Both the position numbers and the translations under genes were made by a program. Source: Gammaproteobacteria bacterium (GTDB lineage: Bacteria > Pseudomonadota > Gammaproteobacteria > SZUA-140). From it: a stretch of 44,487 nt of DNA. The notes under the pieces are model-generated. The model was not told where the DNA came from and did not search any database. It saw only the letters and a program-made list of their open reading frames with translations. The DNA lies in the NCBI GenBank assembly GCA_003230085.1, contig QIGV01000042.1, forward strand, positions 1-44,487. The letters run 5' to 3'. Shown here piece by piece: positions 1 through 44,487 of the stretch (the stretch's first letter is position 1; every line of letters starts with the position of its first letter).

Positions 1-157
1 CCATAATATAATATATAATAATCAAACTATTATAGAATATAACTAATGTTTTTTATTATATTTGTGCGTGCTCATTCCCGATGTTTTGTTTTGCTTGTAA
101 GATACGGGTGGTACAACGACTAATTAGGACCATGTGGGGAATGCATTATTCTATATT

Positions 158-180
158 CGGTTGAAATTATAATTTAACCG
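158..180. promoter_or_regulatory. AT-rich near-perfect inverted repeat upstream of NPCG peptide
   Basis: Five-base arms CGGTT and AACCG flank a perfect 12-base palindrome AAATTATAATTT, with one unpaired G on the left side. It lies about 35 bases upstream of the candidate -35 box of the next gene, so it could be an activator or repressor site. The rest of bases 1-157 is AT-rich and shows no gene or clear signal to me. The symmetry is seen directly; the regulatory role is inference. Confidence 0.3.
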
Positions 181-193
181 AGATGAACTGGAC

Positions 194-223
194 TTGTTCC
201 AGTACCCCTCTGAGGGGTATATG
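194..223 (+). promoter_or_regulatory. Sigma70-like promoter with CsoR-like operator in the spacer
   Basis: A -35-like TTGTTC (194-199) and a -10-like TATATG (218-223) are separated by 18 bases. The spacer is largely filled by a palindrome, TACCCCT (203-209), CTG, AGGGGTA (213-219), overlapping the -10. Palindromes of the form TACCCC/GGGGTA are typical of operators of the CsoR/RcnR family of copper or nickel-responsive repressors. The placement would let a repressor occlude RNA polymerase. The palindrome is seen; the regulator identity is inference, and no csoR gene is present in the window. Confidence 0.5.
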
Positions 224-272
224 TACCTTCACTAAATAAAATAATATCAAGACTTGAGGAGAAAAAGTAATC

Positions 273-620
273 ATGTATAAGCAAGCTATTGCCGTAATTC
301 TGGCCCTGTTTGTCAGTGTTTCTTTCAGTGCTGCCGTAATGGCGGACACCCAGACACTCGGTATGACAAAACTGGCATCAGCAAACCCATGCGGGAAAAA
401 AGAACATAACCCTTGTGGCGTGAAGAATGACAACCCATGCGGGAAGAAAAAGCATCACATGAAGGAAGGAAACCCCTGTGGTACGATGAATGGCAACCCA
501 TGCGGGAAGAAAAAGCATCACATGAAGGAAGGAAACCCCTGTGGCATGATGAATGGCAACCCATGCGGGAAGAAAAATCATGATATGAAGAAAGGAAACC
601 CCTGCGGTAAAAAGTGGTAA
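273..620 (+). CDS. Secreted NPCG-repeat, Cys/His/Met-rich putative metal-binding peptide
   Basis: A 115-residue protein whose first 25 residues form a signal peptide (hydrophobic stretch ending in a VMA-like cleavage site), so it is probably periplasmic or secreted. The mature part is almost entirely repeats: eight NPCG motifs spaced by Lys/His/Met-rich linkers such as KKKHHMKEG and MMNG. One thiol per repeat plus neighbouring His and Met residues suggests soft-metal binding (copper, silver or mercury), but no named family is recognised. The start is supported by an AGGAG-type ribosome site about ten bases upstream. It stands alone, with its own promoter carrying a CsoR-like palindrome and a strong terminator, as expected for an inducible metal-buffering peptide. 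The coding assignment is secure; the metal role is inference. Confidence 0.8.
   Translation: MYKQAIAVILALFVSVSFSAAVMADTQTLGMTKLASANPCGKKEHNPCGVKNDNPCGKKKHHMKEGNPCGTMNGNPCGKKKHHMKEGNPCGMMNGNPCGKKNHDMKKGNPCGKKW
431..615 (+). repeat. Three in-frame 63-bp tandem repeats within the NPCG gene
   Basis: Nearly identical 63-base units start at 431, 494 and 557; the third is diverged and incomplete. Each encodes 21 residues carrying two NPCG motifs. The period is a multiple of three, so copy-number change by slippage would lengthen or shorten the protein without breaking the frame. Confidence 0.85.
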
Positions 621-662
621 GCCGTATAGATTTTTGATAGTTAAAACCAGGTAAGTGACAGG

Positions 663-694
663 AAAGGGCAGTGCAGTCTGGGCTGCCCTTTTTT
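663..694 (+). terminator. Rho-independent terminator of the NPCG gene
   Basis: A perfect nine-base stem AAAGGGCAG (663-671) pairs with CTGCCCTTT (683-691) across an 11-base loop and runs into a T tract. It lies 42 bases after the NPCG stop codon, so that gene is probably monocistronic. Confidence 0.85.
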
Positions 695-700
695 AATCTC

Positions 701-810
701 TGAGGGTTCAATTCCCCGCTGCTCGCCTAAAGCGCCTACTTTTGGCGCAGCGAAATTCGCGGCTCAAGCCGCTCCTACAACATCAAACCCCATCCGCTTG
801 CGGCGGGGTA
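701..810. repeat. REP-like intergenic repeat cluster
   Basis: Three GC-rich hairpins follow one another. GCGCC/GGCGC pairs at 732-748. GCGGCT/AGCCGC with a two-base loop pairs at 759-772 and is followed by GCTCCTACA. CCGC/GCGG nested in CCCC/GGGG pairs at 788-808. From memory, the second resembles REP-type elements spread through many gammaproteobacterial genomes. A T-loop-like string, GGGTTCAATTCCCC, sits at 704-717. Translating rightward from 742 would read these repeats as protein, which argues against a start that far upstream for the cytochrome. Confidence 0.55.
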
Positions 811-846
811 GTTTATTTCGAATTTTCAAGCTCTGTACCTATGGTG

Positions 847-2577
847 ATGAGATACAAATATGCTGTCGTTCTGCTTCTGGCTTATATCGGATCAGCAGAA
901 GCACTCAAACTTGATATACCTCAATTAAACCTGCAAGAACAGAAATTTCTAACGCAACACTGGCAGGATACGATACCTCTGCAAGGCAAACCACCAGCGA
1001 CATATTCCAGCCTGGAAGCCTCTCTGTCACCTGCAGCCTGTGGTACCTGCCATCCTCAACAATATCAGGACTGGCAAACAACGATCCATAGTAAAAGCAT
1101 GGGGCCGGGTATCCTTGGCCAACTGGTAGAGATGGTTCAACATGATCCGGCGACGGCCCGAGTGTGTTGGTCCTGCCATACACCAAATGCGGAGCAACAG
1201 GATGTACTATTTGATAGCACAGGCCTGCATGGGAGCTGGGCTAATAACCATGACTTTGACCCAGCATTACAAACTCAGGGACTGATCTGCGCGGCCTGCC
1301 ACGTCAGAAAGCATCAGCGATATGGCCCACCACGACGCAATAAACCGCAGGAGGTCGGTAGGATCAATGAGGATTTACCTCATGGTGGTTTCTCGGCCCA
1401 GACTGCCTTTACAAAATCCGCATTCTGCGCGAGCTGTCATCAATTTGATCCGGAAGATTATGCCCTCAACGGGAAACTGATCGAAAATACCTACCAGGAA
1501 TGGAAAGATAGTCGCTACCCAGCATTAGGTATTCAGTGCCAAACCTGTCATATGCCAGAGCGGCGCCATCTCTGGCGTGGCATCCATGATCCCGAGATGG
1601 TGAAAAAAGGGATTACGGTGGATGTTGATTTTACGCAGCGCGTATATCGCCCGGGTAAAATTCTACAGGCTACCATTACCGTCACCAATAGCGGCGCAGG
1701 GCATTATTTCCCCACCTACATGACCCCCAAGATTTTTGTCCGCGGTTATCTTATTAATGGGAAAGGGGAACGCTACCCGGACAGCCTTCAAGAAGCCATC
1801 ATAGGACGAGACGCAACTGCCGATTTGTCCCAGGAACTCTATGATACCCGTATCCCACCCGGAGATTCCCTGGCGATCACTTACCAGGAAACATTAGCGG
1901 AAGCTGATCTACAGTTCAGAGTCGAGATTGTCGTCTATCCGGATCATTTTTATACTCGATTCTATGAGTCTTTGCTAGAACGAGGCGAAGCCGGAGATGG
2001 ACGCACCCTGATCGAGGAGGCACTAGCACATTCCCGGACGACATCTTTCTCCGTTTATGAAAAAACTTTTCCCTTATCTCCAAAGACAGAAGCTGTCAAA
2101 CTACCTACAATAATCCCTCAGACTTCACCCTCTCTGTTATCCAGAAGGCCTTCTTCACATGACAATGAAAGGCCTGACTGGAACGAAACCGCTATTGACT
2201 GGCACGACTATGACAGTGGTATTAAAGCGGCAGCGGAGACTGGGAAACCCATACTCCTCATTTTTTACGCCGATTGGTGTCCCACTTGTCATGCCTATAA
2301 GAAAATCTTTCTGAACCCGAAAATTATACAATCCACGTCTGATTTTATAATGATCCGGGTAAACTCAGATCGGGAAAAAAAACTTAATGACCGTTATGCC
2401 CCTGATGGCGGCTATGTGCCTCGTACCTTCGCATTGGGCAACGATGGTAAACTGATCGACGAGCTATACCAGAACCGTAGCTACCCAAAATATTTCATGA
2501 GCGCAGATGACCCTGGTGATTTTCTAAAATTAATGGGTCTGGCAACCAGGAAATCCTCTCAGCTAAACGGACAATAA
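847..2577 (+). CDS. Pentahaem c-type cytochrome fused to a C-terminal thioredoxin domain
   Basis: From this start the protein has 576 residues and opens with a signal peptide (MRYKYAVVLLLAYIGSAEA). Five haem-binding CxxCH motifs lie at about residues 65 (CGTCH), 107 (CWSCH), 148 (CAACH), 194 (CASCH) and 231 (CQTCH), as in periplasmic multihaem electron carriers. A beta-rich middle part carries GAGHYFPT. The C-terminal ~120 residues form a thioredoxin domain with FYADWCPTCH near residue 478; its CxxC is read as a redox dithiol rather than a sixth haem site. The likely role is periplasmic electron transfer coupled to thiol-disulfide chemistry; the substrate is unknown. The frame stays open upstream to a TTG at 742, but that part is REP-like repeat. 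ATG at 841 or 847 fits the signal peptide, though neither has a good ribosome site. Confidence 0.8.
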   Translation: MRYKYAVVLLLAYIGSAEALKLDIPQLNLQEQKFLTQHWQDTIPLQGKPPATYSSLEASLSPAACGTCHPQQYQDWQTTIHSKSMGPGILGQLVEMVQHDPATARVCWSCHTPNAEQQDVLFDSTGLHGSWANNHDFDPALQTQGLICAACHVRKHQRYGPPRRNKPQEVGRINEDLPHGGFSAQTAFTKSAFCASCHQFDPEDYALNGKLIENTYQEWKDSRYPALGIQCQTCHMPERRHLWRGIHDPEMVKKGITVDVDFTQRVYRPGKILQATITVTNSGAGHYFPTYMTPKIFVRGYLINGKGERYPDSLQEAIIGRDATADLSQELYDTRIPPGDSLAITYQETLAEADLQFRVEIVVYPDHFYTRFYESLLERGEAGDGRTLIEEALAHSRTTSFSVYEKTFPLSPKTEAVKLPTIIPQTSPSLLSRRPSSHDNERPDWNETAIDWHDYDSGIKAAAETGKPILLIFYADWCPTCHAYKKIFLNPKIIQSTSDFIMIRVNSDREKKLNDRYAPDGGYVPRTFALGNDGKLIDELYQNRSYPKYFMSADDPGDFLKLMGLATRKSSQLNGQ

Positions 2578-2616
2578 ACTCCGTACTTTGATAACCTGTT
2601 GGCTATTGATTTTCTG

Positions 2617-2979
2617 CTAGCTATCTTCCCCATGATAAAGACAACCTGATGTACAGGTTTCGTTGATTGAGATTTTTGACAACTGGGGTAGTGCGTGTTG
2701 CAAATGTCTCCAGATCCACCGCGCCAGGACTTCGCTGGTCGGGTTCTCTAGTCCATCGATCTCATTGAGGCAATGGTGGTCAAGTCGTTCATAGAGTGGC
2801 TTAAAGGCTTGCTTGATATCGTCAAAATCCATGATCCAGCCGGTTTTCTCATCTATCTCACCAGCAATATAAATTGTTACCTTGAATGAATGCCCATGCA
2901 GACGACCACACTTATGCCCCTCAGGGACATTAGGCAGGTGATGTGCGGCTTCAATCATGAATTCTTTGTAGATTTCCAT
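2617..2979 (-). CDS. queD: 6-carboxytetrahydropterin synthase (QueD)
   Basis: A 120-residue member of the 6-pyruvoyl-tetrahydropterin synthase family, at the usual length for bacterial QueD. Zinc-ligand histidines are visible in AAHHLP (H14) and GRLHGHSF (H28, H30). The catalytic Cys24 lies in [16 protein letters not shown] and LDHHCLN follow, and a conserved Glu is in INET near the end. The enzyme converts 7,8-dihydroneopterin triphosphate to 6-carboxytetrahydropterin in queuosine/7-deazaguanine synthesis. It stands alone on the minus strand, convergent with the cytochrome gene. No other queuosine gene is in the window. A link to the adjacent peptide synthetase is possible but nothing in the sequence supports it. 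Confidence 0.9.
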
Positions 2980-3216
2980 CGTAGTATCTCTTTCTTAGCA
3001 TCGGTGGGTATAGACGTATGTTTGCAGATGCTGTTTTGGCTTTTGCCGTAGATGCTTACAGAAGAATATACGTTGTTTTTCCATAAGTCCATTTGTCATT
3101 TTACAGAGGAGATATACATGTGTTGATCATGATCCTAGGCTATAGTTGTACAATATAATTGCCGATATCATTTACAAAATCAGGCTTATTGATCATGGCT
3201 GCAAAGTATTCCGATA

Positions 3217-6200
3217 ATGAATGACATAAAAAGACGCATTCAGTCGCTTCCTGCTGAAAAACTTAAGCTCATCAACAGAAGACTAAAGTTGCAGCAGAGA
3301 ATTTCTGATGGATATAACAATGCTATTCCGAAAAGAGCGAGTGCTACCAACCCTCCATTATCATTATCGCAGCGCCCATTATGGTTTTTCGATCAAATTG
3401 AACCCTGCAGTGCGGTCTATAATCGCTGTGCAAATTACCGGTTGCGGGGGGCACTCAATATAGAAGCGTTACAACAAGCACTGGTTGCGTTAGTGACTCA
3501 TCACGAAAGCCTGCGTACTACTTTCAAGATGGAAGGGAATGAACCGCTACAAGTTATCGTCCCGGAGCGGCAGGTGGAACTGCCGATATTGGATTTGAGC
3601 GACCAGGATATAGGTAATCGAAAGGCGGCATTACAACGTTTGACCAGCGAAGAGGCTCAGCGTCCCTTCACTCTGGCGCAGGGGCCACTGCTGAGAACTA
3701 CTCTATTAAAACTTGCCGAACGCGATCATATCCTGATGGTCACAATACATCACATCATCTCAGATGGTTGGTCAACAGGTATTTTCAATCGTGAACTAAG
3801 CCACCTCTATAACGGCATTAATCAGGGTCGTCCAGCCGAGTTGCCGGAGCTGCCGGTACAGTATGCTGATTACGCCCAATGGCAGCGGGAGTGGATGCAA
3901 GGAAAGGTTCTGGAAGGACAGCTGGACTATTGGAAAAAGCAGTTAGAGGGTGCCCCCTCCCTGTTGGAATTACCGACAGATCGACCACGGCCTGCGATTC
4001 GGACATTTCGAGGAAACCGACAGTCTATTATTTTTCCCAACGCACTTAGAGATGCACTGAAGGAATTGAGCGGACAAGAAGGGGCGACGCTTTTCATGAT
4101 CCTGTTGGGGGCTTTCCAGGTGTTGCTCCACCGTTACACAGGTCAGGAAGATATAGTGGTAGGTACGCCCATTGCCAATCGCAGGCACAGTGAGATCGAA
4201 GGATTGATCGGCCTTTTTATTAACGTGCTGGTATTGCGCAGTGATCTATCCGGCAATCCGACCTTCCGAGATCTAATTAAACGTGTTCGTGAGGTAGCGC
4301 TCGGCGCTTATGATCATCAGGATCTTCCGTTTGGAAAACTTGTCGAGGAGCTGCATCCAGGGCGAAATTTAAGCTATTCACCTTTATTTCAGATCATGTT
4401 TGCCTACCAAAATATCCCAAAGACAGGACTTAACATTGATGGCTTGGATGTAACGCATATAGAGACCAATAAGGGAACTGCACACTTTGATTTGTCCCTC
4501 ATCATGGAGAATGACGATCAGGGGCTAAAGGCTACGTTGGAATACAACACTGATCTTTTCGATACAGGCACAATGGTCAGGATGTTGGATCATTACAAAA
4601 TTCTACTTGAAGGTATAGTAGCCGATATAACGCAAAGCGTTTCTAAGTTACCGCTATTGAGTGAGGATGAACGTCATCAATTACTCGTCGAGTGGAACGA
4701 TACTCGGATGAATTTTTCTGAGCACCAGTGTATTCATGACTTAATTGCAGACCAAGTGATACGTACACCGCAGGCAGTAGCTGTAGTTTATAAAGATTTG
4801 GAAATCACCTATGCCGATCTTGAAGCGCGCGCTAACCAATTAGCCGACTATCTACGTGAAAGAGGGGTAGGCCCCGAAGTGCTGGTGGGGATTTGTGTTG
4901 AACGCTCTCTGGAAATGATTGTTGGTATTCTTGGTATTCTCAAAGCAGGTGGTGCCTATGTACCTTTAGATCCTTTCTATCCCAAAGAACGTTTGGCATA
5001 CATATTAAAAGATACCAAGACGAAAATATTACTCACACAAACAAAACTTTTGGAGTGTTTACCTGGACATTGTACGTCAGTTGTATGTTTGGACATTCCT
5101 TTGGATATTTCTTCTGTGCATGATCAAGACAATCACTCGACATGTTCAGGTCCAGACAATCTGAGTTATGTGATATATACATCTGGTTCAACCGGCAAAC
5201 CGAAAGGCGTGGAAATTACACATAAGGCATTGGTAAATTACGTGTCAGCAGCGGCAAGAACTTTCGGTTTAACACGGGATGATCGTGTTTTACAGTTTGC
5301 ACCGATTAGCTTCGATACTGCTGTGGAAGAAATATTTACAACCTTGGCGTATGGCGCCACCTTGGTTATCCGTTCTGATTCGATGTTGGATTCCATGCAA
5401 ATCTTCTTAGGGAGATGCCAGGAACAGGGAATAACCGTACTCGACCTTCCAACGGCCTTTTGGCATGAATTGACTACCGCATTATCCTCAGAAAAACTAA
5501 TATTACCTGATAATATACGAATAGTAATCATCGGAGGCGAACGGGTTTCTCCAGAGAAAATTGCATTATGGAAGGAGTGTGCGCCACAGAAAACACGGCT
5601 GATAAATGGATATGGCCCTACCGAGGCAACGGTAGCAGTAACAATGGCCGATTTGACTGAAGAAAAAAATAGCAAATTGCTGTGTAACAAATCAATAATT
5701 GGTCACCCTATCCAAAATACCCAAGTCTATGTATTGGATCCTTATCTAAATCCGGTACCTATAGGTGTTTTGGGCGAACTACACATTGGTGGAATGGGGC
5801 TTGCTCGTGGTTATCTGAACAAACCCGAACTAACTGTTGAACGGTTTATAGCAAATCCGTTTAATGATGATCCCCATGCACGTCTCTACAAAACAGGGGA
5901 TCTTGTACGCTGGTTACCTGATGGTAATATTGAATATCTGGGTCGGACTGATCATCAGGTCAAAATTCGCGGCTTCCGCATCGAATTAGGCGAGATTGAA
6001 GTGGTTCTTGAACAGCATTCAGAGATCAAGGATGTGGTGGTGATGGCGCGGGAGGATACCCCGGGCGATAAACGACTGGTAGCCTATCTCGTTTATCAGT
6101 CCGGTAGTCAAATCATTCCCAACGATCTGAGTAAATATCTGCACCATAACTTACCGGATTATATGATCCCAACACGTTATGTTGACCTCGAGGTATTGCC

Positions 6201-9200
6201 ATTAACACCCAACGGTAAGGTCGATCATAAAGCACTCCCAGTACCGGAAGTAACACCGCGTGAGCTTGACGAATGTTATGTTGTTCCAACTACCCCGCAG
6301 GAGGAGTTAATGGCTTTATTGTGGGCCAAAATCCTTGGTCTAAGCAAGGTAGGCGCCACCGATAATTTTTTTGAGATGGGCGGACATTCCCTGATGGCGA
6401 CGCGCTTAATGACCCATATCAGAGATAGTTTTGAAGTAGACATACCTTTGCGGCGCTTGTTCGAGAAACCTACTGTCAAAGCGTTAACCGAGGCAATAGA
6501 GCAGGATTACCAAGGTAAGGAGGAGCAGGAAACGGAGATTAACCCACTTCATCCGTTTCCTCGGCCTGCAAAATTACCCCTCTCATATGCCCAGAGTCGG
6601 CTATGGTTTTTGGATCAGCTGGAGACAGACAGTTCTTTTTACAATATCTTCAGTGGCTACCGGCTGCAGGGGCTTCTCAATATTCAAGCATTACAACAAG
6701 CGCTGGATACGTTAGTTGCCCGCCACGAAAGTCTGCGTACTATTTTCAGGGTGGAGGGGGATGGACCAGTACAAGTTATCGTCCCGGAACAGATGACGAA
6801 CCTACCGGTAGTTAACTTGATGGGCCAGGAAGCGAGTAACCGTCAGTTGGCATTGCAGTGTTTGGCCAAGGAAGAGGCTCAACGTCCCTTCGACCTGGCG
6901 CAGGGGCCATTGTTACGCACAACCTTAGTGCGCCTTGAAGAACACGAGCATGTTCTGATAGTTGTGATGCATCATATCATCTCGGACGGCTGGTCCATGG
7001 ATATCTTTGACCGGGAGTTGGACGAGTTGTACGACGCATATTGCCAGGGTCGCCCAGCTGAATTGCCGGAGCTGCCGGTACAGTATGCTGATTATTCCCA
7101 GTGGCAACGCAAGTGGTTGCAAGGTGATGTTCTGGAAAGGCAGCTCGGCTATTGGAAAAAACAGTTGGAGGGTGCCCCCCCGCTGTTAGAATTCCCGACT
7201 GATCGGCCGCGACCTGCGATTCAGACATTTTGTGGAGACCGCCAATCTATTGTTTTACCGCGAGTCCTGAGTGATGCTCTGAAGGAATTGAGTCGGCAGG
7301 AAGGGGTGACGCTGTTTATGACCCTGTTGGCTGCTTTCCAGGTGTTGCTCCACCGATACTCGGGCCAGAAAGATATTGTAGTAGGCACACCGATTGCCAA
7401 TCGCACACGGCCTGAAGTGGAAGGGTTGATCGGATTTTTTGTTAATACACTGGCGATGCGTACTAGCTTATTCGAGAATCTGACCTTCCGCGATTTAGTT
7501 AAACGTGTCCGTAATGTTGCACTAGGTGCCTATGCTCATCAAGATTTACCGTTTAATAAACTTGTCGAAGAGCTGCATCCTGAACGTAATTCAAAACATT
7601 CACCCTTATTTCAAGTGGTATTCACCCTGGAAAATAATTATTCAGAATCCATAGAACAATCAAGTTTAAGTAAAATATCATTAGAGACAGACAAAAAAAC
7701 AGCTAAGTTTGATATGACCCTATGCATGTTAGAACATAATGGGGGGCTTGAGGCTCTACTTGAGTTCAATACTGATCTTTTCGATGCAACTACCATCTCT
7801 AGGATGCTGGGCCACTACCAAGTCCTGTTGGAAGGTTTTACCTCAGATCCCAATCAATCCATTGATTCACTGCCGATGTTATCTGGGGCAGAGCATCATC
7901 AAATACTCGTTGAATGGAATGAAACCAGGACCGATTACCCCAAAGATAAATGTATTCACCAACTGTTTGAGCTTCAGGTTGAGCGATCACCAAACAATAT
8001 TGCAGTAGCGTATGAGAGCCAATTCCTGACATATCGTGAACTTAACGCCAGGGCCAATCAATTGGCACATTCTTTACGAGCGCACGGTGTAGTGTCGGGT
8101 ACACTCGTTGGCATCTGTATGGAACGTTCCTTAGAAATGGTTGTAGGTTTGCTTGGCATTCTCAAGGCAGGGGGAGCCTATGTCCCACTTGATCCTGATT
8201 ATCCCAAAGAACGTCTTGTTTTTATGTTGGATGAAACTCTGGCCCCTGTTTTAATTACCCAAAAAGCGCTTAAGGGTCAATTACCTAAACGTGATGCCCA
8301 TGTGATCTGTCTCGATGCTGATTGGGATAACATGAGCAAATACAATCAAAGTAATTTGATCAATTATAGTGCTCCTGAAGATCTTGCCTATGTTATCTAC
8401 ACCTCCGGATCAACAGGGAAGCCAAAGGGTGTCCCGGTGCCACATCGCGCAGTAAACCGTCTCGTTCTCAATACAAACTATATAACTCTCGGAGACAGGG
8501 ACAAGATTGCCCAGGTTTCTAATATCTCATTCGATGCGGCAACATTTGAAATCTGGGGCGCGCTGCTTAATGGTGCCCAATTGGTGGGTATTGAGCGGGA
8601 AGTGACATTATCACCCCGTGACCTTGCAAAATATATTGATGAGCATCAGATTACAGTGATATTTTTGACAACAGCTTTATTTAATCTGATTGCGCGCATG
8701 GAACCTGCCGCCTTACATTCAATGCGCTGCGTGCTTTTCGGAGGCGAGGAAGTTGACCAGAAATGGGTCAGGGTGGTAATTGAAAAAGGCCCCCCGGAAT
8801 TTCTGTTGCATGTTTACGGCCCCACTGAAAATACTACATTTACAAGCTGGTATCTGATAAATGAAGCCTCGAAAAATGCAAGGACTATTCCCATTGGCCG
8901 TCCTATATCAAATACTCAGATCTATCTATTGGATAAGCACATGAATCCTGTACCTGTTGGCGTTTGTGGGGAGCTATATACCGGTGGTTACGGGTTGGCG
9001 CGCGGATACCTTAATAGCCCGGAAATGACGGCTGAGAATTTTATTTCCAATCCCTTTAGCGATGACCCTGATCAACACCTTTACAGTACAGGTGACTTAG
9101 CCCGCTATTTGCCAGATGGTAATCTTGAATTCATTGGCCGTGTTGACTATCAAGTAAAAAATCGAGGATTTCGTATTGAACTGGGGGAGATTGAGTCAGT

Positions 9201-10608
9201 GCTTTCAAAGCATCCTCTCGTACTTGATGTTGTGGTGTTGCTCCGTGAGGATGGTGAGAATGATATTCAGGGAGACAAACGTCTTGTGGCTTACGTAGTG
9301 ACGTCACGGCAAGGTAATGTGAGTGCCACAGTGTTGCAAGGCTATTTAAAGGAAAGGCTGCCGGAATATATGGTGCCTGCCACATACATATTTCTTGTCC
9401 AATTTCCCCTTACGCCTAATGGGAAATTGGACACAAGGGCACTGCCGGAGCCCACAATTGAAAATACGGTATTCTCCACCATCAGGCGAGAGCCGCGTGA
9501 TTCCCTGGAACTCAGACTTGCACGTATCTGGGAGAATGTGCTAAACACCCGTGCCATAGGCATAGACGACAATTTCTTTGATCTGGGTGGTCATTCTTTG
9601 CTAGGCGTCCATTTATTGGAGGGAATAGAAAAACTATTTGGTAAACGTCTGCCGGTATCCACACTTTTCAGTGCACCTACCATCGCAGCTATGGCTCATC
9701 TCTTAAGAGATAAAGAGGAAAGTAAGCCCAGCCTCATCAGTGATAATGAGAAGATTTCACGCTGGAATTCCCTGGTGCCAATCCAACCACATGGCACATG
9801 CCCCCCTTTCTTTTGTGTCCATGGGCGGGCACATTCTCTGGCCAAATATATGGATATAAATCAACCATTATATTGGTTACATCATGGCCAGGATGCCAGC
9901 AGAACGACCTACCAAACCGTTGAAGATATTGCGGTGGATCATCTGAATGAAATAAAGTACATCCAACCAAATGGCCCTTATTTCCTGGGGGGATTTTCTT
10001 TTGGTGGCATGATTGCCTATGAGATCGCTCTGCAACTGTCCAGACAAGGTGATAAAGTGGCATTACTGGCACTTTTTGACCCGTCACCTCCACGTGTGGA
10101 TACGAGCATTGATCAACTTGTTGGCCAAGCGCTTAACAGATTTAAACAGGCCTCTCCAAAAAATATTCAATTGAAAAATTACATGTTTAAAGTGAAAAAC
10201 GGTTTGAATCTCAGATCCAGACGCTTGTTTTATCGTATCAGGGATAAATCCAGATATTTACTTTGCAAATATTACATTTTGAGAATGCAGTCAATCCCTG
10301 CTGTTCATACTGCTTTCCATCTTAAAGAAATTTTCAAGAAGGCTTCAGACAAGTATGTGTATCATAACTATACGGGCAAGATAATCGTTTTCGTACCAGA
10401 AAGTTATAAAAATCGAAAAAGACTAATAATTTCATTGCGACAACGCTGGAACAGTTTCACTAACGAGGATATTGAGTTCTTGTTTGTTAAGGGGGCGGTC
10501 ACCCATCACAATATAGTAGATGAACCATATGTTCAGAACCTAGTGAGCCAGCTTAATTCTCGCTTAAAGAAAATTTATGACCAAACTCCAACTACTGATA
10601 ACCGCTGA
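3217..10608 (+). CDS. Dimodular nonribosomal peptide synthetase, C-A-T-C-A-T-TE
   Basis: A 2463-residue synthetase. A short helical N-terminal segment (about 1-45) precedes C1 (HHIISDG at 178-184), A1 (about 505-1010; TSGSTGKPKG near 655-664, NGK near 1000), T1 (MGGHS, Ser1058), C2 (HHIISDG at 1252-1258), A2 (about 1579-2080; TSGSTGKPKG near 1729-1738), T2 (LGGHS, Ser2127) and a type I thioesterase (GFSFG, Ser2261; HHN near 2430). My manual alignment to GrsA gives specificity residues D-T-E-D-I-G-G-V-A-K for A1. The acidic pair suggests a basic or polar amino acid. A2 reads D-A-F-F-L-G-V-T-F-K, which fits isoleucine (or another branched residue). There is no epimerase, methylase or reductase domain. 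The first domain is a condensation domain, so the chain may start with an acyl group or an upstream peptide. Product: an (acyl-)dipeptide-type molecule released by the TE. No carrier-protein phosphopantetheinyl transferase or dedicated exporter gene is adjacent. Confidence 0.92.
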   Translation: MNDIKRRIQSLPAEKLKLINRRLKLQQRISDGYNNAIPKRASATNPPLSLSQRPLWFFDQIEPCSAVYNRCANYRLRGALNIEALQQALVALVTHHESLRTTFKMEGNEPLQVIVPERQVELPILDLSDQDIGNRKAALQRLTSEEAQRPFTLAQGPLLRTTLLKLAERDHILMVTIHHIISDGWSTGIFNRELSHLYNGINQGRPAELPELPVQYADYAQWQREWMQGKVLEGQLDYWKKQLEGAPSLLELPTDRPRPAIRTFRGNRQSIIFPNALRDALKELSGQEGATLFMILLGAFQVLLHRYTGQEDIVVGTPIANRRHSEIEGLIGLFINVLVLRSDLSGNPTFRDLIKRVREVALGAYDHQDLPFGKLVEELHPGRNLSYSPLFQIMFAYQNIPKTGLNIDGLDVTHIETNKGTAHFDLSLIMENDDQGLKATLEYNTDLFDTGTMVRMLDHYKILLEGIVADITQSVSKLPLLSEDERHQLLVEWNDTRMNFSEHQCIHDLIADQVIRTPQAVAVVYKDLEITYADLEARANQLADYLRERGVGPEVLVGICVERSLEMIVGILGILKAGGAYVPLDPFYPKERLAYILKDTKTKILLTQTKLLECLPGHCTSVVCLDIPLDISSVHDQDNHSTCSGPDNLSYVIYTSGSTGKPKGVEITHKALVNYVSAAARTFGLTRDDRVLQFAPISFDTAVEEIFTTLAYGATLVIRSDSMLDSMQIFLGRCQEQGITVLDLPTAFWHELTTALSSEKLILPDNIRIVIIGGERVSPEKIALWKECAPQKTRLINGYGPTEATVAVTMADLTEEKNSKLLCNKSIIGHPIQNTQVYVLDPYLNPVPIGVLGELHIGGMGLARGYLNKPELTVERFIANPFNDDPHARLYKTGDLVRWLPDGNIEYLGRTDHQVKIRGFRIELGEIEVVLEQHSEIKDVVVMAREDTPGDKRLVAYLVYQSGSQIIPNDLSKYLHHNLPDYMIPTRYVDLEVLPLTPNGKVDHKALPVPEVTPRELDECYVVPTTPQEELMALLWAKILGLSKVGATDNFFEMGGHSLMATRLMTHIRDSFEVDIPLRRLFEKPTVKALTEAIEQDYQGKEEQETEINPLHPFPRPAKLPLSYAQSRLWFLDQLETDSSFYNIFSGYRLQGLLNIQALQQALDTLVARHESLRTIFRVEGDGPVQVIVPEQMTNLPVVNLMGQEASNRQLALQCLAKEEAQRPFDLAQGPLLRTTLVRLEEHEHVLIVVMHHIISDGWSMDIFDRELDELYDAYCQGRPAELPELPVQYADYSQWQRKWLQGDVLERQLGYWKKQLEGAPPLLEFPTDRPRPAIQTFCGDRQSIVLPRVLSDALKELSRQEGVTLFMTLLAAFQVLLHRYSGQKDIVVGTPIANRTRPEVEGLIGFFVNTLAMRTSLFENLTFRDLVKRVRNVALGAYAHQDLPFNKLVEELHPERNSKHSPLFQVVFTLENNYSESIEQSSLSKISLETDKKTAKFDMTLCMLEHNGGLEALLEFNTDLFDATTISRMLGHYQVLLEGFTSDPNQSIDSLPMLSGAEHHQILVEWNETRTDYPKDKCIHQLFELQVERSPNNIAVAYESQFLTYRELNARANQLAHSLRAHGVVSGTLVGICMERSLEMVVGLLGILKAGGAYVPLDPDYPKERLVFMLDETLAPVLITQKALKGQLPKRDAHVICLDADWDNMSKYNQSNLINYSAPEDLAYVIYTSGSTGKPKGVPVPHRAVNRLVLNTNYITLGDRDKIAQVSNISFDAATFEIWGALLNGAQLVGIEREVTLSPRDLAKYIDEHQITVIFLTTALFNLIARMEPAALHSMRCVLFGGEEVDQKWVRVVIEKGPPEFLLHVYGPTENTTFTSWYLINEASKNARTIPIGRPISNTQIYLLDKHMNPVPVGVCGELYTGGYGLARGYLNSPEMTAENFISNPFSDDPDQHLYSTGDLARYLPDGNLEFIGRVDYQVKNRGFRIELGEIESVLSKHPLVLDVVVLLREDGENDIQGDKRLVAYVVTSRQGNVSATVLQGYLKERLPEYMVPATYIFLVQFPLTPNGKLDTRALPEPTIENTVFSTIRREPRDSLELRLARIWENVLNTRAIGIDDNFFDLGGHSLLGVHLLEGIEKLFGKRLPVSTLFSAPTIAAMAHLLRDKEESKPSLISDNEKISRWNSLVPIQPHGTCPPFFCVHGRAHSLAKYMDINQPLYWLHHGQDASRTTYQTVEDIAVDHLNEIKYIQPNGPYFLGGFSFGGMIAYEIALQLSRQGDKVALLALFDPSPPRVDTSIDQLVGQALNRFKQASPKNIQLKNYMFKVKNGLNLRSRRLFYRIRDKSRYLLCKYYILRMQSIPAVHTAFHLKEIFKKASDKYVYHNYTGKIIVFVPESYKNRKRLIISLRQRWNSFTNEDIEFLFVKGAVTHHNIVDEPYVQNLVSQLNSRLKKIYDQTPTTDNR
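3841..3872 (+). repeat. 32-bp identity between C1 and C2 coding regions
   Basis: Bases 3841-3872 are identical to 7063-7094, both encoding LPELPVQYADY in the condensation domains. Several neighbouring blocks (for example around the HHIISDG motifs) also match closely, while other parts of C1 and C2 have diverged. This points to module duplication or gene conversion. Confidence 0.75.
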
Positions 10609-10725
10609 AATGGAATCCTGAATGCACCCTACATGATTACCATCAGAGTTATAGAAATCTATGAGGCCATCGGAAACCACGGTGATATCGTATCAGAATC
10701 ACACGCGTTAGCCTGAGCAGAGCAG

Positions 10726-10743
10726 CTCAAGTCGAGTCTTGAG
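10726..10743. other. Hairpin in the gap between convergent NRPS and aminotransferase genes
   Basis: CTCAAG and CTTGAG pair across a six-base loop. Neither strand has a T tract after it, so it is not a standard rho-independent terminator. It may help mRNA 3' end formation for either convergent gene. The remainder of 10609-10787 shows nothing recognisable. Confidence 0.3.
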
Positions 10744-10787
10744 GCTATGCAAACAAAAACCTCTGGCCAGAAATTAATTATACAGCT

Positions 10788-11945
10788 TCAATCGCATGAT
10801 CTGGAATTAACCACTTCTAGCAGGCACTCAATGGCCCGGTCCAGTTGTGTGTGGATAGTATAAAAATGTGGTGAAAAGCGGATAGCACCAGCACGTAACG
10901 CGCAAATGACATTTTTTTGGAGTAACTTCTGATGCAAAGCTGCAGAGCTAATATTATTGTGCTGAAATGTCACAATCCCTGATAATCGCTCTGGCTGGGT
11001 GTTGGAAATGATTGTAATGTTATCTATTATTTCTAAATTATTAATTAGATAGGATGTATTATTGATGATACTTCTAGATATATTCACAATGCCGCACTCC
11101 AATAGCAGCGATAGACTGGCGCTCAATCCGTGTATGCCCAACATATTGGGACTGCCGCATTCATAACGTCGGGCGCTAGTGGCGATTTCCCACTCAAGCC
11201 GGTCATAGTCCCCTTGATGCTCCACCATATGCCAGCCATATTGACTGGGACGTAATCGGTGACGCACACCCTTGCGGACATAAAACACCGCGAGACCTTC
11301 TGGGCCCAATAGCCATTTATGTCCGTCAGCCACAACAAAATCGGCATTGATCGCCTGTACGTCAAGAGGAAAAGCACCTAGACTCTGGATGGCGTCAATG
11401 CAGAAAAGAAGCCCGTTTTCCTGGCAAAATTTCCCGATCTGCGCCAAGTCCATACGCAAACCCGTTGCATACTGCACGGAACTGATGGCGATCATTCTTG
11501 TGCGCTCGTCTACTAGAGCAAAAAGAGCATCCTCCGGAGATTCCGCACTTGAAAGATCGGCCTGACGTAGTGCGACGCCGCGTTCCTGCAGTGCTTCCCA
11601 GACAATCCGATTAGATGGGAATTCCTGATTAGTGCTGACAATATTATCTCCGGCATTCCAGTCCAGCCCACTGGCGATCATGGAAAGACCTTCGGAGGTA
11701 TTTTTCAGGAGGGCGATATCTTCGCTTGAAGGTGCATTCAGGAGTTGTTGCAGCTGTTTTCTGAGTGTTGATTCTACTGCAATCCAGTACTTGTAATTGA
11801 TAGGTCCCTGATAAACGTTTTCATCAGCGAAATCTTTTATCGCAGTTGCTGTTCGCGTAGGCCAGGGCGCCACACCGGCATGATTAAGATAAACAATGTG
11901 ACTCAATTGTGGAAATTCAGTTAAAATGAGGTCTTTAGATATCAT
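10788..11945 (-). CDS. Class V aminotransferase (cysteine desulfurase / isopenicillin-N-epimerase-like PLP enzyme)
   Basis: A 385-residue fold-type I PLP enzyme of the class V group. Visible marks are YLNHAGVAPWP at the N-terminus, the PLP-stacking/phosphate region around KNTSEGLS, the PLP-pyridine Asp in CIDAIQSLG, and the Schiff-base lysine in ADGHKWLLGPEG (about Lys210), followed later by YECGSPNMLG. Members act as desulfurases, transaminases, lyases or epimerases, and the sequence alone does not decide which. The gene is convergent with the peptide synthetase and divergent from the MOSC-MogA gene (about 130 bases between starts). A role in supplying or tailoring an amino acid for the synthetase is possible but unproven, as is a sulfur-transfer role linked to the molybdenum-cofactor genes. 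Confidence 0.8.
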   Translation of the reverse strand: MISKDLILTEFPQLSHIVYLNHAGVAPWPTRTATAIKDFADENVYQGPINYKYWIAVESTLRKQLQQLLNAPSSEDIALLKNTSEGLSMIASGLDWNAGDNIVSTNQEFPSNRIVWEALQERGVALRQADLSSAESPEDALFALVDERTRMIAISSVQYATGLRMDLAQIGKFCQENGLLFCIDAIQSLGAFPLDVQAINADFVVADGHKWLLGPEGLAVFYVRKGVRHRLRPSQYGWHMVEHQGDYDRLEWEIATSARRYECGSPNMLGIHGLSASLSLLLECGIVNISRSIINNTSYLINNLEIIDNITIISNTQPERLSGIVTFQHNNISSAALHQKLLQKNVICALRAGAIRFSPHFYTIHTQLDRAIECLLEVVNSRSCD

Positions 11946-12077
11946 ATAGCTAAATCTTCTTTTTTATCTCATCATGCTAACCGAAATCGCGAGCCTTCTG
12001 ATGAGCTATAGAAAATGTATTAAGGTACGGTCTACGTATGATACTACTGAGTCGGCAAAAAGAAAGAGAGGTGTCTC

Positions 12078-13055
12078 ATGGTAACGGTAAAAAGTCTCAG
12101 CTTATCCCCTGGCAGAGGGAATCTAAAAAAATCTGTTGATTCTGCTAGCTTTAGATCTGGCTATGGGATTGTTGGAGACTCCCATGCGGGCGACTGGCAT
12201 CGCCAGATCAGTCTGCTTTCTGAATTCGATATCCAGGCGTTAGACCAAACTGTCACTCGCTCTGGAATATTTGCTGAAAACATAGTCATTACTAATCTGG
12301 ATTTCAGTACGATTGGTGTCGGAACCCGACTACAGTTGGGAGATGATGTCGTATTATCTATCACTCAGGCAGGCAAAGACCTTCATCCACATGCAAATCT
12401 CGTTCGAGTTTCCGGAGATCATATTATGGCGCGAACTGGGCTCTATGCACATGTCGAACACGGCGGTGAAGTCCATGCTGGTGACCATGTCAAGATAATT
12501 GATCTGGTGCCAAGAAATAAGTTTCAAGCAGTTGTATTGACCATCAGTGATCGATGTTCGCGTGGTGAAAATGTAGATACCGCAGGCCCCGCTGTAGAAA
12601 ATATGCTCTTGGAATCACTCAATGCCCGCATTTACCATGCAGAAATAATTCCGGATGTTAAGGCGCTTATATCGAAAAAGTTAATTCATTTCTGTGACGA
12701 TCACGCTATTGATTTACTCTTTACCGTGGGTGGTACAGGACCCGCTCCAAGAGATGTAACTCCGGAAGCGACCAGGGCAGTCGTAGAACGCTTTACGCCT
12801 GGTTTTGACGAAGCCATGCGATATGCGTCCTTGGAAAAAACAGCGACTGCAATACTCTCCAGAGGAGCCTCAGGTATTCGAGGGACAACATTTATTGTGA
12901 ATTTGCCAGGGTCGGAGAGGGCTGCAGTTGAAAACCTCGAGGCTATCATACAGGCTCTACCCCATGGCATTAGAATACTGCGGGGTCATCCTGCAGGTTG
13001 CGGCTGTTGTAGTGCAAAGCCAACGGCTCAAAAAACCGTAACCCAGGCAAGCTAG
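12078..13055 (+). CDS. MOSC-MogA/MoaB fusion, molybdenum cofactor protein
   Basis: A 325-residue two-domain protein. Residues ~1-145 are a MOSC domain (GDSHAGDWHRQISLLSE; GDHIMARTGLYAHV). Residues ~150-310 are a MogA/MoaB molybdopterin-adenylating domain (LTISDRCSRGENVDTAGP, TVGGTGPAPRDVTPEAT, NLPGSERAAVENL). A Cys-rich tail (GCGCC) ends the protein. MogA-type domains adenylylate molybdopterin before metal insertion, and MOSC domains handle sulfur or bind cofactor. At the segment where many MOSC proteins have KECHSRC, this protein reads KDLHPHA, and the nearby GDC is GDH, so the usual cysteines are absent. A GAGAGG ribosome site precedes the ATG. It sits 54 bases upstream of mobA, probably in one transcript. 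Confidence 0.85.
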   Translation: MVTVKSLSLSPGRGNLKKSVDSASFRSGYGIVGDSHAGDWHRQISLLSEFDIQALDQTVTRSGIFAENIVITNLDFSTIGVGTRLQLGDDVVLSITQAGKDLHPHANLVRVSGDHIMARTGLYAHVEHGGEVHAGDHVKIIDLVPRNKFQAVVLTISDRCSRGENVDTAGPAVENMLLESLNARIYHAEIIPDVKALISKKLIHFCDDHAIDLLFTVGGTGPAPRDVTPEATRAVVERFTPGFDEAMRYASLEKTATAILSRGASGIRGTTFIVNLPGSERAAVENLEAIIQALPHGIRILRGHPAGCGCCSAKPTAQKTVTQAS

Positions 13056-13109
13056 GGCTTTAAACACTTACCCACAGTAATAGTTTAGCCATATACGGCC
13101 CTTATTTTC

Positions 13110-13727
13110 TTGAAAAATCAGCCAGTATCACCTCATAAAATATTAAACACACCAATCTATGGTTGTGTGCTGATTGGAGGTGATAGCACTCGGATGGGTA
13201 GGCCAAAACATTTGATACAACGTAATGGCAAAACGTGGCTTGAAAATATCATCGAGGTATTACAACAATTTACTGAGAAAGTTGTCATTGCAGGTAAAGG
13301 TGAAATCCCGTCTGAATTATCAGACTACCCATGTGTGCCGGATATACCTGGTGTAGCAGGGCCGCTCTCCGGAATGCTTGCTGCAATGCGCTGGTCACCT
13401 AATGCTTCGTGGCTAGTTGTCGCCTGTGATATGCCAGACATCACAGTTGAGGCTGTCAAGTGGTTACTCATGAATCGTACCCCGGGAGTGCGCGGTATAT
13501 TACCTAAATTACCAGGCAGTACTTTTGTTGAGCCCCTGTTTGCCTATTACGATTTTCGAGCTGTTGGAATATTGGAAAGTATGGTTGTGCGCAGTGATTT
13601 CAGTCCTCGCAACATTGCTGCACACAACAAAGTTGTTACACCGACACCACCACCGCAACTCGCCGGATCATGGAGAAATATTAATTCTGAAATAGAACAC
13701 AATAATAACAACAATAGTAGGGCTTGA
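13110..13727 (+). CDS. mobA: Molybdenum cofactor guanylyltransferase (MobA-like)
   Basis: A 205-residue nucleotidyltransferase with the MobA signature LIGGDSTRMGRPKH near residues 22-35 and the metal-binding ACDMPDI near 110-116. MobA attaches GMP to Mo-molybdopterin to give the bis-MGD cofactor of DMSO-reductase-family enzymes. Given the Arg/Lys motif spacing, a CTP-using MocA-like relative is an alternative. The start is uncertain. A TTG at 13110 is used here because no ATG precedes the signature, and its ribosome site is weak. It follows the MOSC-MogA gene, giving a small cofactor-maturation unit; no molybdoenzyme structural gene is in the window. Confidence 0.8.
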   Translation: MKNQPVSPHKILNTPIYGCVLIGGDSTRMGRPKHLIQRNGKTWLENIIEVLQQFTEKVVIAGKGEIPSELSDYPCVPDIPGVAGPLSGMLAAMRWSPNASWLVVACDMPDITVEAVKWLLMNRTPGVRGILPKLPGSTFVEPLFAYYDFRAVGILESMVVRSDFSPRNIAAHNKVVTPTPPPQLAGSWRNINSEIEHNNNNNSRA

Positions 13728-14105
13728 ATTCAAGCTTGCAATACGGCTGAACAGGAACCAGCTTTTCTAATGCCAATTAAGGTTTATCGAAACGTTGCAG
13801 TAAAAAGTATTACTTAATCAATATGAAACACATTTAAACAAACCTATTAGGTTAGCTAATAATACACGCCACATTAGTATGGAGAAGCCATGGTTATTCG
13901 GAATTTTCTTCTTTATTTTATAAGAGATTCCTCTTTAGGTTTAAAAATAGTGTGAAATTTCAGATTACAATTCGATAACCGTGGACTTTAGGGGAAAGGG
14001 CTTTTATTCTTCCTCTACTCGGAACATCATATCTTCAAAGATTCATCCCTCGATAATATTGTGTTCTCAGTACCTTATTTAGCCTAGCCTATGGAGGAAA
14101 GCAAA
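13728..14105. other. 378-bp AT-rich gap before the monohaem cytochrome
   Basis: No open frame of convincing length, RNA gene or terminator was recognised. A GGAGGAAAG ribosome site at its right end belongs to the next gene. A promoter for that gene must lie here, but I cannot pick a convincing -35/-10 pair. Confidence 0.5.
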
Positions 14106-14627
14106 ATGAAAAATATATGGATATTAGCCAGTTTATTTATTGCTTTTAATGTTAATGCAGCGGCCAAGCCAGAGCACGACCCTACTGCACCCCGAGTGCC
14201 GCCAGATAAAATCGACGAAGCCAAAGCCATGAAGTCTCCGGTTCCCGCTACGCCGGAAAATATCGCGGCAGGAAAGAAGCTGTTTACCGGCAGTTCAACC
14301 TGCTGGACCTGTCATGGAAAAGAAGGAAAGGGTGATGGCCCCGTGGGTCTCACCACTGCAGTAGGCCCGAGAAATTTTACCAGTGCAGAATTTCATGATG
14401 CACGGACCTGCGGCGAAATGTTCTGGGTTGCTTCCAACGGTACCCAGGGAGATTTTTCCAAGGCAGGTGCGCCAAGTCATCCCGATGGTTCGGGAATGGT
14501 GGCCTACCTAAAGGGTCATGAGTCTGAGCTGGGACTGAAAACCACCCCCTCGGTTGCGAGCGCGGAAGATCTCTGGAAGATCGTGCTCTTCGAAAGGAGC
14601 CTGGGAGGAGAGGTTAACTGCGAGTAA
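14106..14627 (+). CDS. Periplasmic monohaem c-type cytochrome
   Basis: A 173-residue protein from the ATG with a GGAGGAAAG site just upstream; an in-frame ATG at 14091 would swallow that site and is rejected. A signal peptide (MKNIWILASLFIAFNVNAAA) is followed by an Ala/Pro-rich stretch and one haem motif CWTCH (residues 66-70). Downstream, GTQGDFSKAGAPSHPDGSGM contains a candidate axial methionine. Two extra cysteines (ARTCGE and the C-terminal NCE) could form a disulfide. It is likely a small periplasmic electron carrier. It is monocistronic here and faces the mer operon tail-to-tail. Confidence 0.85.
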   Translation: MKNIWILASLFIAFNVNAAAKPEHDPTAPRVPPDKIDEAKAMKSPVPATPENIAAGKKLFTGSSTCWTCHGKEGKGDGPVGLTTAVGPRNFTSAEFHDARTCGEMFWVASNGTQGDFSKAGAPSHPDGSGMVAYLKGHESELGLKTTPSVASAEDLWKIVLFERSLGGEVNCE

Positions 14628-14647
14628 TTGCCAAACGAACCTCTGGT

Positions 14648-14686
14648 CTCTGATGCATTAGGATAGCTTGTATCAATAGATCAGAG
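14648..14686. terminator. Possible weak bidirectional terminator
   Basis: CTCTGAT (14648-14654) and ATCAGAG (14680-14686) can pair across a 25-base loop between two convergent stop codons. On the plus strand it is followed by a short T-rich stretch. The long loop and lack of a clean T tract make this a weak call. Confidence 0.3.
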
Positions 14687-14694
14687 GTTTGTTT

Positions 14695-15216
14695 TCAATA
14701 CACCATGTAATAATCGGCGCCTGTTCGCAGGCGGATCATCTCTTTCAGAGAGACAGGCTGAAAGAACTTGGCCGAAATATTATCCACCGTGCCCAGTTGA
14801 TCTTCGATTTTCGCCACCACAAGAAAGGCACTGTTGATATAGAATTTCGCACCCTTGTCGTGAAGCTGGTTCAGAAATTGTCCATAGGTTTTGGGCACTT
14901 TGTTGATCGGGGTTGAGAACTGCCCGGCCAATGCCTGGCGCAGATTCTCGGGTATCTTGTAGTCTTCTATATCATCTTTTCCCCGCCAGCCAATCTTGAA
15001 AGTATTGATGGCGTCTGCGTCCACCAGCACCTTTACCTTGAGACCTTCATCCAGCGCGGCCCAGATGGCATTGTAGGCGACACAGATCTGGGCATCGTCA
15101 TGCTTGAGTCCGGTCTTGAGATGGAACAGCATGGTGTCTCCATTAGCGGCATATAATCCAGCGGACGAAGACATTAGCAGTGCTGCACTCAACAAAACGA
15201 TCAGTCTTATTTTCAT
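14695..15216 (-). CDS. Secreted DsrE-family protein at the end of the mer operon
   Basis: A 173-residue protein with a signal peptide (ending near SAGLYA) and a DsrE/TusD-like alpha/beta body (MLFHLKTG near residue 29, AFLVVAKIED near 120). The mature protein has one cysteine, Cys45 in AQICVAYN. DsrE-family proteins in the cytoplasm relay persulfide sulfur, and exported versions are poorly understood. A GGAG ribosome site precedes the ATG, and the gene begins 12 bases after the merC stop. Cotranscription with merA and merC suggests a mercury-related thiol or sulfur function, which is inference. Confidence 0.75.
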   Translation of the reverse strand: MKIRLIVLLSAALLMSSSAGLYAANGDTMLFHLKTGLKHDDAQICVAYNAIWAALDEGLKVKVLVDADAINTFKIGWRGKDDIEDYKIPENLRQALAGQFSTPINKVPKTYGQFLNQLHDKGAKFYINSAFLVVAKIEDQLGTVDNISAKFFQPVSLKEMIRLRTGADYYMVY

Positions 15217-15228
15217 AGCTGATACTCC

Positions 15229-15591
15229 TTAGTTGCCGGTTTCACAAGCCGGTGGACTTTTACGTAGTAAAACTATATCCCATATGGCAGCTGCAATCAC
15301 GGCAACCAGGCCGATGATATGTACCGGCATGAACACCAATATCCCGACAAACGCTGCAACAGCGCCGACTGATCCCAGATAGAAGGGACCATTGACGCCG
15401 TGACGAGTACGTGAACCTTTCAGTCCCCATACTGCGATCAGCAGAAAAATCGCCAGCAGTGGGATCAGGATGGCGTCATTGATGATAAACCCCAATCCGG
15501 CCGCAGAGAGTGCGGCAAGTACCGGGGCGACGCCCAGACAGCATACGCTTGCGAAAATAGAACCCAAAGATCCGGTGATTTGCTTGAACAT
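15229..15591 (-). CDS. merC: MerC-like inner-membrane mercury transporter
   Basis: A 120-residue membrane protein with four predicted helices (about residues 10-32, 40-58, 70-88, 90-108). A vicinal pair Cys17-Cys18 (ASVCCLG) lies in the first helix, matching MerC/MerT/MerF-type Hg(II) importers. A further Cys116 is near the C-terminus. It would move Hg(II) inward to cytoplasmic MerA. A near-perfect AGGAGG lies upstream of the ATG, 28 bases after merA. The family label MerC rests on helix count and cysteine placement; a divergent MerF/MerT relative remains possible. Confidence 0.7.
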   Translation of the reverse strand: MFKQITGSLGSIFASVCCLGVAPVLAALSAAGLGFIINDAILIPLLAIFLLIAVWGLKGSRTRHGVNGPFYLGSVGAVAAFVGILVFMPVHIIGLVAVIAAAIWDIVLLRKSPPACETGN

Positions 15592-15619
15592 ATTATTCCT
15601 CCTGGTAATTCACTAACAA

Positions 15620-17035
<1,416 letters not shown>

Positions 17036-17047
17036 CTATAATTAATT

Positions 17048-17659
17048 TTATAGTACAGCGGCATAGCGAACCGCGTTCACCTGCCTACCTATTTCGAAGG
17101 CATCCTCAAGCGTCAGTAGAAAGGTTCCTTCATGTTGTGACGTCCATTCCTCGCCAGCTTCATAGCAGCGAAAGAAATTGACATAATGACAAAATTGACT
17201 GGCAACGTTTTCATTTATCTTCGCTGCATCTGGTATCAAAAAAGAGATAACGATAGGCTCTGCTCCAGTTGATTGAGCGCCCTCAAGTGACACCGAAAGC
17301 TGAATGGGCCTGGCAGTGGTTGCGCAGGTTGAGGCGACTTGTGCCGTACTGCCTACTAGTTCAGGAATGAATAGGGCATCCCACGCACACCAGGCGTAAC
17401 TCTTTATTCCATCCATCACCATACAGTGGTGCGTACATTAGGAAATATTACCTAACTGATTGAGTAGCTGTTTAGCCTGTTCAATTGGCAGCGCCAGATC
17501 TTGAGCCAGAGACTCAACCGGGGATGGCTCACCCTTAGCCAGGTGCTGATAAATCTTGCGCGCCAGCCGCTGCGCCGTGATATCCATTTTCGGGAAGGCA
17601 TCCACGAAAATGTGGCTCAAGCTGTCCAGGCCATGTTCCACTGCATTTTGCGGGATCAT
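17048..17659 (-). pseudogene. merB: Organomercurial lyase (merB) interrupted by an in-frame stop
   Basis: Two frames in the same register make up one MerB. Bases 17438-17659 encode the N-terminal winged-helix part (73 residues, ending LLNQLGNIS) and 17048-17422 the catalytic domain (124 residues). A TAA at 17440-17438 plus five sense codons separate them. MerB cleaves the carbon-mercury bond using C96, D99 and C159 (R831b numbering); matching residues are present in YAWCAWD and QFCHYVNFF. Compared by eye with R831b MerB, about 15 residues around the stop are also missing. It could be a recent pseudogene, a sequencing error, or two separate polypeptides with restart at the ATG at 17422. The intact catalytic residues argue for recent loss or split function rather than long decay. 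Confidence 0.8.
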
Positions 17660-17719
17660 ATAATAAATAATATTATCAATAGTTTATATGGTTATTTTTA
17701 ATCGTATTATCAAGAATTC

Positions 17720-18100
17720 CTATTTAATAAACAGCGAGCCATACCAGGGAAAGGCAACCATCAGCGTGACCACCCCCGTTACAAGCCAAAAGATAATACG
17801 CTGTTTACGCAAGTTGTCTGGTGCGGCGCAAGGGGCGTCACCTGTGCAGCTTTGCGGAACCAGGTAGAGCCTGCGGAAAGCCAGTCCGAGGAACACTAAC
17901 GCCACACCGATAAAAACAGGACGATAGGGTTCCAGCGCGGTGAGATTACTAATCCAGGAACCGCTGATACCCAGCATTAAAAGCACCAGGGGGCCCAGAC
18001 AACAGGCAGAAGCAGTAACTCCTGCAAACACCCCGGCGATCAGGGAGCCGCTGGGCGACTTGCCGGATGTCGTTATCTGAGCCGAGTTGTTCTCATCCAA
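17720..18100 (-). CDS. merT: Mercuric ion transport protein MerT
   Basis: A 126-residue inner-membrane protein with three predicted helices, the normal MerT plan. Helix 1 carries Cys33-Cys34 (TASACCLGPLVL), and the cytoplasmic loop carries Cys85 and Cys91 (SCTGDAPCAAP). MerT takes Hg(II) from periplasmic MerP and passes it to MerA. It follows merP with about 70 bases between, reversing the common merT-merP order. About ten extra polar residues precede the first helix. Confidence 0.92.
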   Translation of the reverse strand: MDENNSAQITTSGKSPSGSLIAGVFAGVTASACCLGPLVLLMLGISGSWISNLTALEPYRPVFIGVALVFLGLAFRRLYLVPQSCTGDAPCAAPDNLRKQRIIFWLVTGVVTLMVAFPWYGSLFIK

Positions 18101-18170
18101 TATCTGATTCTCCCAGCTGTCAGCAAAAGAGCTAACGGTTCTTCCTGCATATCACGTGGCGAATAGCCTG

Positions 18171-18464
18171 TTACATGACCTTGGAAGGGTAACCGGCATA
18201 GGTAGTAGCTTTGGCCAGGGCCTCGCTATCAGCTAAAGCCGGGTCGTAGTAAACTGTTGCCGTACCACCCTCAACATCAACAACTGCCTTGTAGACTCCC
18301 GGAACTGCCTGTAGAGCCTTACGCACCGTTGGTCCGCAGGTGGAACAGGTCATTTTGCTGACGGCAAGCGTGACTTGCTGCGCTGATGGTGGCACCACTG
18401 CCTTGGTTTGTTCACCCTCGCAGGCGACGAGCAACAGCGCCAGAGATAACAGCAACACTCGCAT
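18171..18464 (-). CDS. merP: MerP, mercury-binding protein with lipoprotein-type signal
   Basis: A 97-residue protein. The ATG at 18464 is preferred because a GGGAG site precedes it; an in-frame TTG at 18479 is less likely. The N-terminus MRVLLLSLALLLVAC looks like a lipoprotein signal with Cys15 as the lipidated residue. An HMA domain with MTCSTCGPTVRKAL follows (Hg-binding Cys40 and Cys43). MerP scavenges Hg(II) in the periplasm and hands it to MerT. Most MerP proteins are soluble after signal cleavage, so a membrane-tethered form would be unusual. It is the first gene of the operon, directly behind the MerR-type promoter. Confidence 0.88.
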   Translation of the reverse strand: MRVLLLSLALLLVACEGEQTKAVVPPSAQQVTLAVSKMTCSTCGPTVRKALQAVPGVYKAVVDVEGGTATVYYDPALADSEALAKATTYAGYPSKVM

Positions 18465-18531
18465 GGATTGTTCTCCCAATGAATTAGCCTAGGCAATATC
18501 CGGCAGCAGGCCGAAATTTTGATCAAGTGCA

Positions 18532-18563
18532 ATTGTAATAGCCGTACTTAAGTACGGAGTCAA
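18532..18563 (-). promoter_or_regulatory. MerR-type mer operator-promoter
   Basis: Read leftward, TTGACT (18563-18558) is the -35 box, followed at once by the dyad CCGTAC, TTAA, GTACGG (18557-18542), with TACAAT (18537-18532) as the -10 box. The spacer is 20 bases. The -35 and dyad match the classical Tn501/Tn21 mer operator, where MerR binds in an over-long spacer and untwists DNA on Hg(II) binding. It lies about 70 bases upstream of merP and drives the merP-to-dsrE operon. No merR is divergent from it: the next gene upstream is a hydrolase on the same strand. Confidence 0.92.
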
Positions 18564-18593
18564 GACTAAAAGGGGGTTATTGAGCAAATAAAG

Positions 18594-20096
18594 TCACGAA
18601 CTGCAATCACTATCTGACGCCTGAATCAGGGCAAGATAGCTTGAAATGCGTTGCTCCTGATAGGAATAAAACGGATTCCAGCGCAGGCGCATTAAGTCAG
18701 CTGCTGATATCTGTAGCACACCACGTTCACCGCGCAAAGAAAGTTTGCCAAGCTGGAGTATGGTGCTTTTTTTGATCTCGATCGTACCGTACAAAGGATC
18801 ATTTGGTGGGAACGGTAAGGCCACATGAGATAATGAGTACACCCCACCAGGCCATTTAGCCTCAAGAGGGCACTCGATGGTAGGCCCACTCTTTGGCAGA
18901 TATGAGCGTGCTACAACCTGGGTGCTCTCTTCGTTTTGGTTGCTTATCAGTGTCACGGTATAGCCCAGTTTTCGACTCCGTAACAGGGTATCGATCCAGG
19001 CCGAGGGATTACTAGTTAATATCGGTTCGATCTCAGCGAGACGGTTAATATCGTACAATATCAACTCATGTTGTCCCTCCGGTAAGCGTTCAAAAAGTCC
19101 CTCGACCAATGCTGAGGGCGTCACTGTTGCGTCAACCACCGATTGGAATGCAAGCATCGGTGGCATATTTTGCAACACATCACTTGAACTTAAGCGGGTA
19201 ATCTGCTGTTGTATTTCATTTGTTAACAGATGGGCCTGCTTAGCAGCATTTAGAGGGAATGATACATATTTAAAGGCATCATACTCCGGTAATATCGTAT
19301 TCCAGGCCAGTTTCTCCATTCCCAACAGGTGGCCCAGCCTTTCTTGCCATACCGCTAGTGCAGCGAGTTTACTGATACCGATTTCAGGTGAAAGTAGTAC
19401 CAGCCCCTGAGCCTCTGGCAGGGTTTTATCATCGAGGCTTGCTAACGCGTATTGCACTGCGAGTGCACCACCATTGGAATAGCCAACAATGTATAGGGGC
19501 ACGTCATTGACCTGCTCACGCAAATGCTGCATTGCTAATTTGACCGCTGCGGCCATGTCTTGCCACTTAATATCAACCAGACCAACTGGCGCAGTGCCGT
19601 GGCCAGGCACACGAAGGCCAACGACCCAGGCGCCTTCTTTATGTAAACGGTTACCGAGGTTACGCAGACTATAAGGTGAATCTGATAAACCGTGCAGCAG
19701 TAGAACGCCTACTTTCGGCTTCGCCAACTTGAATTCAAAGCTACGGTTCCAGTTTGTTTCCCAGCGACCAGGATCTGACAGACTACCACGGTAATAACGA
19801 TTAAGTTGGCGCTGCTCGATGGGTGCTATCTTGGCATATACTTTTTCATCGAGCTGAGCGAACAGGCGGTCTTCGAGGGCCAGATAATCCTTAAATGTAT
19901 TTATATTCGCGGCTTTGGTAAATTCCGCATCGAGATCCGCTGTATGCCAAACCTTGAGATCGGGGCGCTTATCGAGAGTGTACACCGCGAGGATTACCAC
20001 TATGATAGATGCTCCGATGGCACCGTACAGCAAGGCGCGAAGCGCATGTCTGATAAAACCAAAAATAGTACGCGCGGCGAAAAGGGTAATATTCAT
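18594..20096 (-). CDS. Membrane-anchored alpha/beta hydrolase
   Basis: A 500-residue protein with one N-terminal transmembrane segment (about residues 16-42) and an alpha/beta-hydrolase domain. VLLLHGLSDSPYS is the oxyanion region, the nucleophile is Ser207 in VGYSNGGALAVQ, Asp of SVVDATVTP is the probable acid, and His in YSLSHVALP the probable base. It resembles monoacylglycerol or lysophospholipase-type serine hydrolases, with an extra C-terminal part of about 120 residues. Substrate is unknown. Its stop codon lies 31 bases before the mer -35 box, so transcription through it could enter the mer operon. Confidence 0.8.
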   Translation of the reverse strand: MNITLFAARTIFGFIRHALRALLYGAIGASIIVVILAVYTLDKRPDLKVWHTADLDAEFTKAANINTFKDYLALEDRLFAQLDEKVYAKIAPIEQRQLNRYYRGSLSDPGRWETNWNRSFEFKLAKPKVGVLLLHGLSDSPYSLRNLGNRLHKEGAWVVGLRVPGHGTAPVGLVDIKWQDMAAAVKLAMQHLREQVNDVPLYIVGYSNGGALAVQYALASLDDKTLPEAQGLVLLSPEIGISKLAALAVWQERLGHLLGMEKLAWNTILPEYDAFKYVSFPLNAAKQAHLLTNEIQQQITRLSSSDVLQNMPPMLAFQSVVDATVTPSALVEGLFERLPEGQHELILYDINRLAEIEPILTSNPSAWIDTLLRSRKLGYTVTLISNQNEESTQVVARSYLPKSGPTIECPLEAKWPGGVYSLSHVALPFPPNDPLYGTIEIKKSTILQLGKLSLRGERGVLQISAADLMRLRWNPFYSYQEQRISSYLALIQASDSDCSS

Positions 20097-20226
20097 AGCA
20101 ACTCTATTTTACCTGTTTTATCCAATAAAATATAAAGTTTGAAATAATGCAAGGGCCATGGTGAGATATCGCTCCGAGATAGGATGATTTTGTAGTGACC
20201 CGAGAGAGGAGGTTAACTTAAGCAAT

Positions 20227-20859
20227 ATGAAGCCGCATGGAAATAATTTATTTTTGCAGTCTAAATACAATGTAACGGCATTTTTTTATGATATTTTGGA
20301 TTATCCCTGGGAAAGAGTATATCGAAAATGGCGTCCAACGCTAGTTGGGGATTTAAGAGGTAAAGTACTGGAAGCCGGCGTTGGAACTGGAAGAAATCTG
20401 GAGTTTTATCATGAAGATGTTGACTTGCTAGGAATCGAATTAAGCAAACAAATGTTGAGTAAAGCCGAAAAGAGGATAAAAAAGGCGAAGTGCAAAGTAA
20501 GGTTAATAAACGAAGATGCTACGCTAATGAAGTCAATAGACTCAAATCAATTTGATTGGGTTTTTTCAACATTTATGTGCTGCGTAATGCCCGATGAAAT
20601 ACAAAACCTTGCTCTTGATCAATTTGGCAGAGTCTTAAAGGAAGGCGGACGCTTTCGTCTTTTAGAAATTGTATATTCAAAAAATAAAAAAATAAGAAAA
20701 AGACAGGAATTATTTGCGCCATTTGTCGAAAAAGTATATGGCGCCAGATTTGACAGGAATACGCTTCGATATATTGAGCAATCACCAACTTTAAAAGTCG
20801 AAAAAACATCTTTCTTGAAAGACGATACTTATTTATTAATTGAAGGCATTCGTGTTTAG
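20227..20859 (+). CDS. Class I SAM-dependent methyltransferase, AT-rich
   Basis: A 210-residue methyltransferase with motif I VLEAGVGTG (47-55), acidic LLGIELS for motif II and DWVFSTFMCCVM for motif IV. It resembles UbiE or phospholipid methyltransferase-like proteins; substrate is not predictable. It lacks the cysteine set of ArsM arsenite methyltransferases. Codon use is markedly AT-rich (many AAA, ATA, TTA) compared with its neighbours, suggesting separate acquisition. A GGAGG lies about 14 bases before the ATG, further than usual. Its stop codon overlaps that of the convergent P-type ATPase gene. Confidence 0.8.
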   Translation: MKPHGNNLFLQSKYNVTAFFYDILDYPWERVYRKWRPTLVGDLRGKVLEAGVGTGRNLEFYHEDVDLLGIELSKQMLSKAEKRIKKAKCKVRLINEDATLMKSIDSNQFDWVFSTFMCCVMPDEIQNLALDQFGRVLKEGGRFRLLEIVYSKNKKIRKRQELFAPFVEKVYGARFDRNTLRYIEQSPTLKVEKTSFLKDDTYLLIEGIRV

Positions 20860-23231
20860 AGATATTTTTTGGACGAAGCCAGTTCATCACGCAATCGTAA
20901 TAAACGTAGACTATTGGTAATTACCAGGAGGCTTGCACCCATGTCGGCAAATACCGCCATCCACAAGGTAGCGTAGCCAGGAATGGCAAGGGCAATAAAT
21001 ATGGCCTTGAGTCCCAAGGCTACTGAAATGTTCTGACGAATAGTGCGCAAGGTGGCACGGGACAAGCGAATGGCGAATGGCAATCGGCTGAGGTCATCTC
21101 CCATCAATACAAGGTCGGCCGTTTCAAGTGCAGCATCAGTGCCTGCCGCGCCCATGGCAATGCCGGTGGTCGCTGCAGCCATGGCCGGCGCATCATTCAC
21201 CCCATCGCCGACCATCCCAACCTTTCCATATTTATCAACAAGATCTGTAACTGCCTGCACCTTGTCTGCCGGCAATAACTCGGCTTTCGCATCATCGATT
21301 CCAATTTGTTCTGCAATCGCCCGGGCAGTACCCTTATTGTCACCAGTCAGCATGGTGATATGGTCAACGCCAAGATTACGCAAGCGGACTATGGTATCAC
21401 GCGCACTAGGTCGCACACTGTCTGCAATACTGATGAGACCTAGTACTTTTTCCGAGTTGCCGACAATCACAACGGTTTTTCCTTCCCGTTCCCGTGCATC
21501 AAGAATAGCTTCCACTTCCGGGCCGCATAGACCTTGTTCCTCAAATAAGCGGTGGTTACCCAACAGGTACGTCTGTCTTCCTATCTTGCCCCGGACACCT
21601 CGCCCTGTCAGTGACAGGAATTCATCGATAGCTACCGGTTCGATACCATTGTATTGGGCATATTCCTGAATCGCTTGGCCCAGCGGATGCTCAGATCGGC
21701 TTTCCAGGCTTGCGGCAATATGGATTAATTCTTCTTGCGAGGTATGATTAATGGCCTCTACATTCTGTACTTGTGGCATCCCCATAGTCAGTGTGCCCGT
21801 CTTGTCGAAGGCCAACGCCTTGAGGTGACCTGCATTTTCTAAATGCACGCCGCCCTTGATCAACACACCGGCACGGGCACCACGTGCCAACCCAGAAACG
21901 ATGGCAACGGGGGTTGATATTACTAGTGCACAGGGACAGGCAATCACGAGCAGAACCAGTGCGCGATAAAACCAGTCGCCGAACTCCTGATCAAACACCA
22001 GCGGCGGTATGGTGGCAATGAGTATTGCCAGTACCAGGATGGCAGGCGTGTAGATGCGTGCGAAACGATCAACAAAGGCTTGTGAGGGCGCACGGGCTGC
22101 CTGGGCCTCTTCGATTAGGTGAATAATATGGGCCAGCGTGGTATCGGCGACGAGGTGGGTGACCCGTACATCAAGACTGCCCTGACCATTAATCGATCCC
22201 GCATAGAGGGTGTCGCCAACGGCTTTATCCACCGGGATAGACTCACCGGTGATGGGCGCCTGGTTGACAGCCGATCTTCCATCGATGACTTCACCATCTA
22301 ATGGGATCTTCTCGCCAGGACGTAATCGGAATACATCGTCAACTTGCACCTGATCAACCACAACAGTGATCTCGCTATCATCCCTGAGCAGCCGCGCCAC
22401 GGGCGGTGCCAGTTCCATCAACGCACGCACTGCATGGCGAGCGCGATCCATGGCGCGGGCATCCAGAACTTGAGCAAGAGAAAACAGGAAAATCACCATG
22501 GCCGCTTCATCCCAGGCATCGATGAATAACGCGCCAACAACAGCGACAATCATCAGAAAATTCATGTCTAATGCGCCATGACGTACGGCAGCGAAGCCCT
22601 TGGGGGCGATATACCAGCCGCCGCTCAAGATGGCCAGCGCATACACCACCTTCTCCCACGGGCCTGTGGGGTAAATGAAATGCAGTGACAAACCAACAGC
22701 GGTGAAAACACCTGCTAACAATGTAGAAACAAGCCGGCCATGACGCAGCCAAAAACCGGCAACCTCCTTTGACTCACCGAATGACGCCGCCTTGAGACCC
22801 ACGCCATCCAAGGCGGCGATCAGATAGTCCACCGGCAAGGCACTGTTGTCATGGACTACGGTTAAACGTTCAGTCATCAGGTTAACATCGAATCGTTCTA
22901 GTCCCCGCAATCCCGTTAACGCCTTTTCAACCAATGCCGTTTCTTCGGCACAATCCATACCCTCGACGCGCAGAACACTCGTGACCCGATGGGTATCCTC
23001 TGCAATGCTATAACCTAAAGAACGCACCGTGTTATGTATTTGTTTTAGCGCATCGGGTAAAAGCACCTGTGCCGACAAGATTTCTCCGGCAAAGTCGACA
23101 TTGACCTCGGTGACCCCCGGTAACTCACTCAACACTTTCTCGATTTTGGCGGCGCAATCGGGGCAATCCATGCCTTCAATGCGACATTGAAGCGTCTCGG
23201 ATTTAGGTTTATCGTTATTGTGAATCGACAT
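20856..23231 (-). CDS. cadA: Zn/Cd/Pb-exporting P1B-type ATPase (ZntA/CadA)
   Basis: A 791-residue heavy-metal ATPase that pumps divalent soft metals out of the cytoplasm. Two N-terminal HMA domains are visible: GMDCPDCAAKIEK near residue 20 (CxxC) and GMDCAEETALVEK near 90 (CxxE). Membrane motif CPC is Cys432-Pro-Cys434, the phosphorylation site is Asp476 in DKTGTLTMG, SEHPLGQ follows, and GDGVNDAPA is the hinge. The last helices carry ALGLKAIF and LWMAVFADMGASLLV, whose Lys and Asp mark the P1B-2 (Zn/Cd/Pb) subgroup rather than copper pumps. It is divergent from arsR with 146 bases between them; no MerR-type spacer is visible on its side. Confidence 0.93.
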   Translation of the reverse strand: MSIHNNDKPKSETLQCRIEGMDCPDCAAKIEKVLSELPGVTEVNVDFAGEILSAQVLLPDALKQIHNTVRSLGYSIAEDTHRVTSVLRVEGMDCAEETALVEKALTGLRGLERFDVNLMTERLTVVHDNSALPVDYLIAALDGVGLKAASFGESKEVAGFWLRHGRLVSTLLAGVFTAVGLSLHFIYPTGPWEKVVYALAILSGGWYIAPKGFAAVRHGALDMNFLMIVAVVGALFIDAWDEAAMVIFLFSLAQVLDARAMDRARHAVRALMELAPPVARLLRDDSEITVVVDQVQVDDVFRLRPGEKIPLDGEVIDGRSAVNQAPITGESIPVDKAVGDTLYAGSINGQGSLDVRVTHLVADTTLAHIIHLIEEAQAARAPSQAFVDRFARIYTPAILVLAILIATIPPLVFDQEFGDWFYRALVLLVIACPCALVISTPVAIVSGLARGARAGVLIKGGVHLENAGHLKALAFDKTGTLTMGMPQVQNVEAINHTSQEELIHIAASLESRSEHPLGQAIQEYAQYNGIEPVAIDEFLSLTGRGVRGKIGRQTYLLGNHRLFEEQGLCGPEVEAILDAREREGKTVVIVGNSEKVLGLISIADSVRPSARDTIVRLRNLGVDHITMLTGDNKGTARAIAEQIGIDDAKAELLPADKVQAVTDLVDKYGKVGMVGDGVNDAPAMAAATTGIAMGAAGTDAALETADLVLMGDDLSRLPFAIRLSRATLRTIRQNISVALGLKAIFIALAIPGYATLWMAVFADMGASLLVITNSLRLLRLRDELASSKKYL

Positions 23232-23342
23232 TAAGGTTCCAGTTTCTTACCGAAAGATATATAAGCTATTCTGCCATAAAACAACATTGCTATGATCCGA
23301 TGTACCCCTGATAAATTGCTCAAGACAGGCGAAATGGCGAGC

Positions 23343-23377
23343 TTGCAATATATGGCTAGGCGTATATAATTCTATTC
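23343..23377 (+). promoter_or_regulatory. arsR promoter with possible ArsR box
   Basis: TTGCAA (23343-23348) and TATAAT (23365-23370) are separated by 16 bases, a strong sigma70-like promoter. The spacer and -10 form an imperfect ATATA/TATAT inverted repeat of the type bound by ArsR-family repressors, allowing autoregulation. The -10 ends only seven bases before the arsR ATG, so the transcript may have no leader. Confidence 0.6.
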
Positions 23378-23716
23378 ATGAACACTGAATCTCTTGCAGC
23401 CTTGTTTAAAACCCTCTCTGAGCCAGTACGCTTGAGGATCGTCTACCTGCTACTGGAGACGGGTGAACTCTGCGTTTGTGATCTGGTAGAAACGCTGGAA
23501 TTATCTCAGAGTGTGGTATCACGTCATCTCGCCTATCTGCGTAACAACGGCTTGGTGTCCACCCGACGTGAAGGGGTGTGGGTCTATTATCGGATAGTGG
23601 AGGGTTGTTGTGAGCCGCTGTTTGAGCATATCTACCAGTGCGGAGATGGCAATGACGAGATGCAGGCGGATCTTGCTAGGTTAATGTCGGAAGGGCAGTC
23701 TCAGCAGTGCGGTTAA
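23378..23716 (+). CDS. arsR: ArsR-family arsenic-responsive repressor
   Basis: A 112-residue winged-helix repressor. The As(III) site characteristic of E. coli-type ArsR is visible as ELCVCDLV (Cys32, Cys34); the third ligand position (Cys37 in E. coli) is Val37. The recognition helix is LSQSVVSRHLAYLR and the wing EGVWVYYRI. Further cysteines near the C-terminus (EGCCEP, YQCGDG, QQCG) could complete the metal site. It probably represses its own promoter and the downstream GAPDH-arsJ genes, and perhaps the divergent cadA. The ATG is kept because it directly abuts the promoter; no ribosome site is seen. Confidence 0.9.
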   Translation: MNTESLAALFKTLSEPVRLRIVYLLLETGELCVCDLVETLELSQSVVSRHLAYLRNNGLVSTRREGVWVYYRIVEGCCEPLFEHIYQCGDGNDEMQADLARLMSEGQSQQCG

Positions 23717-23743
23717 TTTAGCAACAGGGTAGCAAATGAGCGG

Positions 23744-23766
23744 ACCGGAGCAATCCGGTTTTTTTA
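23744..23766 (+). terminator. Terminator between arsR and the GAPDH gene
   Basis: ACCGGA (23744-23749), loop GCAA, TCCGGT (23754-23759), followed by a seven-base T run. It is compact and looks functional, so arsR may be mostly monocistronic, with the downstream pair read by partial read-through or its own promoter. Confidence 0.8.
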
Positions 23767-23783
23767 AGTTTATATATAACTGT

Positions 23784-23799
23784 ATAAACGGATAAACGG
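23784..23799 (+). repeat. Tandem ATAAACGG repeat before the GAPDH ribosome site
   Basis: Two adjacent copies of ATAAACGG lie just upstream of the AAGGAGG ribosome site and within an AT-rich stretch after the arsR terminator. They could be part of a promoter or a protein-binding site for the GAPDH-arsJ unit. Function is inferred from position only. Confidence 0.35.
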
Positions 23800-23811
23800 T
23801 AAGGAGGGTTA

Positions 23812-24819
23812 ATGTCTATTCGAGTGGGTATTAACGGCTTCGGTCGCATGGGTAAACTAGCACTACGGGCCGGATGGCATCGTGCGGAGCTAGAATTTGT
23901 CCACATCAACGAAATTGCGGGTGATGCTGCTTGTCAGGCTCACTTGTTGGAGTTCGATTCGGTGCATGGACGCTGGCCACATGATATTAAGGCGACACTT
24001 GACTCGATGATCGTTGATAGCAAAGAGATCGCTTTCAGCAGCCATGCTACCCCGACGGCGGTGGATTGGGGTGCAAAGGGCATTGATCTCGTCATCGAAT
24101 GCTCGGGGAAATTTAAGTCAGAAGCGGCGTTGCAACCCTATTTTGATCAGGGCGTGAAAAAGCTGTTGGTGTCGGCCCCGGTACCCGATCCGGCCTTGAA
24201 TATCGTCATGGGCATTAACGATGATCTATACGACCCTGAGCAACATCACATTGTCACTGCTGCCTCCTGCACCACCAACTGTCTGGCGCCTGTGGTCAAG
24301 GTGATGCAGGAAGGTATCGGTATCCGTCATGGCTGCATGACCACCATCCACGATATCACCAATACCCAAACCATTGTTGATAAAGGTCACAAAGATCTGC
24401 GACGGGCACGGGCCTGCGGCCAGTCGTTGATTCCCACGACGACAGGGTCGGCCAAAGCGATTACCAAAATTTTCCCTGAGTTGAGCGGCAAGCTAAATGG
24501 TTTGGCGGTGCGAGTGCCTTTGTTGAATGCATCGCTGACCGATTTTGTTTTTGAGGCAGAGCGACCAACGACGGTAGAGGAGGTCAACGCACTGTTTAAA
24601 CAGGCGTCCCTTGGAAATCTTGAAGGCATTCTCGGCTTTGAGGAGCGACCCCTAGTGTCAATCGACTATAAAGACGATCCCCGTTCTTCCATCGTCGATG
24701 CACTGACCACCATGGTGATCGATGACACCCAGGTGAAAATTCTGGCTTGGTACGACAATGAATGGGGTTACGTAAACCGTATGATGGAACTGGCGGCCAA
24801 AATCGCACGGAGCCTGTAA
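23812..24819 (+). CDS. gap: Arsenate-pathway glyceraldehyde-3-phosphate dehydrogenase
   Basis: A 335-residue type I GAPDH. NAD-binding INGFGRMGK lies near residue 8, the catalytic Cys153 in [17 protein letters not shown] supplies the catalytic His region, and WYDNEWGY is near the end. In ars operons with arsJ, this enzyme uses arsenate in place of phosphate and forms 1-arseno-3-phosphoglycerate, the substrate of ArsJ. Placement directly before arsJ and after arsR supports that dedicated role over central glycolysis. A strong AAGGAGG site precedes the ATG. The stop codon lies two bases before the arsJ GTG start. Confidence 0.93.
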
Positions 24820-24821
24820 AC

Positions 24822-26027
24822 GTGGAGGGCGGCTTGCGCAACTACCTGCTGATTACCGGTGGCTATTGGGCGTTTACCCTCACCGACGGTGCAATCCGCA
24901 TGCTGGTGGTGCTTTATTTTCACCTGTTGGGTTATTCACCCTTCGAGGTGGCAATGCTGTTCCTCTTTTATGAGTTCTTCGGTATCGTCACCAACCTGGT
25001 CGGCGGTTGGCTGGGGACGCGTATCGGCCTCAATCTCACCATGAACATCGGCATGGGATTACAGGTGGTAGCGCTGACCATGCTCGCAGTACCGGAAGCG
25101 TGGCGTAGCGTGGCCTACGTGATGTTTGCTCAAGCCTTGTCGGGTATTGCAAAAGATCTGAACAAGATGTCTGCCAAGGCGGGCGTGAAAACACTGGTGC
25201 CCCGGCACAATGATTCTCGCCTGTTTAAATGGGTAGCAATGCTAACCGGTACCAAAAATACCTTGAAGGGCGTTGGCTTTTTTCTCGGTGCGGTGTTGCT
25301 TGAGTTTGTAGGGTTTAGGGGCGCCTTGTTGGTATTAGCGGGCGGTCTGCTATTAGTGTTGATTCTCACTGCGATACTGCTGCCACGGGGTTTGGGTAAA
25401 ACCAAGGCCAAGCCAAAATTCACCCAGCTATTTTCCAATACGCCCGCAATCAACTGGCTCTCGGCGGCGCGCTTCTTCCTGTTCGGTGCCCGTGATATCT
25501 GGTTCGTGGTGGGTCTGCCAGTGTTTCTCTTTTCGGTACTAGGCTGGCGTTTTAGTGAGGTGGGCGCTTTTCTCGCGTTGTGGGTAATCATTTACGGCAT
25601 TATTCAGTCCTGTGCACCGATGATCTTGCGAGGTCGTCATCCTGATGCAACAACAGCAAGGGTGTGGGCGTTTAGTCTAGTGCTGATCCCCGTTCTTATC
25701 GCATTGGCTTTGCAGCAGGGCATGGAGCCGAACAGGGTGATTATTGTCGGATTGATTATTTTTGGAGTAGTTTTTGCTATCAACTCAGCCGTGCACTCGT
25801 ATCTGATTGTTGCCTGGTCTGAACACGACAAAGTGTCGATGAATGTGGGGTTTTATTACATGGCCAATGCCGGTGGCCGACTGACTGGCACCGTGCTCTC
25901 GGGCTGGATCTACCAAACCCAAGGGCTGGTGGGTTGCCTATGGTGGTCGGCGGGATTTGTATTGGTGGCGGGGCTACTATCATTGGGATTAAGAAACTCT
26001 ATAGCAGAAGTATCCCGTGTCGACTGA
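24822..26027 (+). CDS. arsJ: ArsJ organoarsenical efflux permease
   Basis: A 401-residue major-facilitator transporter with about 12 helices, opening with LRNYLLITGGYWAFTLTDGA, the characteristic ArsJ N-terminus. ArsJ exports 1-arseno-3-phosphoglycerate, which hydrolyses outside to arsenate, giving arsenate resistance without reduction. The start is placed at GTG 24822, two bases after the GAPDH stop, with GGAG nine bases upstream. An in-frame ATG at 24762 lies inside the GAPDH gene and would add an uncharacteristic polar extension. It is translationally tied to the GAPDH gene. Confidence 0.92.
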   Translation: MEGGLRNYLLITGGYWAFTLTDGAIRMLVVLYFHLLGYSPFEVAMLFLFYEFFGIVTNLVGGWLGTRIGLNLTMNIGMGLQVVALTMLAVPEAWRSVAYVMFAQALSGIAKDLNKMSAKAGVKTLVPRHNDSRLFKWVAMLTGTKNTLKGVGFFLGAVLLEFVGFRGALLVLAGGLLLVLILTAILLPRGLGKTKAKPKFTQLFSNTPAINWLSAARFFLFGARDIWFVVGLPVFLFSVLGWRFSEVGAFLALWVIIYGIIQSCAPMILRGRHPDATTARVWAFSLVLIPVLIALALQQGMEPNRVIIVGLIIFGVVFAINSAVHSYLIVAWSEHDKVSMNVGFYYMANAGGRLTGTVLSGWIYQTQGLVGCLWWSAGFVLVAGLLSLGLRNSIAEVSRVD

Positions 26028-26215
26028 TAGACGCAAGCACAATCACCATCTCGACTCACTGACTCGTGTCCTGCCGCTATGGGTTCTTCTCGCCATGGTA
26101 TTAGCTTATAAAACTCAATTAGCCATATCGTAATCAACGGCTACTTGCAGCAGGACCATTTTTTTAGAGGCCGGCTGAAAAAAACTGGACAAAAAGCAAC
26201 ACATACGTGGATTTC

Positions 26216-28681
26216 TCACTTTCTGCGTCCGAAGACGTGCAGAGATTGTTGCAGGCGAACCAGAAAGCTGCGATGACGAGGCGTTTCCTGTGATAGATGA
26301 CGGTAGACCTGCACCTTGACCCAGTCGGTGAGCAGGGCTGAAGCAAAGGAATACCCCCAGATGAGGGCGATCTCCGGCCAGGTGATGGGGGTAATGAGGT
26401 CGAAACCGTAGGCCGCCAATAGGGTAGCTGCTAGTTTGGTGACCACCGCTGACCATATCATGATAGGCGCCGGCCAAGGTCGTTGCCAGAAGTGTCCTTT
26501 GGTGCGGGCGACGAACAATACCAGATGTCCGGCGATGGCCATTTTTAAAAAAACATAGGTCTGGATTTGTGCTACACCCAGATGCAACCAGTCCATGGCA
26601 ATCAGTAACATACCGAAGCTGCCTATCACACCGACAATGCCCATGGCGGTGGCTACAGTTATCACCTGATGCATGTTCCAGCGTACCGGGTTTTTCTCCA
26701 AACCGGTATGGTCATAGGCGATAGTCATAATCGGAATGTCATTGAAGAAGGCGAGAAGAATGATCATGATCGCCGTAATGGGGTAGAAGTCGAAGAAGAT
26801 CATGGCCAACACTACGAAGAACATAATGCGGATAGTTTCACTGATGCGGTAGATGGCGTAGGCATTCATGCGTTCGAAGATACGACGGGCCTCCTCGATT
26901 GCATTGATAATGACCGACAGGCCCGGTGCGGTGAGTACCAGATCGGCGGCAGCGCGTGCGGCATCAGTGGCGCCACTGACGGCGATGCCTACGTCGGCTT
27001 GTTTGAGGGCAGGGGCGTCGTTGACACCATCGCCAGTCATGCCAGTGATGTGATTATGTTTCTGCAGAATTTTAACGATAGCGAACTTGTGTTCGGGGAA
27101 GACTTCGGCAAAGCCGTCAGCCTTCTCAACTCCCTCAAGGCTACTCTTGAGGTCTGTACCATCATCATTAACGGGTAAGGCATTTGCCCTGAGGATGTTG
27201 CCGCCCAGACCCAGCTTGGTAGCGATCTGTTTGGCGATGGCAAGGTTGTCGCCGGTCACCATCTTCATACCGACACCATGGGCACGTGTTTGGGCGATAG
27301 TCTCTGCGGAGTCTTCGCGCGGTGGGTCAAACAGGGAGAGGATGCCGAGGAAAGTCCAACCGGTCGTGACATTGTCCCTGCGTGCCACGCCTAGGGCGCG
27401 GTAACCCTGTTTGGCAAAGGCATCTACTACCTGCTGTGCATGCGCCAGTGTGTCGCCCGAGAGTTCAGCCATTTCCATGATGACCTGCGGTGCGCCCTTA
27501 GCTGTCTGAAACGTGTTACCACTGGCATCCTTGATGGTCGCTTCGGTACGTTTGTGCACCGGGTCGAAGGGAAAGAAGGCTGTCTGAAGGAAGGCCATGA
27601 GCTGCTTTTTATCCTTCACGCTCTCCAGAATGGCCTCGTCGATGGCATCCATGTCCTCTTGGCGTGAGGCCAGTGCTGCGGCAAGCAGCACTTCTTGCTC
27701 ATCCGAGGCGTGAAAGATCTCGATCTCACCCAGGGTCAGGCGGTTCTGTGTCAAGGTGCCAGTCTTATCCGAGCACAGAACATCCATGCTGGCCATTTCC
27801 TCAATGGATTCCAGGCGAGTGACAATGGCCTTGCGCTTTGATAATGCCATGGCGCCCATGGCCATGGTAATGGAGAGCACCGCTGGCATGGCAACTGGAA
27901 TGGATGCAACGGTGAGAATCAGCGCAAACTGTACTAGTTCCAGCCAAGGAGCGCTACGGTGCAGCTGGACAATAACAAGTACGGCTACCAGGGCCAGACT
28001 GATGTAGATGAGGTAGTCGCCAATGGTCAGCACCGCCTTTTGGAAGTGGGAAACAGTTTTTGCTTGTTTCACCAGGCTGGCAGTCTTGCCGAAGCGGGTA
28101 TTGGCGCCGGTAGCGGTCACTTCGGCAATCACTTCACCTTGCTTGACCACGGTGCCGGAGAATGCCTCGTCATTGATGTACTTGGTGACTGGCAGGGACT
28201 CGCCGGTGAGGGCCGATTGATCGACACTGAGATAGTCACCTTCAATCAGCTTGACGTCGGCTGGGATCACGTCGCCCAGGCGGATGCGTATGATATCGCC
28301 CGGCACCAGTTGCCGGGCATCAATGCTCAGCCATTGACCATCACGCCGCACACGTGCGCTCAAGGCCAATTGTTTCATCAGCGCCGCTACAGCATTACCA
28401 GCCGTGTACTCCTGCCAAAAACCAACAGCAGCATTGAAGATCAGCAAGGTTATGATGATCAAGAAATCAGCCCAGTGTTGAATCAGTGCGGAGAGGACTG
28501 CAGCCACCTCGATCATCCACGGGATAGGCCCCCAAAAATAACCCAGAAGACGTCGTAGGACGGAGACCTGTTTCTCCTCCAGGGCATTGGGGCCGTATTG
28601 TTCCAAACGTTGAGCGGCCTCATCGCTGCTAAGACCTTGACCAGGAACAGCGGTGTCAGTCACTTTATTGAAATCGGTCAT
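26216..28681 (-). CDS. P3A-type plasma-membrane proton-exporting ATPase
   Basis: An 821-residue P-type ATPase of the fungal/plant H+-pump group, also found in some bacteria and archaea. The actuator motif is ALTGESLPV, phosphorylation is at Asp305 in CSDKTGTLTQ, the hinge is MTGDGVNDAPALKQAD, and the C-terminal helices include FFNDIPIMTIAYD. It would pump protons at ATP cost, aiding pH homeostasis or energising transport. The start at 28681 (MTDFNKV) has an AAAGGGGG ribosome site; an ATG 84 bases further upstream lacks one. It lies 102 bases downstream of the APC permease gene on the same strand. There is no heavy-metal domain or CPC motif, so it is not a metal pump. Confidence 0.88.
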   Translation of the reverse strand: MTDFNKVTDTAVPGQGLSSDEAAQRLEQYGPNALEEKQVSVLRRLLGYFWGPIPWMIEVAAVLSALIQHWADFLIIITLLIFNAAVGFWQEYTAGNAVAALMKQLALSARVRRDGQWLSIDARQLVPGDIIRIRLGDVIPADVKLIEGDYLSVDQSALTGESLPVTKYINDEAFSGTVVKQGEVIAEVTATGANTRFGKTASLVKQAKTVSHFQKAVLTIGDYLIYISLALVAVLVIVQLHRSAPWLELVQFALILTVASIPVAMPAVLSITMAMGAMALSKRKAIVTRLESIEEMASMDVLCSDKTGTLTQNRLTLGEIEIFHASDEQEVLLAAALASRQEDMDAIDEAILESVKDKKQLMAFLQTAFFPFDPVHKRTEATIKDASGNTFQTAKGAPQVIMEMAELSGDTLAHAQQVVDAFAKQGYRALGVARRDNVTTGWTFLGILSLFDPPREDSAETIAQTRAHGVGMKMVTGDNLAIAKQIATKLGLGGNILRANALPVNDDGTDLKSSLEGVEKADGFAEVFPEHKFAIVKILQKHNHITGMTGDGVNDAPALKQADVGIAVSGATDAARAAADLVLTAPGLSVIINAIEEARRIFERMNAYAIYRISETIRIMFFVVLAMIFFDFYPITAIMIILLAFFNDIPIMTIAYDHTGLEKNPVRWNMHQVITVATAMGIVGVIGSFGMLLIAMDWLHLGVAQIQTYVFLKMAIAGHLVLFVARTKGHFWQRPWPAPIMIWSAVVTKLAATLLAAYGFDLITPITWPEIALIWGYSFASALLTDWVKVQVYRHLSQETPRHRSFLVRLQQSLHVFGRRK

Positions 28682-28783
28682 TGTACATGCCCCCTTTGAG
28701 GATGTGTAATCGGTATTAGGGCTCTTTGTGTTGTCTATTTTAAAGCAGGTGATCAAGTTCATCATTTAGCTGGTTCTGCAGAA

Positions 28784-30133
28784 CTATTTTGCTCTTTTCA
28801 CCAGTGCCAGTTCTCGCTGGAAAAACCCACGTTTAGTAATGCCACGGTAAACCAGTTCTAATAACAGACTGCCACTTAGCACGATGCAAGTGCCATAGAA
28901 GCTGTTCCGGTCAGTGTGCCACTGATAAATCAGCAGTAGCAGAAAGACTGCGGAAACGACCAGAAATCCTGATACAATTATCAGGGGGTTGCCACCATAT
29001 TGGTCTTTCAATTGCCAGTGAGAGTAGAGCACAAAGAGATAGATGACCATGAAGACACCGCTGGTGATTGAGGCGATACCATTCAAGTTAAACATGAGCG
29101 CAAAAATTATACCCAGGGTAGCAGTCAAGTAGAGCCCTTCTCTGGATCCGAACCATAATTTTCGATTGAACTCTTGTGGTAACTCTCCATCTTTTGCCAG
29201 AGCATAAGCCACGTTGGCGCCACCGAATAAAGTGGCATTGAGGGCCGAGGCAATGGAGAACAGCGCGCCGAGTGAAATCAACAAAAAACCGGTTTCCCCC
29301 AGGAAGGGTTCAGCAGCAACGGCGAGTGCATTATCCTGCGCTTTTATCAAGTCAGGTAGTGTCAGGTTTCCTACCGCTACTAGCGACACCAGAATATAGA
29401 CAACACTCACAATAAATATACTCAAATAGATTGCGCGGGGAACATTTTTTTCCGGATTTTGCATGTGCTCAGAAGCATTGGTTACGAGTCCAAAGCCCAT
29501 GTAAGAAAGAAAAAATATAGCAATCGCATTTAAACTTCCGGTTAACGCCGTAGGCGCAAATGAAGGCGTCACAAGATAAGGCTTGATGCTCCATATACCC
29601 AGCACAACAAACAAGGCCAGGATAGCAAGTTTGATAACGACAATGACCAGCTCAACCTTGCCAACAGCAGAGGAACCCAGCAGGCCCAGCACAAGAAAGG
29701 CAAGCACGACACCGACCTCTGTGATGTCACTGATTAGTGACGATGGTTGAATCTGCAGCAAAGGCAACAAATAACTGGCGAACCCCTTGGCAAATAAAGC
29801 AATGGAGACGACGTAGGTTAGCCAGAATAAAATACTCAATGCTCCGGTAAGCAAGCCATCACCCATCCCCTTGAGAATAAACTCAATAGGTCCCGCATCG
29901 GAGATAATTTGACTACCTAGCTTGGCATAGGAATGGGCAACCAGCAGGGCTACGATGCCTGAAAATACGAAGACCAGTGGCAGATTTGGTCCAGCCAGAC
30001 GCGCACCCAGCCCAAAAATCGAGAATATGCTGGCGCCCACCATAGTCCCAACTGCCAGCGCCACTACCTGCCACAGGCCCATTTTCCCCTTATTTCCAAA
30101 ATTTGAGTTATTATTTTTTACAAGCATGTTCAT
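28784..30133 (-). CDS. APC-superfamily amino acid/amine permease
   Basis: A 449-residue integral membrane protein with about 12 predicted helices. The APC signature GTMVGASIFSIFGLGA lies in helix 1, the unwound substrate-binding segment, and SYMGFGLVTNASEHMQNPEKNVPRA is split around helix 6 with its typical Glu. It is probably a proton-coupled amino acid or polyamine symporter; the substrate cannot be assigned. It precedes the P3A proton ATPase on the same strand, so the two could be cotranscribed, with the pump supplying the gradient. A perfect 12-base palindrome (GTTCTGCAGAAC, 28773-28784) overlaps its stop codon. Confidence 0.82.
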   Translation of the reverse strand: MNMLVKNNNSNFGNKGKMGLWQVVALAVGTMVGASIFSIFGLGARLAGPNLPLVFVFSGIVALLVAHSYAKLGSQIISDAGPIEFILKGMGDGLLTGALSILFWLTYVVSIALFAKGFASYLLPLLQIQPSSLISDITEVGVVLAFLVLGLLGSSAVGKVELVIVVIKLAILALFVVLGIWSIKPYLVTPSFAPTALTGSLNAIAIFFLSYMGFGLVTNASEHMQNPEKNVPRAIYLSIFIVSVVYILVSLVAVGNLTLPDLIKAQDNALAVAAEPFLGETGFLLISLGALFSIASALNATLFGGANVAYALAKDGELPQEFNRKLWFGSREGLYLTATLGIIFALMFNLNGIASITSGVFMVIYLFVLYSHWQLKDQYGGNPLIIVSGFLVVSAVFLLLLIYQWHTDRNSFYGTCIVLSGSLLLELVYRGITKRGFFQRELALVKRAK

Positions 30134-30233
30134 CTTGATAGTAGCGGTAATTATTTATGGGCATTTATTAAATCACTATTATATATATGTAGGTTGAGGG
30201 TATTATGACTGTATTAAGAAAAGGGTGTTAAGA

Positions 30234-31262
30234 ATGGATAAAAAGATGGCCATTATCCTTGTTGTGGTGCTGGTATTGGTTGCAATCATCACAACACTAT
30301 GGCTGCGGGATAGCCAACAGGAAAATAGTCAATCGTTAACGTTATATGGCAATGTCGATATCCGTGAAGCCCAATTGGCTTTCAATGCCAGTGAACACAT
30401 TGATGCAATTCTAGTGCAAGAGGGGGATCGCGTCACCCAGAATCAACTGCTAGCTCGCTTACATACAGAGTTGCTCGATGCGCAACTTACAGAGGCAAAA
30501 GCATTGCTACAGGCCCAGAAGCAGTTGGTGGCAAAACTGGAAGCGGGTAGTCGGCGGGAAGAAATTCGCAAAGGCGAGGCGGAACTGGTTGCTGCCCGTG
30601 CCCAGGCAAAATCGACTTTGGATAGCTACAAACGTCTGGCGCGGCTTGCAGAAAAAAAACTCGCCTCGCCAGAAGACGCCGAAAATGCACGTTCCCTGGC
30701 AGATGCTTCCCAAGCTCAGGCGGATGCGGCAAAACAGGCACTGGCTTTACTTAAGCTTGGCCCCCGCAAAGAGGATATTGCAACTGCTCGAGCCCAGTTA
30801 GCAGCGAGCGAGGCAGCGCTGACCATAGCTCAACAGCGCTTAGAGGACACCAGTCTCTATGCTCCTGCTGATGGTGTGATTCGCAATCGTATTCTTGAAC
30901 CGGGTGATATGGCGTTCCCTCAAACGCCTGTGTTAACCCTGGCCTTCATTGATCCGGTCTGGGTGCGGGCCTATTTGCCAGAGCCCATGTTGGGGCGGGT
31001 CGCGCTTGGAGCCAAGGCCACCATCCATACCGATAGTTATCCAAACAAAATATATGAAGGCTGGGTGGGATATATTTCACCCACAGCCGAGTTCACCCCC
31101 AAGACAGTACAAACCCCGGAATTGCGCACGCGGCTGGTCTACTCAGCCAGAATTTTTGCTTGCAATCCACAAGATGAGCTGCGACTGGGTATGCCGGTAA
31201 CTGTCGTCCTAACTCTCGATCAGTCGATGCCGGCCGATGGCGGCAATCGCTGCGGGTCATAG
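30234..31262 (+). CDS. HlyD/YbhG-like membrane-fusion protein of an ABC exporter
   Basis: A 342-residue periplasmic adaptor anchored by an N-terminal helix (about residues 5-25). A lipoyl/barrel-sandwich half (ILVQEGDRVTQNQLLARL) leads into a long Ala/Gln/Glu-rich coiled coil (about 80-210). The second lipoyl half (LYAPADGVIRNRILEPGD) and a beta-barrel domain follow. It links an inner-membrane ABC exporter to an outer-membrane channel. ATG 30234 is preferred to a GTG nine bases earlier because AAGGG lies at good spacing. Only two bases separate it from the ATPase gene. No TolC-type gene is adjacent, so it probably uses a TolC encoded elsewhere. Confidence 0.88.
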   Translation: MDKKMAIILVVVLVLVAIITTLWLRDSQQENSQSLTLYGNVDIREAQLAFNASEHIDAILVQEGDRVTQNQLLARLHTELLDAQLTEAKALLQAQKQLVAKLEAGSRREEIRKGEAELVAARAQAKSTLDSYKRLARLAEKKLASPEDAENARSLADASQAQADAAKQALALLKLGPRKEDIATARAQLAASEAALTIAQQRLEDTSLYAPADGVIRNRILEPGDMAFPQTPVLTLAFIDPVWVRAYLPEPMLGRVALGAKATIHTDSYPNKIYEGWVGYISPTAEFTPKTVQTPELRTRLVYSARIFACNPQDELRLGMPVTVVLTLDQSMPADGGNRCGS

Positions 31263-31264
31263 CA

Positions 31265-33010
31265 ATGGAGGACCATCCACTCCGATTTACCACAGTTAGC
31301 AAGCGCTTCTTCAGTGGCAGCCATCAAGTGCAGGCGCTTGATGAGGTGAGTTTTTCCATCCAGCCAGGCCGGGTCACGGGATTGATCGGTCCGGATGGAG
31401 CGGGCAAGACTACCCTCATGCGCCTGGCTACCGCCCTGCTACAGCCTGATGTGGGGCAGATTCATGTATTGGGGCACGATGCTGTTGCCAAACCGTTAGA
31501 AATACAATCATCCGTGGGTTACATGCCGCAGCGCTTTGGTCTCTATGAAGATCTCAGTGTGCAGGAAAATCTTGATCTTTATGCCGATTTGCAAGGCATG
31601 CTGTTGGAAAATCGCCCGGCGCGTTATGCTGAACTGATGCACATGACCGGTTTAGCGCCCTTTAGCAAACGCCTGGCGGGCAAGCTCTCCGGTGGCATGA
31701 AACAGAAGTTGGGGCTGGCTTGTGTCTTGGTGCGTTCGCCGCGATTACTGATACTGGATGAACCCACCGTCGGTGTTGATCCTGTCTCCCGTCGTGAGTT
31801 ATGGCAGATCATCTATCGTCAGGTACAGAAAGAGAGCATGAGCGTGCTGTTGAGTACCGCCTATCTGGATGAGGCTGAGCGTTGCCATGAGGTGATTCTG
31901 CTACACGAAGGTAAGTTTCTGGGGCAGGGAAGACCAGATGAATTCAGCCGCACCTTAGTTGGTCGCACCTATCAGGCCAGCGCCGTCGGTATCTCTCCGC
32001 GGCGATTACAAGAGAAGCTGAACCGCTTCACAGGTGTGATTGACGCCCTGGTGGAGGGTGAGACGGTACGGTTAGTGATGGAGACAGCACAAGCGCCAGA
32101 CCCTAAAACCCTGCTTCCAGAGCTGGCTGATGTAAGAATTTTGCCGATTGAGCCGCGTTTTGAGGATGCTTTTGTGGCACGCTTGAAGCGTTCGTACGAC
32201 CAAGGCCGGTCTGATTTAATCATGGATTTAAACATTTCTGCCAACGAAGGTGACGAGGTGATCCGCGTAAACAACTTGGTGCGCCAATTTGGAGATTTTA
32301 TCGCTGTTAACCGGGTCAGTTTCAGTGTGCGTCGGGGAGAGATTTTTGGACTTCTGGGCGCTAACGGGGCGGGCAAATCCACTACTTTCCGGATGCTATG
32401 TGGTCTGCTGCCCGTCACTAGTGGCGAAGTGGCGGTGGCTGGCCATGATTTACGCCAGGCAGCCGCCAACGCACGCCGCCATATCGGATATATGGCGCAG
32501 AAGTTTTCACTCTACGGACATCTGTCGGTAGCGCAAAACCTTCGCTTCTTCTCAAGTGCTTATGGTTTGCGTGGTAACAGGCAAAAAGAACGCTTGGCAT
32601 GGGCATTGAAAACATTTGAGCTGACAGACTATAGCGGAACCAATGCCGGTGATTTGCCTCTGGGCTACAAGCAGCGCCTTGCCTTCGCGGCAGCGCTGAT
32701 GCATGAGCCAGAGATTCTTTTCCTTGATGAGCCCACCTCCGGTATTGATCCCCTGATGCGTAGGGAATTTTGGGTCCGCACCAATGCCCTGGCTGAGGCA
32801 GGGGTGACGGTGCTGGTCACTACCCATTTTATGGAGGAGGCTAATTACTGTGATCGGCTAGTTATTATGGCCGAAGGAGAGGTCTTGGCAGAGGGTACAC
32901 CGCAGGAGATGAAGGCCCGCGCACATACGATCGGTCAACCTTATCCCACCATGGAGGATGCCTTCATCCAGCTTATCGAGCAGCGCAAGGCTGAGAGAGA
33001 AGCCGCATGA
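31265..33010 (+). CDS. ybhF: Double-NBD ABC transporter ATPase (YbhF-like)
   Basis: A 581-residue protein with two fused nucleotide-binding domains. NBD1 has Walker A GPDGAGKTT (42-50), signature LSGGMKQKLGLA and Walker B LLILDEPTVGVDP. NBD2 has Walker A GANGAGKST (365-373), the degenerate signature LPLGYKQRLAFA and Walker B ILFLDEPTSGIDP. The degenerate second signature is usual for YbhF-type proteins. It powers the exporter formed with the next two permeases. Its stop overlaps the next start (ATGA at 33007-33010), indicating translational coupling. Confidence 0.9.
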   Translation: MEDHPLRFTTVSKRFFSGSHQVQALDEVSFSIQPGRVTGLIGPDGAGKTTLMRLATALLQPDVGQIHVLGHDAVAKPLEIQSSVGYMPQRFGLYEDLSVQENLDLYADLQGMLLENRPARYAELMHMTGLAPFSKRLAGKLSGGMKQKLGLACVLVRSPRLLILDEPTVGVDPVSRRELWQIIYRQVQKESMSVLLSTAYLDEAERCHEVILLHEGKFLGQGRPDEFSRTLVGRTYQASAVGISPRRLQEKLNRFTGVIDALVEGETVRLVMETAQAPDPKTLLPELADVRILPIEPRFEDAFVARLKRSYDQGRSDLIMDLNISANEGDEVIRVNNLVRQFGDFIAVNRVSFSVRRGEIFGLLGANGAGKSTTFRMLCGLLPVTSGEVAVAGHDLRQAAANARRHIGYMAQKFSLYGHLSVAQNLRFFSSAYGLRGNRQKERLAWALKTFELTDYSGTNAGDLPLGYKQRLAFAAALMHEPEILFLDEPTSGIDPLMRREFWVRTNALAEAGVTVLVTTHFMEEANYCDRLVIMAEGEVLAEGTPQEMKARAHTIGQPYPTMEDAFIQLIEQRKAEREAA

Positions 33011-34131
33011 AACCTGCCGCCCGGATGCGTTTGTGGGGTATGATCCGCAAGGAGAGCCTACAGATATTACGTGATCCATCGAGCATTTCTATCGCCTTCA
33101 TCATGCCGGTGGTATTGCTGTTTCTATTCGGCTATGGCGTATCGCTGGATGCGAAGCACATTCCGATAGGCATCGTAATTGAACAACCGGACACGGCGAC
33201 ACAGTCACTTGCAGGGGCATTTGAGAGCTCCGAGTTTTTTCGCCCACGGCACTTCGATGCCATTCAATCTGCGCAACAGGCACTGGATAAACGTCAAATC
33301 GATGGCATCATCTGGTTGCGCAATAATTTTTCTACTCGGCTACTGGCCGGTAACGAAGCGCCTATCGGTGTGATCATTAATGGTGTTGATTCCAATCAGG
33401 CCAATATTACCCAGGGTTATATTCAGGGTACGTGGTTGGCCTGGCTGGAACACTACGCCGCAAGCCGTGGCCAGCCACTGCTCATCCCAGTAAGTTTGGA
33501 GCAACGGGTGTGGTTCAATGCCGCCTTGTCCAGCCGCTTATTTTTAGTCCCGGGCCTGATCGCCATCATCATGACTCTGATAGGTTCTCTGCTTACTGCA
33601 ATGGTGGTGGCACGTGAGTGGGAGCGTGGCACCATGGAGACACTAATGGTGTCACCATTACATCGAGGGGAAATATTGGCAGGAAAACTGATCCCCTATT
33701 TTGTGCTGGGCATGGGCGGCATGCTGTTCAGCGTTGCCCTGGCAGTGTGGCAATTTGATATCCCCCTGCGTGGCTCCTTCTGGCTGTTGATGCTCAGCTC
33801 CGCCTTATTCATGTTGGTTGCACTCGCCATCGGTCTGTTAATTTCCATTGTCTCCAAGAACCAGTTTGTGGCAGGTCAGGTGGCAATAATCGTGACCTTT
33901 CTGCCTGCATTTATCCTGTCTGGTTTTTTGTTTGATATCAACTCTATGCCTGACTGGATACAATTCATCACCCTGCTAGTGCCTGCACGCTATTTCGTGG
34001 CAATTCTTCAAACTCTGTTTCTAGCTGGCGATGTATGGCCTGTGGTGTTGGCCAATATGGGAGCGCTGTGCCTTATGCTACTGTTCTTTTTCTTCCTGGT
34101 TTGGCGTAAGTTCAATAAACGGCTGGAGTAA
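33007..34131 (+). CDS. ybhS: ABC-2 type permease subunit (YbhS-like)
   Basis: A 374-residue permease with one N-terminal helix (about residues 25-43), a large periplasmic domain to about 175 and five C-terminal helices, the ABC2_membrane_3 plan. The segment VAREWERGTMETLMVSPLHR is the conserved coupling-helix region. It pairs with the next permease as a heterodimer energised by the double ATPase. YbhFSR-type exporters in E. coli have been linked to drug and cation efflux; the substrate here is unknown. It overlaps the ATPase gene by four bases. Confidence 0.88.
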   Translation: MKPAARMRLWGMIRKESLQILRDPSSISIAFIMPVVLLFLFGYGVSLDAKHIPIGIVIEQPDTATQSLAGAFESSEFFRPRHFDAIQSAQQALDKRQIDGIIWLRNNFSTRLLAGNEAPIGVIINGVDSNQANITQGYIQGTWLAWLEHYAASRGQPLLIPVSLEQRVWFNAALSSRLFLVPGLIAIIMTLIGSLLTAMVVAREWERGTMETLMVSPLHRGEILAGKLIPYFVLGMGGMLFSVALAVWQFDIPLRGSFWLLMLSSALFMLVALAIGLLISIVSKNQFVAGQVAIIVTFLPAFILSGFLFDINSMPDWIQFITLLVPARYFVAILQTLFLAGDVWPVVLANMGALCLMLLFFFFLVWRKFNKRLE

Positions 34132-34134
34132 GGC

Positions 34135-35247
34135 ATGTATTTCAGACAGATTTTTGCTTTGGCCATCAAAGAGTTTCTGGCCCTGTTGCGGGATAAGCGT
34201 AGCCGTTTTGTTATCATTGGTCCACCCATCGTGCAACTACTAGTGTTCGGTTTTGCTGCCACCTACGATCTCAACGATGTGCCGGTGGCGATCTATAACG
34301 AGGATCGTGGCGGTGCAGCGCGAGAACTGGTGAGTCGCATCGAGGGTTCACCGAATTTTCAGGTCGTCGCCTACATTAGTCATGACAGTGAAACTGCTCC
34401 CCTTATCGACAACCGGGACGTGTTGCTCGTGCTGCACATTGGCCAACATTTCAGTGCCGATTTGCTACGTGATAATAGTGCACAGTTACAGGTAATTCTG
34501 GATGGTCGTAATTCAAATACTGCAATGATTGCTATGAATTACCTGCGTACTATTCTGCTGGACTATAATCGCTATTGGCAGGCATCACAGGGCGAAGGTG
34601 CTTCATTAGTTAGCTTGCAGACACGCACTTGGTATAACGAGAATTTGCAATCGCGCTGGTTTATTGTGCCTGGCATTGTTGGCCTGCTGACTCTGGTGGT
34701 CACCATAATGGTGACAGCACTCTCAGTGGCCCGAGAAAGGGAGGCGGGTACCTTTGACCAGCTGCTGGTAACGCCCCTGCGACCAGTGGAAATTCTCATC
34801 GGCAAAGCCATCCCCGGCATGGTTATTGGTCTCTTGGATGCCACGCTGATTATTGTGCTAATGGCGATATTTTTTGATATCCCCCTGCGTGGTAGCCTTG
34901 GTGCATTGTATCTGGGACTCGTTTTGTTCCTGCTCTCTGCCGTAGGTATTGGTTTGATGATTTCTGCCATTGCTGTAACTCAGCAGCAAGCGGTATTGGG
35001 CGCTTTTTTGTTTCTTGTACCCGCAGTCATCTTATCTGGTTTCTCCACCCCCATCGCTAATATGCCGGAGCTGGTTCAATGGCTTACCTATATTGACCCG
35101 CTGCGCTATTTTCTGGTGGTGGTACGAGGGGTGACGTTGGAAGGCGATGGTTATGCATTGCTGGTACATCAGTACTGGCCGATGGCGATCATTGGGGTTA
35201 CATCTTTGGCGATTGCTGCTTGGTTGTTCCGCAGTCGTATGTATTAA
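34135..35247 (+). CDS. ybhR: ABC-2 type permease subunit (YbhR-like)
   Basis: A 370-residue partner permease with the same plan: an N-terminal helix near residues 22-42, a periplasmic domain and five C-terminal helices, with SVAREREAGTFDQLLVTPLRP as the coupling segment. It starts three bases after the previous stop. It is the last gene of the four-gene exporter set. No terminator is visible in the 38 bases before the next MerR-type promoter, so some read-through into the downstream operon is possible. Confidence 0.88.
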   Translation: MYFRQIFALAIKEFLALLRDKRSRFVIIGPPIVQLLVFGFAATYDLNDVPVAIYNEDRGGAARELVSRIEGSPNFQVVAYISHDSETAPLIDNRDVLLVLHIGQHFSADLLRDNSAQLQVILDGRNSNTAMIAMNYLRTILLDYNRYWQASQGEGASLVSLQTRTWYNENLQSRWFIVPGIVGLLTLVVTIMVTALSVAREREAGTFDQLLVTPLRPVEILIGKAIPGMVIGLLDATLIIVLMAIFFDIPLRGSLGALYLGLVLFLLSAVGIGLMISAIAVTQQQAVLGAFLFLVPAVILSGFSTPIANMPELVQWLTYIDPLRYFLVVVRGVTLEGDGYALLVHQYWPMAIIGVTSLAIAAWLFRSRMY

Positions 35248-35285
35248 TGTTTGATGGTGAATATACTGCACAGGCAAAAAATAGC

Positions 35286-35316
35286 TTGACCTGGAGTGAA
35301 CTCCAGGCTTTAGACT
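35286..35316 (+). promoter_or_regulatory. MerR-family operator-promoter of the ZntR/CadR/PbrR type
   Basis: TTGACC (35286-35291) and TAGACT (35311-35316) are separated by 19 bases, the stretched spacing used by MerR-family activators. The dyad CCTGGAGT, GA, ACTCCAGG (35290-35307) is perfect over eight-base arms and its TGGAGT/ACTCCA core equals that of the E. coli zntA operator as I remember it. It lies 60 bases upstream of a four-gene envelope operon and predicts induction by a soft metal. The MerR-family gene at 39165 is the nearest candidate regulator. Confidence 0.88.
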
Positions 35317-35375
35317 GCAGAATGATAAACGATCTGGATTAAATCAGATCAGAATATAAAATCAGGAATAATGTC

Positions 35376-36179
35376 ATGAAGCGGCAAGCACTGCGCATCG
35401 CAAGCTCAGGTTTACTGTTGTTGCTCAATAGTACTGTGCTCCAGGCACACGATCCGATCTTCGGGCTAGGCCCGCATACGCTTTTCAAAGGGGGTACAGA
35501 GGTTCATATTGGCCTTGATCGAAATGAGGCTGGAAACAATAAAGAAACGATATCCACCCTGGAACTGGCCTATGGTTTGACCGGTAACTGGACTGCTCGC
35601 ATCGAGTTGCCTTATGAAGACCGCGACGATGTTCCCAATGGTGTCAGCGATATGAGTGTTGCGACTAAGTACCGCTTCTGGCGTCGTGACAGCCTGGGAG
35701 TACAGGAGTCCTCAACCGCTTTTCTCAAGGTCAAACCAGACACTGCAAGTAATAACCGCGGGAGTGGAACGACCGATTCTATACTGGGCTTGGCCTATGG
35801 TTATGAGAGCCGCAAATGGTACCGATGGGCGGCAGTGCGCTATCGTTTTAATGGGGAGACCTCAGACAATCTGGATCGCGGCGACAAATTGTTGATCGAC
35901 CTGGTGGGTGGTATTCGCTTCAAACAGAGTGCTTATCTGGAGCCGGACTGGGTATGGATGCTGGAACTGAATGGTGAAAAAACCAGCAGGAGTGAATTGA
36001 GCGGCAATAAGATAGGCGATAGCGGAGGGACTGAATGGTTTCTCTCACCTGGCCTGATGTGGACACTTCGCAACTTTGCCATCAAGACGGGAGTGCAGCT
36101 CCCGGTTGCCAGTGACCTGAACGGCAATCAGGATGAATCCGACTACCGGGCTAGGCTGGAATTTGAATGGCATTTGTAA
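35376..36179 (+). CDS. Outer-membrane beta-barrel protein, first gene of the MerR-controlled operon
   Basis: A 267-residue protein with a signal peptide (ending near VLQAHD) and alternating amphipathic strands typical of a beta-barrel, ending in FEWHL. It resembles the broad MetA-pathway/transporter barrel group, but only loosely. His25 and Asp26 at the mature N-terminus (HDPIFGLGPH) may bind metal. Its mature sequence lacks cysteine. Position just behind a metal-type promoter and 16 bases before an HMA protein suggests metal or metal-complex passage across the outer membrane. Function is not established. Confidence 0.7.
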   Translation: MKRQALRIASSGLLLLLNSTVLQAHDPIFGLGPHTLFKGGTEVHIGLDRNEAGNNKETISTLELAYGLTGNWTARIELPYEDRDDVPNGVSDMSVATKYRFWRRDSLGVQESSTAFLKVKPDTASNNRGSGTTDSILGLAYGYESRKWYRWAAVRYRFNGETSDNLDRGDKLLIDLVGGIRFKQSAYLEPDWVWMLELNGEKTSRSELSGNKIGDSGGTEWFLSPGLMWTLRNFAIKTGVQLPVASDLNGNQDESDYRARLEFEWHL

Positions 36180-36195
36180 CCAGGAGGATATGACA

Positions 36196-36495
36196 ATGAA
36201 AACCATTGCCCAGTTTTTAACAGGCATCATAATGCTATGGAGCAGTATGGTGCTGTCGGCTGGCACACAATATGACCTGCGCGTCGACGGTCTATCCTGC
36301 CCTTTTTGCGCTTACGGTATTGAAAAAAAGCTCAAGAAGACCAAAGGGGTAGATGCGGTAGAAATTGACCTCGAGCAGGGTGTGGTCGTGGTCAACACCG
36401 AAGAGGGCGTCAAACTGAGCGAAGCGCAGTTTAAGCAGCTGGTCAAGGATGCCGGTTTTACCCTGCGGTCGATGACAGAAAAACCACTGCCCTGA
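36196..36495 (+). CDS. Periplasmic HMA-domain (MerP-like) metal-binding protein
   Basis: A 99-residue protein with a signal peptide (cleaved near VLSA) and one heavy-metal-associated domain carrying GLSCPFCAYGIEKKL (Cys35, Cys38). The aromatic between the cysteines and the following Tyr differ from classical MerP and CopZ. The ATG at 36196 has AGGAGG eight bases upstream; the ATG at 36190 is too close to that site. It would bind a soft metal ion in the periplasm and pass it to a partner, here probably one of the flanking envelope proteins. Its stop overlaps the next start by one base (TGATG). Confidence 0.85.
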   Translation: MKTIAQFLTGIIMLWSSMVLSAGTQYDLRVDGLSCPFCAYGIEKKLKKTKGVDAVEIDLEQGVVVVNTEEGVKLSEAQFKQLVKDAGFTLRSMTEKPLP

Positions 36496-37397
36496 TGTTG
36501 AAATCTGCTTGGTGGCTGCTGGCAACGCTGCTTCTGACAAACGGCATGGCAGCAAATGTAATCGCGGCTCCGGTGACCTTTAACACTGCACTGCCGGTAA
36601 GTCAGGGAGAGGTTCTCATGCGCGTGCAGGCGAAATATCTGCGCGCCACAAACGATCCCGGCCCCATGGATCGTAAACTCACCGTGACTGCTGTGCCACT
36701 GGTGGGGGCCTGGGGCATCACATCACGCTGGACACTGTTTGGAATTGTGCCATTAGTAGATAAGCGTTTGAAGACGAACACGCCCCAGGGCAGGGTAACC
36801 CGCGATACAAGCGGGCTGGGAGATATCACAGCCATCGCCCGCTATACCGCCTATGCGAAGGATGCGCCAGGTCGGACCTTCCGAGTTGCGCGCTTCGCAG
36901 GTATCGAGACGCCAACCGGGAGTGATGACGAACGAGATGGCCTCGGCGAGTTACCACGTCCACTGCAACCTGGCTCAGGTTCCTGGGATACTTTAGTCGG
37001 TATAGTGATCACCGATCAGTCACTGGACCAGGAATGGGGGGCAGACGCAAGCTACAAATTCAATAGTAGGGCGAACGACTTCGAATTTGGTGACGAGGCA
37101 CGTCTTAATGTGTCCTACCATGGCCGAATAGGAACCGCTGGACCAGCAGGTGGCATTCCCCATTTTATTTACGCCGGCCTGGAAGGCAATCTCATTTGGC
37201 AGGACAAGAATCGCAACAACGGCATGGATAATCCGGACTCGGGTGGGACAACATTAACTCTGGCGCCTGTCCTGCAATATGTCACCATGCGTACGGTGAC
37301 GGGTGCGGCGCTACAAATTCCCGTGGTGCAGGATCTCAATGGTAATGCACTGAAGCAGGATTACATCGCGACCCTGAGCCTGCGGATCAATATTTAA
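36495..37397 (+). CDS. Second outer-membrane beta-barrel protein of the MerR-controlled operon
   Basis: A 300-residue exported protein with a signal peptide (to about residue 25, VIAAP) and a beta-barrel pattern. It resembles the MetA-pathway-like barrels, with GIETPTGSDDERDGLGELP as a conserved-looking loop. Near the end both barrel proteins carry a similar stretch (LPVASDLNGN here mirrored by IPVVQDLNGN), so they are probably distant paralogues. It lacks cysteine after the signal peptide. Start overlap with the HMA gene means the two are translationally coupled. The proposed role is outer-membrane transport with the HMA protein; the substrate is unknown. Confidence 0.7.
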   Translation: MLKSAWWLLATLLLTNGMAANVIAAPVTFNTALPVSQGEVLMRVQAKYLRATNDPGPMDRKLTVTAVPLVGAWGITSRWTLFGIVPLVDKRLKTNTPQGRVTRDTSGLGDITAIARYTAYAKDAPGRTFRVARFAGIETPTGSDDERDGLGELPRPLQPGSGSWDTLVGIVITDQSLDQEWGADASYKFNSRANDFEFGDEARLNVSYHGRIGTAGPAGGIPHFIYAGLEGNLIWQDKNRNNGMDNPDSGGTTLTLAPVLQYVTMRTVTGAALQIPVVQDLNGNALKQDYIATLSLRINI

Positions 37398-37421
37398 GCC
37401 TGAAATTTAGAGAGTGAAAAG

Positions 37422-38387
37422 ATGAATCGACCTAAAATATTTTTGATTCGGCTGCTCATTCTTGCAGCTGCGATAATATTACTGGGATCTTGCGCATGGT
37501 TTCCTGCTGCACAAGAGTCACCTTACAGACTAGCAGCAAGTTGGGGAGAGAAGGGGAATGGTCCCGGTCAGTTTAATGAACCGACAGGCATTGCTGTCGG
37601 TTCCCGGGAGGTGTTTGTCTCGGATGCGCGCAACGGGCGCATTCAGGTATTCGATTTTAACGGACAGTACATACGCCAATTTGGAAGATCGGATGAGGAA
37701 AGCAGTGAACTAGGTCGCCCGATGAATCTCACCATCGCCAATGATGAACTCTATGTCGCCGATTACTGGAATGATCGTATTCAGGTCTATGCGCTCGATG
37801 GCACATACCGGCGCAGTATCGGCACAAGTGGCTCAGGTCCTGGTGAGTTCAACGCGCCAGGTGGCGTGGCGGTGGCTGCTAACGGCGATCTCTATGTTGT
37901 AGATTTCTACAATCAACGCGTCCAGCAGTTGCGTGCCGATGGCAGCTTCATCCGCCAATGGGGTATGACTGGTGAGATTGGTATCCGGGCAGGGCAGTTT
38001 AATTATCCGACGGATGTCGCACTGGCCGAGGATAACACGCTATATGTCGCCGATGGCTATAATGACCGCGTCCAGGTCTTTGACCAGAACGGTGACTTTT
38101 CGCACAAGTGGGGAGGCCCCTTCGCCATGAACATCTTCGGACCTTTCAACGGCTGGTTTGCAACCGTCACATCCATTGCTGTCGGACCCCAGGGTAATAT
38201 TTTTGTGGCCGATTTCTATAATGACCGGGTGCAAAAGTTTACCCCGCAGGGAACTTTTCTCACAGATTTCGGCACTGAGCCTGCGGGCCCGGCTCACACA
38301 ACCATTGCGGTGGCGGTATCAGATGATGGAACAGTATTCGTCGCCGACTATGACCGGCACCGTGTACAGAAATGGGAAACCAACTAG
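37422..38387 (+). CDS. NHL-repeat beta-propeller lipoprotein
   Basis: A 321-residue protein with a lipoprotein signal (LLGSC, lipidated Cys near residue 24) followed by six NHL repeats from about residue 40 to the end. Typical units read PTGIAVG, VFVSDARNGRIQVF or LYVADGYNDRVQVF. Six blades suffice for one closed propeller. NHL propellers act as binding scaffolds and sometimes as lyases; no catalytic residues can be picked here. A membrane-tethered propeller ending a metal-inducible operon may organise or sense the envelope complex. It starts 24 bases after the barrel gene, with GAGAG upstream of the ATG. Confidence 0.85.
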   Translation: MNRPKIFLIRLLILAAAIILLGSCAWFPAAQESPYRLAASWGEKGNGPGQFNEPTGIAVGSREVFVSDARNGRIQVFDFNGQYIRQFGRSDEESSELGRPMNLTIANDELYVADYWNDRIQVYALDGTYRRSIGTSGSGPGEFNAPGGVAVAANGDLYVVDFYNQRVQQLRADGSFIRQWGMTGEIGIRAGQFNYPTDVALAEDNTLYVADGYNDRVQVFDQNGDFSHKWGGPFAMNIFGPFNGWFATVTSIAVGPQGNIFVADFYNDRVQKFTPQGTFLTDFGTEPAGPAHTTIAVAVSDDGTVFVADYDRHRVQKWETN

Positions 38388-38615
38388 AAGAATTGCTATG
38401 GGAATAAATTCACCATATAGACTAAGGAAGGTCTGAATAATTGAGGGAAGTCCACTGTGAATACAAAAGCGAAGAGTGTAATATAAGTAAGTTATAAAAT
38501 TTATTCGATAATTTAATCGGACAGTAGTGGCGCCGGGTATTTTTCCAGCTTATTAACTACAGGGCGTTTTCATTGGTTACGGTCTTAAAACTGTCAACAA
38601 TTCGGGAGGTATGGT

Positions 38616-39059
38616 ATGGGGATAGCATTGCAGCGTGGTCATGTCGAGGAAGTGGTTCAATCGGATAAAAATGGCGCTGCAAATTGCCGCGTCAGTGAAC
38701 AAAAGATCAGGATGTCCTCGACGCTGGCTGGCATCGTGGCCGAGGGAGACAATGTCCTGGTGGCCGGAGAGATTAAAAAGAATGTATTGCAGGCCTATGC
38801 TGTGAATAACCTCGGGAAGGGAAAAACCGCGCGTATTGATAGCACCTCCTTCATTCTCTTGATGGGCGTCGGTGGATATCTGGGTATCATGTTCGGGGTG
38901 ATTAGCCTGATGACAGCCACCGGTGGCCTGATCGGATCGCTTCAAGATGTCCTGTCGATAGCGGGGTTCATCCTTGCGGGTGTAGCCCTGAGACGCGTGG
39001 TGCTCATCAATCGGGCAAGCAATTTAATTAGTTACAGAGCAGATCATTCAACCCTCTAA
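38616..39059 (+). CDS. Small inner-membrane protein, unrecognised family
   Basis: A 147-residue protein not recognised as a named family. Residues 1-70 look like a small beta-rich (OB-like) domain (STLAGIVAEGDNVLVAGEI), followed by two helices (about 76-98 and 106-124) and a short polar tail. The plan resembles NfeD-like small membrane proteins but without a convincing match. GGGAGG lies six bases before the ATG. It follows a 228-base gap after the NHL gene in which I see no clear promoter or terminator, so whether it belongs to that operon is unclear. Confidence 0.65.
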   Translation: MGIALQRGHVEEVVQSDKNGAANCRVSEQKIRMSSTLAGIVAEGDNVLVAGEIKKNVLQAYAVNNLGKGKTARIDSTSFILLMGVGGYLGIMFGVISLMTATGGLIGSLQDVLSIAGFILAGVALRRVVLINRASNLISYRADHSTL

Positions 39060-39164
39060 TAAACTGTGTCTCATGATCGTTCCGTAGGGAAAGGCAGCGC
39101 AGCTATGGGCGCCCGATACATTGCGTCAAGCAGTTGAACTGTTCATGAAAGGCAATAGATTTCT

Positions 39165-39563
39165 ATGAATGGGTATCGGATAGGTCAGGCCACAGAGATG
39201 TTGGGATTAAGCCCGGATACGCTTCGCTATTATGAAAAACGAGGCTTACTTCCCGCTGTTGCGCGCACATCTTCAGGGCTGCGCGTATACAGTGACAGGG
39301 ATATTTCCCGGCTCAGGTTCATCCAGCGCGCCCAGAAAATGAATTTCAGCCTGGCCGAAATCGGTACATTACTAAAAATGCGAGAAAATCCTCACGGGGT
39401 TCGCAATAACGTACGCCGGCTGACGGCCAAAAAACTGGTCGAAGTGGAAAGTAGACTAAAAGACCTGGATACCCTGCGTAAGGAACTACAACTACTACTC
39501 AATCTTTGCCAAAACAGCACAAATGGCTGCCCAATTATTGATGGTCTTGATCAGAAAATCTAG
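39165..39563 (+). CDS. MerR-family metal-responsive transcription activator
   Basis: A 132-residue MerR protein. The N-terminal winged helix reads YRIGQATEMLGLSPDTLRYYEKRGLL, followed by the dimerisation helix. A C-terminal loop carries Cys115 and Cys122 (NLCQNSTNGCPII), as in CueR/ZntR/CadR-type metal sensors. The cysteine that ZntR and MerR carry near position 79-82 is missing (HGVRNNV here), so the Hg-type site is not evident. It may activate the zntA-like promoter at 35286 and less probably the mer promoter at 18563. No ribosome site is obvious. No metal-type operator was seen directly upstream of it. Confidence 0.88.
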   Translation: MNGYRIGQATEMLGLSPDTLRYYEKRGLLPAVARTSSGLRVYSDRDISRLRFIQRAQKMNFSLAEIGTLLKMRENPHGVRNNVRRLTAKKLVEVESRLKDLDTLRKELQLLLNLCQNSTNGCPIIDGLDQKI

Positions 39564-39678
39564 TTTTACCTCAGGAAATAGGCTGATAGAGACTATTCAC
39601 ATTTTGATAATTATATTTTTTTACAAAAGGCCGATAATTGTAATGTAATAGTGTCAGTACTGGTGAGGTGTATGACCT

Positions 39679-40836
39679 ATGGGCAATACAATCTTGATCA
39701 TAGATGATAGTCCTGAGGATCGCGTACTCTACAAGCGGCTTATCAATACAATTAGTAGTAATAGTTATGTATTTGAAGAGGCTGAAACGGGAGAGGAGGG
39801 GATCTCGCTTGCCCTTAACAGGAGCTATAGCTGTATCTTTGTAGATTATAATCTCCCAGATATTACTGGTCTGGAGTTCCTGAAATGCCTGTTTCCCGGT
39901 AAAGAAAATACCAATATCCCGGTCATCATGATCACGGGCGAAGGCGATGAGCATATCGCTGTGGAAGCGATGAAATGTAATGCCCAGGATTATTTGATCA
40001 AGGGAGAAATCACGAAAGAGGCCCTGAGCCGCGCCATGCGGAATGCCATTGAAAAGTGCCGCTTGCAACAAGCGGTGCTCGACAAACATGAGGAACTGGA
40101 GGATACCATTATTGAGCTATCCCGGAAAAACAGTGACTTATCAAGTTTCTATCACACTGTATCACACGAGCTAAAAACACCTCTCACTGCAGCGCGCGAG
40201 TTTTCATTGATCTTGAGTGATGAGTTAGCGGGGCCGGTAAACGAACAACAGAAGGAATATTTGGAGATCATTACTGAGAGCTGTGATCATATGACAGTAA
40301 TGATCAACGACTTGCTCGATAGTAGTCGAATTGAACATGGGAAAATAGGTCTTCATACCGCCATTGAAAGCCTTAATGATATTGTCAGGCATTCGGTAGG
40401 CGCGTTTATGCCCCAGGCCAGAAAGAAGCAGATAAAGCTCGAATATCAGTGTCCGGATGAAGATGTGCGAATCGAGATCGACGCGACCAGAATACGGCAG
40501 TTAATCAGTAATCTAACGATAAACGCGCTCAAATTTACACCTTCTGGTGGTCGCATTCAGCTTATTGTCGAGCAACCCTCATCCGATGGCTGGGTTCGGG
40601 TGTTAGTTAAAGATAATGGCCGCGGCATTGAGGAAGAAAAATGGCAAATGATCTTCGAGAGATTTTATCAAGAAAGAGAGAGTGATGCCGATATCAAAGG
40701 AGGACTGGGACTCGGTCTCAGTATCAGCAAAGGACTTGCTGAGTTACACGGTGGGACAATTGATGTCGAAAGCTGTTTAGGAAAAGGCAGTACCTTCTCA
40801 TTTACTTTGCCCCTCTCTCAAAAACTTATTCACTGA
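39679..40836 (+). CDS. Hybrid REC-HisKA-HATPase histidine kinase
   Basis: A 385-residue cytoplasmic protein: an N-terminal receiver domain (1-125; phospho-acceptor Asp56 in FVDYNLPD), a short coiled linker, the dimerisation domain with His163 in TVSHELKTPL, and a catalytic ATPase domain (NLTINALKF N-box; VKDNGRGI; GLGLGLSIS). There is no transmembrane segment or sensor domain, so the receiver probably controls kinase activity. A GAGGTG site lies about eight bases before the ATG. It heads a run of five signalling genes and is 11 bases from the next. Confidence 0.9.
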   Translation: MGNTILIIDDSPEDRVLYKRLINTISSNSYVFEEAETGEEGISLALNRSYSCIFVDYNLPDITGLEFLKCLFPGKENTNIPVIMITGEGDEHIAVEAMKCNAQDYLIKGEITKEALSRAMRNAIEKCRLQQAVLDKHEELEDTIIELSRKNSDLSSFYHTVSHELKTPLTAAREFSLILSDELAGPVNEQQKEYLEIITESCDHMTVMINDLLDSSRIEHGKIGLHTAIESLNDIVRHSVGAFMPQARKKQIKLEYQCPDEDVRIEIDATRIRQLISNLTINALKFTPSGGRIQLIVEQPSSDGWVRVLVKDNGRGIEEEKWQMIFERFYQERESDADIKGGLGLGLSISKGLAELHGGTIDVESCLGKGSTFSFTLPLSQKLIH

Positions 40837-40847
40837 GGGTCTGTAAC

Positions 40848-41222
40848 ATGCAAAAAGTACTCGTTATAGAAGATGAAAAAACCATCGCCCAGGCTTTGGC
40901 TATTAGATTAAAGGCCAGAGGGTATCAGGCAATCATGAGCCATGATGCGATCATGGGCATTTCAGCAGCAGTAAAGGAAAATCCCGACCTGGTTATCCTC
41001 GATATCTCAATGCCTTGCGGCAATGGATTCCAGGTTGCTAAACGATTAGGGGCCTTGTCGAGCACATGCACAACACCAATCATTTTTATTACCGCCAGCA
41101 AAGCACCCAATACCCGGGAAAAAGCATTGGCTCATATTAATGCTGTCGGGTTTTTCGAAAAACCCTATGATGTAGAAAATCTGATGTCAAAGGTAGATAC
41201 TACACTTCAAGCCAGCAGTTAA
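40848..41222 (+). CDS. Single-domain response regulator
   Basis: A 124-residue lone receiver with acidic pocket E8/D9, phospho-acceptor Asp52 (VILDISMP) and conserved Lys in FFEKPYD. No output domain, so it works as a phosphate shuttle or by protein contact. It resembles the next gene product along its whole length (shared SHDA at 31-34, FITASK, FEKP), indicating tandem duplication. It starts 11 bases after the hybrid kinase. Confidence 0.9.
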   Translation: MQKVLVIEDEKTIAQALAIRLKARGYQAIMSHDAIMGISAAVKENPDLVILDISMPCGNGFQVAKRLGALSSTCTTPIIFITASKAPNTREKALAHINAVGFFEKPYDVENLMSKVDTTLQASS

Positions 41223-41243
41223 CACTCATCCAAGGCGGTCGCT

Positions 41244-41606
41244 ATGGCAAGAATTTTGATTGTAGAAGATGACCTAAATATATCAAAGGCACTAGAATTA
41301 CGCCTTACTCAGGACGGTCATAGTGTGCTGGTCTCACACGATGCAGTAGTGGGATTGACGATGGCAACACAGGGGCATGCTGATCTCATTCTGATGGACA
41401 TCATGATGCCAGGTGGTGATGGGCTCACAGTAGCCCATACACTAGGGAGCCTTCCCGAGATAGAAATCCCTGTCATTTTTATCACAGCAAGTAAAAAACC
41501 AGGCCTTAGAGAAGAAGCGCTGGAACTAGGTGCGGCAGGTCTTTTTGAGAAGCCATTTAATACCAAGTTGTTGATGGAAACCGTAAACAATACGCTGTCC
41601 AATTGA
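41244..41606 (+). CDS. Single-domain response regulator, paralogue of the preceding gene
   Basis: A 120-residue lone receiver with E8/D9/D10, Asp52 in LMDIMMPG and Lys in LFEKPFN. No output domain. The sequence lines up with the preceding receiver without gaps through most of its length. A 131-base gap follows, holding a five-base-stem hairpin (41631-41644) with no T tract. Confidence 0.9.
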   Translation: MARILIVEDDLNISKALELRLTQDGHSVLVSHDAVVGLTMATQGHADLILMDIMMPGGDGLTVAHTLGSLPEIEIPVIFITASKKPGLREEALELGAAGLFEKPFNTKLLMETVNNTLSN

Positions 41607-41737
41607 TCTGAAATAATGATCTCCCCCGAAAACCCAGCCGGGTTACATTTCTGGTATATTCCTTGCATCCAATTATAGGTTCTAGAGCGGTACAATTCGG
41701 AAGTCTTTCACCATAATAACGAAGGCCTAAAATTACA

Positions 41738-42856
41738 GTGGAAAATGAACTGAGCAAGCTGAGTTTTACGGACTTAATAGAACTACTACCAGAAGCTATC
41801 ATCATATCCGACAAAACAGGTCTGATTAGAGGTGTCAATAGTGCTGCAACACAACTGTTTGGATATAGTAAAGAAGTCATGCTGGGGTTGGGGATCGATG
41901 ACTTGACACCGGCAGCTATTAGGCACAAGCACCATAAAATGCGCGCTGATTATTACGCGGAACCTAAACTTAGATCCATGGGATCCCCTCCCTGGCTGTA
42001 TGCTGTCAACAGCGATGGCGTTGAATTTCCAGCTAGCATTAGCCTGGGATACCTGCGCAACAATGACAATCTGTATATCGTGTCCGCTATCCGCGACATG
42101 ACCGCTTTTGAACAACGAGAAGAAAAATTAAAGCATACCGTTGACCTGTTGGCACGATCCAACCAGGACCTGAATGACTTTGCATACATCGCCTCCCACG
42201 ACCTCAAGGAACCTCTAAGAGGGATCCATAATTATTCCCAATTTTTGATAGATGATTATAGCGACAAGCTAGATGAAGACGGGCAGGGCATGTTGAAAAC
42301 ATTGTCAAAATTGGCGCAACGCCTTGAAGATTTAATTAGTGACTTACTTGAATACTCAAGAATAGGACAAATTAAGCTGGATGTTAAGGATGTTGATGCC
42401 AATAAAGTCGTCAATGATATCAGGGAATCCCTGGAAATTCGCATGAATGAACTGGACATCATCTTTACAGTCCCCGAAGCACTACCGGTTGTCTATTGTG
42501 ATCAAGTAATGGTGAGCGGTATTTTTCGTAATCTTGTGACCAATGCCATGAAATATAATGATAAAGAAAATAAAATAATAGAAATCGGAACGGTTAATCA
42601 CGAAGACAAGAAGGTGAAAGGTCATGTCACTTTTTATGTTAAAGATAATGGGATAGGTATCAGAGAAAAACACCATAAGGCTATTTTTAGAATATTTAAA
42701 CGATTACATGGGCGGGATAAATTTGGTGGTGGTACAGGAGTAGGCCTAACCAATATAAAAAAAATTATTGAACGTCATGGAGGGAAAATCTGGATAGAAT
42801 CCTCCTTTGGCTCGGGGACAACGTTTTATTTCACGCTACCAATGGCAAAACAATAG
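41738..42856 (+). CDS. PAS-domain histidine kinase, bacteriophytochrome-like class
   Basis: A 372-residue soluble kinase. A PAS sensor domain (about 10-125; LPEAIIISDKTGLIRGVN, ending SAIRDMTAFEQ) is followed by a coiled segment. The HisKA domain has His154 in IASHDLKEPLRG, and the ATPase domain has NLVTNAMKYND, VKDNGIGI and GGTGVGLTNIKKI. The SHDLKEPL form of the H-box is typical of phytochrome-type and cyanobacterial kinases that pair with Rcp1-like receivers; such a receiver is the next gene. No chromophore domain is present. The start is a GTG with GAAGG about 12 bases upstream. Confidence 0.88.
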   Translation: MENELSKLSFTDLIELLPEAIIISDKTGLIRGVNSAATQLFGYSKEVMLGLGIDDLTPAAIRHKHHKMRADYYAEPKLRSMGSPPWLYAVNSDGVEFPASISLGYLRNNDNLYIVSAIRDMTAFEQREEKLKHTVDLLARSNQDLNDFAYIASHDLKEPLRGIHNYSQFLIDDYSDKLDEDGQGMLKTLSKLAQRLEDLISDLLEYSRIGQIKLDVKDVDANKVVNDIRESLEIRMNELDIIFTVPEALPVVYCDQVMVSGIFRNLVTNAMKYNDKENKIIEIGTVNHEDKKVKGHVTFYVKDNGIGIREKHHKAIFRIFKRLHGRDKFGGGTGVGLTNIKKIIERHGGKIWIESSFGSGTTFYFTLPMAKQ

Positions 42857-42876
42857 AAAACTGAAAGGGAATTATC

Positions 42877-43308
42877 ATGGCAAAGAAAACTATTTTGATT
42901 GTTGAAGATAGCCCGGAAGACTATGAAGCCACCAGGCGTGCTTTTGAAAGTGCAGGGTTAAAAGATGTGCTTCATCATTGTGAGGATGGTGATGATGCGC
43001 TCGACTATCTTTATCGCAGAGGTCATTATCAGAATTTACAAGGGCAACCTTATCCAAAACTAATTTTACTGGACTTGAACCTTCCAGGAACGGACGGTCG
43101 TGATGTCCTGGCGGAAATCAAGTCTGATGAAACCTTAAAAGTTATTCCCACAGTCGCGCTCACAACCTCAACAGATAAAAGGGATGTGCAGCTATGCTAT
43201 AAATACGGAGTCAATAGTTACGTTCATAAACCAGTTGACCTGAAAGGCTTTAAGCGTGCGATCCTACGGTTAAAAGAATATTGGTTTGATGCTGTTGTTT
43301 TTCCGTAG
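42877..43308 (+). CDS. Rcp1-like single-domain response regulator
   Basis: A 143-residue receiver of the Rcp1 type, with the longer insert before the phospho-acceptor (GHYQNLQGQPYP) usual for that group. The phospho-acceptor is Asp66 (LLDLNLPG), the conserved Thr lies in ALTTSTDK and the conserved Lys in VHKPVD. There is no output domain. It starts 20 bases after the PAS kinase and is its likely cognate partner. Confidence 0.9.
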   Translation: MAKKTILIVEDSPEDYEATRRAFESAGLKDVLHHCEDGDDALDYLYRRGHYQNLQGQPYPKLILLDLNLPGTDGRDVLAEIKSDETLKVIPTVALTTSTDKRDVQLCYKYGVNSYVHKPVDLKGFKRAILRLKEYWFDAVVFP

Positions 43309-43590
43309 CATATTGGCGCAATATATTTTCACTGATACATTATTCACTTTCATTTAGCGAACTAGAGCAATCGGCCCGTACCGGGCAATCGAGTCATCTG
43401 GCCCGATTGACGGATTGATACTATTTCCCGGTATTCAAGTACAGATGGCAATTCAGCCGCTTATTAGCGACAGTTTGCTAATACAGCCTATATTCATTAT
43501 CATGCACTGTCACTCACTAGCATATGCTGGCATTCGCTGGCGCTCGCTTTGTCTACTTATACTTAATGCTTCCTTTGTGGAGAGGTGATG
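43309..43590. other. Intergenic region with nested inverted repeats
   Basis: CAATCGG (43368-43374) and CCGATTG (43403-43409) can pair, enclosing a smaller CCCG/CGGG hairpin (43375-43385) and a second CAATCG copy. A GGAGAGG site at the right end serves the next gene. No open frame or recognised RNA family was found. The structure may be regulatory. Confidence 0.35.
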
Positions 43591-43857
43591 ATGGGAATCG
43601 ATAGATGGCTCACCCTTGATGAATTAGCCGGGTACTTGAAACTCAGCCGCAGCAAACTGTACCGGATGGCGCAGGACGGAGAGGTTCCGGCATCCAAGGT
43701 CGCGTCCCAATGGCGTTTTAATCGACACGAGATCGACAAATGGATGAAAAGTCAGAGGCCGGGCGCTGTCGACAGTCCCGGCAATCGGAAAACGAATATG
43801 ACAGGAGATGAAAAAATTATGAGTAAGATCAAAATTTCTCGTGAAGGCCAACGATGA
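43591..43857 (+). CDS. Excisionase-like helix-turn-helix DNA-binding protein
   Basis: An 88-residue protein from the ATG at 43591, chosen because GGAG lies eight bases upstream. The first 52 residues are a MerR/excisionase-type winged helix of the DNA-binding helper class (WLTLDELAGYLKLSRSKLYR, ending WRFNRHEIDKWM). The remaining 35 residues are polar and uncharacterised. Such small proteins control nearby genes or act in recombination. Its stop overlaps the next start (ATGA at 43854-43857), so it is translationally coupled to the nucleotidyltransferase. No integrase is visible, which favours a regulatory role. Confidence 0.8.
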   Translation: MGIDRWLTLDELAGYLKLSRSKLYRMAQDGEVPASKVASQWRFNRHEIDKWMKSQRPGAVDSPGNRKTNMTGDEKIMSKIKISREGQR

Positions 43858-44487
43858 GTGATTCCAGCTATATAGCGACTACCACTAATGTAACAACAGC
43901 ACTCTTACTGGCTGCGGGAACGGGAACCCGCCTGCAGCCATTGACCCTGGATGCTCCCAAGTGTCTTACTGAGGTTGGTGGTGTACCTATCCTCGAACGG
44001 CTGGTTAACCATTTGCGCAAGCAGGGATTCAAAAGGCTGGTCGTGGTGATTGGGCACCTGGGTGATCGTATCCAGGAATTTCTGCAACTACACGCGGATG
44101 ATATGCAGGTTGATTACGTCATCAATCCAGACTACCGGACAACTAATAACATCTATTCTCTCTGGTTGGCCCGGCAGCAGATCCGGGAGCCGTTTTTACT
44201 GGTGGAGAGTGACCTGGTTTTCGAGACCTGGATGCTGGATGACATGCTCCAGCCTGACAAGATGGCGATTTCCATGATACTCCCCTGGATGAACGGTACT
44301 ACAGTGGAGCTCGGGGTGGAAATGCGTGTCACAGCTTTTCGCATGGGTGGCGACAGGTGTGATGCTGCTCACCAGTACAAAACGGTCAATCTCTATAGTT
44401 TATCCCTTAATTCATGGAACAAGATTGAAGAAAGGTTAAGCCGCTATGTATCAGAAGGCAGGCTCGGTGAGTATTACGAGGCCGTAT
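43854..44487 (+). CDS. Sugar/choline-type nucleotidyltransferase, cut by the window end
   Basis: The frame runs 211 residues without a stop to the last base, so it is partial at the 3' end. LLLAAGTGTRLQPLT and APKCL near residues 18-37 are the NTP-binding signature of GlmU/phosphocholine-cytidylyltransferase-like enzymes. NPDYRTTNNIYSLWL and LLVESDLVF (metal-binding Asp) follow, and YKTVNLYSLS and GRLGEYYEAV match the cytidylyltransferase parts of phosphocholine or aminoethylphosphonate activation proteins. In those families a second domain (aminotransferase, kinase or CDP-alcohol transferase) often follows, so the complete protein may be bifunctional. Confidence 0.85.
   Translation, partial: MSDSSYIATTTNVTTALLLAAGTGTRLQPLTLDAPKCLTEVGGVPILERLVNHLRKQGFKRLVVVIGHLGDRIQEFLQLHADDMQVDYVINPDYRTTNNIYSLWLARQQIREPFLLVESDLVFETWMLDDMLQPDKMAISMILPWMNGTTVELGVEMRVTAFRMGGDRCDAAHQYKTVNLYSLSLNSWNKIEERLSRYVSEGRLGEYYEAV

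Follow-up and report, generated by a model that had tools for sequence, protein, structure and literature searches.

A two-module NRPS of a gammaproteobacterium as a putative trans-fed terminal subunit of a split assembly line

Results

The NRPS gene and its surroundings

The window analysed here, i.e. the whole stretch of 44,487 nucleotides of contig QIGV01000042.1 of a gammaproteobacterial genome (hereafter G000), carries a two-module NRPS gene at positions 3217..10608 of the forward strand, which encodes a protein of 2463 aa with the domain order C-A-T-C-A-T-TE. The first-pass annotation had described a single gene of exactly this extent and order; the open reading frame agrees to the base, and the order is borne out by Pfam and by genome search. 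In the protein, Pfam reports two stretches each of Condensation (E 1.1e-242), AMP-binding, AMP-binding_C and PP-binding, and a single Thioesterase match at residues 2224-2294. All on the forward strand, the first condensation domain (C1) spans 3352..4686, the core of the first adenylation domain (A1) 4750..5817, the first carrier domain (T1) 6319..6498, the second condensation domain (C2, of the LCL type and 63% identical to C1) 6571..7908, the core of A2 7966..9012, the second carrier domain (T2) 9514..9705 and the type I thioesterase (TE) 9706..10605; the C, A and T domains were located by genome search. Ahead of C1 lies a helix-like N-terminal segment, IKRRIQSLPAEKLKLINRRLKL (3226..3291, forward strand), which is a candidate acceptor docking element by its PSSM score. 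The translation retains HHIISDG in C1 and C2, GGHSL in T1 and T2, the NGK lysine in A1 and A2 and GFSFGG in the TE, so that none of the domains looks degenerate, and the A, C and TE domains are predicted to be active from their intact motifs. By its order of C, A and T modules followed by a TE, the protein is a type I modular NRPS, a genuine enzyme of a known kind and, as a dipeptide-type NRPS, an ordinary one.

The assembly of G000 comprises 2.9 Mb in 241 contigs and is about 81% complete. It holds three C domains in total, two in the window NRPS and one on another contig (C3), and the genome search found no further C domain in the window. Such domains are rare in the GTDB family, where any C domain was found in four of 20 genomes. 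No synthetase partner adjoins the gene, which is preceded by a gene that joins a multiheme cytochrome to a thioredoxin-like domain (742-2577, forward) and by queD (2617-2979, reverse) and followed by a class V aminotransferase (10788-11945, reverse), with molybdopterin and mercury genes as further neighbours; none of these serves tailoring or export from what would clearly be one operon with the NRPS. Good homologues of the aminotransferase occur across most of the family, in genomes with an NRPS as well as in those lacking one, and the neighbourhood thus gives no link to the NRPS. As to the neighbours themselves, the best model for the 742-2577 protein is the ExtKL (seleno)protein, at a score far under that model's cut-off; the frame at 12078-13055 fuses a MOSC domain to a MoaB/MogA-like domain and is followed by a MobA-like gene; a small cytochrome at 14091-14627 reaches 110 bits with the cytochrome 579 model, below its cut-off of 280; and the mercury genes at 15229-17422 comprise a merC-like gene, a mercuric-reductase-like flavoprotein and MerB.

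Predicted substrates of the two modules

The specificity codes were re-read from the translation against the motifs of GrsA PheA, and both codes previously read by hand, DTEDIGGVAK for A1 and DAFFLGVTFK for A2, were reproduced. The code of A2 is identical over all ten residues to those of OciB-A5 and OciC-A7 from two Planktothrix strains, which incorporate Ile and sometimes Val according to PMC2533009; A2 is accordingly predicted to select Ile, with Val possible. These cyanopeptolin domains, despite the shared code, belong to an assembly line for a seven-residue cyclic depsipeptide. For A1, literature searches for similar codes found no exact match. Eight of its ten positions coincide with the ApnA A1 variant DVEDIGGVEK, reported in PMC5311044 for strains that incorporate Arg and Lys, and two (236 and 331) differ. 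The closest solved match to its pocket region is ApnA A1 itself (4d4g, 205 bits), with which it shares Glu at position 239, and which, according to PMC11253843, takes Arg and Tyr and orients the substrate by E204 and S243; ApnA A1 comes from another pathway in another organism. Lysine codes given in other papers are DAESIGSV over eight positions in BacB (PMC3207962) and D T E Q I G S I I in AptA (PMC9564503). Given the nearby Arg/Lys variant, the closest solved relative and these Lys codes, A1 is best read as selecting a basic residue, Arg/Lys. The order "basic, then Ile" proposed in the first-pass annotation thus holds, including its Ile-like reading of A2, and the A1 specificity that it had called unclear is narrowed to Arg/Lys on an unchanged code.

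Type of the first condensation domain

It had been suggested that a leading C domain with no upstream synthetase points to N-acylation, i.e. that C1 might be of the starter type, and a phylogeny of C1 had been proposed as a check. A first, quick tree of 67 collected sequences contained long branches; the second was built from 41 of the 67, the remainder, including the long-branch rows, being removed by name prefix. In this 41-row tree C1 belongs to an LCL clade of 28 rows (100/99), the five C domains of the source genus form one clade (100/99), and three starter domains form a group of their own (100/100); a tree that holds C1 together with the three starters was rejected (p-AU 0.0017). The ranking against solved chains agrees with this placement, if the 7c1 entries, 4jn3 of CDA, EntF and ObiF1 are starter-type domains, as we assume them to be: C1 scores 387 bits with Txo2 and 374 with Txo1, but only 75 with 7c1k (the best of the 7c1 entries), 57 with CDA (4jn3) and 47 with EntF, whereas a Mycetohabitans starter domain (L038) shows the opposite order, with 801 bits for 7c1h, 218 for ObiF1, 216 for CDA and 79 for Txo2. 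After motif C4, C1 has LPTDRPRP, which is close to the LPxDxxRP motif described as typical of LCL domains by Rausch et al. (PMC1894796). Starter domains such as the RzmA-like L038, CDA (4jn3) and ObiF1 (6n8e) resemble C1 in having the condensation fold and in being the first domain of the protein, but they make up a separate clade from which C1 is excluded. By its clustering with elongation domains, its HHxxxDG motif and its LPxDxxRP-like motif, C1 is classified from sequence as an LCL-type domain, which is the first of the two outcomes that the first-pass annotation named as refuting its proposal, and N-acylation by a starter domain is not supported. The product may nevertheless carry a small acyl cap, since an A domain on contig C3 resembles oxalate-CoA ligase.

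Candidate partners elsewhere in the genome

For the second of these outcomes, an upstream module elsewhere in the genome, there is a candidate only, namely the A-T didomain of contig C3, whose tail resembles that of a donor. It belongs to a cluster (L001 1739-13100) that also encodes a protein of the ICL/PEPM superfamily, a C-A-T-TE NRPS, a ThDP enzyme with an NRPS-type N-terminal helix and a PPTase, and has a conserved counterpart (L034 1957-15794, contig C44) in a second genome of the same genus, G001; sulfotransferases and glycosyltransferases lie close by. The A-T is nearest to oxalate-CoA ligase (443 bits to 5ie0, with motifs shared in the alignment) and probably activates an oxalate-like carboxylate, the ThDP enzyme is nearest to 2-hydroxyacyl-CoA lyase/oxalyl-CoA decarboxylase (327 bits), and the PEP mutase/isocitrate lyase-superfamily protein has an RRCGH motif and is nearest to petal death protein (127 bits). 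Every score of the NCBIfam models for the ThDP enzyme and the lyase lay below cut-off. A phosphonate cluster, as the Pfam PEP_mutase match might suggest, was rejected, because TIGR02320, whose cut-off is 319.55, gives 68 bits, and it is countered also by the RRCGH motif and by the ThDP enzyme ranking with oxalyl-CoA decarboxylase and acetolactate synthase. Among 229 sampled genomes of the class, a strong match to the A-T was found in four, G000 included, and inspection of the three others revealed neither a ThDP enzyme nor a lyase or NRPS next to it. The closest sampled homologues (G144 and G100, 57-60% identity) are stand-alone ligases in open frames of 517-524 aa with no partner genes, which leaves oxalate a probable rather than a proven substrate of the A-T. 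The counterpart in G001 is adjoined by an AbiEi/AbiEii-type toxin-antitoxin pair (L034 16940-18789).

Docking elements were sought with profiles built by eye, in choice and alignment, from segments of other organisms (13 acceptors and 10 donors), whose jackknife scores (-3.8 to 38.7 for acceptors, 2.2 to 26.8 for donors) mark them as loose, and which were run over 174 ORFs from loci making up part of G000 and G001. The six highest acceptor scores belong to four NRPSs and both ThDP enzymes; with these loose, by-eye profiles the window NRPS ranks sixth of the 174 at 14.4, only 1.6 bits ahead of the next score, which is a chance match (12.8). The best donor tails are those of the two A-Ts (25.1 and 24.7), followed by a score of 7.5. 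In both genomes the A-T is the only protein found to end in a T domain with an acidic docking-like tail, a genome-wide statement that rests on the search for PP-binding and not on the profile scan, and G001, which is 90% complete, has one A-T, two C-A-T-TE genes and no further NRPS loading module. Two other carrier-associated proteins were set aside as donors for not being T-terminal loading modules with such a tail: an A-T-hydrolase on contig C184, which is cut by the contig end, and an acyl ligase with an ACP on contig C24 of G001. A carrier-bearing A-T-hydrolase protein cut by a contig end is found at L044 2075-4168.

Among reference loci outside the source genus, counted by eye, 22 of 26 NRPS proteins headed by an LCL domain have a T-bearing ORF no more than 1.8 kb upstream, which points to feeding in trans as the rule for such proteins. 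G001 encodes a single-module NRPS, C-A(Ile)-T-TE (L035 8977-13074), located between radA and a dapE-like peptidase gene. Its C domain shares 74% identity with C1, and its A domain, with the same Ile code by reading, 58% with A2. With only one A domain behind an LCL-type C domain, this enzyme could make no peptide by itself, which argues that domains of the C1 type take their donor in trans.

Discussion

We tentatively regard the window NRPS as the chain-terminating subunit of a split assembly line that is fed in trans, perhaps by the A-T of contig C3, and that makes X-(Arg/Lys)-Ile; as a whole we would place this reading somewhat below an even chance. The product is most likely X-(Arg/Lys)-Ile, its X supplied in trans, and the C3 A-T is our best single guess for the source of X. 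According to this scheme the A-T would load a small, oxalate-like carboxylate, and the acceptor-tagged ThDP enzyme of the neighbouring gene may change this unit before transfer, e.g. from oxalyl to formyl; C1 would then accept the carrier-bound X in trans and join it to the basic residue (Arg/Lys) on A1-T1, C2 would couple X-(Arg/Lys) to T2-bound Ile, and X-(Arg/Lys)-Ile would be released by the TE. The domain order, the intact motifs, the codes, the type of C1, the genome inventory and the homologies of the C3 enzymes are read directly from the data, whereas feeding in trans, the nature of X and release as a free acid are our inference. Docking in trans is weakened by the acceptor score of the window protein, just above a chance match in by-eye profiles, and the assignment of the C3 A-T as donor by its location on a different contig, by the cognate C-A-T-TE that already adjoins it and by the incompleteness of G000, from which the true partner may be missing.

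A more specific version, which we consider unlikely, albeit worth stating, is that one oxalate-loading, carrier-bound A-T and a ThDP oxalyl-thioester decarboxylase/ligase recruited by a docking helix cap two terminal synthetases in the same cell with an oxalyl, formyl or related C1/C2 unit, yielding an X-amino acid and X-(Arg/Lys)-Ile. If loading in trans is true, it would imply a carrier-bound oxalate starter pathway in which a relative of oxalyl-CoA decarboxylase acts on a carrier protein; no report of a carrier-bound oxalyl pathway was found in the CC-licensed papers searched.

The alternative that fares best keeps the trans-fed terminal subunit and replaces the C3 A-T by another module or carrier that was lost from the assembly. 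The fragmentation of G000 into so many contigs at its level of completeness, and the C-A-T-TE adjacent to the A-T, speak for it, but the more complete G001 has the same inventory and no further NRPS loading module, and we think a lost donor improbable. Lower still we rate the N-acyl-(Arg/Lys)-Ile of the first-pass annotation, made with C1 as a starter on acyl-CoA or acyl-ACP: it would suit a gene with a C domain in first place and no partner next to it, but both the tree and the ranking against solved starters make C1 an LCL domain, its LPTDRPRP is near the LCL motif of PMC1894796, and those window proteins that were scanned gave no AMP-ligase match apart from the NRPS. The least probable reading leaves C1 unused, the enzyme making free (Arg/Lys)-Ile or its diketopiperazine, for which two complete modules and a TE would suffice, but C1 retains HHIISDG and has its 74% identical counterpart in the sister gene, whose lone module would, on this reading, yield no product.

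Whatever the donor, the window gene and the single-module gene of G001 form a clean pair for studying module gain in NRPSs. They are alike in their C domains and Ile codes and at the DNA level, where identity sets in 8 bases ahead of the start codon (75.6% over 1482 bases) and returns in C2-A2 (67.9% over 1994 bases), and differ in that the G001 gene has one module, a distinct radA/dapE-like setting and a TE only 34% identical. The T2 and TE of the window are nearest to the NRPS of contig C3 (58.8% and 49.1%, against 39.7% and 33.8% for the single-module gene), with T2 equally close to the counterpart in L034. From these mosaic identities, the window gene looks like a gene of the single-module type that has gained an inserted A1-T1-C2 block and a T-TE end of the C3 type.
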